Program-made: the position numbers and the translations under genes | The notes under the pieces: generated by a model | What the model was told of the DNA's origin: nothing | The model's input: the letters and a program-made list of their open reading frames with translations, nothing else | Database searches by the model: none | Shown: positions 1-64,000 of the stretch, piece after piece | Layout of the letters: each line of letters opens with the position of its first letter | Numbering within the stretch: position 1 is the stretch's first letter | DNA from: an uncultured Eubacteriales bacterium | Lineage (GTDB): Bacteria; Bacillota; Clostridia; Oscillospirales; Acutalibacteraceae | DNA: 64,000 bases | Assembly: GCA_949293815.1 (NCBI GenBank) | Contig: CASFEZ010000001.1 | Location: 87,875-151,874 of the forward strand | Direction of reading: 5' to 3'

Positions 1-64
1 CGTAGCGGGTGACTGATTTTTTTGTGAAACAAAAAAATCGGAACAAGCGAAGCTCGTTCCGACG
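1..64. repeat. Hairpin repeat behind tRNA-Leu(CAA), partial
   Basis: This stretch contains two adjacent hairpins. In one, runs of T and A around 15-39 pair. In the other, CGGAAC at 39-44 pairs with GTTCCG at 56-61 around a GCGAAGC-containing loop. The words GCGGGTGACTG, GCGAAGC and TTCCGACG recur in the array at 44948-45611, which also abuts a tRNA-Leu gene. The copy is cut by the window edge, so its full length is unknown. Confidence 0.7.
31..61 (-). terminator. Intrinsic terminator of tRNA-Leu(CAA)
   Basis: Read on the minus strand, a 9-bp stem that begins CGGAAC, closed by a short loop, is followed directly by a run of seven T. It starts a few bases after the tRNA 3' end, so it is the likely terminator. 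Confidence 0.65.
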
Positions 65-67
65 TGG

Positions 68-154
68 TGGTGCCGGTGGTGGGACTCGAACCCACACGCC
101 ATCGCTGACAACGGATTTTGAGTCCGTCTCGTCTGCCAATTCCAACACACCGGC
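68..154 (-). tRNA. tRNA-Leu (anticodon CAA)
   Basis: On the minus strand the acceptor arms GCCGGTG and CACCGGC pair, with discriminator A and an encoded CCA. The anticodon loop CTCAAAA, in the stem ACGGA/TCCGT, gives anticodon CAA (codon UUG). The T-arm GGTTCGAGTCC is present, and the long variable arm makes this a class II tRNA. The length is 87 nt including CCA. Confidence 0.95.
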
Positions 155-179
155 TTGTATTTGGTTGGTTACCTATGTT

Positions 180-208
180 ATTATACACAGGTCGAATGGT
201 TTTTGCAA
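180..208 (-). promoter_or_regulatory. Sigma-A promoter for tRNA-Leu(CAA)
   Basis: On the minus strand, TTGCAA (208-203), a 17-bp spacer and a perfect TATAAT (185-180) lie about 26 bp upstream of the tRNA. The second tRNA-Leu gene has the same -35, spacer and -10 arrangement. Confidence 0.75.
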
Positions 209-300
209 GAGCAAAATGAAAAAAATTTGTTTTGCCGCAGATTTTCCGTGAAATCACCTGTGCCGCCCGTGTTGGGGCGCGGGAAGAGGAGTGAAGCCCC

Positions 301-1170
301 ATGCCGAAGAGAAAACACCCTTTGGTGAAATCCAAGTGCCGACTGATCGCGCTTTTTTTGGTGCTGGCAGTTTTGCTGAGCGCTTTTTTGTATTGGCAGA
401 ACAACGATTTAACGGTCAGCGCATATGAATATCAAAGCGAAAACCTGCCCGCCGCCTTTGACGGCTTTCGGATTGTGCAGATTTCCGATTTGCATAACCA
501 CACCTTCAGCGCCGGACAGACCCGGCTTTTGCGGCAGGTGGCGGCTTTGCGGCCGGATATGATTGTGGTGACCGGGGATTTGATTGACCGCAGACGGTAT
601 GATGCCCAGGCCGCCATGGCTTTTATCGAAAGCGCGGTGGAGATTGCGCCGGTCTATTATGTAACCGGCAACCATGAGGCATGGAGCGGGCAATATGCCT
701 CCCTTCGCGCATCGCTTGCGGCGGTCGGGGCGGCGATTGCCGATGATAAGGCGTATACCATTACCCGGGACGGGCAGCAGATGCGCCTGTTGGGTGTTGC
801 CGACCCGGCGTTTTACTATACGGGCGTGTTTGACGATTCGGCACTGGCGCCGATGCGGCAGTTTTTGGCGGCACAGCGGTCGGAGGCGTTTACGATTCTG
901 CTCGCGCACCGTCCCAATTTTTTGTCCCTTTATGCCGAAACGGGATGTGATTTGGTGTTCAGCGGCCATGCCCACGGCGGGCAGATTCGGCTGCCGTTTC
1001 TCGGCGGGCTGTATGTGCCGGATCAGGGCTTTTTGCCGCCCTATACCGCCGGGCTGTATACCGAAGGGGACACGACCATGGTGCTCAGCCGAGGGCTCGG
1101 GAACAGCGCGTTCCCGTTCCGCATTTTTAACCGGCCGGAGATTGTTTGTGTTCAGCTGTCAGCAGACTAA
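301..1170 (+). CDS. Membrane-anchored calcineurin-like metallophosphoesterase
   Basis: The 289-residue protein has an N-terminal hydrophobic segment (about residues 15-31) that should anchor it, with the catalytic domain outside the membrane. The metal-binding motifs of the calcineurin-like phosphoesterase superfamily occur in order: DLHNH (63-67), GDLID (92-96), GNHE (123-126) and GHAHGGQ near residue 222. This layout matches the YkuE/YpbG-like family of Firmicutes, some of which act on lipid or nucleotide phosphates. The substrate here cannot be told from sequence. The start is supported by GAGGAG about 12 bp upstream. A bidirectional terminator separates it from the convergent symporter gene, so it is probably transcribed alone. 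Confidence 0.88.
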   Translation: MPKRKHPLVKSKCRLIALFLVLAVLLSAFLYWQNNDLTVSAYEYQSENLPAAFDGFRIVQISDLHNHTFSAGQTRLLRQVAALRPDMIVVTGDLIDRRRYDAQAAMAFIESAVEIAPVYYVTGNHEAWSGQYASLRASLAAVGAAIADDKAYTITRDGQQMRLLGVADPAFYYTGVFDDSALAPMRQFLAAQRSEAFTILLAHRPNFLSLYAETGCDLVFSGHAHGGQIRLPFLGGLYVPDQGFLPPYTAGLYTEGDTTMVLSRGLGNSAFPFRIFNRPEIVCVQLSAD

Positions 1171-1181
1171 AGCAAAGAAAG

Positions 1182-1224
1182 AACCGCGTCCCTTCCCGTT
1201 TTTTTGGGAAAGGGCGCGGTTTTT
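1182..1224. terminator. Bidirectional intrinsic terminator
   Basis: A long stem (AACCGCGTCCCTTCCC paired with GGGAAAGGGCGCGGTT) with T/A runs on both sides lies between two convergent genes, the phosphoesterase and the symporter. Confidence 0.85.
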
Positions 1225-1234
1225 GCATGAATTG

Positions 1235-2797
1235 TTATTCCTCTTCTTCCGCCAGCTTGAACAGCTGCTCGTTTTGAATCTTCGTGTCATAGGAGAGCAT
1301 CGGTTCGATGTCTTTTTTGCCTTTGAAATGGCGGTCGGTATAGTTTTTGGTAATTTTCCGCACCAGCCCGCTCAAAGAGATTACGCCGATGAGGTTCGGA
1401 ATCATCATCATGCCGTTAAAGGTGTCGGAGATGTCCCAGGCGATGCTGGAGGTCAGCACCGCGCCGGAGATAATCATCAGCACAAACACCAGTTTATATA
1501 CTTTTGTCGCTTTGGTGCCGAACAGGTATTCCACCGCTTTGGTGCCGTAATACGACCAGCCGACAATGGTGGTAAAGGAAAAGAGCAGAATGGTAACGGC
1601 AATAAATTTGCCGCCGAAGGAAACGCCGCCGATTTGGAACACCGTGTCGAAGGCGGAAGCGACCAGCGTAGCGTCCGTACCGGCGCCGGGAGCGATTTGC
1701 CCGGTCTGCAAGTCGATAACGCCGGAGGTTAAGATAACCAGCGCCGTCATGGTGCATACCAGCATCGTATCGGTAAATACCTCAAAAATGCCCCACATAC
1801 CCTGGCGCACCGGCTCTATCACCTTGGCGTTGGCATGCACCATCACCGAAGAGCCCAGTCCCGCTTCGTTGGAAAATACGCCGCGCTTAAAGCCCCAGGT
1901 CATCACCGTTTTTATGGCTAAGCCGGTAATGCCGCCCCAGGCGGCTTTGGGGGAAAAGGCGGTGACAAAAATCGCCCGGAACGCATCGCCGATGGCGTCG
2001 TAGTTCACAGCGATGACGATCAAAGAACCGGCGACAAACAGCACCACCATAAACGGCACAATCTTTTCCGCAAAGGAGGCAATCCGCTGCAAACCGCCCA
2101 GAATAACCAGCGCGCCCAGCACCACCAGAATGACGCCCAGCACCACCGCGTACAGGGTCACTTTGCCGCCGCCGCTTTCGTACAGCACCCGGGAGGACAG
2201 CGCGTCAATGGGAAAGGCGGATTCGATATTGGCAACAATTTTATTAACCTGCCCCATATTGCCGATGCCAAAGGAAGCCAGCAGGCAGCAGACCGCAAAA
2301 ACTGCCGCAAGAATTTTGCCGAGTGTTTTACAGCCCGGCAGCGCGCCGAAGCCGTCCCGCAGGTAATACATCGCGCCGCCGGACCATTCGCCCGCATCGT
2401 TTTTGCGGCGGAAGTAAATGCCCAGCACTTTTTCGGAATAGCCGGTCATCATCCCTAAAAAGGCGGCGACCCACATCCAAAAAACCGCGCCCGCGCCGCC
2501 GGAACAGATGGCGGCGGCGACGCCGGCGATATTGCCCACGCCAACGGTAGCGGCCAGGGCGGTGCAAAGCGCCTGGAACTGGGAGATGGAATTGCCCTCG
2601 GTATGGGCGGTTACTTTTTTGCTGCGCATACTGCCGACAGTCATTTTCAGCCAGTGGGGCAGATGGCGGATTTGGAAAAAACCGGTCATAACGGTCATTA
2701 AAACGCCGGTGCCCAATAGCAGGAACAGCCCGATTTTGACCCAGACAAAATCATTGATAACCCCATTGACTCGGGTCAGCGCATCTAAAAAATCCAT
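1235..2797 (-). CDS. AGCS family sodium:alanine/glycine symporter
   Basis: The roughly 520-residue polytopic protein has the hallmarks of the AGCS (AlsT/DagA) family: GNIAGVAAAI near residue 85, the motif SGGAMYYL, GFKRGVFSNEAGLGSS and a late GWSYYGTKAVEYLFG segment. It should import alanine or glycine with Na+ across the cytoplasmic membrane. The start is placed at the Met 11 codons inside the longest frame because AAAGGAG sits 9 bp before that ATG, and the upstream ATG lacks a site. The gene is preceded by a terminator hairpin and a tandem glycine riboswitch, which argues that glycine is the transported substrate or the controlling signal. The closest alternative, an alanine-specific carrier, cannot be excluded. 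Confidence 0.93.
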   Translation of the reverse strand: MDFLDALTRVNGVINDFVWVKIGLFLLLGTGVLMTVMTGFFQIRHLPHWLKMTVGSMRSKKVTAHTEGNSISQFQALCTALAATVGVGNIAGVAAAICSGGAGAVFWMWVAAFLGMMTGYSEKVLGIYFRRKNDAGEWSGGAMYYLRDGFGALPGCKTLGKILAAVFAVCCLLASFGIGNMGQVNKIVANIESAFPIDALSSRVLYESGGGKVTLYAVVLGVILVVLGALVILGGLQRIASFAEKIVPFMVVLFVAGSLIVIAVNYDAIGDAFRAIFVTAFSPKAAWGGITGLAIKTVMTWGFKRGVFSNEAGLGSSVMVHANAKVIEPVRQGMWGIFEVFTDTMLVCTMTALVILTSGVIDLQTGQIAPGAGTDATLVASAFDTVFQIGGVSFGGKFIAVTILLFSFTTIVGWSYYGTKAVEYLFGTKATKVYKLVFVLMIISGAVLTSSIAWDISDTFNGMMMIPNLIGVISLSGLVRKITKNYTDRHFKGKKDIEPMLSYDTKIQNEQLFKLAEEEE

Positions 2798-2831
2798 GGG
2801 TTTGTTCTCCTTTTTTATGTTTGAATCCATA

Positions 2832-2863
2832 ATAAAAAGCGCGTCCGTAAGAGGCGGACGCGC
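2832..2863 (-). terminator. Riboswitch expression-platform terminator
   Basis: On the minus strand a 9-bp perfect stem (GCGCGTCCG/CGGACGCGC) is followed by TTTTTAT, between the glycine aptamers and the symporter start. It is the likely on/off element of the riboswitch. Confidence 0.75.
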
Positions 2864-2907
2864 ACCAAAACCGGCAGCCCGGGAAATATGGCTGCCCGTT
2901 GTTTCTA

Positions 2908-3085
2908 CAAACCGTCCTTTTGCCTGAGAGATTGGCGAGACGCTGTGCGTTCGCTTTGCCCCTTCGGCCTTCGCGTTCTGCCGCGAACTTCTCCGGAATG
3001 GCCGTCCGCCCGCAGTCCTCTCCCTTTTTGGGGAACCTGAGAGTGCTGCTCCTTCGGAAAGACCGTGGTCTTGTCTCCTGCGGGT
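2908..3085 (-). ncRNA. Tandem glycine riboswitch (gcvT motif)
   Basis: On the minus strand two consecutive aptamers carry the conserved glycine-riboswitch words. The first contains CCGAAGGAGCA and CTCTCAGGTTCC. The second contains GGCCGAAGGGGCAAAGC and TCTCTCAGGCAAAAGGAC. The linker between them is short, as in the cooperative tandem class. A downstream terminator hairpin and an AGCS symporter follow. Glycine riboswitches upstream of AGCS carriers are known in Firmicutes. The direction of control (on or off by glycine) cannot be decided by eye. Confidence 0.9.
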
Positions 3086-3118
3086 TTCATTCGGCGCAAT
3101 ATGAAATGAACGGAATGT

Positions 3119-3148
3119 ATTTTACAACGAAAATGCGTCCGATTGCAA
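3119..3148 (-). promoter_or_regulatory. Promoter for the glycine riboswitch/symporter transcript
   Basis: TTGCAA and TAAAAT on the minus strand are separated by 18 bp, about 35 bp before the first aptamer. Confidence 0.55.
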
Positions 3149-3335
3149 TACGGGGGCAAAAAATCGGAATCTTGCTGAAAATATCCTATGATTTTGCCGC
3201 CGCTTTTATCCCTCTTTCACAAGGACAATCCAACAGATGGGACATATAAGTGTTGTTTTGTCAATTTAATGGCGCCGCTTTCTTCATTTTTGAGTTATAT
3301 ATTTATAAAAAATGAGTTTTCAGGGAAAAGCCGTG

Positions 3336-3364
3336 TTGACAATATTTTTATTTTGTTGTACAAT
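3336..3364 (+). promoter_or_regulatory. Strong sigma-A promoter for ABC exporter pair
   Basis: TTGACA (3336-3341), a 17-bp spacer and TACAAT (3359-3364) lie about 115 bp before the first exporter gene. Confidence 0.75.
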
Positions 3365-3421
3365 TCTTCATGCTCTGTAATGGGTATAAACATTATATAT
3401 AGTAAAAGATTGGATACGAGT

Positions 3422-3458
3422 GGCACCGCGTTTTTTCGCGGCGCCGGTCGTTATTTTT
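3422..3458 (+). promoter_or_regulatory. Leader hairpin with T-box-like word, possible attenuator
   Basis: GGCACCGCG pairs with CGCGGCGCC (one mismatch) around a T6 loop, followed after five bases by TTATTTTT. The upstream bases read GAGTGGCACCGCG, which matches the core T-box word TGGNACCGCG. The transcript from the promoter at 3336 would leave only about 50 nt before this word, too short for a T-box Stem I. It may be an attenuator or a chance match. Confidence 0.4.
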
Positions 3459-3480
3459 AACGGAGGAGAGATGATTCCGA

Positions 3481-5241
3481 ATGATAAAAACATTGGCAAA
3501 AAGTATTCGGGAATACAAAAAATCGTCCGCCGCAACGCCGATTCTGGTATCGCTCGAGGTGGTTATGGAGTGTATCATCCCCTTTGTCATTGCCGAGCTG
3601 GTCAATAAAATTAAGGCCGGATGCGAGCTTGTGGTGATTGTGCGCTACGGCGCGGTGCTTACGGTCATGGCGGGGCTTTCGCTTGTCTTCGGCGCGTGGG
3701 CGGGGTCAACCTGCGCTACGGCGTCCTGCGGGCTTGCCAAAAATCTGCGCAAGGATATGTTTTCCAGTATTCAGGGATTTGCTTTTGAGAATATCGATAA
3801 GTTTTCCACTTCTTCGCTGGTAACGCGCCTGACGACGGATGTTACCAATGTGCAGATGGCGTATATGATGATTATCCGCCTTGCCATCCGCTGCCCGCTG
3901 ATGCTGGTATTCGCCTTTGTGATGGCGTTTGTCATGGGCGGCAATATGGCGGTCATTTTTCTGTTTGTGGCGCCGCTTCTGGCTTTTTGCCTGATTCTGA
4001 TTATTCGTAAGGTCACCCCGATGTTCAAGCGGGTTTTCAAAAAATATGACAACCTGAATAATTCTGTTCAGGAAAATGTAAAGGGCATGCGGGTTGTAAA
4101 ATCCTATGTGCGCGAGGATTTTGAAAAGCAGAAATTCGGTAAGGCCTCGGCGGATGTGTGCTTTGACTTTACCAAAGCCGAGCGGATTCTGGCATTTAAT
4201 GGTCCGCTTATGCAGTTCTGCCTGTATGCGGTCATGGTCTTTGTGCTTTCTTTCGGGTCTTATACCATTATTACCACCCGCGGGCTGGATTTGGATGTGG
4301 GGCAGTTTTCCGCCCTTTTGACCTACAGCTTTATGATTCTCAACAGCCTGATGATGTTTTCCATGGTCTTTGTGATGATTACCATGTCCACCGAGTCCGC
4401 CAAGCGTATCGTTGAGGTGCTGACCGAAAAAAGTTCGCTGACCGACCCCGAAAACCCGGTCTATGAAGTGAAAAACGGTTCCATCGATTTTGACCATGTC
4501 AGCTTTAAGTATTCCGCAAAGGCGAAAAAGTTCGCGCTGGCGGATATCGATTTACATATTCACTCAGGCGAGACGATCGGTATTATCGGCGGTACCGGTT
4601 CGTCCAAATCCACGCTGATTCAGCTGATTTCCCGGCTGTATGACGCCACGGAAGGCGTTGTGAAAGTCGGCGGGCTGGATGTGCGCACCTATGATATTGA
4701 GGCGCTGCGCAACCAGGTCGCGGTGGTATTGCAGAAAAATATTCTGTTTTCGGGCACCATTAAAGAGAACCTGCGCTGGGGCAACAAAGAAGCGACAGAC
4801 GAGGAAATGCAGCACGCCTGCCGCCTGGCATGCGCCGACGAGTTTATTGAGCGGTTCCCGGATAAATACGATACCTATATCGAGCAGGGCGGCGCCAATG
4901 TTTCCGGCGGGCAGAAGCAGCGGCTGTGCATTGCCCGGGCGCTGCTGAAAAAACCGAAAATTCTTATCCTGGACGATTCCACCAGCGCCGTGGACACCAA
5001 AACGGACGCGCTGATCCGCAAGGCCATGCGCGAATACATCCCCGAAACGACCAAGATTATCATTGCCCAGCGTATTTCCTCGGTGCAGGATGCCGACCGG
5101 ATTATTGTTATGGAAAACGGCAGAATCAACGCGATAGGCACACACGAACAGCTTTTGAAAACCAATAAAATCTACAGTGAGGTTTATTATTCTCAGAATA
5201 AGGCAGGTGACGACGATGAAAGCGAAAACACAGCCCGCTAA
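3481..5241 (+). CDS. ABC exporter half-transporter, degenerate-site subunit
   Basis: The 586-residue protein has a six-helix exporter domain (residues about 15-310) followed by an ATPase domain. The Walker A motif GGTGSSKST is near residue 369, the signature VSGGQ near 474 and Walker B ILILDDSTS near 492-500. The catalytic glutamate after Walker B is replaced by aspartate (DDS), as in the degenerate subunit of heterodimeric exporters such as TM287/288, BmrCD and LmrCD. The next gene overlaps by 26 bp and has a normal catalytic Glu, so the two should form one exporter. Substrates of this family include drugs and lipids; none can be assigned here. GGAGGAG lies about 12 bp before the ATG. Confidence 0.92.
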   Translation: MIKTLAKSIREYKKSSAATPILVSLEVVMECIIPFVIAELVNKIKAGCELVVIVRYGAVLTVMAGLSLVFGAWAGSTCATASCGLAKNLRKDMFSSIQGFAFENIDKFSTSSLVTRLTTDVTNVQMAYMMIIRLAIRCPLMLVFAFVMAFVMGGNMAVIFLFVAPLLAFCLILIIRKVTPMFKRVFKKYDNLNNSVQENVKGMRVVKSYVREDFEKQKFGKASADVCFDFTKAERILAFNGPLMQFCLYAVMVFVLSFGSYTIITTRGLDLDVGQFSALLTYSFMILNSLMMFSMVFVMITMSTESAKRIVEVLTEKSSLTDPENPVYEVKNGSIDFDHVSFKYSAKAKKFALADIDLHIHSGETIGIIGGTGSSKSTLIQLISRLYDATEGVVKVGGLDVRTYDIEALRNQVAVVLQKNILFSGTIKENLRWGNKEATDEEMQHACRLACADEFIERFPDKYDTYIEQGGANVSGGQKQRLCIARALLKKPKILILDDSTSAVDTKTDALIRKAMREYIPETTKIIIAQRISSVQDADRIIVMENGRINAIGTHEQLLKTNKIYSEVYYSQNKAGDDDESENTAR

Positions 5242-7114
5242 AAAAGGCACCATGAAGCGGGTATTCAAAACCATTTTCGGCTTTTATCCGGTTATGATGC
5301 CCCTGACGGTGGTCTGCATTATTTTCAGCGCCGTGGTCAGCTCGATTCCCGCCGTTTTTCAGCAGAATGTCATTGCGCTGGTGGAGCAGAGCTGGGCGAG
5401 CGGCGACTGGTCCTCGGTGCGCGACAATATTTTTTCCGATGTGCTGCTTTTGGCGGTCTTCTATATTTTGTCGCTGATTTCCGGCGTTGCCTTTAACCAG
5501 ATGATGGCAATCATGACCCAGGGGATACTGAAAAAGCTGCGTGAGCAGATGTTCAACGGCATGCAGAATCTGCCGATTAAATACTTTGATACGCACAACC
5601 ACGGCGATATTATGAGCTATTATACCAACGATATTGACGCGCTGCGGCAAATGATTTCTCAGAGCTTCCCGCAGCTTCTGATGTCCGTAGTCGTTGTGAT
5701 AACGGTATTTTCCCTGATGCTCTATTACAGCATATGGCTGACGCTGGTCGTTTTGGTCGGTGTGGTTGTGATGGTGCTGATTACCAAAAAAATCGGCGGC
5801 GGCTCCGCGCGGCACTTTTTCCGCCAGCAGGCAGCTATCGGTAAGGAAGAGGGCTTTGTGGAGGAAATGATGAACGGGCAGAAGGTCATTAAGGTTTTCT
5901 GCCACGAGGAAGAAAGCATCAAAGATTTCGACCGCATCAACAACGCCCTGTTTGAAGAGTCCCGCAAGGCCAACCGCTACGCCAATATGCTCGGTCCCAT
6001 TCTGAATAATATCGGCAATGTTTTGTATGTGGTCATTGCTTTTGCCGGCGGCGTGCTGCTTTTGGCAAAAACACCGAATTTCAGCATTTCGGGGCTGGCG
6101 CTGAGCATCAGTGTGGTGGTGCCGTTTTTGAATATGACGAAGCAGTTTGCCGGCAATATCGGGCAGGTCTCCCATCAGGTCAACTCGGTTGTGATGGGAC
6201 TCGCCGGCGCGAACCGGGTGTTTGAGCTGATTGACGAGCAGCCGGAGGTGGACGACGGCTATGTTACGCTGGTTAACGCAGAAGAGAAGGACGGCAAACT
6301 GGTAGAGGCCGACCACCGTACCGGCGTTTGGGCGTGGAAGCACCCCCATCAGGCGGACGGCAGCGTGACCTATACCAAGCTTACCGGCGATGTACGCCTG
6401 TTTGATGTGGATTTCAGCTACGACGGCAAAAAGACCGTGCTGCACAACATCACCCTGTACGCCAAGCCGGGTCAAAAGGTTGCCTTTGTGGGCGCCACCG
6501 GTGCAGGCAAGACGACGATTACAAACCTGATCAACCGCTTTTACGATATTGCCGACGGCAAGGTGCGCTACGACGGCATCAATATCAACAAAATTAAAAA
6601 AGCAGATTTGCGCCGAAGCCTCGGCATGGTGCTGCAGGATACGAATCTGTTTACCGGTACAGTGATGGACAATATCCGTTACGGCCGTCTGGACGCCACC
6701 GATGAAGAATGCATCGACGCGGCAAAGCTGGCGGGCGCGGATGATTTTATTACCCGGCTGCCCGACGGATACGATACCTTTATCACCGGCAACGGCGCGA
6801 ACCTCTCTCAGGGGCAGCGGCAGCTTTTGTCCATTGCCCGCGCCGCCGTGGCTGACCCGCCGGTGATGATTCTGGACGAAGCGACCTCCTCCATCGATAC
6901 CCGCACCGAAGCGATTGTGCAGCGGGGTATGGACGCGCTGATGAAAGGCAGAACGGTTTTCGTCATTGCCCACCGGCTGTCCACGGTAAAGAACTCCGAT
7001 GTCATCATGGTTCTGGAGCAGGGACGCATCATCGAGCGCGGCACCCACGAGCAGCTTCTGGAACAGAAAGACAAGTATTATCAGCTGTATACCGGCGCGT
7101 TCGAGCTGGAATAA
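5216..7114 (+). CDS. ABC exporter half-transporter, catalytic subunit
   Basis: The 632-residue protein has an exporter membrane domain and an ATPase domain with Walker A GATGAGKTT near residue 426, signature LSQGQ near 529 and Walker B VMILDEATS near 550. The catalytic Glu is present, but the signature has Gln in place of the first Gly. That pairs with the degenerate Walker B of the upstream protein, so one composite ATP site is weak and the other canonical. An insertion of roughly 40 residues lies between the membrane and ATPase domains (about residues 345-390), as in several clostridial homologues. The ATG at 5216 is preferred over an earlier ATG in the same frame because it gives an ordinary N-terminus and sits in the usual overlap with the upstream gene. 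Confidence 0.92.
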   Translation: MKAKTQPAKKGTMKRVFKTIFGFYPVMMPLTVVCIIFSAVVSSIPAVFQQNVIALVEQSWASGDWSSVRDNIFSDVLLLAVFYILSLISGVAFNQMMAIMTQGILKKLREQMFNGMQNLPIKYFDTHNHGDIMSYYTNDIDALRQMISQSFPQLLMSVVVVITVFSLMLYYSIWLTLVVLVGVVVMVLITKKIGGGSARHFFRQQAAIGKEEGFVEEMMNGQKVIKVFCHEEESIKDFDRINNALFEESRKANRYANMLGPILNNIGNVLYVVIAFAGGVLLLAKTPNFSISGLALSISVVVPFLNMTKQFAGNIGQVSHQVNSVVMGLAGANRVFELIDEQPEVDDGYVTLVNAEEKDGKLVEADHRTGVWAWKHPHQADGSVTYTKLTGDVRLFDVDFSYDGKKTVLHNITLYAKPGQKVAFVGATGAGKTTITNLINRFYDIADGKVRYDGININKIKKADLRRSLGMVLQDTNLFTGTVMDNIRYGRLDATDEECIDAAKLAGADDFITRLPDGYDTFITGNGANLSQGQRQLLSIARAAVADPPVMILDEATSSIDTRTEAIVQRGMDALMKGRTVFVIAHRLSTVKNSDVIMVLEQGRIIERGTHEQLLEQKDKYYQLYTGAFELE

Positions 7115-7145
7115 CATAAACATCGCGCATATATACGAAATCAAT

Positions 7146-7197
7146 ACAGTGCAGCGGCACCGGTTGGCAAAACACCGGTCGCCGCTGCACTGTTTTT
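7146..7197 (+). terminator. Intrinsic terminator after ABC exporter operon
   Basis: ACAGTGCAGCGGC pairs with GCCGCTGCACTGT, with a second inner stem ACCGG/CCGGT, followed by TTTTT. Confidence 0.85.
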
Positions 7198-7565
7198 GTG
7201 CTGATTGTTTTTAACGCCGGACGGCTGAATTTTTGATAGTACTTCTTTGCATAATCTATGTTTATTTTTCTAAAATATCCGTATATTTTGTTTGGTTTGT
7301 AAAAATACTAAAAATCTGCTGTTTGAGTTTATAAAATTTGGGTTTTCTTCTTTAATAGTTTAATTGCTTGTTTAAAATTGTTGATCTAATTGTTGCTCAT
7401 TGGTTGATTTTTATTGGTTTTGATAATTGTTTTTTTAATTAGTCTGTTATATAATAAGAATGGTTTTGTGTGCTAAAGCATTGCGGACAGAAATGGCACA
7501 CAGATTGCATTGTTGGCTGAAATTGATTTGATGTGTTTACAATAAAATAAATGGAGGGCAATCGG
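7198..7565 (+). promoter_or_regulatory. AT-rich intergenic gap with promoter (7427-7455)
   Basis: The gap is very AT-rich and has no convincing gene. TTGTTT (7427-7432), a 17-bp spacer and TATAAT (7450-7455) are the best promoter, about 110 bp before the zinc-ribbon gene. No known RNA structure was recognised in the rest of the gap. Confidence 0.45.
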
Positions 7566-9059
7566 ATGGGGTTTTGCGAACATTGTAAAAACGACAACCA
7601 AACGACCAATGCCTGCGCTTATTGCGGGTCGTATGTGCTGTCCGGCAACGGCAGCTTTGTTTTTGGCAACAATATGCAGGCTTCGGTGCCTTGTACATAT
7701 TATTTTACCAACCGGTATTTGATAATCGGGGCCTATTCCGCCAAAGAGCAACAGAAAAAGGCGATCGCCGGCGTGGCGTTCGGCGCAATTGGTATGCTGG
7801 CTTCAGAAGCGGTCGGAGCGAGGAAGACCGAGCCCTATGGATTTTATGATTTGCGTGAATGTGCGCAGGTAATTTTCCCCTGTTGTGTGAAAGGAGCAGA
7901 AAAGGTGCTCGCCGTTCGTTTTATCAATCGGGACGGTACCGATTTTGCGCTTGCTTTTACCGATCGGCAGCCAAAAAAGCAAGGACTGGATTTGCTGTTG
8001 CAAACCTTTCAGCAGACAGGCATGCAAGTTGTTTCCGAACCGGTTGTGTATAACTCTTTTTGTGTTAATCCTTTGGTTGACAGTAATACCTATAATCGGC
8101 GTATTTGTTATTCCGCCGGCGGATTTGTTCGGCGGCTACCGGAGCAATTTATTGCGCCGCAAATCGATACCGGGGCGCAGGTATCATATTCCCAAAGCCC
8201 GCCTTCTTATGGCATCGCCAACGCATCGGAACAGCCGGACGCTTATGCAAATCGCAGGCTTTGCGGTGAACAGAGCGCCGATGAAAACGAAGCCACCAGA
8301 CTGCTTATCAATCAGCCGTCGGTTACCGATCCGCAGGTCGGTACGATGCTCGACGAGCAGACCATAAAGAAGAGAAAGAACCGGCGGCTATTCTTTTCCC
8401 TCGGCGGCATCGCAATTTGCCTGGTGATTCTTGTGGTGACCTTTGCGCTCAAAGGGGCGTTTATGGAAGAGGAAGAGCCGGTTGATCTTTCTGCCCTTGC
8501 TTCCCTTGCCGAGCAATACACCTCCTCATCTTCCCGACAGGATGATACCTCAGCGGCGAATTCTACCGACACGCCAGAGACAATGCCCTTTTCTTACGGT
8601 TCCATAGAAAACAATGTCTATAGCAACCAATGGGCAAATCTGCGCTTTGATATGGGAGAGAATTGGGTGGAAGCGCCCCAGGAGGCCTATGATACATATT
8701 ATACCGATACGACAAGCTGCGATTTTTATTGTGTGAATGCCAAGAGCCATTTAATTGCGGTTGTTTTTACGGATATATCTTCTATGTGGGAGATCGATTT
8801 ATATTCTGATGCAGATTTAATGCAAGATTATATAGAAGTATTTATTGAGCAGCTTGGTGAACCGGTTTCGCAAAATACAGAAGAAACGGTGTTCGCAGGG
8901 CAGACCTATCAGCATAGCGACTTGTTATTTTCAAATAATGTCTGCTTCTCCATTTATCTGCGCAGACAGGATGACTATATCATCACTTGTCTGATTACCG
9001 GTGAGGATGCCCGGGAAAATGTGCAGTATGCGACCGGATTCCAACCCCTTGCCGAATAA
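7566..9059 (+). CDS. Zinc-ribbon membrane protein of unknown function
   Basis: The 497-residue protein starts with a four-cysteine zinc ribbon (CEHC...CAYC, residues 3-20). It continues with a domain of about 120 residues that looks like an intracellular PH-like or YcxB-like fold (inference), a charged linker, one membrane segment (about 275-297) and an extracellular region of about 200 residues without a recognised domain. GGAGGG before the second ATG of the frame sets the start; the upstream ATG overlaps that site. It is monocistronic, between its own promoter and terminator. Four other zinc-ribbon/TM proteins occur in the window (34085, 36842, 37537, 48448), which suggests a lineage-expanded architecture. 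No function can be assigned. Confidence 0.75.
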   Translation: MGFCEHCKNDNQTTNACAYCGSYVLSGNGSFVFGNNMQASVPCTYYFTNRYLIIGAYSAKEQQKKAIAGVAFGAIGMLASEAVGARKTEPYGFYDLRECAQVIFPCCVKGAEKVLAVRFINRDGTDFALAFTDRQPKKQGLDLLLQTFQQTGMQVVSEPVVYNSFCVNPLVDSNTYNRRICYSAGGFVRRLPEQFIAPQIDTGAQVSYSQSPPSYGIANASEQPDAYANRRLCGEQSADENEATRLLINQPSVTDPQVGTMLDEQTIKKRKNRRLFFSLGGIAICLVILVVTFALKGAFMEEEEPVDLSALASLAEQYTSSSSRQDDTSAANSTDTPETMPFSYGSIENNVYSNQWANLRFDMGENWVEAPQEAYDTYYTDTTSCDFYCVNAKSHLIAVVFTDISSMWEIDLYSDADLMQDYIEVFIEQLGEPVSQNTEETVFAGQTYQHSDLLFSNNVCFSIYLRRQDDYIITCLITGEDARENVQYATGFQPLAE

Positions 9060-9109
9060 GAATGGCGTACTTTTGTCCATGCTGCGTCAAAGGCGCGAAC
9101 AGCAATTTT

Positions 9110-9158
9110 CAGGGAAACGATATGGCTTGGTGCATGTCGTTTCCCTGTTGTTTTGTTT
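9110..9158 (+). terminator. Intrinsic terminator
   Basis: CAGGGAAACGA pairs with TCGTTTCCCTG, followed by TTGTTTTGTTTT. Confidence 0.75.
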
Positions 9159-9203
9159 TATCAGCGCAACAGCGATTGTTGCCGTGTCATTTACAGGTAT
9201 TGC

Positions 9204-9232
9204 TTGACCTTTAACTGCATTTTTTGTATAAT
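9204..9232 (+). promoter_or_regulatory. Sigma-A promoter for sulfatase operon
   Basis: TTGACC, 17 bp, TATAAT; the -10 box is 34 bp upstream of the sulfatase start codon. Confidence 0.75.
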
Positions 9233-9266
9233 TTATTATAGTATATATGAGATCGGGGAAGGTTGT

Positions 9267-11378
9267 ATGAAAAGAAAAATTGAACTCGACAGAGGAAAAA
9301 AGAAAGTTCCGCTGATTTTGATGGCGATTGGCGTTGCATTGGCGCTGGCGCTGTTGATTGTGCGGCTGAATATTGTGGCTATTCTCTGCGTTTTGTACTG
9401 CTGCATCCTGTCGGCGGTGTTCATCATTGCCCTGATTGCCAAACAGAAGGTTTATGCGCCCATGGTTTACGGCTTTGCCGCCGCGCTGGCGGGCGTGGCT
9501 GCCTACTATATCATCTGGGGCGCGGATGCGGGCTTCGGCGCGTTTTCCTCCGGGCTTGCGGGCTATTCCTCGGCGGAAAACAGCCTGTTCACCGGCGAGG
9601 GCAATTTCGGAACGCGGCTTTTGGGCAATATTTTGCTGGCATTGCCCTGCTCGCTCTGCCTGTGGGGACTGTTCTTTGTTGCGCGTAAATCCTTTAAAAA
9701 AGAAGGCGCAAAGAAAGCGCTGTCCGGTCTGCTGAGCGTGCTGCTGACCGGTTGCTGCGTTTTTTATGTATTTACCATGAACCTGCGTTCCAAACCCAAT
9801 ACCGAGCGTCTGTGGGAGGGGCATGACGATTATCTGAGCAATGTGGATAAAACCGCCACCGCCGACAGCCCGAATGTGCTCTTTATTTTAATGGACGATT
9901 TGGGCTGGGGGGACGTATCCTTAAACGGCGCGATTTACGACACGCCGAATATTGACAGCATTGGCGAAAACGGTCTGAATTTTGAGAACTTTTATTCCTC
10001 CTATTCCGTCTGTTCCCCCGCCCGTTTTGCCGCCATGACCGGTCGGTATCCGTACCGCGGCTATGCGGATAATGTGATGTATCCGACCATCAATACCCTT
10101 TCCCCCTTCGCGTCTACCCGTGTGTTCAATGCCATCGAAATGGGCGCAAATGCGGACGGTATGCTCGGCGATGAAGTGACCGTTGCCGAAACCTTTCAGG
10201 CGGCGGGCTACAGCACCGGTCTGTTCGGCAAATGGCACCTGGGCGATTACGGCGAATACCTGCCCACCAACCAGGGCTTTGATTATTTCTACGGCAGCCA
10301 CCATGTCAACGATATGACCCCCTTCTACCATGTGCGGGAGGAGAACGGGGAATATACGATTGTTCACGGTACCGATGCGCTGAAGGATCAGTCCAACGCA
10401 ACCAAATGGATTCACGAGGAGCTGAGCGCGTGGATTACCGAACAGGCGCAGTCCGACCAGCCCTTCTTCGCCTGCTATACCTCCCCCTGGCCCCATGCGC
10501 CGGTTTATGCGGGCGATGACTTCGACGGGGTCAGCGGCATGGGCACCTATGTGGACTGTATGACGGAATTCGATACCTATCTGGGCGAGCTGTTTGACAC
10601 GATGGACGAGCTGGGCGTTTTGGATAATACGATTATCGTCTTTACCAGCGACAACGGTCCCGCGCTGGAGGGCTCCGTTGCCGAGCTGCGGGGCGGAAAA
10701 TATCTGGCGTATGAGGGCGGACAGAAGGTGCCCTTTATGATTCGCTGGGACAATGCCGGCGGCGCGCTCGGTCAGGCGGGCGATACGAGAGAGCAGGCGG
10801 CAACCTTAGTGGATCTGTACCCGACGCTGGTTGAGCTTTGCGGCATTACCGGTCAGGGCGGCACGGTGGATAACTACCTGCCCGCGGACAGAATGATCGA
10901 CGGCAAATCCATGGCACCGCTCCTGCGTGACGATACGGTGATTCATACCGAGGATTCCCCCATCCTGCATATGAAGCGCGAGGATATCAAAGCCATTCAG
11001 TATACCGTTTCCGCCGATTCGGTGAAGGAGCAGTATCCGGATTATGACTATGCTATTCTTCAGGATAATGCGTTCATTACCTTCAAATACTTCGACCGTA
11101 TTCAGAACGATAACTCCGCCTTTTTCGACAAGTACCGCAGCAACTGGCTGCATATTCTCACCGATGACAGCGGCGAGAATTACAACCGTACAACGGTTTA
11201 CCCGGAAATTGCCGGTGAAATGCACGACAAGCTGGACGAGATACAAAGAGACTTCCGAGAAAACCGCCGGGGCGTTCTGACCGGTGAGCAGCTCTCCGGT
11301 CAGGCGGAGGAGATGGCGGATACGACCGCCGGTACCGCGTCAGAGAGCGGCACGGAAGCGGGAACGGAGGCGCAGTAG
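9267..11378 (+). CDS. Membrane-anchored type I sulfatase
   Basis: The 703-residue protein has an N-terminal block of about four membrane helices (residues about 12-185) and a C-terminal alkaline-phosphatase-superfamily sulfatase domain. The formylglycine motif is CSPAR, with the modifiable Cys at residue 249, followed by MTGRYP, so it is the Cys type that needs a maturase. Metal-site motifs LMDDLGWGD near 210 and the downstream TSDNGP are present. The catalytic domain should face outside. The radical-SAM maturase gene starts 1 bp after the stop codon. GGGGAAGG before the ATG at 9267 supports the start; longer frames lack a site. The substrate is unknown; glycan or sulfolipid sulfates are possible. 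Confidence 0.92.
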   Translation: MKRKIELDRGKKKVPLILMAIGVALALALLIVRLNIVAILCVLYCCILSAVFIIALIAKQKVYAPMVYGFAAALAGVAAYYIIWGADAGFGAFSSGLAGYSSAENSLFTGEGNFGTRLLGNILLALPCSLCLWGLFFVARKSFKKEGAKKALSGLLSVLLTGCCVFYVFTMNLRSKPNTERLWEGHDDYLSNVDKTATADSPNVLFILMDDLGWGDVSLNGAIYDTPNIDSIGENGLNFENFYSSYSVCSPARFAAMTGRYPYRGYADNVMYPTINTLSPFASTRVFNAIEMGANADGMLGDEVTVAETFQAAGYSTGLFGKWHLGDYGEYLPTNQGFDYFYGSHHVNDMTPFYHVREENGEYTIVHGTDALKDQSNATKWIHEELSAWITEQAQSDQPFFACYTSPWPHAPVYAGDDFDGVSGMGTYVDCMTEFDTYLGELFDTMDELGVLDNTIIVFTSDNGPALEGSVAELRGGKYLAYEGGQKVPFMIRWDNAGGALGQAGDTREQAATLVDLYPTLVELCGITGQGGTVDNYLPADRMIDGKSMAPLLRDDTVIHTEDSPILHMKREDIKAIQYTVSADSVKEQYPDYDYAILQDNAFITFKYFDRIQNDNSAFFDKYRSNWLHILTDDSGENYNRTTVYPEIAGEMHDKLDEIQRDFRENRRGVLTGEQLSGQAEEMADTTAGTASESGTEAGTEAQ

Positions 11379-11379
11379 G

Positions 11380-12474
11380 ATGCCGCCGGTATCGCTGATG
11401 ATAAAGCCCGCTTCGTCCCTGTGTAATTTGTCCTGCCGGTATTGCTTTTACCGGGATGTTTCCGCGCACCGGGAGCATCTCGGTTTTGGACAAATGCGCG
11501 AGGAAACCGCCGCCGTGCTGATTCGCAAAGCCTTTGCTTTTGCTGACGGCGCACCGGTGGCGTTCGCCTTCCAGGGCGGCGAGCCGACGCTGCGGGGGCT
11601 GGATTTTTTCCGGTTCTTTGTGAAAACCGCCCGGGCGGAAAATCAAAAAAACAGCCCGGTGTTTTATTCCATACAGACCAACGGAACAATAATCAACGAG
11701 GAATGGGCCGCTTTTTTTACCGAAAACCACTTCCTTGTGGGGCTGAGTCTGGACGGCAGCCTGAAGAACAACCGGTTCCGCCTGAAGCCCGACGGACAGA
11801 ACGCCTTTTACCAAATCATCACCGCCGCCGAGATTTTCAAAAAGCATAAAACGGATTTTAATATCCTGACCGTGCTCACCGGCTACGCGGCGGAGCACGG
11901 GGAGGAGATTTACCGCTATTTCCGCTCCAAGGGCTTCCGGTATCTGCAATTTATTCCCTGCCTGCGCCCCTTTGATTCCGAAGAGCAGAGCGAATTGTAT
12001 ATGACCGCCGAGCAGTATGCCGATTTTCTGATTCGGGTGTTTAACCTGTATGTCAAAGACTATGTGCGCGGGCAATATGTGAGCGTGCGGCAGTTCGACA
12101 ACTGGGTGCGCCTGTATCTGCGCCAGCCGACCGAGCAATGCGGCATGGCGGGGCACTGCGCCCACCAGTTTGTAGCGGAGGCGGGCGGCAATATCTACCC
12201 CTGTGACTTCTACTGTACCGATGCATACCTTTTGGGCAATATTTGGGAAGCGGATTTCAAGACCATGGCGGAGTCGAAAACCGCCGCGGACTTTATCAAA
12301 GAGAGCCTGCCCGTGCCCGCGCAGTGCAAAACCTGTCGGGTCTATCCCCTCTGCCGGGCAGGGGGCTGCAAACGCACCCGCCAAAGCGCCGATTACTGTA
12401 AAGCCTACCGCGCCTTTTTTGAGACCTGCCTGCCGCTGTTCCGGGTGTTTATCGGCGAAAAGCCCCGCGCCTGA
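11380..12474 (+). CDS. Anaerobic sulfatase maturase (radical SAM/SPASM)
   Basis: The 364-residue protein has the radical-SAM cysteines C15, C19 and C22 in CNLSCRYCFY, then GGEPTLRG and a C-terminal SPASM region with several cysteine pairs (CGMAGHC, YPCDFYC, CKTCRVYPLC). These match anSME enzymes, which turn a sulfatase Cys or Ser into formylglycine without oxygen. The ATG lies directly after the sulfatase stop codon, with GGAGG inside the end of that gene, so the two are translationally coupled. It probably also matures the distant cytosolic sulfatase at 35039. The reaction occurs in the cytoplasm before export of the target. Confidence 0.93.
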   Translation: MPPVSLMIKPASSLCNLSCRYCFYRDVSAHREHLGFGQMREETAAVLIRKAFAFADGAPVAFAFQGGEPTLRGLDFFRFFVKTARAENQKNSPVFYSIQTNGTIINEEWAAFFTENHFLVGLSLDGSLKNNRFRLKPDGQNAFYQIITAAEIFKKHKTDFNILTVLTGYAAEHGEEIYRYFRSKGFRYLQFIPCLRPFDSEEQSELYMTAEQYADFLIRVFNLYVKDYVRGQYVSVRQFDNWVRLYLRQPTEQCGMAGHCAHQFVAEAGGNIYPCDFYCTDAYLLGNIWEADFKTMAESKTAADFIKESLPVPAQCKTCRVYPLCRAGGCKRTRQSADYCKAYRAFFETCLPLFRVFIGEKPRA

Positions 12475-12507
12475 GGGCGCGAATCCATGAGAAAGGGAGA
12501 GAAAACC

Positions 12508-13173
12508 ATGAAGTACTATACCGCCGCCATTTTTGATTTTGACGGCACGCTGGCGGACTCCGGCGAAGGGATTATCAATTGCGTTTTATACGCGCTGCAC
12601 AAATTCGGTATTCCGGAAGAGGACCGACAGAAGCTGACCTATTTTATCGGGCCGCCGCTGTTTGATTCTTTCCGGGATTTATACGGCGTGTCCGATGCGG
12701 ACGCCGACCGGCTGGTTGCCCTCTATCGGGAGCGCTACCATACCAAAGGCGTGCTGGAAAGCCGCCTGTACGAGGGGATCCCTTCGCTGCTGAAACACCT
12801 GCGGCAAAGCGGGATTCCCACCGCCGTCTGTTCCAGCAAACCGGAAAAATTTGTGCGGGAAATTTCGCAAAATCTCGGGATTCTTGAGGATTTGGACGCG
12901 ATTTCCGCCGTATCGTTTGCGGATAAAAACGCCGACAAAGCGCCGCTTTTGCAGAAAGCCCTGGATTTGTTAGGCGTAAAAGCGTCAGAAAAAATCGCCA
13001 TGGTCGGCGACCGGCATTTTGATATGGAGGCCGCCGCTACTCTGGGCGTGAGCGCCATTGGCGTGGGCTACGGCTTCGGCAGCCGCGAAGAGCTGCGCCA
13101 ATCCGGCGCGGACAAAATCGCCGATACGGTGGAGGAACTGGAAACCATACTTTTGGAGGAGGAAAGCAAATGA
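12508..13173 (+). CDS. HAD-family hydrolase, phosphoglycolate phosphatase-like
   Basis: The 221-residue protein has the HAD motifs: FDFDGTLADS (residues 9-18, nucleophile Asp and acid Asp), the CSSKP Ser/Lys motif near 111-115, and MVGDRHFD near 167. The helical cap insert after motif I is typical of the Gph/PpaX group, which act on phosphoglycolate, pyrophosphate or small sugar phosphates. Which of these is the substrate cannot be told. The inner ATG is chosen because AAAGGGAG precedes it. It follows the maturase gene by about 30 bp and overlaps the lipoprotein gene by 4 bp. Confidence 0.88.
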   Translation: MKYYTAAIFDFDGTLADSGEGIINCVLYALHKFGIPEEDRQKLTYFIGPPLFDSFRDLYGVSDADADRLVALYRERYHTKGVLESRLYEGIPSLLKHLRQSGIPTAVCSSKPEKFVREISQNLGILEDLDAISAVSFADKNADKAPLLQKALDLLGVKASEKIAMVGDRHFDMEAAATLGVSAIGVGYGFGSREELRQSGADKIADTVEELETILLEEESK

Positions 13174-13694
13174 AAAAAGGAATCGCACTGCTGCTTCTGC
13201 TGACCCTTTGCCTCTCTGTTTTTACCGCTTGCGGAAAGGACAGCGACGCCGACGGCACAACCGACCCCGGCGTCACCGTGAACCGGGAGAACCCCTCGGT
13301 CAGCCGGGGCGAAGTGGATATTGCGGGGGCAAACGGGGAGAATACCGGCGCGGACGCCCCCATCGCCACCGACGCCGCCGGACAGGCGGTTTACCAGAAA
13401 CCGGTGGACAAAGAGGCGCTGGATTTGGATACCGACGAGGACATTTCCACCGAGGATTTAAGCTTCACCTATGACGAGCTGGGGCGCATAGCTACCTGCA
13501 CCTATCTGTTGGACGGAAAGGAAATGCAGCTGGAATACGGCTATGGCGAGGACGGCGGCATCTCCCTGTTCGGCCTCTATGACGGCACCATGATTGTAGA
13601 CACCGTCTACTACCCCACCCGCGGCTTCGACCCCGCCTTGGGCTACACCGCCTACGACGGTTATTACTTCTACGGCTACAGCTTTGCTTCCTGA
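13170..13694 (+). CDS. Small lipoprotein of unknown function
   Basis: The 174-residue protein has a lipoprotein signal with lipobox FTAC near residues 18-21, followed by a low-complexity Asp/Gly/Thr-rich stretch. A small C-terminal region rich in Tyr and acidic residues resembles an RHS/YD-like strand repeat (LTYDELGRIATCTY-type wording). It overlaps the HAD gene by ATGA and is followed 14 bp later by the response-regulator frame. It could be a surface sensor accessory for the two-component system, but this is only suggested by position. Confidence 0.7.
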   Translation: MKKGIALLLLLTLCLSVFTACGKDSDADGTTDPGVTVNRENPSVSRGEVDIAGANGENTGADAPIATDAAGQAVYQKPVDKEALDLDTDEDISTEDLSFTYDELGRIATCTYLLDGKEMQLEYGYGEDGGISLFGLYDGTMIVDTVYYPTRGFDPALGYTAYDGYYFYGYSFAS

Positions 13695-13708
13695 AAGGGG
13701 AGGGCAGG

Positions 13709-14401
13709 ATGAATATTGCCGTTGTAGAGGATGACAGCGCCTAGAACCGGGCGCTCTGCCGAATGGCAGGGGAGCTTTCCGGCGAGGGTTCGCAGATTTT
13801 TCCCTTTCTTTCCGGCGGGGATTTTTTATTCCGTTACCGTCCCGGTTTTTTTGATTTGCTGTTATTGGATGTCCAAATGCCCGGCGATGACGGTCTGCGC
13901 GTGGCGCGCGAGGTGCGCCGTTCGGACGATGGGGTCATGCTCGTTTTTGTTACCGCGCTCTCGGATTATGTATTCGAGGGCTATGATGTGGGCGCGGCGC
14001 AGTATCTGTTAAAACCCGTTGACCGCCGGAAGCTGAAAGATTGTATCGACCGCGCAAAACGCCGCACGGAAGAAACCGAAAAGCTGTATTTCCCCACGCC
14101 GGATGGCGTTCGCGGCTTCGGCGCGCGGGAGATCCTGTATCTGGAAGCGAGCGCCCACCAGACCGAGGTGGTGACGGGAACCGGGCGCTTTGTTTGCAGG
14201 GAAGCCTTTGGCGAGGCGGTAAAGCACCTGCCCCGGGATTTTGCCTGTCCGCACCGCTGCTATTGTGTCAACCTTCTTCATGTATGGCAGCTGCAAAAAC
14301 AGGAGCTGGTTTTGGTAAGCGGCGCGCGTATTCCCATCAGCCGCCGCCGGTACGCCGCCTTTGCCGAAGCGTTTTTACAATATGCGCGGAGGGAGCTATG
14401 A
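13709..14401 (+). pseudogene. LytTR response regulator interrupted by an amber codon
   Basis: From the ATG at 13709, which follows GGGGAGGG, the frame begins MNIAVVEDDSA, then hits TAG at 13742-13744, and continues without further stops to 14401. The continuation holds a full receiver (LLLLDVQMP with Asp at codon 54, LKPVD with the conserved Lys) and a C-terminal LytTR DNA-binding domain (EILYLEASAHQTEVV, ISRRRYAAF). Without the first 18 codons the receiver loses its first beta strand and acidic pair. A CAG-to-TAG change would explain it. Options are a true nonsense mutation, a sequencing error or readthrough; other genes here end in TAG. It overlaps the kinase gene by ATGA. Confidence 0.75.
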
Positions 14402-15156
14402 AAACTTTTTTCATCATCGCGCTGTGCGCCGTCTTCGTCATGGCCGCAGCGCTTGCGGTGTTTTTCGCTTTGCGCCGGTACGAGGAAAAACGGCTGGAGC
14501 GCTACCAAAACGATTTGCTCGAGCGCCATTACCACGAGGTGGAAACCATGTACCGCCAAATGCGCGGCTGGCGGCACGATTTGAAAAATCACCTGACTAC
14601 CATGCAGATTCATCTGCAAAACGGGGATATGACAAGGCTCAAGAGCTATTTGGAGCAGCTGAACCAGGAGCTGCTGACCGTAGATACGGTGCTGAAAACC
14701 GGCAATGTGATGATGGACGCGATTTTGAACAGCAAGCTGACTTTGGCGCGGGAAAAACAGATTCGCCTGGACGCGACGGCGCGGGTGCCAAAGGAGCTGC
14801 CCTTTGCCGATACGGATATCTGCGTGGTGGTGGGCAATTTGATGGACAACGCCATTGAATCCTGCGCGCAGATTCCCGCGGCGGAAAGACGGTTCATTCG
14901 GGTCTATATCGGTATGCTGAAAGGGCAGCTGTATATCAGCGTTACCAACGCGGTCGGCGGCGCGCTGCGGCGGTCGGGCAAGACCTATCTTTCCACCAAA
15001 TCCTCCGCCCACGGCTTCGGGCTGTGGCGCATTGACCGTATTGCCGAAAAATACGGCGGCTATGTCAACCGGCAGGACGAAACCGATGTGTTCGCCACCG
15101 AGGTGCTGCTGCCGCTGCCAGAGAACAAGAACGAACCACTCACGCACGAAAACTGA
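14398..15156 (+). CDS. GHKL sensor histidine kinase with a single TM helix
   Basis: The 252-residue protein has one N-terminal membrane helix (about residues 3-25), a coiled-coil-like linker, the phospho-acceptor motif WRHDLKNHL (His60), the N box NLMDNAIES and a G box GFGLWRI. This is the AgrC/ComD-like HPK10 class, but the usual multi-helix peptide-sensing domain is absent. It is paired with the LytTR regulator upstream (4-bp overlap) and with two ABC half-exporters downstream. A role in regulating those exporters is inferred from context. Confidence 0.88.
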   Translation: MKTFFIIALCAVFVMAAALAVFFALRRYEEKRLERYQNDLLERHYHEVETMYRQMRGWRHDLKNHLTTMQIHLQNGDMTRLKSYLEQLNQELLTVDTVLKTGNVMMDAILNSKLTLAREKQIRLDATARVPKELPFADTDICVVVGNLMDNAIESCAQIPAAERRFIRVYIGMLKGQLYISVTNAVGGALRRSGKTYLSTKSSAHGFGLWRIDRIAEKYGGYVNRQDETDVFATEVLLPLPENKNEPLTHEN

Positions 15157-15178
15157 CCTCTCGTGCGTGATTTCTGTT
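15140..15178 (+). terminator. Hairpin between kinase and ABC genes, weak terminator
   Basis: TCACGCACGA pairs perfectly with TCGTGCGTGA, followed by TTTCTGTTTCT. It overlaps the 3' end of the kinase gene. The interrupted T-run suggests partial termination. Confidence 0.5.
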
Positions 15179-15223
15179 TCTATCGGGGAAAAAGTGTATA
15201 CTGGGTGCCAAGGAGATGAGGGT

Positions 15224-17041
15224 ATGAAGAAACGGCAGAAAAAGACAGCGCAAACATTCCGTTCATCGGCGGCCGCGTATCTTTTGGCTATGCTGCCGCC
15301 TGCGGGTCGAGTGCGCCTGCTGCTGTCGGCGGCGGTCAATCTGCTGCTGCCGCTGTTCCCTGCGGCGGTGCTGGGGCTGGTCATTGGAATGATTGAAGAC
15401 GGCGGGGAAAGCCGCGATTTGGTGCTGCCTGTTTTGCTGTGCAGCTTGGGCAGCGCGTTTAGTCTTACGCTGAAAAACATACTGGAAGGGTTCCTTGCGC
15501 TGGACGGTGCCGAGCTGCGCGCGGCGGGTATGCGCCGTATTTTATCGGCAAGTATGGGGATTCCCTATCAGAATATGGAATCCCGCAAAGCGCGCAAAGC
15601 ACTGGATCGTGCCAATGAATTTGTCGGCGGTGGCGGCGGGGATATGCCCGGCATGGCGTCCGCCCCCCAGAGCATGGCGGCGCTTTTGTGCTGTCTTTTC
15701 GGCATGAGTGCCGTGCCCGCCATGCTTTGGGGGGTCAGCCCCTGGCTTTCGGCGCTGATGCTGTTTTGCGGCGGCAGCAGCTTCGCTGTTGAATTGCACA
15801 TCGCAAAAAAGAATAATTCTTTTCATTACCAGCAGATGCTGCCCCTTACCATGAAAATCCGTTACCTTTCCCACGGAAAGCCCACCGAAATCGCCGCCGC
15901 CAAGGATATTCGCATTTTTGACCTGTCCGCCTGGTTCTCGCCGCTGATTACCGCGCTGACCGGCGACCGGATGAACAGGATGCGCGGCTTTTTTCAGCGG
16001 TTTTCCGCCTGGCAGCTGCTGCTTTTGCTGCTGTCGCTGTTGCGGGATGGGGGAATGCTCGCCTTTCTGCTGCGCGGTGTTTTCAGCGGTACGATAACGG
16101 CGGGGGCGTTTGCTTTCTATTTCGGGCTGGTCAATGCCTTTACCGCCTGGGTGGGGCAAATGGCGCAGCTTTGCGCCATTTGGCGGCAAACCGCCTTACA
16201 GTGCGCCGATTACCGCGCCTTTACCGAGCAGCCTCAGCCCTTCGGCGGCGACAGGGAACCTGCGGCGCTTTCGGAAGCGGACTGCGGGGTCGTCTTTGAC
16301 CGGGTTTGTTTTTCCTATGATGCGCAAAGCGAGGCGCTGTCGGATGTTTCCTTTACCGTTCGTCCCGGCGAAAAGATTGCCATTGTCGGCGCAAACGGCG
16401 CGGGCAAGACCACCTGTATGAAGCTGCTCTGCGGTCTGTATCAGCCGGATGCGGGCAGCATTGTCATCGGCGGAAAAGATACGCGAAATTGGGAAAAACC
16501 GGCGCTGATTTCCCTGTTTTCCGCCGTATTTCAGGACGCCTTCCTTTTGGCGGGAACGGTGGCGCAGAATGTAACGCTTTGCACCGCGCCCGACCGGCAG
16601 CGGGTCAGGCAGACGCTGGAAAAGGCGGGGCTTTGGGAAAAAATTGCCGCCCTGCCAAAGGGGATGGATACGCCGCTGAACAAAGAGCTGTTCGCGGACG
16701 GCGTTGCCCTGTCCGGCGGCGAGCTGCAAAAGCTCTTTTTTGCCCGGGCGCTGTATAAAGATGCGCCTGTCATGATATTGGACGAACCGACGGCATCGCT
16801 CGACCCGATTGCCGAAAACGAGCTGTATCGCCGTTTTCACGCCCTGACGCAGGATAAAACCGTGTTTTATATCTCCCACCGCCTGTCCTCCACCCGTTTT
16901 TGCGACCGGATTCTGTTTTTTTCGGACGGGCGCATTGCCGAAACCGGCACCCACGAAGAGCTGATGGCAAAACGGGGCGGCTATTACCGGATGTTCACCA
17001 TGCAGAGCTATTATTACAGAAAAGGGGAGATGCAGCCGTGA
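15224..17041 (+). CDS. ABC half-exporter A of LytTR-linked pair
   Basis: The 605-residue exporter has an N-terminal membrane domain and a C-terminal ATPase with Walker A GANGAGKTT, signature LSGGE and Walker B VMILDEPTASLDP, so the catalytic Glu is intact. The closing HisSwitch reads YISHRLSSTRFCD, a style common in peptide or bacteriocin exporter pairs of Clostridia. No C39 peptidase domain is present. AAGGAG precedes the ATG at 15224. The stop overlaps the start region of the second half-exporter. No precursor peptide gene was found nearby, so the substrate remains open. Confidence 0.9.
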   Translation: MKKRQKKTAQTFRSSAAAYLLAMLPPAGRVRLLLSAAVNLLLPLFPAAVLGLVIGMIEDGGESRDLVLPVLLCSLGSAFSLTLKNILEGFLALDGAELRAAGMRRILSASMGIPYQNMESRKARKALDRANEFVGGGGGDMPGMASAPQSMAALLCCLFGMSAVPAMLWGVSPWLSALMLFCGGSSFAVELHIAKKNNSFHYQQMLPLTMKIRYLSHGKPTEIAAAKDIRIFDLSAWFSPLITALTGDRMNRMRGFFQRFSAWQLLLLLLSLLRDGGMLAFLLRGVFSGTITAGAFAFYFGLVNAFTAWVGQMAQLCAIWRQTALQCADYRAFTEQPQPFGGDREPAALSEADCGVVFDRVCFSYDAQSEALSDVSFTVRPGEKIAIVGANGAGKTTCMKLLCGLYQPDAGSIVIGGKDTRNWEKPALISLFSAVFQDAFLLAGTVAQNVTLCTAPDRQRVRQTLEKAGLWEKIAALPKGMDTPLNKELFADGVALSGGELQKLFFARALYKDAPVMILDEPTASLDPIAENELYRRFHALTQDKTVFYISHRLSSTRFCDRILFFSDGRIAETGTHEELMAKRGGYYRMFTMQSYYYRKGEMQP

Positions 17042-18876
17042 CGATGAAGCAGAGATGGGGCTGTATTCGCTTTGCTTTCCGCCTGTGTCGGAACCATTCG
17101 CGCAAAATTTTTGTGTATACCGTTTTGCGGGCGCTGTTTGCGGCGGCGCTGGGGCTGATTCCCACGGTGTTTTCCGCCCTGCTGATTCAGGAGTTGACCG
17201 GCGCGCAGGAAAAAGCAACGCTGCTGTTATATGCCGTACTTCTGGCAGGTCTTACGGCACTTGTCGGCTTTCTGAGCCGGCTTTGTGAAAAAGCGTTTCA
17301 TGACCAGGTGCGCCTTTTGCGCGATGAGGAGGCGCGGTTGTTTGAGGAATATATGGCAGGGGCGGATTATGAGCTGCTGGAGGATAAGGACTTTTGCACC
17401 GCCGTCAATGCCTATTCGGTGATTTATAACAACAACGGCGGTATCTTCAACAATCTGTGGCTTTTTTTCTATGATTTTTTATACGGCTGCCTTTCGCTGG
17501 CCTTTTCGCTGGGTATTCTGGCTCGACCGGTATATCTTTGCCTGTTCGCGCTGGACGGCAAGCGCTTTATCACTTCGCCCGCCTCCACCGTTTTGCTTTT
17601 GGCGGCGGTTCTGCTTTTTGGCGGCGTCATGCTCTGGCTTGGCGGCCGTTCGGCGAAGGTCAATAACGGTATGATGCAGGCGTATAACAATATCTACGGC
17701 ATTTTCGCCTACTGGTTCTATTTCTCCGGAAACTATCAAAACGGAAAGGAAATTCGTCTTTACGCCGCGCAGCCTCTGATTGGCGATATGCAGCGCCAAT
17801 GGACAGAGGACTGGCTTGCCATGAGCAGGCGTCTGACCGCCCGTACAAACCGCTACAGCAGTGCGCTGCTGTTTATGCAGGGGCTTTTGATGGGCGTTTT
17901 GTATCTGTATGTCGCCCTGAAAGCGGGGGCGGGGGTGTTCGATGTCAGCTCCTTTGCGCTGTTCTTGGGCGGCGCGTCCATGCTGGCGAGCGGCGTCGGC
18001 GGTATCGGCAGCGTAACCATGCTGCTGGGCACCTCGGCGGTGCAGATCGGTACGTTTAAGCAGATTGTCGAAACGCCCCAGCGCATTGCCAAAGGCACCC
18101 TGCCGGTGGAAAAGCGCGATGACAACCGGTATGATATTGCATTCCGAAATGTCTCGTTCCGCTATCCGGGCAGCGATACCGAGGTTTTGCATAATATCAG
18201 CGTCCGGCTGCGGATCGGCAGCCATGTGGCGGTGGTGGGCGAGAACGGCTCGGGCAAAACCACCTTTATCAAGCTGCTCTGCCGCCTGTACGATGTCAGC
18301 GAGGGCAGCATTACCTTAAATGATATTGATATCAAAAAATATGACCCGCAGGAGTACCGCAGTCTGTTCTCGGTGGTTTTTCAGGATTACCAGCTGTTCG
18401 CCGTACCGCTTGCCCAGAATGTTGCATCCAGTCTTGCAATAGAGGACGCAAAGCTTTGGGACTGCCTCGAAAAAGCGGGTATTGCCGAGCGGGTGCGCCG
18501 GCTGCCGCAAAAAGAGCAGAGCGCCCTGTATCAGGATTTGGATGAAAACGGCGTGGAAATCTCCGGCGGCGAAGCGCAGAAGCTGGCGCTGGCGCGCGCG
18601 TTGTATAAGGACGCCCCCTTTGTGATTCTGGATGAGCCGACCGCCGCTCTGGATCCGATTGCCGAATTTGAGGTGTACCGGCGCTTTTCCGCTCTGGTCG
18701 GCGATAAAACCGCCGTCTACATCTCCCACCGCCTGTCCTCCTGCCGCTTCTGCGATACGATTCTGGTATTTGATAAAGGCCGAATCGTCCAAGCCGGCAG
18801 CCACGAAGAGCTGCTTGCCGCCGAGGGCAAATACCGCGACCTCTGGCAGGCACAGGCGGGCTACTACGGCGGATAG
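17038..18876 (+). CDS. ABC half-exporter B of LytTR-linked pair
   Basis: The 612-residue exporter is similar in plan to its neighbour, with Walker A GENGSGKTT, signature ISGGE and Walker B FVILDEPTAALDP, plus YISHRLSSCRFCD. Both ATP sites of the predicted heterodimer would be catalytically competent, unlike the exporter at 3481-7114. The start is taken as GTG at 17038, 8 bp after AGGGGAG and overlapping the previous stop; ATG at 17044 is the alternative. A TPP riboswitch follows, so this gene ends the unit. Confidence 0.9.
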   Translation: MTMKQRWGCIRFAFRLCRNHSRKIFVYTVLRALFAAALGLIPTVFSALLIQELTGAQEKATLLLYAVLLAGLTALVGFLSRLCEKAFHDQVRLLRDEEARLFEEYMAGADYELLEDKDFCTAVNAYSVIYNNNGGIFNNLWLFFYDFLYGCLSLAFSLGILARPVYLCLFALDGKRFITSPASTVLLLAAVLLFGGVMLWLGGRSAKVNNGMMQAYNNIYGIFAYWFYFSGNYQNGKEIRLYAAQPLIGDMQRQWTEDWLAMSRRLTARTNRYSSALLFMQGLLMGVLYLYVALKAGAGVFDVSSFALFLGGASMLASGVGGIGSVTMLLGTSAVQIGTFKQIVETPQRIAKGTLPVEKRDDNRYDIAFRNVSFRYPGSDTEVLHNISVRLRIGSHVAVVGENGSGKTTFIKLLCRLYDVSEGSITLNDIDIKKYDPQEYRSLFSVVFQDYQLFAVPLAQNVASSLAIEDAKLWDCLEKAGIAERVRRLPQKEQSALYQDLDENGVEISGGEAQKLALARALYKDAPFVILDEPTAALDPIAEFEVYRRFSALVGDKTAVYISHRLSSCRFCDTILVFDKGRIVQAGSHEELLAAEGKYRDLWQAQAGYYGG

Positions 18877-18901
18877 ACCGGCAAATTTTCCCGCCCATCC
18901 C

Positions 18902-18930
18902 TTGACAGCGGGGGCGGGATGTGATAGTAT
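18902..18930 (+). promoter_or_regulatory. Sigma-A promoter for thiamine transport operon
   Basis: TTGACA, 17 bp, TAGTAT with an extended -10 TG, just before the TPP riboswitch. Confidence 0.75.
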
Positions 18931-18944
18931 GGTTGTTGCAGTAA

Positions 18945-19026
18945 AAAGGGGTGCCGGTTTTCGGCTGAGATCGCCTTTTAGGCGGGACCCTCGAACCTGA
19001 TGCGGGTCATGCCGCCGTAGGAATTT
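18945..19026 (+). ncRNA. TPP riboswitch (Thi box)
   Basis: The conserved words GGGGTGCC, GGCTGAGATC, GGGACCCTCGAACCTGATG and GCGGGTCATGCCG-CGTAGG are in the correct order. A terminator hairpin and thiamine-transport genes follow, so the expected action is transcription termination when TPP is bound. Confidence 0.95.
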
Positions 19027-19058
19027 TATCTTTGCAGCCATTGCCAATAAGATGTATT

Positions 19059-19087
19059 CTCCCACGGGGCTGCCCGTGGGAGTTTTT
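19059..19087 (+). terminator. TPP riboswitch terminator
   Basis: CTCCCACGG pairs with CCGTGGGAG, followed by TTTTTA, between aptamer and first gene. Confidence 0.85.
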
Positions 19088-19112
19088 ATTTTTGTTTTTT
19101 GGAGGAATTGTT

Positions 19113-19415
19113 ATGAAAGCAAGTGTAGCCATTCAAGTTCTGCCCGCCACATTGGACGACAAGGAAACCTGCCGCATTGTGGACGAGGTGATTGATTACA
19201 TCAAAAGCACAGGCTTGAACTGCTATGTGGGACCCTTTGAAACCACCATTGAGGGCGACAACTATGACCAGCTGATGGACATTGTCAAGGAGTGCCAGCA
19301 TGTGGCGCTGCGCGCAGGCTGCCCGGGGGTTTCCGCCTATATCAAGGTTTCCTACAAGCCCGAGGCAGGTGTTTTGACCATTGACGAAAAAGTCACCAAG
19401 CACCATCAGGACTGA
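19113..19415 (+). CDS. Thiamine-binding YkoF/MTH1187-like protein
   Basis: The 100-residue protein belongs to the MTH1187/YkoF-type ferredoxin-like fold family (DUF77). It begins with the strand ASVAIQVLP, then a segment on ETCRIVDEVIDYI, and GPFETTIEGDNYDQLM typical of the family. YkoF proteins bind thiamine or its pyrimidine moiety and are often encoded with ThiXYZ-type transporters. It is the first gene after the TPP riboswitch, with GGAGGA before the ATG. It probably scavenges ligand in the cytosol. The exact ligand is not determined by sequence. Confidence 0.85.
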   Translation: MKASVAIQVLPATLDDKETCRIVDEVIDYIKSTGLNCYVGPFETTIEGDNYDQLMDIVKECQHVALRAGCPGVSAYIKVSYKPEAGVLTIDEKVTKHHQD

Positions 19416-19425
19416 TCCGGCGGCT

Positions 19426-20241
19426 ATGGAAGAAAAACAGTTCCCAACCGCAAAACGCGCTGCCGCCGAGAAAAAACGGCGCGCCGTGACCGATAAGCTC
19501 TCGCCCATCATCGCCCTTGTGCTGTTGGTGGCCGTTTGGGCGGCGGTTTGCGGCTTCGGCTCGATTCCCTCGTATATGCTGCCCTCGCCCGGGGCGGTCA
19601 TTCGGGCGTTTGTGGGCGACTTTCCGCTTTTAATGGAGCACGCCGCCGTCACATTGACCGAGGCGTTCGCCGGTCTTGGCATCGGCATCGCGCTGGCGTT
19701 TGTTACCGCATCGCTGATGGACAGGTTCCGCGGTCTTTATCAGGCGCTGTACCCGCTTCTGGTGGTGTCGCAGACCATTCCCACCGTGGCCATTGCGCCG
19801 CTTTTGATTTCCTGGATGGGCTTTGATATGGCGCCCAAAATTACCCTTGTGGTGCTGACCACCTTTTTCCCCATTACCGTGGGGCTTTTGGATGGGTACA
19901 AAAGCGTTGATGCGGACGCGATTTCGCTGTTTCGCAGCATGGGCGCGGGAAACGGCATTATCTTCCGGCGCATCAAGCTGCCCTCCGCCATGAGCCACTT
20001 TTTTTCGGGGCTGAAAATTTCCGCGTCCTATGCCATTGTCGGCGCGGTGATTGCCGAATGGCTCGGCGGCTTTGAGGGATTGGGCGTGTATATGACAAGA
20101 GTCAGAAAAGCCTATTCCTTCGACAAAATGTTTGCTGTTATACTATTGATTATTATTATCAGCCTGCTCTTAATGGGACTGGTGACGCTGCTGAAAAAAG
20201 CCGCCATGCCCTGGGAGCGGAAAGGAGTACAAAACGTATGA
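19426..20241 (+). CDS. thiX: Thiamine-precursor ABC importer permease
   Basis: The 271-residue protein has about six membrane helices and matches the BPD_transp_1/TauC-type permease fold; the EAA-type loop lies near residues 165-195 (VDADAISLFRSMGAG). It lies between the YkoF-like gene and the binding-protein gene and overlaps the latter by 4 bp. It forms the membrane channel for thiamine precursor (HMP or formylaminopyrimidine) uptake, by analogy with ThiX. There is no strong ribosome binding site before the ATG, so coupling to the upstream gene is likely. Confidence 0.87.
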   Translation: MEEKQFPTAKRAAAEKKRRAVTDKLSPIIALVLLVAVWAAVCGFGSIPSYMLPSPGAVIRAFVGDFPLLMEHAAVTLTEAFAGLGIGIALAFVTASLMDRFRGLYQALYPLLVVSQTIPTVAIAPLLISWMGFDMAPKITLVVLTTFFPITVGLLDGYKSVDADAISLFRSMGAGNGIIFRRIKLPSAMSHFFSGLKISASYAIVGAVIAEWLGGFEGLGVYMTRVRKAYSFDKMFAVILLIIIISLLLMGLVTLLKKAAMPWERKGVQNV

Positions 20242-21287
20242 AAAAATGTATCGCCATCCTTTTGGCACTTTCCATGCTGTTTGCGCTGGCTGCCTGTTCC
20301 GGCGAGCCTGCTGCTACTGATGACGAGGTGGGCACAACCGAAACCGCCAGCGCCGAGGCGGGCAATGAAAACCTGACCGAAATCACCTTTGCGCTGGACT
20401 GGACGCCCAACACCAACCATACCGGTCTGTATGTGGCAAAGGCATTGGGCTATTTTGAGGAGGCGGGTCTGGATGTGGACATCGTCTTTGTGGACGGCAG
20501 CAGCTCTGCCCAGCTTTGCGCGGCAGGCACCGCCCAGTTCGCCATTGAGGCGCAGGACACCATGGCAGCAGCCCTGACCGGCGATGAGCCTTTGGGCATT
20601 ACCGCCGTTGCCGCCGTATTGCAGCACAACACCTCCGGCATCATCTCCCGCGCCGGCGAGGGGCTGGATACCCCCTTAGGGCTGGTGGGCAAAACCTATT
20701 CCACCTGGGACTCCCCGATTGAACTTGCCATGCTCCGTTCTCTTGTGGAGCAGGCGGGCGGTGATTTTGACCAGGTGAACCTGATTCCCAATGTCATTGT
20801 GGATGAGCCGGGCGCCCTGGCTGCCGGAGATACCGACGCCATCTGGGTGTTCTATGGCTGGGGCTGCATCAATGCCGAGGTACAGGGCTTTGACTTCGAC
20901 TATTTCGCCTTCAGCGATTTGGACCCGGTATTCGATTACTATACCCCCGTTATTATCGGAAACAATGACTATATGCAGGCGAACCCGGAAGTGACCCGCG
21001 CGTTCCTGGCGGCTGCCAGACAGGGCTATGAATACGCGGCACAGCACCCGGAGGAGGCTGCGCAAATTCTGATTGACAGCGACAATACCGGTTCCCTGCA
21101 AGGCTCCGAAGAACTGGTACGCAGAAGCCAGGAATGGATTTCCGCCCAGTATATTGACGATGCCGCAAGCTGGGGCGTATTTGATGCCGAGAGATGGGAT
21201 GCGTTCTATGCCTGGCTGTGGGAGAACGAGCTGATTGAAACCGAGCTGCCCGCCGGTACGGGATTTACCAATGAATACCTCAGCTGA
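20238..21287 (+). CDS. thiY: Thiamine-precursor substrate-binding lipoprotein
   Basis: The 349-residue lipoprotein has lipobox LAAC near residues 17-20, an acidic spacer, and an NMT1/THI5-like domain beginning ITFALDWTPNTNHTGLYVA, a signature of the HMP/formylaminopyrimidine binding family. It should sit outside the membrane and deliver pyrimidine precursors to the permease. TPP control of the operon fits. It overlaps the permease gene by 4 bp and the ATPase gene by 17 bp. Confidence 0.92.
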   Translation: MKKCIAILLALSMLFALAACSGEPAATDDEVGTTETASAEAGNENLTEITFALDWTPNTNHTGLYVAKALGYFEEAGLDVDIVFVDGSSSAQLCAAGTAQFAIEAQDTMAAALTGDEPLGITAVAAVLQHNTSGIISRAGEGLDTPLGLVGKTYSTWDSPIELAMLRSLVEQAGGDFDQVNLIPNVIVDEPGALAAGDTDAIWVFYGWGCINAEVQGFDFDYFAFSDLDPVFDYYTPVIIGNNDYMQANPEVTRAFLAAARQGYEYAAQHPEEAAQILIDSDNTGSLQGSEELVRRSQEWISAQYIDDAASWGVFDAERWDAFYAWLWENELIETELPAGTGFTNEYLS

Positions 21288-22023
21288 ACGGGATGTGCTG
21301 GTCGCCGAGGGCATTACCAAAGCCTTTGACGGCAAAACCATCATCGAAAACATTTCCATCCATGTGCAAAAAGGGGAGCTGGTCTGCCTGCTGGGGCAGA
21401 GCGGCGCGGGCAAAACCACCCTGTTCAATGTCCTTTCGGGGCTTTACCGCCCCGAGCAGGGACGGGTGCTGCTTGGCGGCGAGGATATTACCGGAAAACC
21501 CGGTCATATCAGCTATATGCTGCAAAAGGATTTGCTTCTGCCCTATATGAGTGTTCTGGATAATACCGCCATGCCGCTTATCATTCGCGGAATGAAGAAA
21601 AAAGAGGCGCGCGAAAAGGCTTCGGCGCTGTTTCACCAATTCGGGCTGGACGGCTGTCAAAAGCAGTATCCCGCCCAGCTTTCCGGCGGTATGCGCCAGC
21701 GGGCGGCGCTTTTGCGCACCTATTTGTCCTCCCAGGGGGTCGCGCTGCTGGATGAGCCGTTTTCCGCGCTGGATACCCTGACCAAAAGCGCCATGCACCA
21801 GTGGTATTTGCGCGTTATGGAAGAAATCCAGCTGACCACGGTTTTTATTACCCATGATATTGACGAGGCAATTCTGCTTTCTGACCGTATCTATATCATG
21901 GGCGGCAAGCCCGGCGTGATTAGCGATGAAATTGCCATCGAAGTGCAAAAGCCCCGGGATACGGATTTTACACTGAGTGAAGCATTCTTGAACTATAAAC
22001 GCCTTTTGGTCGAGAAACTGTAA
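21271..22023 (+). CDS. thiZ: Thiamine-precursor ABC importer ATPase
   Basis: The 250-residue ATPase has Walker A GQSGAGKTT near residue 42, signature LSGGMRQR and Walker B VALLDEPFSALD, typical of the nitrate/taurine/ThiZ subfamily. It energises the permease encoded two genes upstream. The ATG at 21271 overlaps the end of the binding-protein gene; an earlier in-frame ATG at 21235 lies further inside it and is less likely. This is the last gene of the TPP-controlled operon. Confidence 0.9.
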   Translation: MNTSAERDVLVAEGITKAFDGKTIIENISIHVQKGELVCLLGQSGAGKTTLFNVLSGLYRPEQGRVLLGGEDITGKPGHISYMLQKDLLLPYMSVLDNTAMPLIIRGMKKKEAREKASALFHQFGLDGCQKQYPAQLSGGMRQRAALLRTYLSSQGVALLDEPFSALDTLTKSAMHQWYLRVMEEIQLTTVFITHDIDEAILLSDRIYIMGGKPGVISDEIAIEVQKPRDTDFTLSEAFLNYKRLLVEKL

Positions 22024-22092
22024 GCCTCACGCGGCTGTGCATGGTTGTTTGAAAAGAGATAATACAACCGGTATCATATCGTTTTCCAAAAA

Positions 22093-22118
22093 TCCCTGCC
22101 GCATGGCGGGGGTTTTTG
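22093..22118 (+). terminator. Terminator after thiamine operon
   Basis: CCCTGCC pairs with GGCGGGG across GCAT, followed by TTTTTG. Confidence 0.65.
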
Positions 22119-22487
22119 TTGTTAATATGTCGAATAGACGGTATATATCCCTGATAGAAATATGTATTTTCTATGAACAGCTGAGTAAAATAGAACAAAT
22201 TTTGAAAAACTGTCTTGTTTAAAAAGTCAAATCTATTTTGCCGATTTCGTTGCTGGCTGCTGTTTTTCAGATAAAATCATCCATTTTTTCTAAAATTAAA
22301 GTAAAAACAGCTGGAAATTATTCTCAAATTGCTTAAAGTATGAATAATATGTGAATGAATAGGATGCCAAAAATGAATGGCAATTTTTGTGTATTTTTCT
22401 AATTGCTTGTTTTCATGGTTTTGTAATAAAATGATAAAGGTAAGTTTAGATACCTTTCACAAATTATTATGAAAGAAGGTCAACCAA
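22119..22487 (+). promoter_or_regulatory. AT-rich intergenic gap with possible promoter (22403-22432)
   Basis: The gap is AT-rich with no recognisable gene. TTGCTT, 18 bp, TAAAAT is the best promoter for the secreted protein gene. A small TGCCA/TGGCA hairpin with ATTTTT lies near 22363-22388. Confidence 0.4.
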
Positions 22488-24188
22488 ATGAAAAAAATGA
22501 CAAAGAAGCTTCTTGCCGTCCTGCTGGCTGCCCTGCTGACCTGCTCGGTATTGCCGGTTGCGGTCTTTGCGGCCGAGGAAGAGGTCGATGATGTTTCCGT
22601 TGCCGCCTCCGAACGGGTCAACGCCTGGGATGAGCATTTTCAGTTTATTCTGACCGAGCTGTTTGACGACACCCAGTATACCCACTGGAAATATGTGGCG
22701 CAGAACACCGAGAGCATTGCCCAGGATATGCAGATTTATACCGCCTTTGGTCTGTATGACGAGGCGTGGCGCAATGCGTTTGACGGTTCCGTTTCCGTTG
22801 CCACCGCCGAAAAGATTCTGGTTGGCCTGATTGAGCGCGCGCAGGTTGAGGTGGATACCTCGGTGACCGACGGTATTATCGAAACATTGCAAACCGCGAA
22901 GGATATCGCCGACTTTATGGAAAAGGTCGAGGGCTATCTGAATAAGGATACCTTTATCGATTCCACCGAGTGGAGCCAGGCTCTGACCGGCGTGGGTGCC
23001 GTGATTCAGATTGGTCGCGCCTGGCAGGAGCAGAGAGCGGAACTGATTGATGCCTATGCCCGGGTGCTTTCCGTACAGGCTGCCAATGCGTATTATCTGG
23101 AAATGCTGGAATATGTCCGCGACAATGCGGAGTATGACGTTTTGCGTCAGGCTGCTACCAATGTCATTGCCGATATTGAAACCAATTTGGAGGATTTGCT
23201 CGGCGGACTGTTTGCGGACGCTGCCGCCGGCATGGGTACCAACGCGGTTGAATATCTGCTGCGTCTGGCCGCTTCCACCAATGCTTACACCGCCGCCATT
23301 ATGGGCGTTTACAACGGCGCCACCAGCATTGCCGATACGCTGTTTAACACCAGCGACCAGTATGTGCTGATGGATTCCATGATGACCCTTTTCTATTTTG
23401 AAAAAGCACTTTCCGATTGGTCCAGTGCGGTTTATGCGGACAAAGAAGCCGATTATGATAAAGCTGTATTTGCCGTCAGCGTGCTGCTTTCCGCCAGAAG
23501 CACCGGCGAGGAAACCCTTTACAGCTACAAAGAGGCACAGGCGGGCGGTATCATCGGCAGAATCAAATCCAAGATTTATAAAGCCGTAACCGAAGAATAT
23601 TCCGTCACCATTGAAAAACTCGCTCTGGCCAGAGAGCAGATGCTTCTCGCTGACCCGGCGGGCTATCAGACGGTTGTGAAATCCTATGCGGTTTATTGCC
23701 CGGTGAATGTACAGGTTGCTGACTTTGTGCTTGCGGACGGTGTGGAAGCCGAGGTTTATAACGATTACGGTATGTTCGGCACCATCTATAACGAATACAA
23801 CGGCGAATATCTGAAGGTCGCTTATCTGTATGAGGATGTAGATGTTCAGCTGGTGGGCGTAGGCGACGGCGTTGTTACCTGCGTGGTATGGCAGATGGAA
23901 GACGGCGCACTCGAGGATTATTCCTTCACCGATGCGGCGGTTGCCCCCGGCTCTGTTATCACCATCCCCGGCGGCGTGGTCACCCCGGTTTATGTGGTTG
24001 ACGGCGCGACGCTGGCGATGAACGAAGAGTATGTTCCCTCTCCCGAACCCGAAGTGGACGCCGGTACGGTTGTTGATGCAGTTGGTGAGGTCGCAGAAGA
24101 AGAAGTCAACAAAACATTGAATGCAATTCGTGAATTCTTCCAGAAGATTCTTGATTTCTTCAGAAAGCTGTTCGGTATTTTAGACTGA
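22488..24188 (+). CDS. Secreted protein of unknown function
   Basis: The 566-residue protein has a clear signal peptide (basic KKMTKK, hydrophobic core, likely cleavage after VFA near residue 28). The mature part is acidic, with long amphipathic helices through about residue 390 and a beta-rich C-terminal third, ending with a helical tail (EEVNKTLNAIREFF). No cell-wall anchor, TM helix or known domain is visible. The Ala-rich helices and the QWYEY-like wording do not point to a known enzyme. It is monocistronic, flanked by an AT-rich promoter region and a strong terminator. It may be a surface or matrix protein; function unknown. Confidence 0.75.
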   Translation: MKKMTKKLLAVLLAALLTCSVLPVAVFAAEEEVDDVSVAASERVNAWDEHFQFILTELFDDTQYTHWKYVAQNTESIAQDMQIYTAFGLYDEAWRNAFDGSVSVATAEKILVGLIERAQVEVDTSVTDGIIETLQTAKDIADFMEKVEGYLNKDTFIDSTEWSQALTGVGAVIQIGRAWQEQRAELIDAYARVLSVQAANAYYLEMLEYVRDNAEYDVLRQAATNVIADIETNLEDLLGGLFADAAAGMGTNAVEYLLRLAASTNAYTAAIMGVYNGATSIADTLFNTSDQYVLMDSMMTLFYFEKALSDWSSAVYADKEADYDKAVFAVSVLLSARSTGEETLYSYKEAQAGGIIGRIKSKIYKAVTEEYSVTIEKLALAREQMLLADPAGYQTVVKSYAVYCPVNVQVADFVLADGVEAEVYNDYGMFGTIYNEYNGEYLKVAYLYEDVDVQLVGVGDGVVTCVVWQMEDGALEDYSFTDAAVAPGSVITIPGGVVTPVYVVDGATLAMNEEYVPSPEPEVDAGTVVDAVGEVAEEEVNKTLNAIREFFQKILDFFRKLFGILD

Positions 24189-24232
24189 GCATCATGCGGT
24201 CTATGACGACAAAACAGTTGCAATAAAATGCG

Positions 24233-24282
24233 CCCCGCGGAGGGGAAAGCAAGTTTCGCTTTCCCCTCCGCGGGGATTTTTG
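24233..24282 (+). terminator. Strong intrinsic terminator
   Basis: CCCCGCGGAGGGGAAAGC pairs perfectly with GCTTTCCCCTCCGCGGGG, followed by ATTTTTG. Confidence 0.9.
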
Positions 24283-24320
24283 CTGTACCGGTTGCCCGCT
24301 GTTTTGGCGCTTCTTTTCCT

Positions 24321-24349
24321 TTGACGCAGCGCCCGCGCTATGGTACAAT
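24321..24349 (+). promoter_or_regulatory. Promoter for mutY
   Basis: TTGACG, 17 bp, TACAAT, 40 bp before the start codon. Confidence 0.65.
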
Positions 24350-24389
24350 GGATGGGAAACTGTAAACGGGCAGAAGGAGGGCATTGACC

Positions 24390-25442
24390 ATGGAAACACA
24401 GGAAATATTGCAAAGCGCCGCCGGGGCGGTGATAGCGTGGTTCGGCGAGCACCGCCGCGCCCTGCCCTGGCGGGAAGACCCCACGCCCTATCATATTTGG
24501 CTGTCGGAAATCATGCTTCAGCAGACGCGGATTGAAGCGGTGATTCCCTATTATGAGCGCTTTTTGCAGCAGCTGCCCACCGTGCAGGCGCTGGCGGCGG
24601 TGGAGGATGATAAGCTGATGAAGCTGTGGGAGGGGCTGGGCTATTATAGCCGGGCGCGGAACCTGAAAAAAGCCGCCGTTTGCCTTACGGAAAACTTTGG
24701 CGGTGCGCTGCCCGCCGATTATGCCGCGTTAAAGAAATTGCCCGGCATCGGTCCCTATACCGCCGGAGCCATTGCCTCCATTGCCTTTGGGCTGCCTGAG
24801 GCAGCGGTGGACGGCAATGTATTGCGCATTCTGACAAGGCTATTGGCATGGGAGGCGGATATTACCCAGCAAAAAACCAAAGAGGAACTGACTGCTTTGC
24901 TGCGGGCGGTGTATCCGTCCGGGAAAGCCGCCGCCGACCTGACGCAGGGGCTGATGGAGCTGGGACAGACCATCTGCTTGCCGGTGGGCGCACCGAAATG
25001 CGAAGCCTGCCCAATCGGCGGACTATGCAAAGCCTATTTGCGGCAGGAAACCGAGCGATACCCGGTGCGCAGTCCCAAAAAGGCGCGGCGAATAGAAGCG
25101 CGAACCGTCTTTCTCCTGCGCTGCGGCGATAAAATTGCCCTGTCCCGCCGCCCCAATACCGGTCTGTTGGCTGGGATGTGGGAATTTCCCAATACTGAAG
25201 GGCACCTGCACGCCGAACAGGCAGCATCCTTTTTGACCGAACAGGGGATAAATATTCAGTCGCTGACCCCCTGCGGCGAGGCAAAGCATATTTTTACCCA
25301 TGTGGAATGGCATATGACCGGCTTTTTTGCCCTTTGCGAAGGGGAAAACGAGAACTTTTTCTGGAAAAGCAAAGAGGAGATACAAAAGACCTGCGCCATC
25401 CCCTCCGCCTTTCGCTATTATTACCGGCAGCTTTTTTCCTGA
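24390..25442 (+). CDS. mutY: A/G-specific adenine DNA glycosylase
   Basis: The 350-residue protein removes adenine paired with 8-oxoguanine. The N-terminal helical domain has MLQQTRIEAVIPYY, the helix-hairpin-helix LPGIGPYTAG and the catalytic Asp in AAVDGNVLRIL. The iron-sulfur loop follows as C-x7-C-x2-C-x5-C (CLPVGAPKC to LCKAY). The C-terminal NUDIX-like domain, which recognises 8-oxoG, begins near RTVFLLR and includes GLLAGMWEFP. The ATG at 24390 has AAGGAGG 9 bp upstream. It has its own promoter and a shared terminator with a convergent operon. Confidence 0.95.
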   Translation: METQEILQSAAGAVIAWFGEHRRALPWREDPTPYHIWLSEIMLQQTRIEAVIPYYERFLQQLPTVQALAAVEDDKLMKLWEGLGYYSRARNLKKAAVCLTENFGGALPADYAALKKLPGIGPYTAGAIASIAFGLPEAAVDGNVLRILTRLLAWEADITQQKTKEELTALLRAVYPSGKAAADLTQGLMELGQTICLPVGAPKCEACPIGGLCKAYLRQETERYPVRSPKKARRIEARTVFLLRCGDKIALSRRPNTGLLAGMWEFPNTEGHLHAEQAASFLTEQGINIQSLTPCGEAKHIFTHVEWHMTGFFALCEGENENFFWKSKEEIQKTCAIPSAFRYYYRQLFS

Positions 25443-25449
25443 TAAAACA

Positions 25450-25496
25450 AAACCGCACCGCCAACGCGCAAAAATTGGCGGTGCGGTTGCTTTTAT
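25450..25496. terminator. Bidirectional terminator
   Basis: AACCGCACCGCCAA pairs with TTGGCGGTGCGGTT, with A and T runs on both sides, between convergent mutY and the lipoprotein/ABC-2 operon. Confidence 0.85.
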
Positions 25497-25500
25497 TGCT

Positions 25501-26490
25501 TTATGTCAGCGCAATGGCTTCCACCTGCGGATTCTCGGGGGAGAAGGTGTAAACCATCTCGCCGTCCGTTGTCCAGTAGGCGGCGCCGCATTCCGCCCGT
25601 GGGACGAGGGTGTTGTCCGCAATCTCATAAATCATCCCATCGGCGGACTGTAAGAAAATACGCCCGTCGGCAAATTTGACGCTTAGGGGCGAAACCGCGC
25701 CGATTTCCTGCGCGTCCTGACCGTCCCAATCGGCGATGTAAAGCACCGTCTCGTTCGACCTAAGGGTATAGTAGAGCCGGTCGCCCGCAAGGAAAAAGTC
25801 GCCGACCGGTCCTTCCGACAGTAGGGTAAAGGTTCCCGGCTCCCAGTCATAACGGATAAGCTCGCTGAAATTGTTGATAAAGAAAATGCTTGTATCCGTT
25901 TCCGCCATTTTATACATTCCCTCGTACACGCCGTACCCGTCTGTTTCGTCAAGCGTCATCAGCTCGGCGGTGCGATCCTGCGCGGTATGCAGACCGCTTT
26001 GGTTGAGCCAATAGGATTTTCCCACGGCATTGAGCAAATCGCTGGTTTGAATCACAAAGCCCAAAACCTCATCCAGCCCCAAAAAACCGGCGTCGTTGGT
26101 AACCGCGCTGCCGTAGTAGATCTGGTTTTTTTCATAGGTTGCAAGGTTTAGCGCATAGGCTGCCAGGGTGTTGCTCTCCGGCGCAAGGCAGGTATAGTAA
26201 ACCGTGTCCCCCGCGCAGTCCAAAAGACCGGGGAATAGCTTTGTCTGGTCAAAAACGGAGTCTGTGAGGGTTTGCGCGCTAAGGGTCTGCTTGTCAATCA
26301 GCAAGAGCCGGTCGCTTTGCCGGGCAACCAGCGCGCTGTCCAAATTTTCGATAAAAGAACCCATGGTGCCGGCGGACAGGTAATTATAAACCCGCCCCTT
26401 AGGCCATTGGTGCATGGCGGTGTAGCCAGCCCCCAGCGCCAGAGAGACCAGCAAAGCCAGCGGCAATATCACGGCTAAAAATTTCTTCAT
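25501..26490 (-). CDS. Extracytoplasmic beta-propeller-like protein (DUF5050-like)
   Basis: The 329-residue protein has an N-terminal signal or anchor helix (residues 3-22). The rest is repeating beta-strand blades (DSLYYT-, GRLYYTL-, GEMVYTF-like strands near 90, 210, 240 and 300), similar to DUF5050 propellers, and has no catalytic motif. GGGAGGG before the ATG supports the start. It is the last gene of the leftward operon with two ABC-2 permeases, an ATPase and a lipoprotein. It may be an extracellular partner of that transporter. Confidence 0.65.
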   Translation of the reverse strand: MKKFLAVILPLALLVSLALGAGYTAMHQWPKGRVYNYLSAGTMGSFIENLDSALVARQSDRLLLIDKQTLSAQTLTDSVFDQTKLFPGLLDCAGDTVYYTCLAPESNTLAAYALNLATYEKNQIYYGSAVTNDAGFLGLDEVLGFVIQTSDLLNAVGKSYWLNQSGLHTAQDRTAELMTLDETDGYGVYEGMYKMAETDTSIFFINNFSELIRYDWEPGTFTLLSEGPVGDFFLAGDRLYYTLRSNETVLYIADWDGQDAQEIGAVSPLSVKFADGRIFLQSADGMIYEIADNTLVPRAECGAAYWTTDGEMVYTFSPENPQVEAIALT

Positions 26491-26529
26491 TGGGTTTCCC
26501 TCCCGTTTTGTATCGCCTGTTTTGGCTGG

Positions 26530-27639
26530 TTAAACGGCGGAGCGCCGCCGCGTCCAAAGCAGCACATTTGCCAAATACAGCAGCGCTATGACCAATAGAA
26601 CAGCCGCAAAGAACAGCCAGAGCTGCCCTTCGGTAAAGGAGCGCACCAGAATTTCGCCGTTTTCCCCCGGATAGGCGCTGCTCAGATCCAGCGCGGAAAA
26701 ATAGCCGTTGGCGGAAAGCAGCGAGGAGGGCAGCGGCAAATAGAACCGCCCGTACCAATCGGAGAACATATAGGCGGGAATATAGACCGCAATCAGGCTG
26801 ATAAACGCGGTGTACAGCGTCGAGCGGCTCAGCCGTCCCACAAGCCCTATGAGCAGAACCAGTACCAGCGCGCCAGCGAGTTTTATCAGGCTTAAATAGA
26901 AATATCCTTCTCCCAAAGTCAGTTCCCAGGGCGTTTGTACAAAAATCTCCGCCGCCCGCAGCGGTAAATGGAACCCGGAAAGGTCAAAAAGAAGCACCGC
27001 GCACAAGAGCTTTCCGCCGTAGACCGCCGCCGAGAACAAAAACGACGTGCCCAGCGCAGTTGTCAGCTGGGCGGCAATCAGCGGCCGCTTGCCTTTGGGG
27101 GTGGAGAAAATCAGCCGGTTCACGCCGAGCTCTTCGTTGTTTACCGTCAGCGCCAGCTGCATATACATCAGCCCCAGCACCAGAAAAATATCAATTCCGC
27201 CGTTGCCGAACAGCACATCCCACCCGGTGCTGTCCGCCAAAATCGGCATATTTTCGTTGACCCCCTGATAGACCTCCAGAAACCGCTGGAAGCCTGCGTT
27301 GCCCTTTGTCAGCTCCCGCAGCCGGGTCATCTCGCTTCGGTATTCCTCCCGGCTGATTTCGCCGTCGGCGTAATTTTGGGTCAATACATTTTTTTCGACT
27401 TCCCATTCCTGCCGCTGGGCAATGTCCTGGGTAATTGCCAGCCGTTTTTCATTGGTCATCTCCCCGGCGTACCGGTTCATATAGTCCCAGTACACCGCAG
27501 CGGAATCCTCGTCCATATTATTTCGGGTATCCAAAGAATAGCAAAGGCTGCACAGCTCCACAGCCAATAGAACCAGCAGCACCCACAACAGCTTGCGCTT
27601 TAGGAACAAACGCCGCCACTCTTCCCGCCAGAGGTTCAT
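26530..27639 (-). CDS. ABC-2 type transporter permease B
   Basis: The 369-residue protein has an N-terminal membrane helix (KLLWVLLVLLAVELC), a soluble extracellular region of about 130 residues, and five or so membrane helices in the C-terminal half. This is the ABC-2 architecture with one large loop after the first helix. The ATG overlaps the stop of permease A by ATGA, with AAGGAGG upstream. Permeases A and B with the ATPase should form a heterodimeric exporter or a membrane-remodelling complex. Substrate unknown. Confidence 0.82.
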   Translation of the reverse strand: MNLWREEWRRLFLKRKLLWVLLVLLAVELCSLCYSLDTRNNMDEDSAAVYWDYMNRYAGEMTNEKRLAITQDIAQRQEWEVEKNVLTQNYADGEISREEYRSEMTRLRELTKGNAGFQRFLEVYQGVNENMPILADSTGWDVLFGNGGIDIFLVLGLMYMQLALTVNNEELGVNRLIFSTPKGKRPLIAAQLTTALGTSFLFSAAVYGGKLLCAVLLFDLSGFHLPLRAAEIFVQTPWELTLGEGYFYLSLIKLAGALVLVLLIGLVGRLSRSTLYTAFISLIAVYIPAYMFSDWYGRFYLPLPSSLLSANGYFSALDLSSAYPGENGEILVRSFTEGQLWLFFAAVLLVIALLYLANVLLWTRRRSAV

Positions 27640-28856
27640 GCGCTTCGCCTCCTTCGCATCATTCCCGCGTTGTTCAGCGCCGCCGTCGCCCCCAAAAGCA
27701 GCAGCCATAGCCCTATGCAGCAGCCAAGGCAGACCGTATAGCGAAACACCGGCGTGCCGAACAGATTCACCACGCGGAAGGTATAGAACATCTCCCGCCC
27801 AATCAGCAGCTGCAGGGGATTGAATAGGTTCAGGCTTTCCAATATGCCGCCGCTGTAGGTGCTCATCAGCATCAGCGCAAAGCACAGCAGCAAATCGGCG
27901 GTAAAGACGAGAAAGCTTTTGTCAAACAGGGAGGAGAACAGGCAGCCAATCTGCCCAAAGCAGAGGAAGCCCATCCATTTCAGCGCCGCCAGCAGCAGGG
28001 CAAACCCGCCGATGGACAGATGCAGCGGGGTTTCGGAAAAGGCGGCAATGCTGTAAAGGGGATTCCCGCCGCCCCGCAGGCGCACGCACCACAGGAACAT
28101 CAAAAAATCACACACGAAAAACAGAAGGCAGATAACCGTAACGCTTACCGCCATGGCGCATTGCTTGGCAGCCACCAGCCGCAGCCGCCCGCCGGGGGTG
28201 CTGCGCAAAAGATAGCGCATGCCGCTCTCCGTCTCGCCCGCATACAGCGCGGCGGTCAGGAGGAAAACCAGCAGCAGGATTAGGAACGAGGAAAAGTCAT
28301 AGGCAAAATAGCTGCCGTAGGTTTCCGTATCGTAATAGGCGGTAATGGCTCGCCCGCTGTAGCTTTCTGCAATCAATTCCGCCTGTTTGACAAGGGCGGT
28401 ATTTCCTTTTCCGCGGTAAAGCGCCAGCAGCGCCTCGTTTTCCGTCAATAGCGCTTCCATATCCCGGCTGTAATAATAGGCGTCGGAGAGCTTGTCGAAC
28501 AGATTGCGCGCAACGGTCAAATCCCAAAACGCGCTGTAGTAATAGCCGCTCTCGGTCTCGCCGGCATTGTCCCCGACCATGCTCGGATCCAAACCGGACC
28601 CGCTTTCGGCGTTGTCCGCCTCCAGCCGGGCAATCATCGCCGTAAGGGCGTTTACTTTTTCGGCGGTGATTTCTCCTTCCACGGTCTTATAAATCTCCCA
28701 CTGGGCTTCCGAAGCATCCTTGTTATACGGGTCCCGGTAGGCGTCATAGGTCTTGTAAATATACAGCCCGTCAACAAACAGCAAAAAGAGCAGCAGGAAG
28801 AGAAAGAGCCGGTTTGAGAAGATTTTTTTCATTTCATGGGCGAATAGCTGTTTCAT
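27636..28856 (-). CDS. ABC-2 type transporter permease A
   Basis: The 406-residue protein has a first membrane helix near residues 15-35 (RLFLFLLLFLLFVDGLY), an extracellular loop of about 180 residues, then five membrane helices. The same plan is seen in permease B, so the two are probably paralogues. It overlaps the ATPase gene by ATGA and permease B by ATGA, so the three are tightly coupled. Substrate unknown. Confidence 0.82.
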   Translation of the reverse strand: MKQLFAHEMKKIFSNRLFLFLLLFLLFVDGLYIYKTYDAYRDPYNKDASEAQWEIYKTVEGEITAEKVNALTAMIARLEADNAESGSGLDPSMVGDNAGETESGYYYSAFWDLTVARNLFDKLSDAYYYSRDMEALLTENEALLALYRGKGNTALVKQAELIAESYSGRAITAYYDTETYGSYFAYDFSSFLILLLVFLLTAALYAGETESGMRYLLRSTPGGRLRLVAAKQCAMAVSVTVICLLFFVCDFLMFLWCVRLRGGGNPLYSIAAFSETPLHLSIGGFALLLAALKWMGFLCFGQIGCLFSSLFDKSFLVFTADLLLCFALMLMSTYSGGILESLNLFNPLQLLIGREMFYTFRVVNLFGTPVFRYTVCLGCCIGLWLLLLGATAALNNAGMMRRRRSA

Positions 28857-29719
28857 AGGCTCACTTCCCCCGCATGGTATAAAAAGACCTCCTCCAGCGT
28901 CGGCGTTACGGCAAGGGCGTTTGGGTGGGGCTTCTCCTCGCAGACCATGCGCACCCGGTAAATATTCCCCTCCCGGTGGATATTGCTGATTTTGTGCTGC
29001 GAAAGTAGCGGTTCCAAATCCCGTCCCGCGGCAATCACCACCCAGACCTTCCCGCCAATCTCCTTGCAGAGCGCGTCCGGGGTGTCGCTGCGGCAGACCT
29101 TGCCCTCGTGCAATAGAATAATGCGGTTGGCAATGTACTCAATGTCCTGTACAATATGGGTCGCCAGCAGCACCGTCCGGTTCTGGGAAACATCCGACAC
29201 CAGATTGCGAAAGCGAATCCGCTCCCGGGGGTCAAGCCCGGCGGTCGGTTCGTCCAGGATTAGAATTTCCGGGTCGTTCAGCAGCGCCTGGGCAATGCCG
29301 AGCCGCTGGAGCATACCGCCGGAGAACGCGCCGATTTTGGTTTTGCGGCTCTCGGTCAGGTTGACAAACGCCAGCAGCTCATCAATCTTCTGCTTGCCGG
29401 TGTGCTTCATGCCCTTCAGGGCGGCGATATACCGCAAAAATTCCTCCGCCGTGTAATTTTTATAAAATTTCGGGCTTTGGGGCATATAACCCAATTTTTC
29501 CAAATACCCGCTGCGTCTGTCGCGGATGTCCCGCCCATTGTACAAAACCTGCCCCCTGGTGGGCGCAAGGGCGGTCACCAGAATATGTATCAGGGTCGAT
29601 TTGCCCGCACCGTTGGCGCCCAAAAGCCCAATCACCCCGTGCTCCAGCTGCAAACTCACATCATCCAGAGCCCGTTTTTTTCCATAATCCTTGGTAATAT
29701 GCGCAATCTCAATGCTCAA
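28853..29719 (-). CDS. ABC-2 transporter ATPase
   Basis: The roughly 288-residue ATPase has Walker A GANGAGKST, signature FSGGMLQR and Walker B EILILDEPTAGLD, typical of the CcmA/DrrA-type ATPases that work with ABC-2 permeases. A C-terminal extension of about 80 residues follows the ATPase core. The start is probably TTG at 29719, because GGAGGTGA lies about 7 bp before it; a GTG at 29728 sits on top of that site. It is coupled to permease A by overlap. Confidence 0.88.
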   Translation of the reverse strand: MSIEIAHITKDYGKKRALDDVSLQLEHGVIGLLGANGAGKSTLIHILVTALAPTRGQVLYNGRDIRDRRSGYLEKLGYMPQSPKFYKNYTAEEFLRYIAALKGMKHTGKQKIDELLAFVNLTESRKTKIGAFSGGMLQRLGIAQALLNDPEILILDEPTAGLDPRERIRFRNLVSDVSQNRTVLLATHIVQDIEYIANRIILLHEGKVCRSDTPDALCKEIGGKVWVVIAAGRDLEPLLSQHKISNIHREGNIYRVRMVCEEKPHPNALAVTPTLEEVFLYHAGEVSL

Positions 29720-29742
29720 TTCCCTCACCTCCGAACGGTGTT

Positions 29743-30921
29743 TTACTGTACGCGCAGAATAAATCGACTGGATTGGTTCAGGTTCATCCCTTCATACCCT
29801 TCCTTGACATCCAGACCATAGGTGATAACAAAAATATTGTTCCATTCTTCCATATTTGAGGTATCAAGATATACCGTTAAGGTGGTCTGCTTCCCCTTTT
29901 CAATGGGTACATCCGCGTAATATTTGCCATCAAATACCGGCATCTGCTGGGTATTGACATACAGGCTCACCCGCTGCCGGGTTGCCTCGCCGCCCCCCAA
30001 CAAAATGGTTAGCGGCACTTGATTTGCACGCGGTACATCAATACTCGGTGTACCAACCAAAGCACCATCCCTCGAATTGTAATACAGCTCATCTTCCACG
30101 GAATAACAGATATAGCTGCGGCAGTATTCATCTGTTTGATTGGAGACATAAAACCAATCCCTTACCACAGGAATATATTCTCCGACCGTAGCGCCGGAAA
30201 AAGAGGTATTGATTTCGGTTTGTGTTGGTGCGTCTTGCAGCATGGTAATTTCCGAAGGGGATGTTGTCATCAATTGAATATCCGATTGGCGATACCAGTC
30301 GTTTTCTTTGGTTACACGAGCCTCGGGATCCAGAATGGTTGCGTTTTGGAACTTGACCACTTCTCCCGCTTTTCCGATGGAGGGGCGCAGCCGCACCTTG
30401 TAGACCGGCGCCGTCTGCGGTTCAATATGTACAATATGCCGCGTGGCAAAATCGGTTGTTACGCCATTGCGTTCCAGTTGAAAAAACTGGTAGACCCCGT
30501 TCAGCGTAAATCCTACGCCGTAATCGACCGCTTCAATGCCCGCGCCCATTTGATAGTAAAATTCCAAATCCGCACCGTTGTAATCCGGCAGTTCAAAAAG
30601 GTCGGTATTGGTCAAATCGGTAAACATGACCGAACCGAGGGTTTGCATATTTTCCACAGATTTCATCAGCTCTTCCAGGGATTGGGTCACCTCTGCCGTT
30701 GTGTCCGGCAGGGTAGGCAAAGGAGTTGCAGACTGGGGTTCGGTGGACAGAATAGTCGTTTGTACAGCCGCAGTGGTGTTGTCGATTTGCTCAAATGCCG
30801 CGTCCAGCTCCGTTCCCCGCTCGGTGGTGCTGCCGGGTTCCTCGGCTTGCTTCGTTTCTTTTCCGCAGCCCGCCAGCAGCAGAAAAACAAGCAGCAGCGT
30901 CAATATACATTTCCATTTCAT
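29743..30921 (-). CDS. Lipoprotein of unknown function, first gene of ABC-2 operon
   Basis: The 392-residue protein has a lipoprotein signal with lipobox LLAGC near residues 15-19 and an acidic Thr/Ser-rich linker. The rest is beta-rich, with no recognised enzyme motif (strands such as QPVYKVRLRPSIG-like and the FNIII-like end). GGAGG precedes the ATG at 30921. It is the first gene of a five-gene leftward operon with an upstream promoter. It may sense or bind the substrate of the ABC-2 system. Confidence 0.65.
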   Translation of the reverse strand: MKWKCILTLLLVFLLLAGCGKETKQAEEPGSTTERGTELDAAFEQIDNTTAAVQTTILSTEPQSATPLPTLPDTTAEVTQSLEELMKSVENMQTLGSVMFTDLTNTDLFELPDYNGADLEFYYQMGAGIEAVDYGVGFTLNGVYQFFQLERNGVTTDFATRHIVHIEPQTAPVYKVRLRPSIGKAGEVVKFQNATILDPEARVTKENDWYRQSDIQLMTTSPSEITMLQDAPTQTEINTSFSGATVGEYIPVVRDWFYVSNQTDEYCRSYICYSVEDELYYNSRDGALVGTPSIDVPRANQVPLTILLGGGEATRQRVSLYVNTQQMPVFDGKYYADVPIEKGKQTTLTVYLDTSNMEEWNNIFVITYGLDVKEGYEGMNLNQSSRFILRVQ

Positions 30922-31151
30922 CAGATGGCACCTCCCCGGGTGTTGTCGTTTTGTGCAAAAATAGGCGATATGGCGATTGCCTTTCAAAACAGGGCATGGC
31001 CCACGGGAATCTCCTCCTTTTTATAAAAACAAGGCCGGATTTTCCGGTGTATAAAAACCGGAAAACAAAATATATGCGCTTCTTTGGCCGCAGGCAGCCG
31101 GTATAAAACATTTTTATCGTTGCGGGGCATGCCTAAAATTATTCTACTATA

Positions 31152-31181
31152 ATTATACAGTGGATAAAACGGAGTTGTCAA
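31152..31181 (-). promoter_or_regulatory. Promoter of lipoprotein/ABC-2 operon
   Basis: On the minus strand TTGACA, 18 bp, TATAAT. The leader is about 220 nt long and contains a perfect TTTTCCGG/CCGGAAAA hairpin, near 31035-31062, that could be regulatory. Confidence 0.7.
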
Positions 31182-31260
31182 CAAAAAATTTAAAATGTAT
31201 GAATATTTTTTAGCTAAATTATCAGCAAAAGAGACGGATACTCTTTATATGGGACAAGCA

Positions 31261-31296
31261 AAAAACGAGCCGTCCCGGTGGAAGGCTCGTTTTTTC
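31261..31296. terminator. Bidirectional terminator
   Basis: AACGAGCC pairs with GGCTCGTT, with A and T runs at both ends. On the minus strand it terminates the fucosidase gene. Confidence 0.7.
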
Positions 31297-31347
31297 GGTT
31301 GACTTTATTTTGTTTTTCGTTCTTTTATGGAGAGGCGTGCGTTCTGA

Positions 31348-32790
31348 TTATTCATAGAGCTGGATGTTTTTCAGGTGCGGCGCGCCGCGGGACTGCATAA
31401 TATTCAGAATCAGTTTTTCGCCTTGTGCAGAAAATTCGCAGAACTTGCCGCTGCCGATAACCGTTCCTTCATAGAGGCGTTCGGTCTTTTCGGCGGATTG
31501 GCTGTAAAGTTCAAATCGCTCCACCCGCTGGCTATGGCGCAGCTCTTCCTCGGCGGTCAGCAGGGAAACCTGCTGCCCCTCCGGCAAGGTCAGCACAACG
31601 GCATGATCTGTATCGCCGAACGCTTCGCCCGCGTCGGTCAACAGCCCGGGCGCCGGACGCAACGCGCCGTCTGTCGAAAGAATTTCAGCGCGTAAGGGCG
31701 TTACCGGTTTGGCGAATTTTTTATCGATGATGGCCTTAAAGCCCGTCAGCAAAGCAATCTCCCGCTGACCAATCAGCCCCTGATCGTTGGGGGGCACATT
31801 CAAAAGCAGCAGGGCGTTGCCGCCGACGGTGTTCATGTAAATACGGGCAATGTCCTCGCCGGTGCGCTGTTTCTTTCCCTGGTAATAAGCATCGTCGTGC
31901 CAGAACCAGGCGAGATTGACCGAGACATCGCATTCCGCCGGGCTGAACCGGAAAGAATCGAAATTCCGCAAAAAATCCCGGCTGCCCAGATCCTGCTGCT
32001 CGGAGCTGATCTGCTGAATGGCGGCGCCGCCGTCGTTGGTCTTCTGCGATTTGTCGGCAACCTCTTCGGCGCTGACCACCGGCGCGGGCACCACGCTCCA
32101 TTCGCTTTCGCGTACGTGCCCGCCCTCGTTGCCGATCCAGCGAATATCCGGTCCGCAGATGGCAAGGCAGGCGTTGGGCTGTAACTTGCGCAGTACCGCG
32201 TAGTAACGCGGAAAATCATAGCGCTGTTTTTTTCCGTTTGGTCCTTCGCCGCATGCGCCGTCAAACCAGAAGGTGAAAAGTTCACCGTAATTGGTCGCCA
32301 GCTCCGTCAGCTGCCGTACATAAAAATCGTTGTAGGCTTCCGAGCCGTAGGTTGGCTCATGGCGATCCCATGGGGAGATGTAAATACCCAGATCCAGCCC
32401 GTATTTTTGGCAGCTTTCCGACAGCATTTTTACAATATCCCTGCCAAAGGGGCTGTTCATCACATTGTAGTCGGTGGTTTTGGTGTCCCACAGGCAGAAA
32501 CCGTCGTGGTGCTTGGCGGTCAGAATAATGCCGGTGCTGCCGGTTTTTTTCAGCACCTCGCACCATTGGTCGGTATCCAGCTGCTGCGGGTTGAAAGTGG
32601 ACGGCGGCACGGTGCCGTCTCCCCATTCCTTTCCGGTTACTGTGTTCATACCAAAATGGATAAAATTATAGTATTTCCGTTTCATATGGGCGTATTGCCT
32701 CTCGGAGGGCACAACGGCGGTGATTTTTTCCACAAATGCGCCGTCCTTTTCATACCCCATATTGTCCTCGCACCAAATATGCTCAAACAT
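31348..32790 (-). CDS. Alpha-L-fucosidase, GH29 (cytosolic)
   Basis: The 480-residue protein lacks a signal peptide. GH29 features are FIHFGMNT (44-50), TAKHHDGFCLWDT (91-103), a PFGRDIV segment near 114, and the catalytic nucleophile region FWFDGACGEGP with Asp177. A C-terminal beta-sandwich domain follows near 380-480. It cleaves alpha-L-fucosyl residues from glycans after import. GAGAGGAAG before the ATG at 32790 supports the start. It lies 19 bp after the CLC gene, so the two may be one transcript. The acid/base residue was not assigned. Confidence 0.9.
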   Translation of the reverse strand: MFEHIWCEDNMGYEKDGAFVEKITAVVPSERQYAHMKRKYYNFIHFGMNTVTGKEWGDGTVPPSTFNPQQLDTDQWCEVLKKTGSTGIILTAKHHDGFCLWDTKTTDYNVMNSPFGRDIVKMLSESCQKYGLDLGIYISPWDRHEPTYGSEAYNDFYVRQLTELATNYGELFTFWFDGACGEGPNGKKQRYDFPRYYAVLRKLQPNACLAICGPDIRWIGNEGGHVRESEWSVVPAPVVSAEEVADKSQKTNDGGAAIQQISSEQQDLGSRDFLRNFDSFRFSPAECDVSVNLAWFWHDDAYYQGKKQRTGEDIARIYMNTVGGNALLLLNVPPNDQGLIGQREIALLTGFKAIIDKKFAKPVTPLRAEILSTDGALRPAPGLLTDAGEAFGDTDHAVVLTLPEGQQVSLLTAEEELRHSQRVERFELYSQSAEKTERLYEGTVIGSGKFCEFSAQGEKLILNIMQSRGAPHLKNIQLYE

Positions 32791-32809
32791 GGTTTTCTTC
32801 CTCTCTCTT

Positions 32810-34081
32810 TTATTTGCAAGTTGCGTCAATAAATTCAGGCAACTCTTTGGAATATAGAATTTTCTGCTGGCTGTACAGCCCAAAATAGCCGGAGAGCATA
32901 TAGCTGACCGCCGCGCTGAGCAGATACCAAAGTAACCCCTCTCCGCCAAACAGTTCCAAGCTTAAAAAAATGGAAGTAATGGGGCAGTTGGTTACGCCGC
33001 AGAACAGGGACATCAGCCCCAAAGCCGCCGAGAAAGAAGGAGGCAGCCCTAAAAATGGACCGGCAAAGCAGCCGAAGGTAGAGCCGATATAAAAGGTCGG
33101 TACAATTTCGCCGCCCTTAAAACCGGCTTCCAGCGTCAGGGCGGTAAATAGAATCTTCAAAAGGAACGCATAGCCGTCCGCCTGTCCGTCCAGCGCGGCG
33201 GCGACCACATCCATGCCCGCGCCGTTGAAGGCGAATTTGCCGGTCAGCGCGTACAGCAGCAGCGACAGCGCGGCGATGATAACCCCGCCCACCGCCGCTT
33301 TGATATAGGCGTTGGAAAACCATTTTGTGTATAATTTCCCGGTATACTTTAGCGTCACACAAAACAGAATGCTGACCAGTGCAGCCAAAGCCGCCAGTGC
33401 GCCCACCCGCAACGCGGTCAAAGGCGAAAAGGCTTCGGGAATGCCGGTAATGGCAAAGCGCTCCGGCGGAAGACCGCAAAGCGTTGCTACGGCATAGGCG
33501 GTAACCGAAGCGGTAGCGCAGGGCACCAGCGCCGAATAATACATCGCGCCCACGCTGACCACTTCCATGGCAAAAACCGTTGCCGTCAGCGGCGTTCCGA
33601 ACAGGGCGGTAAAACAGGCGCTCATGCCTGCCATGGTGACCACATGCAGCTCTTTTTTATTCATTTTCAGTAGTTTGCCGAGGTTTTGAGCAATGCTGCC
33701 GCCCAGCTGCAATGCCGCGCCCTCGCGTCCGGCGCTGCCGCCGAACAGATGCGTAAGCGCTGTGCCGATAAAAATCAGCGGCGCCATGCGCAGGGGAATG
33801 TCCTCTTCACTGCGCACCGATAAGAGCACCAAATTGGTGCCCCGACTGTTGCGTACCCCTGCCCGGTGGTAAAGAAACACAATCGCCGCGCCGCAAAGGG
33901 GCAGCCCCAGAACCAGCAGCGGCACCGCCGTGCGCGCTGCCGTGACCAGCTGCATGGCATAGGCAAAGCCCACGCCCGCAAGACCGACTATGCAGCCCAC
34001 GCCAACGCCCACCGCAGCCCATTTGAGAAAGGATAGCAGGTAGGACGCCCCTGCCTTTCCCGCGTGTTTGACAGATGCCAT
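32810..34081 (-). CDS. CLC-family channel/antiporter, fluoride-type (CLC-F) like
   Basis: The 423-residue protein with about ten or more membrane helices has CLC features. GSAGREGAALQLGGS near residues 115-130 matches the GREG motif of CLC-F proteins (usual wording GREGTAVQMG), and FKGGEIVPTFYIGSTFG near 300 is the third selectivity motif. The first loop, RGTNLVL, differs from the GSGIP of chloride channels and is close to the G[MN]N type of fluoride antiporters. Fluoride export is likely but not certain because several CLC-F residues differ. No fluoride riboswitch is present; the gene starts 3 bp after the zinc-ribbon gene and lacks its own clear site. Confidence 0.8.
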   Translation of the reverse strand: MASVKHAGKAGASYLLSFLKWAAVGVGVGCIVGLAGVGFAYAMQLVTAARTAVPLLVLGLPLCGAAIVFLYHRAGVRNSRGTNLVLLSVRSEEDIPLRMAPLIFIGTALTHLFGGSAGREGAALQLGGSIAQNLGKLLKMNKKELHVVTMAGMSACFTALFGTPLTATVFAMEVVSVGAMYYSALVPCATASVTAYAVATLCGLPPERFAITGIPEAFSPLTALRVGALAALAALVSILFCVTLKYTGKLYTKWFSNAYIKAAVGGVIIAALSLLLYALTGKFAFNGAGMDVVAAALDGQADGYAFLLKILFTALTLEAGFKGGEIVPTFYIGSTFGCFAGPFLGLPPSFSAALGLMSLFCGVTNCPITSIFLSLELFGGEGLLWYLLSAAVSYMLSGYFGLYSQQKILYSKELPEFIDATCK

Positions 34082-34084
34082 CGG

Positions 34085-34816
34085 TCAGGAAATCACCGGC
34101 GCCAGGTATTGGGCGGAAACCCAGCCGGAAACATTATTATAGGTAACATATGCCCAATCGCCGTTGACTGCCGTTACCGTAACAACGGTATCCTTGGGAA
34201 TGCGCCCCACAATGGAATAGGTTTCTCCCGCGCCGGAGCGGATATTCAAATCGTCCTGCCGGGTGTTGACCCGATAGGAACCGGGCGTTAAGGTGCTGAT
34301 AACCGTGCTGGTATTCGGCACGGAAGCAGTCGGCACGGTAGCGGAAGGCGCTGTGTTGGATGTATCGGGCAGCGTTGCCTGGGTGGTGCCGAGCGGTAAA
34401 GTTGCCGTTTCAGACTCCGACTCCTGTTCGGACTGGGTTTCCACCGGCGATATATCATCGCCGGAACGGTCGGAAACCAGCAGCGCAATCAACACCACCA
34501 GCAAAATCAATATGACCGCGCCCATACCGCAGATAACGCCAATCAGCACATTGCTCTTTTTGTTGGGGCTGCTGTTCGCCGGGGTCTGCGGTTGTTCATA
34601 ATAGCCGTTATCCGGCGCATAGTCGTTTGTGTCTTGGTATGGCTGTTCATATCCGCTGTTGTAGGAATGGTATTCCGTTGGGGCGTAAGCGTCGTTGTCT
34701 GTATAAGAATCGTTGGTTTGATAAGGTGTTGATTGCCCGGTCGGCAGCCGGTTCCCACAGGAGGCGCAAAACACGGCGTCCTCCGGTAGCTGCGTACCAC
34801 AATAGGGACATTGCAT
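34085..34816 (-). CDS. Zinc-ribbon/TM/SH3b membrane protein
   Basis: The 243-residue protein has an N-terminal four-cysteine zinc ribbon (CPYCG...CASCG, residues 3-21), a long Tyr/Asn/Gln-rich linker, one membrane helix (about 98-122), a Ser/Thr-rich extracellular stalk and a C-terminal bacterial SH3 domain (DDLNIRSGAGETYSIVGRI to GWVSAQYL). SH3b domains bind peptidoglycan or cell-wall polymers. The zinc ribbon should be cytosolic. It has its own promoter, and the CLC gene follows by 3 bp. Confidence 0.8.
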   Translation of the reverse strand: MQCPYCGTQLPEDAVFCASCGNRLPTGQSTPYQTNDSYTDNDAYAPTEYHSYNSGYEQPYQDTNDYAPDNGYYEQPQTPANSSPNKKSNVLIGVICGMGAVILILLVVLIALLVSDRSGDDISPVETQSEQESESETATLPLGTTQATLPDTSNTAPSATVPTASVPNTSTVISTLTPGSYRVNTRQDDLNIRSGAGETYSIVGRIPKDTVVTVTAVNGDWAYVTYNNVSGWVSAQYLAPVIS

Positions 34817-34849
34817 GGAAAAAACCTCTTTTCATCAGGATATGGCTAA

Positions 34850-34878
34850 ATTATAGGGCATAACCAGCGGCATGTCAA
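34850..34878 (-). promoter_or_regulatory. Promoter for zinc-ribbon/CLC/fucosidase transcript
   Basis: On the minus strand TTGACA, 17 bp, perfect TATAAT, about 34 bp before the start codon. Confidence 0.8.
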
Positions 34879-34938
34879 CTTCTTTCGGCGTATCGTTAGA
34901 ATTTTGTAGTTTTCTTAGAAAGAGATGGACGGATGCTC

Positions 34939-34967
34939 TTGTCATAAGAAGCTGCATTTGTTATACT
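34939..34967 (+). promoter_or_regulatory. Promoter for cytosolic sulfatase
   Basis: TTGTCA, 17 bp, TATACT, divergent from the zinc-ribbon promoter, about 70 bp before the sulfatase start. Confidence 0.65.
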
Positions 34968-35038
34968 GGATAAAGTAGGGCGGATGAATGCCGGACAGGG
35001 AAGGCATATCCGTCTTCTGCAAGGAATGAGGGAATGCG

Positions 35039-36724
35039 ATGAAAAAACCAAATATTCTTCTTCTCACCTCCGATCAACAGCATTTTTCTATGTTAGGTGC
35101 CATGAATGCAAAAATAAAAACCCCTAATTTAGATGCGCTGGCAGCGGATGGTATGCTGTTTGAGCGAGCCTATTGCCCGAATCCCACCTGCACCCCTTCC
35201 CGTTCAAGTATTTTAACCGGGCAATATCCTTCGCAGCACGGCGCATGGTCGCTCGGCACTAAGCTTCCGGAAACCGTTCCGACCCTTTCGGGAACATTGA
35301 CCGATGCCGGATATGTTACCGCTCTGGTTGGCAAAGCGCATTTTCAGCCGACACTTTCAACAGCGGAATATCCATCGCTGGAATCGCGCCAAAAACTATG
35401 GGATTTGGACTTTTGGAAAAATTTTCACGACAGCTTTTATGGCTTTTCCGAAGTGCAGCTTCTTAGAAACCACACGGCGGAGCTCTGGGTCGGTCAGCAT
35501 TATGCGCTCTGGATGCAGGAGCAGGGTTTTACGAATTGGCGGGATTATTTTTTCAAGCCTACCGGCAATCTTGATGAGTATGGCATGGGAACCTGGGCGA
35601 TCCCGGAGGAATATCACTATAATACCTGGATTGCAGAAAAAAGCTGTGCGGTGATGGAGCAGGCGCAGCGGGAAGAAAAACCGTTTTTTCTCTGGGCGAG
35701 TTTCCCAGACCCGCATTATCCGCAGCTTGTGCCGGCGCCTTGGGATAAGATGTACCGACCGGAGGATATGTTCCTGCCGCCCTTTTCGTTTGAGGAGCAT
35801 GAGAAAAACCCACCCTATTTCAAAGAGGTTTTCAAGGAGCATCCTGATTTTTCCGAATATCTGGAGACGGGTATCGGTGTGCATGGTCTGTATCGTCATA
35901 TTTATGATGAAACAGAACTAAAACAGCAGTTGGCATATGCCTATGGCATGGTCAGTTTTATGGATAAATATATCGGCAAAATTCTTGATCGGCTGGATGA
36001 GCTGGGACAGCGGGAGAATACGCTGGTCATTTTTACGACCGATCACGGCGATTTATTCGGACAGCATGGACTGCGCCACAAATGTCTGTTCCATTATGAG
36101 GATATGTTAAAAATCCCGCTGATTGCCCGCTTTCCGCATCATATCCCTGCCGGAATGCGTACCGACAGCCTGCAATCTCTTGTCGATTTGGTGCCGACAA
36201 TCTTGGATTATTGCGGTCTGCCCGCTCTTGCCTCTGCGCGAGGGGTCGATCAGCGCGCGGTCTGGGACGGTATAGAGAAAAAAGCGCGTGATTGGGTTGT
36301 GGTGGAAGACCGGCACGAGCCGCACACCTTGCATATGGACAGCTATGTGGAAGATGGCTGCAAAATCACTGTCCATGAGGGAAAAAGCTACGGAGAACTG
36401 TACGATTTACAAAACGACCCGGAGGAGCACAATAACCTTTGGGCGGAACCGGAGGCAATGCCGTTGAAGGCGCGGCTGCTGACTGCTTTTTTACGGGCAG
36501 AGCGGCAGATGGCGCAGACTCCGGATCTTCCGATTATATATAAAAAAGACGGTTATCGGCTTTTCCTGACGCAGACTGCTTCTGTTTTGCAAAAAGAGAA
36601 CGAAGTGGAGAACCTCTGGAACGAGCCGCAGCTCCTGCCTGCAAAAATTGCCGTTCTTCACGCGGCGATGAGTGATTTGATGAAAAATCAGCCCATGCCC
36701 ATGCCGCGTATCTGTCCATCGTAA
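35039..36724 (+). CDS. Cytosolic Cys-type sulfatase
   Basis: The 561-residue protein has no signal peptide. It opens with PNILLLTSDQQHFSMLG, the metal-binding start of type I sulfatases, and CTPSR with Cys51 as the formylglycine residue, followed by SSILTGQYPS. Later motifs include FTTDHGDLFGQHG (near 333) and KIPLIARFP. It needs maturation by an anSME; the only maturase in the window lies at 11380, so it would act in trans. The family hydrolyses sulfate esters from glycans; an iduronate- or glucosamine-sulfatase-like substrate is possible. It is flanked by its own promoter and terminator. Confidence 0.9.
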   Translation: MKKPNILLLTSDQQHFSMLGAMNAKIKTPNLDALAADGMLFERAYCPNPTCTPSRSSILTGQYPSQHGAWSLGTKLPETVPTLSGTLTDAGYVTALVGKAHFQPTLSTAEYPSLESRQKLWDLDFWKNFHDSFYGFSEVQLLRNHTAELWVGQHYALWMQEQGFTNWRDYFFKPTGNLDEYGMGTWAIPEEYHYNTWIAEKSCAVMEQAQREEKPFFLWASFPDPHYPQLVPAPWDKMYRPEDMFLPPFSFEEHEKNPPYFKEVFKEHPDFSEYLETGIGVHGLYRHIYDETELKQQLAYAYGMVSFMDKYIGKILDRLDELGQRENTLVIFTTDHGDLFGQHGLRHKCLFHYEDMLKIPLIARFPHHIPAGMRTDSLQSLVDLVPTILDYCGLPALASARGVDQRAVWDGIEKKARDWVVVEDRHEPHTLHMDSYVEDGCKITVHEGKSYGELYDLQNDPEEHNNLWAEPEAMPLKARLLTAFLRAERQMAQTPDLPIIYKKDGYRLFLTQTASVLQKENEVENLWNEPQLLPAKIAVLHAAMSDLMKNQPMPMPRICPS

Positions 36725-36788
36725 GGATGCTTGTCTTTTTCCGAAGGCATACATCACGCCTCCAGAAGAAAAGAGCGGTAACAATAGC

Positions 36789-36834
36789 AAAAAAGCGCAG
36801 CATACCCAGTTTGGGCAGATGCTGCGCTTTTTGT
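36789..36834. terminator. Bidirectional terminator
   Basis: AAAAGCGCAGCAT pairs with ATGCTGCGCTTTT around an inner CCCA/TGGG stem; serves the sulfatase on plus and the zinc-ribbon gene on minus. Confidence 0.8.
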
Positions 36835-36841
36835 AATAATT

Positions 36842-37333
36842 TTAGAAATAGTAATAAAACTCTTCTGCCAACTCCGCAAAAAGCGGAAACAGAAGTGTGC
36901 CGGCAAGCAGACTGAGAATAAAGCTGCCGACAAGCTGAATCGCCAGAAGAATCAGCATTGCCCGAAAGAAGTTGGCGCGGGCAGGGTAGCTTTTGTCCAC
37001 CGCCCAAACAATATCAACAATCAGTCCCACAATCGGAATGGCGGAGAGGATGAACCAGAGTACATAGGTCCCAATGGAGGGAATCTGGTTCTGATTCATG
37101 GGCGACGAATAAGGCATACCGCCGTAGGGCGGCATATTGCCCGCCGGCGCATGGTACGGGGGCGGCGTCTGATAGCCCGTTGGCGGTACATAAGAAGAAT
37201 CACCCGCCGGCGCAGCAGCTGCTTGCGCACTCATATCTGCCGAAGCCGTCCGTTGTTCTGCGACCGGCGCACCGCAGTTGGTGCAAAAAGCCGTCCCTTC
37301 CGGCAAACTTTGCCCACAATGGTTACAGGTCAT
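36842..37333 (-). CDS. Zinc-ribbon membrane protein with two hydrophobic segments
   Basis: The 163-residue protein has an N-terminal zinc ribbon (CNHCG...CTNCG, residues 3-21), a Pro/Gly/Tyr-rich linker and two hydrophobic regions (about 89-108 and 122-150) with a charged loop between them. This layout is common in small zinc-ribbon membrane proteins of Clostridia. The inner ATG is preferred because AAAGGAC lies close upstream, while the longer frame has no site. It has its own promoter on the minus strand. Function unknown. Confidence 0.7.
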   Translation of the reverse strand: MTCNHCGQSLPEGTAFCTNCGAPVAEQRTASADMSAQAAAAPAGDSSYVPPTGYQTPPPYHAPAGNMPPYGGMPYSSPMNQNQIPSIGTYVLWFILSAIPIVGLIVDIVWAVDKSYPARANFFRAMLILLAIQLVGSFILSLLAGTLLFPLFAELAEEFYYYF

Positions 37334-37390
37334 ATCATCCAGTCCTTTCTCTGTTCTTATCATATGCAGTAAAAACAGTATGCTACACTT

Positions 37391-37419
37391 ATCATACCAT
37401 TTCGCCCCTCTGCCGTCAA
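37391..37419 (-). promoter_or_regulatory. Promoter for zinc-ribbon gene
   Basis: On the minus strand TTGACG, 17 bp, TATGAT, about 58 bp before the start codon. Confidence 0.65.
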
Positions 37420-37536
37420 GAGATTTGTAAAAAAGCCCTTATCTGACCGGTTTTGACCCTATTTTTGGATGGCATATGGAAGCAAGCAACCGCCTTCGTC
37501 TCCATAGGATGCGGCCATGCGCCGCAAGACCACCTC

Positions 37537-39222
37537 TTACGGATACAGCAGCAAATCGCTGAGAATAACGCTTCCGCCACCGATATAAGCAACAATTTTC
37601 AGGTAATCACATCCGGCAATATCCAGATCCACGGTGAAGGGGTCGGTTTTTTGCTCAATGGTCGGGGAGGTATATACAACCTCCTCGTCGGCAAAGACCT
37701 GGAAATAGCAGCTGCCGTTTTCCGCCATGCCTTCGAGGGGCGCGGCGGTAAAGGTCAGTCGGCTGTATTTTTGATAAATTCGGAATTCACCGGAGTTCAC
37801 CGAGTCATCCCAACGACTCTTAAATAGACGAACATAGTTTTTTGCGGTGGAGTAATCCGTGCCGAAGGTATCCTTGGGTTCGCCGCTGTCCCAGTACCAA
37901 TCATCGCTGTTGAGCAGAACCTCCTGTTTCAACGAGATGGGGTGAATGCTGGCAATGCTTGCCAGCTTGGTTTTCAGCGTCTGGCTGTCGGGCAAAAGGC
38001 TCAGCGCCTGGTTCAGCGCGGCGACCGCCTCCTCGCCCCGGTTGTCGGCAATGAGCTGGTCGGCGCTGCTGAGAACGGCGGTTTCATACTGCTCGCTGGT
38101 TTCGTTCAGCATACGGGTAATATCTGCGTCCGAGGGCAATACTTCCTTTGCACTCTGCAAGAGCCTGACCGCTTCTTCCCACTTGCCGTCGGCAACGGCG
38201 GCCTCGGCCTGTTGGATGGTTTCGGTTTTCATGCGTTCGTTGCTTTGCTGCTGGTAGGATTCCTTTTTTTCCTCCAGCGTCTGGTCGGCCGGGATGACCA
38301 AAAGCCCCTCTGCTAACTCGGCAATGGCCTTTACATAGTCCCCGTCCGCGGCGGCCTGATCGGCGCGATCGATAACCTGTTGGCGATAGGCTGCGATGGC
38401 GTTGTCCAAAAGATTTTCCGCGTCCTGGTAGTTGCCGTCCGTTGGTACAACCCGGCGCAGCGAGGCAATGGCGTTTTTATAATCCTGCTGGTTCAGATAT
38501 TCCAGCCCTTCCTGATAGGCGGTCTCGGAGTTCGCGGCATTGCTTAAATAGTCCAGCCCTTCGGTAACCATCGCCTGCACACCGGCATCCGGAAAGCAGG
38601 AAAACACTTTTATCTGCTCCTGCGCCTGTTCTAATGTGAGATTGCCGCGGGCAAACTGCTCCTTGGCATCATCGATTGCCTTTTGCGCGGTGTCGGCCAA
38701 ATCATTGCGATAGCTTTCCTTTGTGCCGATGCGGTCGGTATACATCTGAGCCGCCTCGCCGGTTTCCCCCTGCTGCGCCAGCTGAACGGCGCGGGAGACC
38801 GGATTGACCAGCGACAAAACCAAAAGCACCAAAACCACCAAAAGCGCAACGCCGCAGCCGCCGGATACGGCAATGATGGCAGCCAGCTTTTTATTTTTCG
38901 GTGCCGGAACGTTGCTTTTTGCAGATTTTTGCTTTTTCCGTTTTTTCCTAGGTGTTTTACCTTCCCGGTGCGGCGGGGTGGTCTCCGGCCGGGAAAATTT
39001 TTCGGGAATGTCGGCTTCCGGTTGAGAAGCATGCTCGGTGCTGTCGGATTCCTGCGGGGGAATATACGACGTATACATGGGAACCCCCGGTTCCGGGCGA
39101 ACCGGCTCCGCTCGAAGAGAAGCGGCGTTCTCTTTTTGGGCAGGTGCCTGTAGCTGTGTGCCGCAGATATTGCAGAAGTTGGCACCATCCGGTACGGAAT
39201 TTCCGCATTTTTGGCAGAACAT
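37537..39222 (-). CDS. Zinc-ribbon/TM/TPR-like protein with NPCBM-like domain
   Basis: The 561-residue protein has an N-terminal zinc ribbon (CQKCG...CNICG, residues 3-21), a Pro/Lys-rich linker with a very basic patch (RKKRKKQK), one membrane helix (about 110-134), a long helical region with TPR-like repeats (about 140-420) and a C-terminal beta-sandwich (about 425-561) resembling the NPCBM carbohydrate-binding domain (GSCYFQVFADEEVVYTS, DYLKIVAYIGGG). The repeat region and sandwich should be extracellular. GGAGG before ATG 39222 gives the start. It may monitor surface glycans; function is inferred only from domain order. Confidence 0.75.
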   Translation of the reverse strand: MFCQKCGNSVPDGANFCNICGTQLQAPAQKENAASLRAEPVRPEPGVPMYTSYIPPQESDSTEHASQPEADIPEKFSRPETTPPHREGKTPRKKRKKQKSAKSNVPAPKNKKLAAIIAVSGGCGVALLVVLVLLVLSLVNPVSRAVQLAQQGETGEAAQMYTDRIGTKESYRNDLADTAQKAIDDAKEQFARGNLTLEQAQEQIKVFSCFPDAGVQAMVTEGLDYLSNAANSETAYQEGLEYLNQQDYKNAIASLRRVVPTDGNYQDAENLLDNAIAAYRQQVIDRADQAAADGDYVKAIAELAEGLLVIPADQTLEEKKESYQQQSNERMKTETIQQAEAAVADGKWEEAVRLLQSAKEVLPSDADITRMLNETSEQYETAVLSSADQLIADNRGEEAVAALNQALSLLPDSQTLKTKLASIASIHPISLKQEVLLNSDDWYWDSGEPKDTFGTDYSTAKNYVRLFKSRWDDSVNSGEFRIYQKYSRLTFTAAPLEGMAENGSCYFQVFADEEVVYTSPTIEQKTDPFTVDLDIAGCDYLKIVAYIGGGSVILSDLLLYP

Positions 39223-39266
39223 AAGCAATCCTCCTTCTTAACATTAAGTGGTATTTTATTGTTATT

Positions 39267-39295
39267 ATCATAGCATCATTTGTGATTATTGTCAA
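39267..39295 (-). promoter_or_regulatory. Promoter for zinc-ribbon/NPCBM gene
   Basis: On the minus strand TTGACA, 17 bp, TATGAT, 45 bp before the start codon. Confidence 0.75.
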
Positions 39296-39379
39296 CAATA
39301 ATCGATGTTTCACGATATAATTTTTATGAAAATGATGCTGCATTTCAGCAAATAACAATAAAATAAATGCACAAACGCA

Positions 39380-39505
39380 ATGCCTGAATATAAAGGAGAA
39401 AAGAAAAATCGTACACCTTATGACTTAACAAAAAAGCAGATTGCAGAGAACTTGTATGGGCATATGCAGCACATGCCCCCATGGCACGCGAGCAGCAAAT
39501 GCTGA
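39380..39505 (+). CDS. Possible 41-residue mini-protein
   Basis: An ATG frame of 42 codons reads MPEYKGEKKNRTPYDLTKKQ and continues to end in HASSKC. Composition is coding-like (basic N-terminal half, hydrophilic), and the base use is more AT-rich than in the neighbours. There is no good ribosome binding site, and the 3' end crosses a GGGCAT/ATGCCC hairpin, so it may be a relic or chance frame. No family recognised. The rest of the gap between 39296 and 39513 shows nothing else. Confidence 0.25.
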   Translation: MPEYKGEKKNRTPYDLTKKQIAENLYGHMQHMPPWHASSKC

Positions 39506-39513
39506 CAGCAAAC

Positions 39514-39555
39514 AAATATGGACGCCGGAGAATTTCAATCCGACGTCCATATTTT
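39514..39555 (-). terminator. Hairpin after yccF, possible terminator
   Basis: AAATATGGACG pairs with CGTCCATATTT; about 70 bp beyond the YccF stop codon. The downstream T content is weak. Confidence 0.45.
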
Positions 39556-39624
39556 AGCGGTTTATATAATGGACGAAAAATGTGCGTTTACGCCGAATAT
39601 GCGAAAAACCGCAGGTCTAAGTAT

Positions 39625-39993
39625 TTATTTGCTGACAACTTCAGCACCGAATGGGGCAAAGGCGAGCTTGGCGAACTTGAAATACTGCAATCCAAAGGGA
39701 ATGCCCACAATCGTTACGCAGAAAATAAGACCTTCCATCGCAAAAATTGCTGCAAGCCAAAGACCGATAAAAATAATCCATACAGCGTTGCCGACCTTGC
39801 TGAGTGAGCGATTTTCTTTGTGTATAACTTCCTTGCCGAACGGTGTCAGGCAGAGCTTTGCAGCGTTAAAGCACGCTCTGCCGAGCGGAATGCCGACCAC
39901 CGTGATACAGCACAAAAGCCCGGCAAGCGCCCACAAAAGTGCAGGAAGCCAGCCAAAACAGATCAGCCAAAGAATATTGCCGAGTACAGACAT
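39625..39993 (-). CDS. YccF-family membrane protein
   Basis: The 122-residue protein has two YccF domains, each a hydrophobic hairpin ending in VVGIPLGRACFNAAKL or IVGIPFGLQYFKFAKL followed by PFG. YccF proteins are inner-membrane proteins of unknown function, sometimes with ion-channel-like proposals. GGAGG precedes the ATG at 39993. It has its own promoter. Confidence 0.85.
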   Translation of the reverse strand: MSVLGNILWLICFGWLPALLWALAGLLCCITVVGIPLGRACFNAAKLCLTPFGKEVIHKENRSLSKVGNAVWIIFIGLWLAAIFAMEGLIFCVTIVGIPFGLQYFKFAKLAFAPFGAEVVSK

Positions 39994-40156
39994 GATTTCA
40001 CCTCCTTTTACAGCAGTATGCCTCAAAATGAACGGTGTGCACCGTATTATGTGCTTACCCGCAGCAACCTCCTCGGTGCTGCAAAAAAACACAGTGCAGC
40101 TATCCGCACGGCGCTTTGATTTTTTTGTGCGCACCAATTTATGGTATTGTATTTAC

Positions 40157-40185
40157 ATGATAACACAAAATAATGTTTTTGTCAA
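40157..40185 (-). promoter_or_regulatory. Promoter for yccF
   Basis: On the minus strand TTGACA, 17 bp, TATCAT. The leader of about 160 nt shows no recognised RNA motif. Confidence 0.65.
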
Positions 40186-40325
40186 CACTATTCTGCATTA
40201 TATTGTATAATAACCTGTGTCTGGCTAAAATCGTGGACATCGGCTTTATACGACCAGGCAGCTGTAAAGCGATTTTCCGCAAAGATTGCTGGCATAAGCG
40301 GCTTTTAATACCGGCAGACATGAAA

Positions 40326-40354
40326 AGTACCGCCGGATGCAAAACATCCGGCGG
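40326..40354 (-). terminator. Terminator after suf genes
   Basis: CGCCGGATG pairs with CATCCGGCG, followed on the minus strand by TACTTTTC, a weak T-run. Confidence 0.55.
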
Positions 40355-40374
40355 CAAATGGTATATATGGATTT

Positions 40375-41295
40375 TTATTTCAAGAAACCTTCGATGATGA
40401 CTTCTTCCGCTTCCTCTTCGTTCATGCCGAAGGTCATCAGCTTCAGCAGCTGGTCGCTGTTGATTCTTCCGATGGCGGCTTCGTGCACCACCTGGGCGTC
40501 GGCATTGTTGGCTTCAATGGCGGGAATCGAGCTGATTTTGGCGTTGTCCATAATAATGGAATCGCACTGTACATGGGCGCGGCAGGGCGCGTTGCCCACC
40601 GCTTTCGGGTAGAATACCTGCACCGAATTGTCCCTTGCCACCGAGCGGGAAATAATCTGTGCTGAAGCGCCCTCGCCGTTTAAATAAATTTCCACATCCG
40701 AGCGGGCACTCTGGTCTTCGTGGGTCATCAGCCGTTCAAAAATCTGCATTTTGGCGCCGGCTGCCAGCGTCGCTTTGGTGGTGCGCACCGTGGAGGAAAC
40801 GCCCTTGATTTGCACGCTCTCCATTTCGCAATAGGAATTTTCTTCCATATACAGCTCTGTTACCGGGTTCAAAATCCGCTTGCCGGTACCGCTGCCCTCT
40901 CCGTAATGCTTTTCCACATAGCGGATTCTGGCGTTCCTGCCCACAAAAAAGCGGTGGACGCCGTCGTGCTGGGCGGTGTCGCAGCCCTCGTTGTGAATGC
41001 CGCAGCCCGCAATGATGGTCACATCGGCATTTTCGCCGATATAAAAGTCGTTGTATACCAAATCCGTCATGCCGGTTTTGGTTAAAATAACGGGAATGTG
41101 TACTTCCTCGCCTTTGACATCGGGCATGACGCGGATATCAATGCCGGGCTTGCCGGTCTTTGGGGTAATCTGCACCTGCTCGGTAGAGCGGCGCTCCATT
41201 GCAGCGCCGTCTTTGCGTATATTATAGGCGCCGACCGGTGGAATCCCGTCCATATCCGCAATGGTTTTCAAAAGGTCATAATCGGTTTTCTGCAT
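40375..41295 (-). CDS. SufB/SufD-family Fe-S scaffold subunit (SmsB-like)
   Basis: The 306-residue protein is a short SufB/SufD-core protein: a right-handed beta-helix region with GCGIHNEGCDTAQHDGVHRF near residues 95-114 and ARDNSVQVFYPKAVG, NADAQVVHEAAIGRI and a C-terminal helix with EEEAEEVIIEGFL. Only one SufB/D-like gene is paired with SufC here, and no SufD, SufS or SufU/E is adjacent. This fits the minimal SMS (SufC-SufB) iron-sulfur assembly type of many anaerobes. The gap to SufC is 4 bp. Confidence 0.88.
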   Translation of the reverse strand: MQKTDYDLLKTIADMDGIPPVGAYNIRKDGAAMERRSTEQVQITPKTGKPGIDIRVMPDVKGEEVHIPVILTKTGMTDLVYNDFYIGENADVTIIAGCGIHNEGCDTAQHDGVHRFFVGRNARIRYVEKHYGEGSGTGKRILNPVTELYMEENSYCEMESVQIKGVSSTVRTTKATLAAGAKMQIFERLMTHEDQSARSDVEIYLNGEGASAQIISRSVARDNSVQVFYPKAVGNAPCRAHVQCDSIIMDNAKISSIPAIEANNADAQVVHEAAIGRINSDQLLKLMTFGMNEEEAEEVIIEGFLK

Positions 41296-41299
41296 ACGG

Positions 41300-42031
41300 T
41301 CAGTTCCCCTTTCCCCGGAATGAGCAGCCCTCGGAAAATTCTCCCATCAGTTTCGGGAAAATTTCGTCCAGCGTGCCCTGTTCGCGAATTTTGCCGTCGG
41401 CAATGACCACCAGCCGGTCGGCCAGCTTCATAATGCGCTCCTGGTGCGATATGATAATGGTTGCGCGGTTGTCATCGTGGTGCATGGCCTTAAAGCTCTC
41501 CACCAGCATGGTAAAGCTCCACAGGTCAATGCCCGCTTCCGGCTCATCGTAAATAGCCAGCTTCAGGCTGCGCGCCATCAAGGTGGCAATCTCAATGCGC
41601 TTGACCTCGCCGCCGGACAGGGAGGCGTCCACTTCCCGGTTCAAATAGTCCCGGGAGCAAAGTCCGACCGCCGTTAAATAGAAGCAGCACTCGTCCTCCG
41701 GCAAATCGCTGCCATGCGCCAGGCCTAACAGGCGGCGCACGGTCATGCCCTTAAAGCGGGGCGGCTGCTGAAAAGCATACCCGATACCAAGCTTGGCGCG
41801 CTCGTATACCGACATATTTGTAATATCCGTACCGTTGAACAGAATCTGTCCTTCCGTGGGCGTTTCCAGTCCCATGATAAGGCGCGCAAGGGTCGATTTG
41901 CCGCCGCCGTTGGGACCGGTGATTACCAAAAACGCACCGTCCGGAACCGTAAGGCTCACATGGTCAATAATGCCAAGCTTTTCCTGGTTCTCATCTGCAA
42001 CGGAAAAGGAAACATTTTTTAATTCTAACAT
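41300..42031 (-). CDS. sufC: SufC ATPase (SmsC-like)
   Basis: The 243-residue ATPase has Walker A GPNGGGKST near residue 39, a Q-loop QQPPRFKG, signature LSGGEVKR and Walker B LAIYDEPEAGID. The Q-loop text and EPEAGID are typical of SufC. It drives the conformational cycle of the SufB-like scaffold encoded 4 bp downstream. AAGGAG precedes the ATG. Confidence 0.92.
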   Translation of the reverse strand: MLELKNVSFSVADENQEKLGIIDHVSLTVPDGAFLVITGPNGGGKSTLARLIMGLETPTEGQILFNGTDITNMSVYERAKLGIGYAFQQPPRFKGMTVRRLLGLAHGSDLPEDECCFYLTAVGLCSRDYLNREVDASLSGGEVKRIEIATLMARSLKLAIYDEPEAGIDLWSFTMLVESFKAMHHDDNRATIIISHQERIMKLADRLVVIADGKIREQGTLDEIFPKLMGEFSEGCSFRGKGN

Positions 42032-42072
42032 AAATGAGCTCCTTCCGTGGGAGACTGCTTGTCCCCTTTTCT

Positions 42073-42101
42073 ATTATATATAGGATATGGGGAAATAGCA
42101 A
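42073..42101 (-). promoter_or_regulatory. Promoter for suf genes
   Basis: On the minus strand TTGCTA, 17 bp, TATAAT, 42 bp before the sufC start. Confidence 0.65.
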
Positions 42102-42228
42102 TAGATAAACTTCACTTTCTGCAGGCGCAAACATCCATTCATTTTGGTAGGATTTAACAGAAGAATTTTTATAATTTTGTCAGCTTTGCAAAAAATTCAA
42201 AAATTACCGTTTTTTTTATGCCAAACTA

Positions 42229-42257
42229 TTGCCATTTAATGGTAAATATGGTAATAT
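42229..42257 (+). promoter_or_regulatory. Possible promoter for spo0A
   Basis: TTGCCA, 17 bp, TAATAT about 38 bp before the start codon. The flanking 42102-42228 gap is AT-rich and shows no other feature; no clear 0A box was seen. Confidence 0.4.
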
Positions 42258-42294
42258 ATGGTATATCCAAAAGAAAGAGAAAGGATGAAAAACG

Positions 42295-43065
42295 ATGAAT
42301 GACCAAATAAAAATACTGTTAGCCGAGGACGGAAGCGAATTTGGCAGAGAATGCGCGTCGGCGCTGCGGGGTTACGGCTATGAGGTAACGCTGACCGCCA
42401 AGGACGGCAACGAGGTGATGGCGGCGCTGCGCAGCCAGAAACCGGATGTACTGCTGATGGACGCCTTTATGGCGCGGCTGGATGCGCTGGGCGTGCTGAA
42501 GCTGATTGCCGCCAACGATTTGCCGAAAAAGCCGGTGGTATTCCTGTTGTCGAGCATCGACAACCCGGCATTCGAGCAGGAGGTGCTGTCCGCCGGTGCG
42601 AGCTACTACTTCCTGAAGCCCATTGATATGAATATGCTGGTGGAGCGGATTATTCAGTTCACCGGCAAAATGAACCGCAGCGGACGTATTCCCGTGCGGA
42701 CGGAAAACCAGCTGGATTTGGAGCTGATTGTTTCGGATATTATGCACCAGATTGGCGTTCCGGCACATATCAAGGGCTATCATTACCTGCGCAGCGCGAT
42801 TATTCTGTCGGTCAATTCGCCGGATATGATGAACTCGGTCACCAAGGTGCTGTATCCGACCGTGGCAAAAATGTATAAAACCACCGCCTCCCGGGTGGAA
42901 CGCGCCATCCGCCATGCCATCGAGGTGGCGTGGGACAGAGGTGATGTGGATGTATTAAGCTCCTATTTCGGCTATACCATTCAGAACACCCGCGGCAAAC
43001 CCACCAACAGCGAATTTATCGCCATGATCAGTGATAAACTGCGCCTGCGGCTGAAAGTTTCCTGA
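42295..43065 (+). CDS. spo0A: Sporulation master regulator Spo0A
   Basis: The 256-residue protein has an N-terminal receiver (phospho-acceptor Asp56, acidic pair E11/D12, Lys in FLKPID) and a C-terminal DNA-binding domain with [38 protein letters not shown] and the C-terminal [16 protein letters not shown], diagnostic of Spo0A. Phosphorylated Spo0A activates sporulation genes. The loop after Asp56 reads [10 protein letters not shown], where most Spo0A proteins have a proline four residues on and Gly after Asp. The gene stands alone, diverging from sufC; spoIVB, its usual upstream neighbour, is absent here. Confidence 0.95.
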
Positions 43066-43073
43066 AACAGCAG

Positions 43074-43111
43074 TGCCCTCTCCGCCAATACCGCGGAGAG
43101 GGCGCTTTTTA
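43074..43111 (+). terminator. Terminator after spo0A
   Basis: GCCCTCTCCGC pairs with GCGGAGAGGGC, followed by GCTTTTT. Confidence 0.85.
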
Positions 43112-43354
43112 GGGAAAAATCGGCAGTGCGCAACCGCTGCGCCGCCTTTGTCCAACAAAAAGAACAAGTGGCGTTGCACCATTTTCTGTTTATCGTGCGT
43201 AAAAAACAGAGCCTTGCTGAATATGTCCGTATAAAGTGAAGATGCTTCTTGACAGGCAAACACCCCTTTGCTATGATTTGAATAAAGCGCGGCGTGTTTT
43301 TCCCAAAGCGGCAATGCGCTTGTAAAAACAGGCTTTTGATAGGATGGGTTGCCC

Positions 43355-44836
43355 ATGAATCTTTTTATCGGTATCGATGTCGGCACATCGGCCATGAAAT
43401 TTTTGCTGATGGATGCGTCCGGCGCCATACTTAACACGGTGACAAAAGCATATCCGCTGGAATTTCCGCAGCCCGGCTGGAGCCAGCAGAATCCGGCGGA
43501 TTGGAAAACCGCTTTGTTTGAGGGAATCCCGCAGCTGCTCGCCGGGTTTGACGCATCGCAGGTGGCGGGCATCGGCTGCGGCGGACAGATGCACGGTCTG
43601 GTGATTTTGGACGAAGCGGATGAGGTGATTCGCCCGGCCATTCTCTGGAACGACGGCAGAACCGCAAAACAGGTGGATTATCTGAATCAGGTCATCGGCA
43701 AGGATAAGCTGACCGAATGGACTGCCAATATCGCTTTTGCGGGCTTTACCGCGCCGAAGCTTCTTTGGGTGCGGGAGCAGGAGCCTGAAAACTTCGCGCG
43801 GATTGCCAAAATCATGCTGCCGAAGGATTATATCAACTATCTTCTGACCGGCGTGCACAGCTGTGATTATTCCGATGCTTCCGGCACCCTGCTTTTGGAT
43901 GTGAAAAATAAGCGCTGGTCGCCGCAAATGCTGGCGCTTTGCGGCGTATCCGAGCGCCAGCTGCCCAAGCTGTTTGAAAGCTGCGATTGTATCGGCACCG
44001 TAAAACCGAAAATAGCGGCTGTATTGGGGCTGCCCGAACAGGTCAGGGTCTGCGCCGGCGCCGGGGACAATGCGGCGGCCGCCGTGGGCACCGGCGTTGT
44101 CGGCGAAGGGGGTTGTAATCTCTCTCTTGGCACCTCCGGCACGGTTTTTCTATCTTCTGAAGCCTTCCGCCCAGATCCGACCAACGGTCTGCACGCCTTT
44201 GCCCACGCGGACGGCGGCTGGCATTTCATGGGCTGTATGCTCAGCGCCGCTTCCTGCAACAAATGGTTTTCGGAGGAGATTCTCAAGACAACCGACTACC
44301 AGGCGCAGCAGGATGCGATTCCAAAGGAACTGCTCGGTGAAAATCCGGTATTTTTCCTGCCGTATCTCATGGGCGAGCGCAGCCCTATCAACGATACCAA
44401 TGCCCGGGGCGTCTTTCTCGGCATGCGCATGGATACCACAAGGGAACACCTGGTGCTGGCGGTTTTGGAGGGCGTGGCATTCGCCATGCGCGACAGTGTG
44501 GAAGTCGCCCGCCGGCTGGGATGCGAGATAACCGCCTGTAAAATTTGCGGCGGCGGTGCCAAATCGGCGCTGTGGAAGCGCATTTTCGCCAATGTCCTGA
44601 ACTGTGACATGCAGGTGCCGGTCAGTGAGCAGGGACCCGGCATGGGCGGCGCCATGCTGGCCATGGTGGCGTGCGGCGTGTATCCGGATGTAAAAAGCTG
44701 CTGCAAACAGCTGGTCTCGCTTTCCGAAATGATTAAACCCGAACCGGATCTGGCAGAAAAATACGAGAAGCGCTACCGCCAGTTCCAAAAAATCTATCCC
44801 ACCTGCAAAAACCTGTTCCCGGAATTGATAATATAA
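43355..44836 (+). CDS. xylB: FGGY-family carbohydrate kinase, xylulokinase-like
   Basis: The 493-residue protein has both FGGY halves: FIGIDVGTSAMKFLL at the N-terminus, GGQMHGLV near residue 78 (a xylulokinase-type motif), WNDGRT near 99, the ATP-site GTSGTVF in the middle and the adenosine motif ICGGGAKSALWKRI near 403. It phosphorylates a ketopentose such as xylulose. Exact specificity is uncertain because no sugar isomerase is adjacent. The ATG at 43355 has AGGATGG 8-10 bp upstream. Confidence 0.85.
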   Translation: MNLFIGIDVGTSAMKFLLMDASGAILNTVTKAYPLEFPQPGWSQQNPADWKTALFEGIPQLLAGFDASQVAGIGCGGQMHGLVILDEADEVIRPAILWNDGRTAKQVDYLNQVIGKDKLTEWTANIAFAGFTAPKLLWVREQEPENFARIAKIMLPKDYINYLLTGVHSCDYSDASGTLLLDVKNKRWSPQMLALCGVSERQLPKLFESCDCIGTVKPKIAAVLGLPEQVRVCAGAGDNAAAAVGTGVVGEGGCNLSLGTSGTVFLSSEAFRPDPTNGLHAFAHADGGWHFMGCMLSAASCNKWFSEEILKTTDYQAQQDAIPKELLGENPVFFLPYLMGERSPINDTNARGVFLGMRMDTTREHLVLAVLEGVAFAMRDSVEVARRLGCEITACKICGGGAKSALWKRIFANVLNCDMQVPVSEQGPGMGGAMLAMVACGVYPDVKSCCKQLVSLSEMIKPEPDLAEKYEKRYRQFQKIYPTCKNLFPELII

Positions 44837-44887
44837 AAGCGGCAAAGGAACCTCGCCGCAAAGGCAGATAAAATCATTGAGTGTATA

Positions 44888-44936
44888 AAAAAAGCAAGAC
44901 CACTTCCCGAAAAAGGAAGCCGTCTTGCTTTTTTGT
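44888..44936 (+). terminator. Terminator after FGGY kinase
   Basis: AAAAAGCAAGAC pairs with GTCTTGCTTTTT around an inner CTTCC/GGAAG stem, with T-run. Confidence 0.85.
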
Positions 44937-45047
44937 TTGTAAAGGAGTGGGAGCGAAGCTTTGCAAAGAAACAAAAAACCGAAAAAAGTGCATAACACTT
45001 TTTTTATGAAAAAGAAAAACAGCAAAGCTCATTCAATGAAACAAAAA

Positions 45048-45257
45048 CCACCAAAAAGTGCGAAGCAATTTTTGGTGGAAAGGAGGAACAGCGAAGCGGG
45101 TGACTGTTTTTTGCGCAGCAAAAAACGGATGTAGCGAAACTCGTTCCGACGCGCGGGCGACTGATTATTTGCGTAGCAAAAAAACGGAGGTAGCGCAGCT
45201 TGCAAAAACAAAAAAACCAATCAAAAGATGCGCAGCAGCTTTTGATTGGAGAGGAGG
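45048..45257. repeat. 210-bp direct repeat, copy 1
   Basis: This copy matches 45334-45543 over the same 210-bp length, with about eight mismatches counted by eye. It contains three to four hairpins. Confidence 0.85.
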
Positions 45258-45333
45258 AACAAGGGAGCGTGTGGAGCTTTTATTTTTATGCCCAAGGCAT
45301 AAAAATAAAACGGAGAAAAACGGACATGAAAAT

Positions 45334-45543
45334 CCACCAAAAAGTGCAAAGGAATTTTTGGTGGAGAGGAGGAACAGCGAAGCGGGTGACTGTTTTTTGC
45401 GCAGCAAAAAACGGATGTAGCGAAGCTTGTTCCGACGCGCGGGCGACTGTTTTTTTGCGTAGCAAAAAAACGGAGGTAGCGTAGCTTGCAAAAACAAAAA
45501 AACCAATCAAAAGATGCGCAGCAGCTTTTGATTGGAGAGGAGG
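45334..45543. repeat. 210-bp direct repeat, copy 2
   Basis: Second copy of the unit at 45048. A third, partial unit at 45541-45610 has changed outer arms GGGGCA/TGCCCC in place of GGAAC/GTTCC, so the pairing is kept although the sequence differs. Confidence 0.85.
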
Positions 45544-45611
45544 GGCAGCGAAGCGGGCGACTGTTTTTTTGCGTAGCAAAAAAACGGAGGTAGCGTAGCT
45601 TGCCCCGACGA

Positions 45612-45696
45612 TGGTGCGGGTAACAGGGGTCGAACCTGCACACCTTGCGGCACAAGATCCTAAATCTTGCGCGTCTGCCAATTCCGCCATACCCGC
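45612..45696 (-). tRNA. tRNA-Leu (anticodon UAG)
   Basis: On the minus strand acceptor arms GCGGGTA and TACCCGC pair, with discriminator A and encoded CCA. The anticodon loop TTTAGGA in the stem CAAGA/TCTTG gives UAG (codon CUA, CUN reading). Long variable arm and GGTTCGACCC T-arm. The length is 85 nt including CCA. Confidence 0.95.
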
Positions 45697-45715
45697 ATGA
45701 AATATCCGTATATGG

Positions 45716-45744
45716 ATTATAACAGATACCGTTGCGTTTTGCAA
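45716..45744 (-). promoter_or_regulatory. Promoter for tRNA-Leu(UAG)
   Basis: On the minus strand TTGCAA, 17 bp, perfect TATAAT, 20 bp before the tRNA; same design as the other tRNA-Leu gene. Confidence 0.75.
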
Positions 45745-45792
45745 GTACTGCGTGCGGGATTTTGTGTAAAGGCGGGGGACTTGATTTCACTC

Positions 45793-45821
45793 TTGCGCTT
45801 TTTACCGCTTCGATTTATAAT
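45793..45821 (+). promoter_or_regulatory. Promoter for OmpR/PhoR two-component genes
   Basis: TTGCGC, 17 bp, TATAAT, about 52 bp before the regulator start codon. Confidence 0.6.
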
Positions 45822-45873
45822 GAAAAGAGAAAACATATGATTGCCTGATTGATAACAGGGGAGCGAGAAGCTG

Positions 45874-46548
45874 ATGATTTTTTGCGTAGAAGATGACGGA
45901 AATATTCGTGAACTGATGGTATATATGCTGCATGCTGCGGGGTTTGAAGCAGCAGGGTTCGAAAGCGGAGAATCGTTCTGGAAAGCTGTGGATGCACAGC
46001 GACCGGAACTGGTGATTTTGGATATTATGCTGCCCGGCGAAGATGGGCTGACTTTGCTGAAAAAACTGCGGACCCGAAGCGATACCGCCGCCGTTCCGGT
46101 GATTCTGGCTACGGCAAAAGGCACCGAATATGACAAGGTAGTCGGTTTGGATATGGGCGCCGATGATTATCTGGTCAAGCCATTCGGCATGATGGAAATG
46201 ATTTCGCGGGTGCGGGCGGTGCTGCGCCGTACCGAGCCGCAGCGCACGCAGAAAACGCTTCGTGCCGGTAAGCTGACATTAAATTTGGATACCTATGTGG
46301 TGCAGGTCGATGGCGAGCGGGTGCAGCTGACGCTGAAAGAATATAAGCTGCTTCGTATTTTTATGGAAAATCCGGGGCGCGTGTTTACCCGTGAGCGGCT
46401 GCTGGAGATGGTTTGGGAAGTGGATTATATCGGGGAAACCCGAACAGTGGATGTGCATATCGGCACCTTGCGTACCAAACTGGGGGACTGCGCCGATTAT
46501 ATTAAAACCGTGCGGGGCGTAGGCTATTGCATGGAGGTTCCGGCATGA
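45874..46548 (+). CDS. OmpR/PhoP-family response regulator
   Basis: The 224-residue protein has a receiver with acidic pocket EDD (6-8), phospho-acceptor Asp50 in ILDIMLPGEDG, KPF near 108, and a C-terminal winged-helix DNA-binding domain with QLTLKEYKLLRIFMENPG and RTVDVHIGTLRTKLG. It overlaps the histidine kinase by ATGA. By order and domain content the pair resembles PhoP/PhoR-like systems, but no phosphate genes are near, so the signal is unknown. Confidence 0.92.
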   Translation: MIFCVEDDGNIRELMVYMLHAAGFEAAGFESGESFWKAVDAQRPELVILDIMLPGEDGLTLLKKLRTRSDTAAVPVILATAKGTEYDKVVGLDMGADDYLVKPFGMMEMISRVRAVLRRTEPQRTQKTLRAGKLTLNLDTYVVQVDGERVQLTLKEYKLLRIFMENPGRVFTRERLLEMVWEVDYIGETRTVDVHIGTLRTKLGDCADYIKTVRGVGYCMEVPA

Positions 46549-48200
46549 CCCGAAGAATTTTTCGCGCCATCTGTCTGGTGGCAATTTCCGTGCTGCTGGC
46601 TTCAGTCTTTTTGATGCTGGAATCCTTATATGAATATTTTTCCGAAGTGCAGCGCGAACAGCTGCACCGGCAGACCGCCATTGCCGCCCATGCTTTCGAG
46701 CTGGAAGGCGAGGCTGCTTTCCGGGAGCAGGAGGATCTATACCGGGTTACCTGGATTGCCGCCGACGGTACGGTGCTGTATGACAGCGTGGCGGATGTTG
46801 AAGATATGGACAACCATCGCAGCCGCGATGAGGTGTTGGAGGCCTTTTCCACCGGCTATGGGGAAGCCTCCCGGTTTTCAGATTCCCTAACGGATTATTA
46901 TTTATATGCGGCCGTGCTGCTGTCGGATGGTACGGTTCTGCGGCTGTCCCTGCGGCAAAGCTCGGTGCTGGCGCTGTTGTTGGATGTGGCGCCGTCTGTT
47001 TGTATTATTTTTGCATTCGCCATGGTCGTTTCGGTACTTTTGGCGGCGCGTTTGTCCAGGCGTATTGTAAAGCCTCTGAATGAACTGGATTTGGAGCACC
47101 CGATGAAAAACCGGAAATATGAGGAATTGTCCCCGTTGTTGCAGCGCATTGACAGCCAGCAGGCGCAGCTGAAAAAGCAGGAGGAGGCACTGCTTCACAA
47201 GCAGAACGAGCTGAATATCATTATTGAAAGCATGAGCGAGGGCATGGTGCTGGTCAATCGGGACGGCGTGATTTTAAGCATCAACCCAGCTGCCTGCCGG
47301 CTTCTGGATCTGGCGCAATCCTGTATCGGCACACGGCTGTCGGAAGTTTTGCACCTTGCGCCGCTGCTTCGGCTGCTGAACGGTGCGCTGGCGGGCAATG
47401 CCGCTTCGGAAACGGTGCTGCTGGCGAACAGCGCCTATCAAATTGATGCCAGTCCCGTTTTGTCGGATGGGGAAACCAAGGGCGCGGCAATCTGTATGTT
47501 TGACCGCACCGATGCGGCCAGAGCGGAACAGCAGCGGCGGGAATTTACCGCCAATGTTTCCCATGAGCTGAAAACGCCGCTGCATGCCATTTCCGGCTAT
47601 GCGGAGCTTTTGCGGAACGGTATGGTCAAAAAAGAGGACATTCAGCCCTTTGCCGGAAGAATTTATGACGAGGCACAGCGCATGATTCAGCTGGTGGAGG
47701 ATGTGATCAGCCTGTCCCATCTGGACGAGGGGGCAGTCGAAGAGCGGCGCGATCCCATTGATTTATATGATTTGGCGTCTGCTGTGGTGCGGGGACTGGA
47801 AAATCAGGCGGCAGCGGCGGCGGTCAGCCTGACCCTTTCCGGCGAGCCGGTGGTTCTGCGGGGCGTGCCGCGCCTGCTGCACAGCATTGTATATAACCTT
47901 TGCGACAACGCCGTCAAGTATAACCGCCCGGGCGGGCAGGTCTTTGTAACGGTTTGCCGGGAAAAGGACCAGGCGGTGCTGACGGTGCGGGATACGGGCA
48001 TCGGCATTCCCGCCGAGGAACAGCAGCGGATTTTCGAGCGCTTTTATCGGGTAGATAAAAGCCGCTCCAAAGAGGTCGGCGGCACCGGTTTAGGGCTTTC
48101 CATTGTCAAACACGCCGCCCAGGTACACGGCGCAACCATTGACCTGCAAAGCACTGTGGGCGAGGGCACCAGCGTGACGGTGCGCTTTCCGCAGGCATGA
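46545..48200 (+). CDS. PhoR-like sensor histidine kinase with PAS domain
   Basis: The 551-residue kinase has two membrane helices (about residues 4-25 and 150-172) flanking an extracellular sensor, a HAMP-like linker, a PAS domain (about 220-330), HisKA with VSHELKTPL (His340), and HATPase motifs NLCDNAVKYN, DTGIGIP and GTGLGLSIVK. It pairs with the OmpR-type regulator. GGAGG sits just before the ATG at 46545. No stimulus can be inferred. Confidence 0.93.
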   Translation: MTRRIFRAICLVAISVLLASVFLMLESLYEYFSEVQREQLHRQTAIAAHAFELEGEAAFREQEDLYRVTWIAADGTVLYDSVADVEDMDNHRSRDEVLEAFSTGYGEASRFSDSLTDYYLYAAVLLSDGTVLRLSLRQSSVLALLLDVAPSVCIIFAFAMVVSVLLAARLSRRIVKPLNELDLEHPMKNRKYEELSPLLQRIDSQQAQLKKQEEALLHKQNELNIIIESMSEGMVLVNRDGVILSINPAACRLLDLAQSCIGTRLSEVLHLAPLLRLLNGALAGNAASETVLLANSAYQIDASPVLSDGETKGAAICMFDRTDAARAEQQRREFTANVSHELKTPLHAISGYAELLRNGMVKKEDIQPFAGRIYDEAQRMIQLVEDVISLSHLDEGAVEERRDPIDLYDLASAVVRGLENQAAAAAVSLTLSGEPVVLRGVPRLLHSIVYNLCDNAVKYNRPGGQVFVTVCREKDQAVLTVRDTGIGIPAEEQQRIFERFYRVDKSRSKEVGGTGLGLSIVKHAAQVHGATIDLQSTVGEGTSVTVRFPQA

Positions 48201-48308
48201 ACATATGGATAAAGCAAACGCAGCGAATGGCTGTTCCGCTCCAATGCAATCGCTCTGGGTGCAAAAGCGCGTCTGAATACTTGCCGCAGGGACAATGGGT
48301 CGAACTGG

Positions 48309-48337
48309 TTGACATGATAATAGAATATCACTATAAT
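48309..48337 (+). promoter_or_regulatory. Promoter for zinc-ribbon/discoidin-like gene
   Basis: TTGACA, 17 bp, perfect TATAAT, about 110 bp before the start. It shows that the 48201-48447 gap is regulatory rather than coding. Confidence 0.75.
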
Positions 48338-48447
48338 ATTTGTTATATGATGCCTTTTTCTGAAGGAAAAGTATATGGCAGCAGCCACAATACCTGTTTG
48401 TTTGCTGAAGCCACGAAATAAAATAATCTATAAATGTGGTGAAGGAT

Positions 48448-49434
48448 ATGCGATATTGCCCCAATTGCAGGGAATATAAAAATACCGATGATGCGCTGTT
48501 TTGCGAGGTATGCGGTGCCGCGCTGGAAGACCTCAGTCAGGTGAATACGGTGGCGTTGCCGAAAAACGCCTGTTTTTGCCCCCATTGCGGCGCGGCGAAC
48601 GACCGGGACAGCAGCTATTGTTCTGTTTGCGGTTCACTTCTTCCATCGGAAGGCGTTCATTCAGAACTACCGCCCGAAAAAAAGCCGGACAAAAAGGGAA
48701 TTGTCCTGCTGATTGTGTTGATTGCAGCGCTGCTTTGTGTGCTGGGGGTCGTCAGCTATTTTGTGGTGCAGGCATTTGTGTCCAATCCCCGGGAAGACCG
48801 ACCGCGGGAAACTGTAACCATAAGCCCCATGCCAGAGCCGGAAGATACAACCGGCGGTCAGCCGGCATCTTCACAGACCGCTCCTGCGGTTTCGGTGCCG
48901 GACAAGACGGCAGCTGAACAGACGGATTTGACGAGCGCTGCCAATACAACAACACAGGTCCCCCTGGCTGTACCGCAGATTGCGCTGGCGAGTACCTTGA
49001 CCGGCAGCGTTTTGGGCGCCTCCAATATGAATTCCGCCCGTACCTTTGACGCATCCCAGGCAATTGACGGTAACCCTGAAACCTGCTGGTGTGTAAATAC
49101 CGCAGAGCAGGGAGGTGCCGGCGCGAAAATCATATTGACGTTAGAGGAAACAGCTCTGGTTTCAGGTATTCGCATGATAAACGGAAATACCTACCTCCCC
49201 CAGGAATCACTCTACAGCGAAAACGGACAAATTCGCACGTTTACGCTAACCTTCAGCTCCGGCGAGAGCCAATCCTATACTGCGGCATACAACGGCGATG
49301 GCTCTGCAACCTGGCAAACCATTTCTTTTGACGAACCGGTGGAAACCGACAGTATTATCCTGCGCGTAGATTCCGGTTATATCGGCGATCCGTTCCAGAC
49401 CAATGTGTGTTTGGGCGAAATAGAAGTGTTTTGA
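48448..49434 (+). CDS. Double zinc-ribbon/TM/discoidin-like protein
   Basis: The 328-residue protein has two zinc ribbons (CPNC...CEVCG near 5-26; CPHCG...CSVCG near 44-63), a Lys-rich linker, one membrane helix (about 80-105), a Ser/Thr/Pro-rich stalk and a C-terminal jelly-roll domain (about 180-328) with SNMNSARTFDASQAIDGN, CWCVN and a closing LGEIEVF. This resembles F5/8-type or NADase-type glycan-binding domains. It is monocistronic. Likely a surface-glycan-binding protein linked to a cytosolic zinc ribbon. Confidence 0.75.
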   Translation: MRYCPNCREYKNTDDALFCEVCGAALEDLSQVNTVALPKNACFCPHCGAANDRDSSYCSVCGSLLPSEGVHSELPPEKKPDKKGIVLLIVLIAALLCVLGVVSYFVVQAFVSNPREDRPRETVTISPMPEPEDTTGGQPASSQTAPAVSVPDKTAAEQTDLTSAANTTTQVPLAVPQIALASTLTGSVLGASNMNSARTFDASQAIDGNPETCWCVNTAEQGGAGAKIILTLEETALVSGIRMINGNTYLPQESLYSENGQIRTFTLTFSSGESQSYTAAYNGDGSATWQTISFDEPVETDSIILRVDSGYIGDPFQTNVCLGEIEVF

Positions 49435-49449
49435 TTCTTTGATAAAAAC

Positions 49450-49492
49450 AAAAGGCTATCTGCCCGAGCATAACGGACAGATAGCCTTTTTT
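49450..49492. terminator. Bidirectional terminator
   Basis: AAAAGGCTATCTG pairs with CAGATAGCCTTTT, with T-run; between zinc-ribbon gene and convergent XRE regulator. Confidence 0.8.
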
Positions 49493-49543
49493 GTGCGGCA
49501 ATATTTGCTTTACAGAAGGTATTCCCGGTTGAAGCAGGCGGTT

Positions 49544-49798
49544 TCAATTGTCGAAAAAAGAAAAATCCTCCTGCCGCGGATAGGGCAGCCCCAAAAGATA
49601 GTCGGCGGAGACATGGAAAAATTCGCAAAAGGCGGCGATATCCTGAAGGCTCGGTTCAAATTTCCCGCATTCAATATAGGAAATTTTTCGCTGGGTCATC
49701 TGCACCTGCCGCGCCAGATTCGTCTGGTTCAACCCTTTCTCTTCCCGCAGCAACCGTATTTTTTCTCCAAAGCTCAAGTCCATTGTTTTCACCGTCAT
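49544..49798 (-). CDS. Small XRE-family HTH regulator
   Basis: The 84-residue protein (or 79 residues from ATG 49783, which has GGTGA upstream) is nearly all one Cro/C1-type HTH domain: FGEKIRLLREEKGLNQ, TQRKISYIECGKFEPS, and FFHVSADYLLGLP, typical of Firmicute single-domain repressors. It is leftward and alone. Targets unknown. Confidence 0.85.
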   Translation of the reverse strand: MTVKTMDLSFGEKIRLLREEKGLNQTNLARQVQMTQRKISYIECGKFEPSLQDIAAFCEFFHVSADYLLGLPYPRQEDFSFFDN

Positions 49799-49885
49799 TT
49801 TTATTTTAGATGGAAAACATCTGTCCTGATGTAATAAAATATGGATGCTTCGTTCTAAAAACCGGGATGCGCCGGTTTTGTATCC

Positions 49886-49923
49886 AAAAAAACGCCCCTG
49901 CGGGGTTTGCTTGCCGCAGGGGC
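49886..49923 (-). terminator. Terminator after pgcA/mini-ORF unit
   Basis: On the minus strand GCCCCTGCGG pairs with CCGCAGGGGC, followed by GTTTTTTT. Confidence 0.85.
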
Positions 49924-49929
49924 TTCGCT

Positions 49930-50025
49930 TTATTGCAGGAAAATGGTCAGCAGGCCGCCGAAGGCGCTGGATGCCATCAGGACGGCAAGGACGATGCAGA
50001 TGATTTTCATGGTTTTCCGTTTCAT
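49930..50025 (-). CDS. 31-residue single-TM mini-protein
   Basis: A frame below usual gene-caller limits encodes MKRKTMKIICIVLAVLMASS and ends in TIFLQ. It is basic, then one hydrophobic helix. AAAGGA lies 9 bp upstream, and the gene begins 5 bp after the phosphoglucomutase stop codon, before a strong terminator, so it is probably co-transcribed. Similar short basic-hydrophobic proteins are common in Clostridia. Function unknown. Confidence 0.6.
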   Translation of the reverse strand: MKRKTMKIICIVLAVLMASSAFGGLLTIFLQ

Positions 50026-50030
50026 ATTGC

Positions 50031-51752
50031 TCAATCCTTTATATGCAAAATCTTTTTAATATCCGCCGTCATGGCGTCGGTGCGCTTCTGGGCTTCGGCG
50101 GCGTCTTTGCCCCGGGCGGTCAGGTAGATTTTAATTTTCGGCTCGGTGCCCGAGGGGCGCACCACCAGCCGGCAGCCGTCCGCCAAATCAAAGGCAACCA
50201 CATTGGATTTCGGCAGTCCCGTTTCGCCGATTGCCGTGCCGGCGGCGGTGACTTTGCCGCTTTCGTAATCGCTGACCTTTTCTACCGCAAGGGCGGCGAT
50301 TTCCTTCGGGGTGTCGCTGCGCAGCTGCTCCATCATCGAGAGCATGGTCTTCATACCGTCCTCGCCCTCAAAGCCGAAGTTCAAAAGGGTATTCCGGTAC
50401 ATGCCGTATTTGGCGTAAAGCTCTTGCATATAGGCGTACAGGGTCTTGCCCTGTAACTTTTCATAGGCGGCCATTTCCGCAATCATCATGGCGGCGTTCA
50501 CTGCGTCCTTTTCCCGGACATGGGTGCCGTTCAGATAGCCGTAGCTCTCCTCAAAGCCGAGCACATAGCGCCCCTTTTCGCCTCTCTTTTCCGCCTCGGT
50601 GATATATTCGCCGATATATTTAAAACCGGTCAACAGATTGACCACCTCGGCGCCGTAGTCCTTGGCTATGGCGCTGACCAGCTCGGTGGTAACAATGGTT
50701 TTGACAATCACCGGGTTTTCGGGCAGGGTGCCCCTGGCTTTTCTGCGGGATAGCAGATAGTCGGTCAGCATACAGCCCACCTCGTTGCCGGACATCAGGT
50801 GGTATTCGCCGCCGTCGCGCACGGCAATGCCCACCCGGTCAGCGTCAGGGTCTGTGGCAATAATCAAATCCGCTGGGTCTTTTTCGGTCATTTTGAAGGC
50901 TTCCTCAAAGACCTGCTTGATTTCCGGGTTCGGGAACGGACAGGTCGGGAAGGTGCCATCGGGTTTTTCCTGGCTTTTCACCACCTGTACATCGTCAAAG
51001 CCGCAGCGCTTGAGAATGTGGCGCACATGGCGGTTGCCCGTGCCGTTCAAGGGGGTGTAAATGAGCTTCAGCTTCGCCTGCTTCGGCGCGTTCTTCTCCA
51101 CGCGGCAAAGCAGCTCGTCGTCGTAAAACTGGCGAATCAGGTATTCTTCAATAAAGTCCACCATATCGTCTGCCAGCGCATCCTCAAAGTCCATGCGCTT
51201 GACCCCGTCGAACATATCGACCTGTTGAATGATTTCATACAGCTCGGTCGCTTCCGCGTCGGTCATCTGGTAGCCGTTGATGTTATAGCATTTATAGCCG
51301 TTGTATTTCGAGGGGTTGTGGCTGGCGGTAATCACAATGCCCGATTGGCAGCCCAGCTTGCGGATGGCATAGGAAAGCATGGGCGTGGGGGTCAGGGAAT
51401 CGTAAAAATACACTTTTATGCCGTTGGCGGCCAGCACGCCCGCCGCCGCTTTGGCGAACATATCGGATTTGATGCGCGAATCGTAAGCGATGGCAACGGT
51501 CGGCTCGTCATACTTCTCATTCAAATAGTTCGCAAGCCCCTGGGTCGCCTGGGAAACGGTGTAAACATTCATGCGGTTGGTGCCTGCGCCGATGACACCC
51601 CGCAGACCGCCGGTGCCGAAAGCAAGCGTTGTCCAGAACCGGTCGTTGATTGCCTCTTCATCGCCGGCAATGGCGCGCAGTTCTTCCTGTAAATCCGGAT
51701 CCAGCGTGGCTTTTTTCAGCCATAAATCATAAAGCGCGTGTATATCTGCCAT
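50031..51752 (-). CDS. pgcA: Phosphoglucomutase/phosphomannomutase
   Basis: The 573-residue protein has the alpha-D-phosphohexomutase motifs: GLRGVIGAGTNRMN near 50-62, the active-site loop GIVITASHNPSKYNG near 138-152, metal loop DPDADRVG near 306, sugar-binding GFEESYGYL near 405 and phosphate-binding RPSGTEPKIKIYL near 533. It interconverts glucose 1-phosphate and 6-phosphate for glycogen or cell-wall precursors. It fits the Firmicute PgcA type by length. A mini-ORF follows. Confidence 0.95.
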   Translation of the reverse strand: MADIHALYDLWLKKATLDPDLQEELRAIAGDEEAINDRFWTTLAFGTGGLRGVIGAGTNRMNVYTVSQATQGLANYLNEKYDEPTVAIAYDSRIKSDMFAKAAAGVLAANGIKVYFYDSLTPTPMLSYAIRKLGCQSGIVITASHNPSKYNGYKCYNINGYQMTDAEATELYEIIQQVDMFDGVKRMDFEDALADDMVDFIEEYLIRQFYDDELLCRVEKNAPKQAKLKLIYTPLNGTGNRHVRHILKRCGFDDVQVVKSQEKPDGTFPTCPFPNPEIKQVFEEAFKMTEKDPADLIIATDPDADRVGIAVRDGGEYHLMSGNEVGCMLTDYLLSRRKARGTLPENPVIVKTIVTTELVSAIAKDYGAEVVNLLTGFKYIGEYITEAEKRGEKGRYVLGFEESYGYLNGTHVREKDAVNAAMMIAEMAAYEKLQGKTLYAYMQELYAKYGMYRNTLLNFGFEGEDGMKTMLSMMEQLRSDTPKEIAALAVEKVSDYESGKVTAAGTAIGETGLPKSNVVAFDLADGCRLVVRPSGTEPKIKIYLTARGKDAAEAQKRTDAMTADIKKILHIKD

Positions 51753-51786
51753 ACAATCACCTGTTTTCTATATTTTAACCATATTT

Positions 51787-51815
51787 ATTATACGCCAGGA
51801 TTTGCTGTTTGTAAA
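51787..51815 (-). promoter_or_regulatory. Promoter for pgcA
   Basis: On the minus strand TTTACA, 17 bp, TATAAT, about 35 bp before the start codon. Confidence 0.7.
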
Positions 51816-51844
51816 CAAGGAAAAAATAAAATTTCCGGTCTGGT

Positions 51845-52699
51845 TTATTCGCCCAGCAGCTGGGCGAGAAGGGCAAATTGCTCCAGCGAAAAGGTTTCCG
51901 CTCTGTCTGTGGGGGCGGCTCCGATTTTTTCCAGCGCGGAAAGCACGGTCTGTTTGTCTTTCCCGAGCCCGGCGGACAGGGAATTGGCAGCCGTTTTGCG
52001 CCGCTGGGCAAAGGCGCTTTGAATCACGCGGAAAAAATACTTCTCGTCCGCCACCTGTACCGGCGGGGTTTTGCGCACCGTCAGGCGAATGACCGCGCTG
52101 TCTACTTTTGGCGGTGGCATAAAGCTGTCGCGGTTAACATCAAACAGATAGTCTGCTTCGGCATAATAGCTGACCGCTGCCGTCAATGCGCCGGCGCCGC
52201 GGCTGCCCACCGGTGCGCAGATGCGCTCTGCCGCCTCTTTTTGTACCATTACCGTAATGGCGCGAAAGGGGACGCGGCTTTCCAGCAGCGCCATAATCAC
52301 CGGCGAGGTAATATAGTAGGGCAGGTTGGCGCACACATACAGCGGCAGCTCGCCGAACTGTTCCTGCACCAGAAGCGGCAGGTCGGTTTTCAGAATATCC
52401 CGGTTCAGCACCTCGGTATTCGGACAGTCCGCCAGCGTGCGGCTTAAAATCGGCAGCAGGCGGGTATCGATTTCCAATGTGACGACCTTTTTCGCCCGTT
52501 TGGCAAGCTCCACGGTTAAAACGCCAATCCCCGCGCCGATTTCCAACACACCGCTCTCCTGTGTAATCCCTGCCTGCTCGGCCATGGCCGGGCAGATGTC
52601 GGGATTGACCAGAAAATTCTGTCCGAGCGCCTTGGAAAAATGAAAATCCTGCTGCCCCAAAAGCTGTTTAATGGTTTTATAATCGGTCAGATTGTACAT
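51845..52699 (-). CDS. rsmA: 16S rRNA dimethyladenosine transferase
   Basis: The 284-residue protein (KsgA) has the SAM motif EIGAGIGVLT near 53-62, the catalytic NLPYYITSP near 125-133, and the family N-terminus FSKALGQNFL. It dimethylates two adjacent adenosines near the 3' end of 16S rRNA. It is last in an operon with dnaD and dnaI, starting 13 bp after dnaI. Confidence 0.95.
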   Translation of the reverse strand: MYNLTDYKTIKQLLGQQDFHFSKALGQNFLVNPDICPAMAEQAGITQESGVLEIGAGIGVLTVELAKRAKKVVTLEIDTRLLPILSRTLADCPNTEVLNRDILKTDLPLLVQEQFGELPLYVCANLPYYITSPVIMALLESRVPFRAITVMVQKEAAERICAPVGSRGAGALTAAVSYYAEADYLFDVNRDSFMPPPKVDSAVIRLTVRKTPPVQVADEKYFFRVIQSAFAQRRKTAANSLSAGLGKDKQTVLSALEKIGAAPTDRAETFSLEQFALLAQLLGE

Positions 52700-52712
52700 C
52701 GTAAAGCTCCGT

Positions 52713-53684
52713 TCAGCTGTTTTTTAACTGCCGCACATCTTTGCCGGTGAAGCGCAGCAGGGTGTATTCGCCAATCAGCCGGGACGCCACCCGCTCGGTG
52801 TATTTTTGCTGGATGCCCTCGATGCCCAAATTGGTGCTGATAATGGTGGGCAGCCGCTTGAGCAGGCGGGTGTTAATGATATTATAGATGGCGGAAACGG
52901 TGAACTGGGTCGAAAATTCGGCGCCTAAATCATCCAGAATCAATAAGTCGCAATCCAATAGGGACTCTTCGGTATTTTCGTTGGAGCGTCCGAATTTTTC
53001 CCTCTCCAGCCGCGAAAGTAAATTCGGGCAGGAACCGTATACCACGCCGTATCCTTTGGCAATCACCTCGGCGGCAATGGCAAGCGACAGATGGGTTTTG
53101 CCAAGTCCCGTGCTGCCGAACATACAGATATTGGGGCTTTCCTCGGAAAAATCCTCGGCGTAGCATTTACAGTAGTCCAAAATGCTTTTCATTACCGTCC
53201 GGGAGGAGGGGTCGCCGTCGTTTTCCGGGTAATAGGAAAGGTCAAAGTCCGCGAACGAGCAGACCTCCAGCGGTGAGGATTCGCAAAGCTCCTGAAACGC
53301 CGTTTGCCGCAGCAGCTTTTCAAAGCAGGGGCACATCTGCCCCCAGCGCGAGCCGGTGTCGTTGCACTTGCCGCACTGGTAGTGAATCTCTAAATAATCC
53401 CGGGGCAGCCCCAGGGAGAGCAGCACCTGTTCCAGCTGTTTTTGCAGCGCCAGATTCTGCTGCTTCAGCTCCTCAATTTTCTGCGCAATTTTTTCCCGAT
53501 CCCGCAGCGCCATAATGGCGGCGAACTGGGACGAAGCGGAGGCAATCTGCCGGTCGAGCTTTGCGGCTTCGGGGCTTTTCATAAAAAGAAGGCTGCGGCG
53601 CTTTTCCGCCTCCGCTTCCGCTTTGCGGCGGCGGTTCTTCAGCTCTTCCGCCGCCCGCTGAATGGTGGTGCGGGCATATTTCAT
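52713..53684 (-). CDS. dnaI: DnaI/DnaC-type helicase loader
   Basis: The 323-residue protein has an N-terminal coiled coil, a cysteine cluster CGKCNDTGSRWGQMCPCF near 103-120 typical of the DnaI zinc region, and an AAA+ domain with Walker A GSTGLGKTH near 191 and Walker B LLILDDLGAE near 252. It loads the replicative helicase, usually with DnaD. It overlaps the dnaD-type gene by 4 bp. Confidence 0.92.
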   Translation of the reverse strand: MKYARTTIQRAAEELKNRRRKAEAEAEKRRSLLFMKSPEAAKLDRQIASASSQFAAIMALRDREKIAQKIEELKQQNLALQKQLEQVLLSLGLPRDYLEIHYQCGKCNDTGSRWGQMCPCFEKLLRQTAFQELCESSPLEVCSFADFDLSYYPENDGDPSSRTVMKSILDYCKCYAEDFSEESPNICMFGSTGLGKTHLSLAIAAEVIAKGYGVVYGSCPNLLSRLEREKFGRSNENTEESLLDCDLLILDDLGAEFSTQFTVSAIYNIINTRLLKRLPTIISTNLGIEGIQQKYTERVASRLIGEYTLLRFTGKDVRQLKNS

Positions 53685-54754
53685 TTCTTTTTCTTCCTTT
53701 CATAAACCGGCGCCCCCAGCGCGGCTTTTTGCTCCGCCGACTGAATATCATAGGAAACGGCGGTTTCCGGCTGCCTGTTGGCATTGGTTTTTTTGGCGGG
53801 CGCGCGGGCGGACAGGGTTTGCGCCGCCTTCTGCTTATATTCTTCTAAATAAGCCTTTACCGCAGCGGCGTTTTTCAGCCCCCGCTCGTGCCATGCGGTA
53901 AGGGTTTTGTTCATATACGCCAGGCTGAATTTGCCGGTATGGTCGGCCATTTCATCATAGGCCAGCAGCAAAACGGGCAAATCAAAGCCGAAATCATCGG
54001 TCCATTTCTGTATATATTCGCTTTGCGTGCGGGATGGGGAGGGGGCTGTAATGCCGACCCGTTCGGCAAATTCTTTCCACAGGCGTCCGCTCTCTTCGAG
54101 GGCGGCGATTTTTTTGTTGGCCGCTTCCAGTGTGCAGATACCCGCCTCCGCCCAGTTTTCGGCGGTGCGGACAATATAGGAAATGCCGGTTTTGCCCACG
54201 CTGCGGGCATATTCGCAAATCATTAAAACCACCGAAACCGGCAGCCCCAGATAGTCGCAGCAAAGCAGCAGCTGCGCCTGGGTGTCATAGCCGATGGTGC
54301 GTCCTAAAATATGTTGCGCCTGTAAAAACAGCTCGCGGATTTCCGGGCTTTCCTGGCAGCGGCTGTTGATTTGAGCGGTGGTAGGCTTGATTTTGGGAAT
54401 GCGCTTTTCCTCTGCCGAGGGCTGATTTGCCTCCGGCTTCGGGTTGGCGAAACCGGCAGGCTGCTCGGCTGCTTTTGCGGGAACCGGCGGCTTTTCCGCT
54501 TCGGGTACGGGCGCGGGGGGCGCATCGGTGCGGGCAATCAGCCCTTTTTCTTCCCAGAACAGCAGTGCGTCCTGTACATCCGGGGCGGACAGACCGATTT
54601 CTTTGGCAATTTCCTCGGCAGCAACGGGCGCACCCATGCGCGAATAAATCGCAATCAGCGCCCTCAGCTGTGCCGCTCCGGCCAGACGCAGGCACTCTGC
54701 CGCCTTGGCGGGCAGCATAAAATAACCGCCCTGCGCGGGAACAATGGTGTACAT
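53681..54754 (-). CDS. dnaD: DnaD-domain primosome protein
   Basis: The 357-residue protein has an N-terminal winged-helix part (residues about 1-75), a Pro/Ala-rich linker and two DnaD-like helical repeats (about 135-215 and 230-300) including LLLCCDYLGLPVSVVLMICEYAR and the closing YIQKWTDDFGFDLPVLLLAYDEM. These proteins recruit DnaI during replication restart. It is first in the dnaD-dnaI-rsmA operon. A sigma-A -10 (GATATGAT area near 54815) is likely but not well defined. Confidence 0.88.
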   Translation of the reverse strand: MYTIVPAQGGYFMLPAKAAECLRLAGAAQLRALIAIYSRMGAPVAAEEIAKEIGLSAPDVQDALLFWEEKGLIARTDAPPAPVPEAEKPPVPAKAAEQPAGFANPKPEANQPSAEEKRIPKIKPTTAQINSRCQESPEIRELFLQAQHILGRTIGYDTQAQLLLCCDYLGLPVSVVLMICEYARSVGKTGISYIVRTAENWAEAGICTLEAANKKIAALEESGRLWKEFAERVGITAPSPSRTQSEYIQKWTDDFGFDLPVLLLAYDEMADHTGKFSLAYMNKTLTAWHERGLKNAAAVKAYLEEYKQKAAQTLSARAPAKKTNANRQPETAVSYDIQSAEQKAALGAPVYERKKKK

Positions 54755-54901
54755 AATAATCTCTCTCTTTTGTTCGGCAAAAGCCGTTTACATGGCAATA
54801 CATCTATATCATATCATAGATTCCCGGAAAAGAAAACAAAAATTTGAGCAAAAACCAGTCGGGTTCGACGGGAATTTCCTATATTTTTCCTTTTTTATTC
54901 A

Positions 54902-54930
54902 TTGACTATTGGGCGGGAATGAGATATACT
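54902..54930 (+). promoter_or_regulatory. Promoter for TIM-barrel/cohesin-like operon
   Basis: TTGACT, 17 bp, TATACT, about 57 bp before the start codon; the only promoter seen for the four genes up to 58386. Confidence 0.7.
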
Positions 54931-54986
54931 GACTATGAATCATGAGAAAAGAAAGGATTTTCCTGTAGCAGGAAAGGAGCTTGTAT

Positions 54987-55832
54987 ATGAATTTTCCGAT
55001 AGGTATTATTGCGGATTGCTTCCGTACAGACATTGCTTCTGCCTTGAAAAAAGCCGCCGATTTGGGCGCCGCCGGCGTGCAGATTTACGCGGTCAAGGGG
55101 GATATCAGCCCCGAGATGTCTGCCGAAAAACGGGCGGAGCTGCGGGATATGGTCAAGTCCAACGGTCTTGTTATCAGCGCCCTTTGCGGCGATTTGGGCA
55201 CGGGCGGCTTTTCGTTCAGGGAGAATAACCCGGCAAAAGTCGAACGCTCCAAGCGCATTGTGGATTTGGCGAAAGAGCTGGGAACGGATATTATTACGAC
55301 CCATATCGGTGTCGTTCCCCGGGACAGTACCTGCGAGCGGTATCAGGTGATGCAGCAGGCCTGCGGTGAGCTGGCGGAATACGCGGCGAGCGTTGGGGCG
55401 CATTTTGCCGTGGAAACCGGCCCAGAGCCTGCGGCGGTACTAAAGCTGTTCTTGGATTCGCTGCCCGGTACGGGCGTTGGTGTCAACCTGGATCCCGCGA
55501 ACCTGAAAATGGTTTGCGACGATGACCCGGTGCTGGCGGTGCATATTTTGAAGGATTATATTGTGCATACCCACGCCAAGGACGGCGTGATGCTGTATTA
55601 TAAAGACCCGGAGATTATCTATGGCTTAAAGCAGGAAACCATTGTTACCGATTCTTCTTTTGCGGAAGTACCGCTGGGACAGGGCAGCGTGGAGTTCCCC
55701 GCGTATTTGCAGGCGTTGCAAAATATTGGCTATACGGGCTTTTTGACCATTGAGCGGGAAGTCGGCGAAAATCCGGAAAAGGATATCGCCGATGCGGTGC
55801 AGTTCCTGCGGAAAACCATGGCGTCTTTATGA
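54987..55832 (+). CDS. Sugar phosphate isomerase/epimerase-like TIM barrel
   Basis: The 281-residue protein is of the AP-endonuclease-2-like xylose isomerase family (IolE/IolI/YcjR group). Metal-binding features are GADIITTHIG-like strand (TTHIGV near 102), ETGPE (near 145), NLDPANLKM (near 170), the HTHAKDG pair (near 196) and IEREVGE near 258. It probably isomerises or epimerises a free or phosphorylated sugar or inositol. AAAGGAG precedes ATG 54987. It lies 19 bp before the first cohesin-like gene and shares its promoter. Confidence 0.85.
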   Translation: MNFPIGIIADCFRTDIASALKKAADLGAAGVQIYAVKGDISPEMSAEKRAELRDMVKSNGLVISALCGDLGTGGFSFRENNPAKVERSKRIVDLAKELGTDIITTHIGVVPRDSTCERYQVMQQACGELAEYAASVGAHFAVETGPEPAAVLKLFLDSLPGTGVGVNLDPANLKMVCDDDPVLAVHILKDYIVHTHAKDGVMLYYKDPEIIYGLKQETIVTDSSFAEVPLGQGSVEFPAYLQALQNIGYTGFLTIEREVGENPEKDIADAVQFLRKTMASL

Positions 55833-55851
55833 GTATGGAAAGGTTGATTAT

Positions 55852-56694
55852 ATGAAAAAAGTTACGGCTATTGCTGCGGCGATGCTGCTTTTCGTTCTGT
55901 CGATGCTGCCGGCGGCTTTTGCTACGGATGTGGAAGTGGAAAACGCTTCCCGCCCTGCCATTGAGCTTGCTTGCGAGGATGTGGGCGAGGATGAAATTCT
56001 GCGCGTGCAGGTATCCTTAAGCGGCTGCGCCGGTTTGACCGATGCGGATTTGCGCTTTACCTATGACCCTGAGGTGCTGACCTATCTCGGCGGCTCGCTC
56101 CAGGGGGCAGCCGCGTCGGATGAATCGGTGATTGCAACATTTTCTGACAGCGAACACGCGGCGCAAAACGGCTGGGTTTCGGTTTCCGTTTTCCATCTGG
56201 ATTCGTTTACGGTGCAGGAGGGCAACGGGCTGTTCTGTGAACTGGCATTCCGTACCTCTCAGGGCAGAAGCACCATTCGCGCCGAAGCCGTTTCTTTCCG
56301 TATTTTAGAAGAATCGGCAACGCCGTCCTTAGGTAAATGTAGCTATTCATCCGGCCTGGGCTCTTTTTTCCGCGAAAACGGATCGGCGCTTTTTGTAGCG
56401 GCGGTGATTGCGGTTGTGGTGCTGGTGCTGATTGTTTTGCTGGTTGTGATTCGCCGCACCAAAAAGACCCTGCCCGCACAGCCGGAAACATTTGATGTGA
56501 ATGAACCTTCTGTTGAAGACGCTGCGGCAGCTGTACCGGACAGCGCGCCTGCTGAAGAAGCGGAAGCTGCTGCGGATGATATTTCCACCGATACACCGGT
56601 GCTGCCGAATGATGCAGGCGCCGATGCGGATGCCGCCGATGGGCAGAACAGCGATGATTCAGCCGATGCGGTTGACGGAGAGAAAGAGGAATAA
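55852..56694 (+). CDS. Cohesin-like membrane-anchored protein 1
   Basis: The 280-residue protein has a signal peptide (cleavage near AFA, residue 24), a beta-sandwich of about 150 residues with the cohesin-type DLRFTYDPEVLTYLGG strand pair, a membrane helix (about 180-203) and an acidic cytosolic tail of about 70 residues. The domain resembles cohesin/dockerin-type adhesion modules more than any enzyme. It is the first of three paralogues in tandem. No dockerin is encoded in this window. Confidence 0.7.
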   Translation: MKKVTAIAAAMLLFVLSMLPAAFATDVEVENASRPAIELACEDVGEDEILRVQVSLSGCAGLTDADLRFTYDPEVLTYLGGSLQGAAASDESVIATFSDSEHAAQNGWVSVSVFHLDSFTVQEGNGLFCELAFRTSQGRSTIRAEAVSFRILEESATPSLGKCSYSSGLGSFFRENGSALFVAAVIAVVVLVLIVLLVVIRRTKKTLPAQPETFDVNEPSVEDAAAAVPDSAPAEEAEAAADDISTDTPVLPNDAGADADAADGQNSDDSADAVDGEKEE

Positions 56695-56698
56695 GAAT

Positions 56699-57502
56699 AT
56701 GAAAAAAGTACAAATCCTGTTCGCGGCGTTGCTGCTGCTGTTCGCCGCAGTTGTGCCCGCCGCTGCTGCCGATGCGCCTGAAATTTCCATTTCCTCCGCT
56801 TCCGCACAGGTCGGCGAAACGGTCACGGTAACGATTTCCATGAAGCATGTTGCGGATTTTACTTCCGGCGATATCAATTTGCAGTTTAATCCAAATATTT
56901 TAAAATTGACTGCGGTAACCAAAAGCAGCGCTATGGAAGCCGACCGGGATATATCGATGATGTATACCGACCCGCAGAACGAGGAGGATTACCAAAATGC
57001 CGAATCGTATATGTTTAATCTCGCGCTGTTCCATTTGTATCAGTTCCCCCAGTCGCTGGATTCCTGCGATGTGGTGAGCCTGACCTTTGAAGCCATCGGC
57101 GTGGGGGAATGCCCGCTGGTGCTCGGAGCGATGTCGTTCCAAATCTCAGAGGCAGAGGTTTCTCCTGTCTTAAACGGCGGCATGGTTACCGTATCCGGTG
57201 GTTCGGAAAACGCCGAACCTGCCGAAAGCTGGGATTATGCTGCGCATGTTGATGAAAATAATATGTATACCGATGCTTCCTATACCTTTGCTATTCCCAC
57301 GGTTGAAACCAAAAACGGCATTGCGGCTGCGGATTCCTCCTCGTCTGCATCTTCTGCGGACGGCAGTTCCGATGCCGCGTCTGAAAGCGGCATGAGCACC
57401 GGCGCCAAGGTCGGTATTGCCGTTGCCGTTGTTGTGGCTGTTGCCGCAGTAGTGGTTATTGTGATTGCTGTAAGAAAAAAGAATGAAATGATTGACGGCT
57501 GA
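56699..57502 (+). CDS. Cohesin-like membrane-anchored protein 2
   Basis: The 267-residue protein has a signal peptide (near VPAAAA), a cohesin-like sandwich with VTVTISMKHVADFTSGDINL, LQFNPNILKLTAV and CDVVSLTFEAIG, a Ser-rich stretch, and a C-terminal membrane helix (about 240-261) with a short basic tail. It starts 4 bp after the previous stop with GAGGA upstream. It is most like protein 3 (SLDSCDV/ALDECDV and MSFQISE/MSFDFEG parallels), so duplication is likely. Confidence 0.7.
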   Translation: MKKVQILFAALLLLFAAVVPAAAADAPEISISSASAQVGETVTVTISMKHVADFTSGDINLQFNPNILKLTAVTKSSAMEADRDISMMYTDPQNEEDYQNAESYMFNLALFHLYQFPQSLDSCDVVSLTFEAIGVGECPLVLGAMSFQISEAEVSPVLNGGMVTVSGGSENAEPAESWDYAAHVDENNMYTDASYTFAIPTVETKNGIAAADSSSSASSADGSSDAASESGMSTGAKVGIAVAVVVAVAAVVVIVIAVRKKNEMIDG

Positions 57503-57522
57503 TGCAGGGAGATGATAAAACC

Positions 57523-58386
57523 ATGAAAAAAATAAGCGCTTTCTTTGCGGCATTTTTGTTGCTGCTGCCTGTTTTGTCGGGCTCCGCTTCAGCGGTTTGG
57601 CTGGGAAATCCGGAGTTCTTATCCATGATAGAAGAGGAGGAGACGCCGGTACTGTATATTTCCAGCGCAGACGCTGCCGTGGGCGATACGGTGAGTATAA
57701 CCATTTCCATGGGCAATGTACAGGGCTTTACCAGTGGTGATATTGTGGTGCAGTATAACCCTTATATGTTGCAGTACGAGGGCTTTGAAATGTCCACCGA
57801 GCTTTCCTCCACCAGTGTTTATTTGGAGGCAACGGAAAAAAATGAGAGCAGTACGGATATTCATGGCAATATTCCGCACGAGGTATATATCGGTCTTTTG
57901 CATATGGAGGAATTTCCCGCCGCGCTCGATGAGTGCGATGTAGGCACCATCACCTTTACCGCCATCGGCGGCGGTGCGTGCGATTTGGAAATCACCGCCA
58001 TGAGCTTTGATTTTGAGGGGCAGGAAATTGCTCCCCGTGTCAATGTCGGCGAGGTGCGCGTGGAAGGCGAGGAGGCATCCTCCTGGGATTATGACGCCAT
58101 TACCTCCGCTGTTATCACCGTGCCTGATGGGCAGTATGCAGTGGAAACCACACGCAGTCTTTCTACGACGATGAAGGTCGTGATTGCCTTAGCAATCATT
58201 GCCATTGTTATCGTTATTGTACTTGTGATTGCAAAGGGCAGGAATATTGTTGACGACGAAAACGGCGATGCGAATGATGAGGAAGCCAATGCGCCTGCCG
58301 CGCCGGAGCAGCAGACGGAAGCGCCGAAAACAGAACCGGTCGAAACAGAGCAAGAACCGCAAAATAACGATGAACAGAAGTCGTAA
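57523..58386 (+). CDS. Cohesin-like membrane-anchored protein 3
   Basis: The 287-residue protein has a signal peptide, a cohesin-like sandwich (VSITISMGNVQGFTSGDIVV, QYNPYMLQYEGF, CDVGTITFTAIGGG), a membrane helix (about 211-235) and an acidic, Glu/Pro-rich cytosolic tail of about 50 residues. GGGAGA precedes ATG 57523. It ends the four-gene unit before a terminator at 58433. Its acidic tail is shared with protein 1; the sandwich is closest to protein 2. Confidence 0.7.
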   Translation: MKKISAFFAAFLLLLPVLSGSASAVWLGNPEFLSMIEEEETPVLYISSADAAVGDTVSITISMGNVQGFTSGDIVVQYNPYMLQYEGFEMSTELSSTSVYLEATEKNESSTDIHGNIPHEVYIGLLHMEEFPAALDECDVGTITFTAIGGGACDLEITAMSFDFEGQEIAPRVNVGEVRVEGEEASSWDYDAITSAVITVPDGQYAVETTRSLSTTMKVVIALAIIAIVIVIVLVIAKGRNIVDDENGDANDEEANAPAAPEQQTEAPKTEPVETEQEPQNNDEQKS

Positions 58387-58432
58387 ACCGGCAGCCAGGT
58401 TGTTTTCCTGGCGGCGGTGAAGTACAGGAATA

Positions 58433-58479
58433 CAGGGTTCTGGCAGTCTGCCACACGCATTGCCGGAACCCTTTTATTT
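58433..58479 (+). terminator. Terminator between cohesin-like operon and GH4 gene
   Basis: AGGGTTC pairs with GAACCCT around a TGGCA/TGCCG stem with one wobble, followed by TTTTATTT. Confidence 0.75.
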
Positions 58480-58501
58480 CAGGATAAAAGGAGGAAAAAC
58501 A

Positions 58502-59821
58502 ATGAAAATTACCTTTATGGGTGCTGGCAGTACCGTATTTGCCAAAAATGTATTGGGTGATGTGATGTGTACGCCGGCGCTGCGGGAATGCGAAATCGCG
58601 CTGTATGATATTGACGGCGAACGGCTGGAGGAGTCCTATGTCATGGTGGACTGTCTGAATCGCAATATTAACGAAAGCCGCGCTTCAGTCAAAAAATATC
58701 TTGGCGTGGAGAATCGCAGGGATGCCCTGCGCGGTGCGGATTTTGTGGTCAATGCGATTCAGGTGGGGCTGTACGAGCCGTGTACTGTGATTGATTTTGA
58801 GGTGCCGAAAAAATACGGTCTGCGGCAGACCATTGCCGACTCCAACGGCATTGGCGGTATTTTCCGCGCCCTGCGCACCATTCCGGTGCTCGAGGACTTT
58901 TGCCGGGACATGCAGGAAGTCTGCCCCGATGCTTATTTCCTGAATTATACCAATCCCATGGCGCAGCTGGCCGGGTTCCTGGGGCGGTACGGCGGTGTGA
59001 AGTCCGTGGGGCTTTGCCACAGTGTGCAGAGCTGCTCCCGGGGGCTTTTGAAAGAGCTGGACATGACGTATACCGACCCGATTTATGAAAAAATCGCCGG
59101 TATCAACCATATGGGCTGGCTTTTGGAAATTCGCGATAACGACGGTACGGATTTGTATCCCGAAATCCGCCGCCGCGCCGCCGAAAAGCTGGCGACAGAT
59201 AAGGACTGCAAAGATTTGGTGCGCTTTGAATACATCCGCCGCCTGGGGTATTACTGCACCGAATCCAGCGAACACAACGCGGAATATAACGCCTTCTTTA
59301 TCAAGAAAGACCACCCGGAGCTGATTGAACGCTATAATATTCCGCTGGATGAATATCCCCGCCGCTGCGTCGAGCAGATCAAACGCTGGAAAGAGGACCG
59401 GCAAAAATACATCAGCGGCGATGTGAGCCATACGCGCACGAGCGAATACGCCTCGTATATTATGGAGGCAATTGTCACCGACAAGGCCTATAAAATCGGC
59501 GGCAATGTGATTAACACCGGGCATCTGATTGATAATTTCCCCGAGGATGCCTGTGTGGAGGTTCCCTGTCTTGTCAACCGCGCCGGGATTCAGCCCTGCC
59601 GGGTCGGTGCACTGCCGCTGCAATTGGCTGCCATGAATATGAATATGATTCATGTGCATCTTTTGACCATCGAGGCGGCGGTAACCAAAAAGAAGGAGTG
59701 CATCTATCAGGCCGCCATGCTCGACCCGCTTTGCGCTTCCCAGCTGACCATTGACGAAATCATTCGCCTGTGCGACGATTTGATAGAAGCGCATACCGGC
59801 TGGCTGCCCGTTTATCATTGA
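58502..59821 (+). CDS. GH4 family glycosidase, alpha-galactosidase-like
   Basis: The 439-residue protein has the GH4 NAD-binding start KITFMGAGSTVFAKNVLGD, then DIDGERLEES, NAIQVGLYE, YTNPMA with the metal-binding Asn, LCHSVQ with Cys near 171, GINHMGW with His, and a C-terminal mixed region. GH4 enzymes use NAD+ and Mn2+ to hydrolyse alpha- or beta-glycosides, often 6-phosphorylated or free alpha-galactosides (MelA type). The exact sugar is uncertain. GGAGGAAA before the ATG. No signal peptide, so cytosolic. Confidence 0.9.
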   Translation: MKITFMGAGSTVFAKNVLGDVMCTPALRECEIALYDIDGERLEESYVMVDCLNRNINESRASVKKYLGVENRRDALRGADFVVNAIQVGLYEPCTVIDFEVPKKYGLRQTIADSNGIGGIFRALRTIPVLEDFCRDMQEVCPDAYFLNYTNPMAQLAGFLGRYGGVKSVGLCHSVQSCSRGLLKELDMTYTDPIYEKIAGINHMGWLLEIRDNDGTDLYPEIRRRAAEKLATDKDCKDLVRFEYIRRLGYYCTESSEHNAEYNAFFIKKDHPELIERYNIPLDEYPRRCVEQIKRWKEDRQKYISGDVSHTRTSEYASYIMEAIVTDKAYKIGGNVINTGHLIDNFPEDACVEVPCLVNRAGIQPCRVGALPLQLAAMNMNMIHVHLLTIEAAVTKKKECIYQAAMLDPLCASQLTIDEIIRLCDDLIEAHTGWLPVYH

Positions 59822-59858
59822 TAGGGAGCATTGCTGTTCTCTTTGTTACTTCGCATGC

Positions 59859-59894
59859 AACAAAGCCCCTCCCGCTCGGAGAGGGGCTTTGTGT
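59859..59894 (+). terminator. Terminator after GH4 gene
   Basis: ACAAAGCCCCTCCC pairs with GGAGAGGGGCTTTGT, both strands usable. Confidence 0.75.
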
Positions 59895-60014
59895 ATATCG
59901 GCAATGTTAGCGGCAGCTGTTTGCTGTTGCACCGCGAAACTTGCACAGGAGGTGTTGTTTTTGTAAAATATTTATGAATTTTTCAATTTTTGTTCATGTT
60001 TTTTTCAAAACACC

Positions 60015-60043
60015 TTGCAATTTGCGGGCAAAATAGTTAAAAT
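60015..60043 (+). promoter_or_regulatory. Promoter for nanE operon
   Basis: TTGCAA, 17 bp, TAAAAT, about 57 bp before the start codon. Confidence 0.6.
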
Positions 60044-60100
60044 ATTGGTTGAATATCTATAATTTTTATGATTTTCAGCCATATCTCAGGAGGTTTCCCC

Positions 60101-60814
60101 ATGTCTAACCAAGCAGAAAAATTAAAAGGCGGTCTGGTGGTATCCTGCCAGGCGCTGCCGAACGAACCCCTTCACTCTTCCTTTATTATGGGGCGTATGG
60201 CCTTAGCCGCTGCCCAGGGCGGCGCAAAGGGCATTCGCGCTAATACGAAAGAGGATATTGCCGAAATTCGTAAAAATGTGGATTTGCCGATTATCGGCAT
60301 TGTTAAGCGGGATTATCCCGACAGCAAGGTCTATATCACGCCCACCATGAAAGAGGTGGACGAGCTGATGACCGCTCCGCCGGAGATTCTGGCGCTGGAT
60401 GCCACCGGTGCGCTGCGTCCGGGCGGGGTTACGCTGGATGCATTTTATCATGCGGTTCGGGAAAAATATCCCAACCAGCTGCTCATGGCGGACTGCTCTA
60501 CCGTAGAGGAAGCCCTTTATGCCGACCGGCTGGGCTTTGATTTTATCGGTCCTACCATGGTCGGTTACACCGAGCAGAGCAAAGGCGATTTGATTGCCGC
60601 CGATGATTTCGCGATTTTGCGCCGTATTTTATCCGAAGCGAAACATGCCGTGATTGCCGAAGGCAATATCAATACCCCGGAAAAGGCAAAGCGGGTCATG
60701 GAGCTCGGGTGCTACTGTGTGGTGGTCGGCTCGATTATCACCCGCCCGCAGCTGATTACGATACCTTTCGCCAAAGCCGTTGCCGAAGCGGCGGCAGAAA
60801 AGACGGAGGGCTGA
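60101..60814 (+). CDS. nanE: N-acetylmannosamine-6-phosphate 2-epimerase
   Basis: The 237-residue (beta/alpha)8 protein matches NanE: GGLVVSCQALPNEPLH near the N-terminus, GAKGIRANTKEDI, PIIGIVKRDYPDSKVYITPT near 65-85, ALDATGALRPGG and a C-terminal VVGSIITRP phosphate site. It converts ManNAc-6-P to GlcNAc-6-P in sialic-acid use. CAGGAGG precedes the ATG. A ROK kinase follows by 13 bp, which fits ManNAc phosphorylation. No sialic-acid lyase is in the window. Confidence 0.92.
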   Translation: MSNQAEKLKGGLVVSCQALPNEPLHSSFIMGRMALAAAQGGAKGIRANTKEDIAEIRKNVDLPIIGIVKRDYPDSKVYITPTMKEVDELMTAPPEILALDATGALRPGGVTLDAFYHAVREKYPNQLLMADCSTVEEALYADRLGFDFIGPTMVGYTEQSKGDLIAADDFAILRRILSEAKHAVIAEGNINTPEKAKRVMELGCYCVVVGSIITRPQLITIPFAKAVAEAAAEKTEG

Positions 60815-60827
60815 ATACAGTACACGC

Positions 60828-61709
60828 ATGAAAACATATATTTGTATCGACATTGGCGGAACCGCCATTAAACATGGGGTGCTCGGGGAGGACGGCGCTT
60901 TTCTTGCCGCCGGCTCGCTGCCTACCGAAGCCCAAATGGGCGGCGAAGGCATTATGAAAAAGATTTTATCCATCGCGGCGGATTATCAGCGCGGCTTCCC
61001 CGCCGTGGGGGTTTGTATTTCCACCGCCGGTATGGTGGACTGCAAAACCGGTATGATTACCCACGCCGGACCGCAGATTCCGAACTATAAAGGGACGCAA
61101 ATCAAAAAAACCGTTGAGCAGGTCACTGGCCTTCCCTGCGAGGTGGAAAACGATGTCAACTGCGCGGGGCTTGCCGAATATGTTTCCGGCGCGGCAAAAG
61201 GCAGCGAGAGCTGTTTATGCCTGACCATCGGTACGGGTATCGGCGGCGCGTATATCCAAAACGGCAGGGTACACCACGGCTTTTCCGGCAGCGGCTGCGA
61301 GGTAGGCTATATGCGGATAGGAAACGAGGCGTTCCAAAACTTAGCATCCACAACCGCTCTGGTGCAAAGCGTAACCGCGCGCAAAGGCGGCGGCGACTGG
61401 AACGGAAAGACCATATTTGACGCTGCGCGTTCGGGGGACGGCGACTGTATTGCCGCCATTGATGAAATGTGTGATGTGTTGGGGCTGGGGATTGCCAATA
61501 TCTGTTATGTGCTCAATCCCGAAGTGGTTGTACTCGGCGGCGGCATTATGGCGGAAACCGACTACCTTACCCCCCGCCTGCAAACCGCCATGGAGCGGTA
61601 TCTGATTCCCTCTGTGGCAAAAAACACCCGTCTGACCTTCGCCCAATATAAAAACCAGGCAGGTATGCTGGGGGCGTATTATCATTTTTTGCAGATGAAC
61701 CAGCGATAA
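60828..61709 (+). CDS. ROK-family kinase, NanK-like
   Basis: The 293-residue protein has ROK features: CIDIGGTAIKHGVLG at the N-terminus, ENDVNCAGLAE near 103, GTGIGGAYIQNG near 130 and the C-terminal VVVLGGGIMAE. The usual ROK zinc motif (C-x-C-G-x2-G-C) is not present; the segment reads GFSGSGCEVGYM with Tyr where His is usual. By position after nanE it is best called a ManNAc kinase, but a GlcNAc or glucose kinase is possible. Confidence 0.8.
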   Translation: MKTYICIDIGGTAIKHGVLGEDGAFLAAGSLPTEAQMGGEGIMKKILSIAADYQRGFPAVGVCISTAGMVDCKTGMITHAGPQIPNYKGTQIKKTVEQVTGLPCEVENDVNCAGLAEYVSGAAKGSESCLCLTIGTGIGGAYIQNGRVHHGFSGSGCEVGYMRIGNEAFQNLASTTALVQSVTARKGGGDWNGKTIFDAARSGDGDCIAAIDEMCDVLGLGIANICYVLNPEVVVLGGGIMAETDYLTPRLQTAMERYLIPSVAKNTRLTFAQYKNQAGMLGAYYHFLQMNQR

Positions 61710-61711
61710 GC

Positions 61712-61955
61712 GCTTTTGCGCGTCGCAAGTGACGCACTGAGAGTGAAGAGTGAGCTGCAAAAGAGTGAAGATTCGGACGCCCTTCGGGCGTGAATGGTAG
61801 ATTGTTTGTGGGTATAAAAAATACCTCGTTTATATCTTTCTTCCCTTCTATTCTCTTTTCTTCCCAATCTGATAAAACTATCTATCAATTAAGGCGAAGC
61901 CTTCCGACACTAACCACTAATCACTAATCACTGTCGCCGCTCGGCGGCGCATAAA
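61712..61955. repeat. Possible small non-autonomous repeat element
   Basis: The stretch between the ROK gene and the last gene is bounded by GC-rich hairpins (GCGTC/GACGC on the left, GCCG-CGGC on the right). The left arm has AGTGA-type repeats (GAGTGAAGAGTGAG), and the right arm has the same in inverted sense (CACTAACCACTAATCACTAATCACT). Internal hairpins GACGCCC/GGGCGT and AAGGC/GCCTT are present. No gene. A MITE-like or intergenic-repeat origin is an inference. Confidence 0.4.
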
Positions 61956-62018
61956 ATATATTTTTAATTGCAAATGAGGAGAAAAAAGGAGTGATTGCCA
62001 GCGTGAATGCGTGTAGCC

Positions 62019-62040
62019 CGGCAGTCCCCGGAGGGGGACA
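62019..62040 (+). other. Short hairpin in leader of last gene
   Basis: GTCCCC pairs with GGGGAC across a G-rich loop, about 40 bp before the start codon. It lacks a T-run. Its role is unknown; it may be a leader stabiliser. Confidence 0.3.
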
Positions 62041-62076
62041 GAAAAACAGTACTACTTTATAGCAAAGGGAGATTCT

Positions 62077-64000
62077 ATGAAAGTGACAAAGAAACTGCTC
62101 AGCGTGTTCCTTGCCTTTTTAATGGCCATGTCCTGTACGGTTGCGGCTTTTCCTACAATCGCTGAAGCAGCCCTGTCCGGCAATGATGTCAGCAAGCTGA
62201 ACCAAATCTTGCAATATGCTATCAGCACCGGCGAAATCACCCAGTGGTCCGCCACGCAAAGCGGTACCACCAAAACCATTACCGACAACAGTACCCATGG
62301 CGTAATTTTTGACGCGGCAAAATACATCCGCGCGGTTGCCAATACCAAGATTAAAACCGGTGACAATGAATACGCCAACTACCACGCGGAATTACAGGAT
62401 GCTGTCATCAACGCCACCTCCTATGCCAGCAACGGCAATGTGCAGAACCTGATTCGCGCGGTATTGCAGGGGGAAGGACAATCCGAGTATCACCATCGGA
62501 ATGATAAGTCCAGCCGTTATCTCATTGCCGATCGCAGCGGTGTGCCGGAAAATACGAGCTTTACCACCATTGTAAAACGCAATGTAACGCAGGCGTATCT
62601 CTCCATTGAATACGCGAGTCTGGAGGAAGTCCCTGCTAATGTTGCCACCACGAGAACGCTCCAGGTCCCTCTCAGAAGAAGACGGGGCGATAAAAACTGG
62701 GTTGGTGCCTATAAATACTGGCTGGCGTTCAGCAGCACAATGTCCATGAGTGAGACGACTACCGCCTCCAATGTGCAGACGCTGAAGAATTATAAAAATT
62801 ACTTTACCTCCGCAAAAATCAGCGAAGATCTGACCAGCATGACTTATGCCCAGCTCTCCGCGCAGAACAATACCAACACGACCTATCAAAACAGCGTGTC
62901 CGGTTTCGCTTCTTCGGTTTTCAATAAGTATTTCACCGCCCCCACCAAAGCGCAGATTGATACTTATGTGAACAATGTGGCGGTTTGGATGGATCGGGCG
63001 TTTATCCGCGAGGCGCTGGATGAAATCAACGCGCTCATGGCGGCTACGCCGGTGAACACCACCGAGGACAGCGCCGCCCTGCGTACCGCCCACGCGGCGG
63101 TAGCCGCCAAACTCAAAACCATTACCGACCGTTACAGCTCCTCCCATCAGGCGTGGCAGTGGGCTGTGAACAGCTATGGTTTTGACAAGGCTGCCATCGA
63201 TCAGTACATCAATGATACCTTATATAAAGCCAGCTTTATCGATATTAAAGCGCAGAAAGATATCCTCGACCCCATTATTGCCGCCAACCCCACGGCAGAG
63301 GATATTGCCGCCATGGAAACCGATGCGCTGAAAGCGGATCGGGCCACCGTGAAAGCGGCGTATGAAAGCGCTTTGAAAATCAATTCCACCGACGGCAAAA
63401 ACGCCTTCGCCGGTGTTTTCGCTGAAGGGGATCAGTATGTTATTGACTGGCTGAACCTGACCTTTACGGAATTGGACACCCGCGACCTTGCGGCGGACGC
63501 CCAAATGCAGAATGATATTCTGTCCACCTTCCCCCGTCCGTTCATTGACGATGTGGACTTTTCCGTTATCCCCACCGATGACATTTACAATAAGCACCTG
63601 AATCCGGGCAAACAGGCGTATGCCGATTTAACGGCGAAGTATTCCGAAGCCGCCATTGTTAATGTGTTCGGGCAGGAGTATGTGGATGCCATCGAGGATT
63701 ATTTGCTTCGAGCGGAAACCGAACTGACCACCCGGTTTATGGAAGATACGGATTATGTGGAATTCTTCTATACCGAGGCGGGCAACAAGGTCGGTCTGGG
63801 CAACTATAAATCCATTATCGACGCCTATGAAAACGGCACCGAATGGCAGATTTACAATACGCCCTATGTGGTCATTACTTCGGAAATGACCGCGAACAAA
63901 AATACCGCGGATTATATTTATAATCTTGCGCTTCAGGTGCGGGACAATAAATGGACGACCGATACCTCGAACTGGGTCGAGCGCGTCATTGACTGGCCCG
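62077..64000 (+). CDS. Large secreted protein of unknown function (partial)
   Basis: The frame is open from ATG 62077, after AAAGGGAG, to the window end, so at least 641 residues are encoded and the C-terminus is missing. A signal peptide is clear (VTKKLLSVFLAFLMAMSC, likely cleavage after the EA-containing site near 29-31). The mature part alternates amphipathic helices and loops. No catalytic or anchoring motif is seen in this part. It is reminiscent of long surface proteins of gut Clostridia that carry FIVAR-like helical repeats (inference). It starts downstream of the possible repeat element. Confidence 0.75.
   Translation, partial: MKVTKKLLSVFLAFLMAMSCTVAAFPTIAEAALSGNDVSKLNQILQYAISTGEITQWSATQSGTTKTITDNSTHGVIFDAAKYIRAVANTKIKTGDNEYANYHAELQDAVINATSYASNGNVQNLIRAVLQGEGQSEYHHRNDKSSRYLIADRSGVPENTSFTTIVKRNVTQAYLSIEYASLEEVPANVATTRTLQVPLRRRRGDKNWVGAYKYWLAFSSTMSMSETTTASNVQTLKNYKNYFTSAKISEDLTSMTYAQLSAQNNTNTTYQNSVSGFASSVFNKYFTAPTKAQIDTYVNNVAVWMDRAFIREALDEINALMAATPVNTTEDSAALRTAHAAVAAKLKTITDRYSSSHQAWQWAVNSYGFDKAAIDQYINDTLYKASFIDIKAQKDILDPIIAANPTAEDIAAMETDALKADRATVKAAYESALKINSTDGKNAFAGVFAEGDQYVIDWLNLTFTELDTRDLAADAQMQNDILSTFPRPFIDDVDFSVIPTDDIYNKHLNPGKQAYADLTAKYSEAAIVNVFGQEYVDAIEDYLLRAETELTTRFMEDTDYVEFFYTEAGNKVGLGNYKSIIDAYENGTEWQIYNTPYVVITSEMTANKNTADYIYNLALQVRDNKWTTDTSNWVERVIDWP

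Follow-up and report, generated by a model that had tools for sequence, protein, structure and literature searches.

Directly behind the gene for tRNA-Leu(UAG) in an uncultured Eubacteriales bacterium (GCA_949293815.1, contig CASFEZ010000001.1) lies a dense chain of hairpins, and this locus raises the question of whether such a chain is a structured RNA, a multiplied transcription terminator or a palindromic element that places copies of itself on the 3' flanks of tRNA genes. In what follows, the window is the whole stretch of 64,000 nucleotides that was analysed, and positions refer to it unless a genome, contig or locus is named.

Architecture of the array

The array occupies positions 44948-45611 and its final base (45611) abuts the minus-strand gene for tRNA-Leu(UAG) at 45612-45696, with encoded CCA, as identified by ARAGORN and by the Rfam tRNA model. 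An earlier sequence-only reading had given the same location, and its count of roughly nine hairpins is fair by eye. Sixteen GCGNAGC words were found in the array (six GCGAAGC, five GCGCAGC and five GCGTAGC). Every one of them lies on the plus strand, whereas the 63.3 kb of the window outside the array have 27 on the plus and 32 on the minus strand; GGTAGC is also present in plus-strand units of the window. The reading had assigned GCGNNGC-type words to the hairpin loops, which is true in part, as several of the sixteen sit in internal loops of larger stems and not in terminal loops. Folding of the 664 nt gave z-scores of -13.0 for the plus strand as DNA and -8.5 for the minus strand as RNA (20 shuffles in each case), and array pieces of 43-109 nt reached z-scores of -3.2 to -6.8 (200 shuffles each).

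The unit closest to the tRNA (45542-45609, minus strand; C1:133416-133483 in the genome) reads CCA-TC-GTCGGGGCAAGC...GCTGCCCC, scores 80 bits with the covariance model R1 described below and is one of the six sequences used to build that model. Its first hairpin resembles an imperfect terminator and carries T7 (by eye); a T/A hairpin comes next, and the distal arm TGCCCC pairs with GGGGCA. The imperfect terminator is absent from the list produced by a consensus terminator scan. Moving away from the tRNA along the minus strand, this unit is followed by a CCAATCAAAAG hairpin with a GCGCAGC centre and then a T-run on the tRNA sense strand (45503-45535; inverted-repeat and fold analysis), a partial unit (45439-45495; R1 35 bits), an internal GGAAC...GTTCC unit (45371-45436; R1 69 bits) in which the terminator pairing is mostly gone and the outer arm pair is retained, and a CCACCAAAAA hairpin (45333-45365; sequence and fold). 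Next to these, the inverted-repeat search detected a perfect 15-bp hairpin, TTTTATTTTTATGCC/GGCATAAAAATAAAA, assigned to neither strand (45278-45310). Further out, again on the minus strand, lie copy 2 of the CCAATCAAAAG hairpin (45217-45249; inverted repeat and fold), a partial unit (45153-45209, L001 1611-1667; R1 30 bits), a second internal GGAAC...GTTCC unit (45085-45150; R1 66 bits) and copy 2 of the CCACCAAAAA hairpin with a GCGAAGC centre (45048-45078; inverted repeat and fold). The distal end of the array (44948-45042, no strand; sequence and fold) is degenerate and holds one GCGAAGC word and one AAAAAAGTG hairpin.

On the plus strand the array contains a pair of direct repeats of 242 nt with 91% identity, copy 1 at 45043-45284 and, by repeat comparison, copy 2 at 45329-45570. 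Their first 215 nt (45043-45257 vs 45329-45543) differ at nine positions, close to the 210 bp and about eight differences noted previously, and tandem copies in the window have a common spacing of 286 and 91-96% identity. The joint shift of paired arms reported before could be read in the array itself, GGAAC/GTTCC being present in two units and GGGGCA/TGCCCC in the tRNA-proximal one, and the T-runs at the ends of stems on the tRNA sense strand were seen as well, following CCAATC hairpins. A scan of the array gave no promoter-like match, and none of 4227 Rfam families reached its gathering score on it; three sub-threshold matches (E 0.5-0.9) look like chance. Synteny for the window locus is missing in the same-genus genomes.

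A second array of the same family opens the window. Its tRNA-proximal unit (1-63, minus strand) lies behind tRNA-Leu(CAA) at 68-154, scores 93 bits with R1 and is likewise among the six model sequences, and the array runs beyond the window (C1:87464-87938 in the genome). Among the other features of the window, a tandem glycine riboswitch aptamer pair (2902-3090, minus strand) and a TPP riboswitch (18937-19040, plus strand) are both ordinary.

Copies in the same genome

In the 2.46-Mb genome (69 contigs), blastn searches with the array located the hairpin family, away from contig ends, behind five tRNAs, namely Leu(TAG), Leu(CAA), Arg(TCT), Leu(CAG) and Ser(GGA), while two further places are contig starts. 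No unit stands directly behind 37 of the 42 distinct tRNAs seen (a few of them without a terminator of their own or without flank). The genes for Tyr(gta), Lys(ttt) and Gly(ccc) are followed by look-alike CGGAGCAAG/CGCCGCAAG hairpins that went undetected by both blastn and R1. In the 700 nt that follow Leu(TAG), Leu(CAA) and Arg(TCT), 16, 13 and 4 GCGNAGC words were counted, all antisense to the tRNA and none sense. The terminator-like hairpin is retained in the tRNA-proximal units; the units behind them have mostly lost it and kept the outer arms, and CCAC precedes none of the six internal units.

Distribution of the hairpin family

R1 is a covariance model derived from six tRNA-proximal units, and its matches begin after CCAC. 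Matches were obtained in 60 of the 398 genomes of the bacterial family (E<=1e-3) and, at E<=1e-5, in 54 of 391 genomes drawn across the class, belonging to 15 families; the own genome is counted in both figures. The sequence-only reading had advised a search for the unit in related genomes and would have given up its proposal had no other genome carried it, which did not happen. The spread is patchy: two of six same-genus genomes have one R1 match each (38.9 bits in G004 and 27.5 bits in G003), and blastn with the array against these six genomes gave no array match. An exact-pattern scan of named genomes returned 72 stretches with titles such as Clostridia, Oscillospiraceae or Eubacteriales, some of them just Bacillota or uncultured bacterium, and including Clostridium methylpentosum DSM 5476.

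Rfam searches of 16 related loci gave no family covering the unit, and a known Rfam family was rejected as the identity of the element, as no match above cut-off was obtained on array or unit. Viral contigs and phage records contained no copy for the queries used, and plasmid records yielded a single weak match of 28.8 bits, located after CCAC in Pusillibacter faecalis pMM59_01 (L280:2505-2577); this plasmid is typed as conjugative and ARAGORN detected no tRNA in the 5-kb stretch around the match. An origin from phages, plasmids or viruses was rejected for the queries used, on the basis of these counts. None of the papers found on repeats behind tRNA genes deals with the hairpin family, judging by titles and abstract starts, which is not proof of its being unpublished.

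A long open frame passes through the element region in 18 of the 72 loci (L188, L189, L192, L198, L201, L220, L231 and others). Such frames, probably spurious, are likely to give rise to false hypothetical proteins.

Position at the CCA end of tRNA genes

The position of the units was determined at 119 distinct sites, which remained after removal of duplicates (11 own, 61 family and 47 class sites). Flanks were read at 73 hand-picked stronger R1 matches, leaving aside G015:C49 and several at 31-34 bits; the class set comprised 28 loci from the class search and 20 hand-chosen stretches, with one match per locus (47 of 57 matches), so that second matches, L280 and L309, which repeats L300, were omitted. 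At 68 of the 119 sites the R1 match begins within 6 nt behind an intact tRNA detected by ARAGORN on the same strand (5/11 own, 33/61 family and 30/47 class sites). The proportion is 64/115 without the four model-building sequences, all of them adjacent, and 29/46 for the class without L281, which is a model sequence. These sites lie behind 29 anticodon types, and a wrong-strand tRNA within 10 nt was found at none of the 119. Copies of a palindromic element on the 3' flanks of tRNA genes, as proposed earlier, are what this comparison showed. The usual unit starts one base after CCA (CCAC|GTCGG); in the window it starts two bases after.

The other 51 sites are away from any adjoining intact tRNA. 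Other genomes contribute 45 of these non-adjacent sites, and CCAC precedes 18 of the 45, for a background of 0.2%; the 72 pattern sites were kept out of this figure because the exact pattern contains the final C of CCAC. These pattern sites were examined in their own right; an intact tRNA precedes 35 of them and a tRNA tail (at least 13 of 16 positions) another 20, as compared with 83 of 3000 random CCA sites in the same loci; of the remaining 17, inspected by eye, 13 come after a GGYATCT...CA repeat resembling the right end of the longer units, and four are of other kinds. As a terminator beside a tRNA is functionally expected, position alone is no proof of targeting. The presence of relatives in many Clostridia, very often starting one base after CCA, suggests that the unit may be a small mobile element of tRNA ends.

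Structure of the unit and preferred strand

On the tRNA strand the unit consists of CCA-C-GTCGGAACAAGnnnCTTGTTCCG-T(5-8), a T/A hairpin, CAGTCACCCGCT and a distal arm GTTCC able to pair with the first arm. Longer copies (about 200-250 nt) have an extra long third hairpin (CGCAAAAAG...CTTTTTGCG) and end in ...TTGACA or ...CACA, followed in the cases read by a terminator-like hairpin or by the next unit. The alignment of 120 distinct units shows a G+C-rich hairpin followed by a T-run; where the unit adjoins a tRNA, these two stand directly behind the gene and, judged from the sequence, look like its intrinsic terminator.

Compensation between the arms, which had been proposed for examination with a covariance model, holds in the family: in 69 of 92 units, the sequence beyond the second hairpin includes an exact 5-bp partner of the unit's own first arm, compared to a mean of 51 and a maximum of 58 in 500 permutations, uncorrected for kinship. 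The 92 units were taken from 125 R1 matches after mostly weak, cut or repeated ones had been excluded by hand. Based on the 120 distinct rows of these 125, G-T pairs outnumber A-C pairs in the first hairpins on the tRNA-sense strand by 131 to 20 (49 to 16 once one near-fixed closing pair is set aside), and this excess indicates the tRNA-sense strand for the first hairpins. Conversely, the whole unit folds better antisense, both as RNA (in 107 of the 133 copies found in other genomes and in 10 of the 11 from the own genome) and as DNA (103 of 133 and 9 of 11, respectively; duplicates kept in all four counts). The structured RNA that had been considered earlier is supported for the first hairpins and not beyond them. 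Taken together, the sense bias of the wobble pairs and the antisense preference of the fold fit a DNA palindrome whose first hairpin doubles as a terminator.

Evidence on movement

Nine tRNA pairs were compared between congeners, and three differ in occupancy: Ser(gga) (L259 occupied, L258 unoccupied), Arg(ccg) (L263/L262) and Arg(acg) (L265/L264), the copy in L265 being weaker (30.8 bits). CGTCG-type units of different make are present in both congeners in L266/L267, compared in part, and in L268/L269; in the rest of the pairs neither congener clearly carries a unit. These comparisons provided no clean empty site and no readable target duplication or direction of change, as the flanks are unalignable beyond CCA.

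Near-identical copies were found behind different tRNAs of the same genome. G387 has two copies with 98.7% identity over 308 nt, one directly behind Pro(cgg) and the other 199 nt downstream of Leu(tag). The two in G165, both cut by contig ends, are 98.6% identical over 216 nt; one directly follows Gln(ttg) and the other lies 173 nt downstream of Pro(cgg). Three copies in G118 are 92-94% identical and have an imperfect direct repeat of about 25 nt at both ends (by eye).

The search for a transposase, a recombinase or an autonomous copy gave none. Among the frames of at least 120 aa in up to 8 kb around each of the 72 pattern sites, no protein cluster outside the element occurred in more than five loci; the largest cluster was a frame inside the element, and singletons were left unannotated. 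A recurring neighbor protein was accordingly rejected. Y1 (RAYT) transposases were likewise rejected as partners, as they do not co-occur with the element: they are present in 33 of 60 element genomes and 164 of 338 others (197 of 398 overall; overlap counted by hand), and G015, G141, G387 and G391 have strong copies of the unit and no Y1 match. The own genome has a single Y1 match (C57:2261-2593), on a contig of 4.9 kb (G000:C57) that also holds a tRNA-Tyr gene at 927-1009.

Other inserts and remnants at tRNA ends

Exact 18-nt tRNA tails, from the end of the T-loop to CCA, are found at ten loci (L123, L139, L147, L186, L191, L201, L202, L210, L222 and L253) between an intact tRNA with an insert and a CGTCGG unit; in L070 a tRNA tail at +287 is followed by another terminator. 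A downstream tail copy (at least 14 of 18 positions) is found for 2 of 64 tRNAs with an adjacent unit vs 15 of 69 without one, and the 18-nt tail was rejected as the element's own target duplication since it mostly marks other inserts. It is inferred that islands or other small elements enter the tRNA and push the CCA-anchored unit away.

A second small insert of about 125-290 nt lies between the intact tRNA and an exact or near copy of the 18-nt tail at nine loci (L186, L210, L253, L147, L191, L201, L202, L129 with a near tail, and L070), and in these inserts a terminator is followed by a reversed T-arm of that tRNA, as judged by eye. In the class loci L290, L292 and L305, 3' halves of tRNA-Trp or tRNA-Lys, starting near the anticodon loop, directly precede the unit (by eye), having probably been displaced by islands entering the anticodon loop. 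Open reading frames with DUF4368, a C-terminal part of large serine recombinases, occur close behind the CCA of tRNA-Leu in L182 (1683-2291) and L123 (1085-1597), the insert in L123 having inverted ends GTGTTCATAACGG; these inserts look like an island family using tRNA-Leu ends.

Two observations concern other hairpins at tRNA ends. Behind Arg(ccg) of the congeners G141 and G236 (L260/L261) the loop of the terminator hairpin is reverse-complemented (GATACAAA vs TTTGTATC) with flanks otherwise conserved, as if by a cruciform flip. At L210:519-592 the element and a tRNA-Met are followed by a Gut-1 RNA (RF01706, 71.5 bits), and GTGAAAT hairpin chains similar to Gut-1 by eye are present behind tRNA-Leu in L179 and L180.

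Interpretation

Based on the available evidence, the array is probably the product of head-to-tail amplification of a mobile hairpin element that is non-autonomous and tied to the 3' ends of tRNA genes. The hairpin family exists in many genomes, has a preferred position and strand with respect to the tRNA, differs in occupancy between congeners, includes near-identical copies behind different tRNAs and compensates changes in its arms. The earlier notion of a palindrome that would copy itself onto the 3' flanks of tRNA genes is largely supported; termination, movement at the DNA level, renewal of the target and an enzyme in trans are inferred. The home of this gene-less palindrome would be the 3' end of tRNA genes, where its first hairpin and T-run may act as the intrinsic terminator of the tRNA, while the T/A hairpin and the distal arm re-pairing with the first arm would produce a cruciform-like fold. 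An enzyme acting in trans would move or copy the unit as DNA from one tRNA end to another, and the array may have grown locally by head-to-tail amplification. It is proposed that, with a terminator kept at the CCA end and a CCA-like motif at the far end, an insertion would do little harm and would regenerate a fresh target, so that copies can stack. A more specific version is put forward only tentatively, in which a class of bacterial mobile DNA would recognize the tRNA 3' end itself (CCA and the context common to all tRNAs) and not a single att site, insert a self-terminating hairpin and recreate the target, arrays growing outward from the tRNA by means of a putative enzyme that works on folded DNA.

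The main rival of the mobile element is that the units are simply efficient tRNA terminators that form a family, carried between tRNA loci by homologous recombination or gene conversion, alike in part through convergence and multiplied by tandem slippage. A first hairpin with T-run directly behind CCA is a classical intrinsic terminator, its wobble pairs favor the sense strand, and tandem copies at a spacing of 286 with 91-96% identity are what simple duplication gives. The look-alike CGGAGCAAG hairpins behind other tRNAs of the own genome, outside the detection of the family, were moreover the reason to weigh the mobile reading down and this rival up. However, conservation extends beyond the terminator into near-identical blocks of 216-308 nt behind different tRNAs, the family is patchy over 15 bacterial families, CCAC precedes copies without an intact tRNA, and 37 of 42 tRNAs in the own genome do without a unit directly behind them, so that plain terminators are considered a rather unlikely explanation. 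An origin of the units in tRNA-integrating islands with a tyrosine or serine recombinase, as debris of attachment sites or as recombination sites, is improbable: exact 18-nt tails directly before a CGTCGG unit in ten loci, the tRNA-Trp and tRNA-Lys halves in L290, L292 and L305 and the DUF4368 frames close behind tRNA-Leu in L123 and L182 are as such sites would predict, but an island is expected to carry the tail of one tRNA, whereas the unit is alike behind 29 anticodon types and downstream tail copies are rarer with an adjacent unit (2/64) than without (15/69). The unit reads as a bystander displaced by islands.

Two further explanations appear very improbable. A REP-type element that depends on a Y1 (RAYT) transposase for its movement would also be short, palindromic and intergenic with conserved centre words, and the own genome does encode one Y1, but Y1 is present in 33/60 element genomes vs 164/338 others and missing from four genomes with strong copies (G015, G141, G387 and G391). 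The strong folds on both strands and the arm compensation could also come from a structured RNA that has its own promoter or is made by read-through of the tRNA gene; against it, neither a promoter-like match in the array nor an Rfam match above cut-off was found, neither strand is favored throughout, and a terminator at the tRNA end would bar transcripts from the array.

If the mobile element at tRNA ends is real, a terminator-bearing unit at the CCA ends of 29 anticodon types would represent a general, harmless way of living behind tRNAs. The family may also account for part of the clutter at tRNA flanks and of the spurious ORFs in Clostridia genomes, and it would provide a handle toward the discovery of a DNA-moving enzyme.

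Comparison with known systems

The Gut-1 RNA is a chain of hairpins in gut bacteria (Rfam RF01706; PMC2864571). Its sequence is different, with the repeat word GTGAAAT, and shows no visible kinship to that of the unit.

The words at the centres of the array hairpins match the d(GCGNAGC) mini-hairpin, a physical or synthetic motif noted for its unusual stability as a DNA hairpin. Among natural elements, REP sequences and BIMEs are short palindromic intergenic units that form head-to-tail clusters, contain no gene and are moved by RAYTs, REP having a conserved GTAG/GGAG tetranucleotide at the stem foot. The hairpin family resembles them as a gene-less, palindromic, intergenic unit in many head-to-tail copies, but it is located at tRNA CCA ends with a terminator and does not co-occur with Y1. 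MITEs are small, dispersed, non-autonomous elements with hairpin potential, terminal inverted repeats and a short target duplication; the near-identical dispersed copies within G165 and G387 recall them, whereas the family is tied to tRNA CCA and no terminal inverted repeats with a short target duplication could be read from its flanks.

Other systems share the location. The rtT repeats (Rfam RF00391) behind tyrT of E. coli are tandem repeats that contain about 19 nt of the tRNA 3' end and are known from few loci. The tail-carrying inserts also hold a tRNA 3' end behind a tRNA; the hairpin family, in contrast, is present in many genera and behind many tRNAs, and its unit is usually without a tRNA tail. 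The 3' ends of tRNA genes are classical docking sites for islands and phages, each tied to one tRNA, and tRNA-integrating islands and tycheposons use these ends, leave tRNA fragments, encode an integrase and carry the tail of one tRNA. The hairpin family too sits at tRNA 3' ends with tRNA fragments nearby, but its unit carries neither integrase nor tail. The family is placed among the palindromic non-autonomous elements, from which its tie to the CCA ends of tRNA genes sets it apart.
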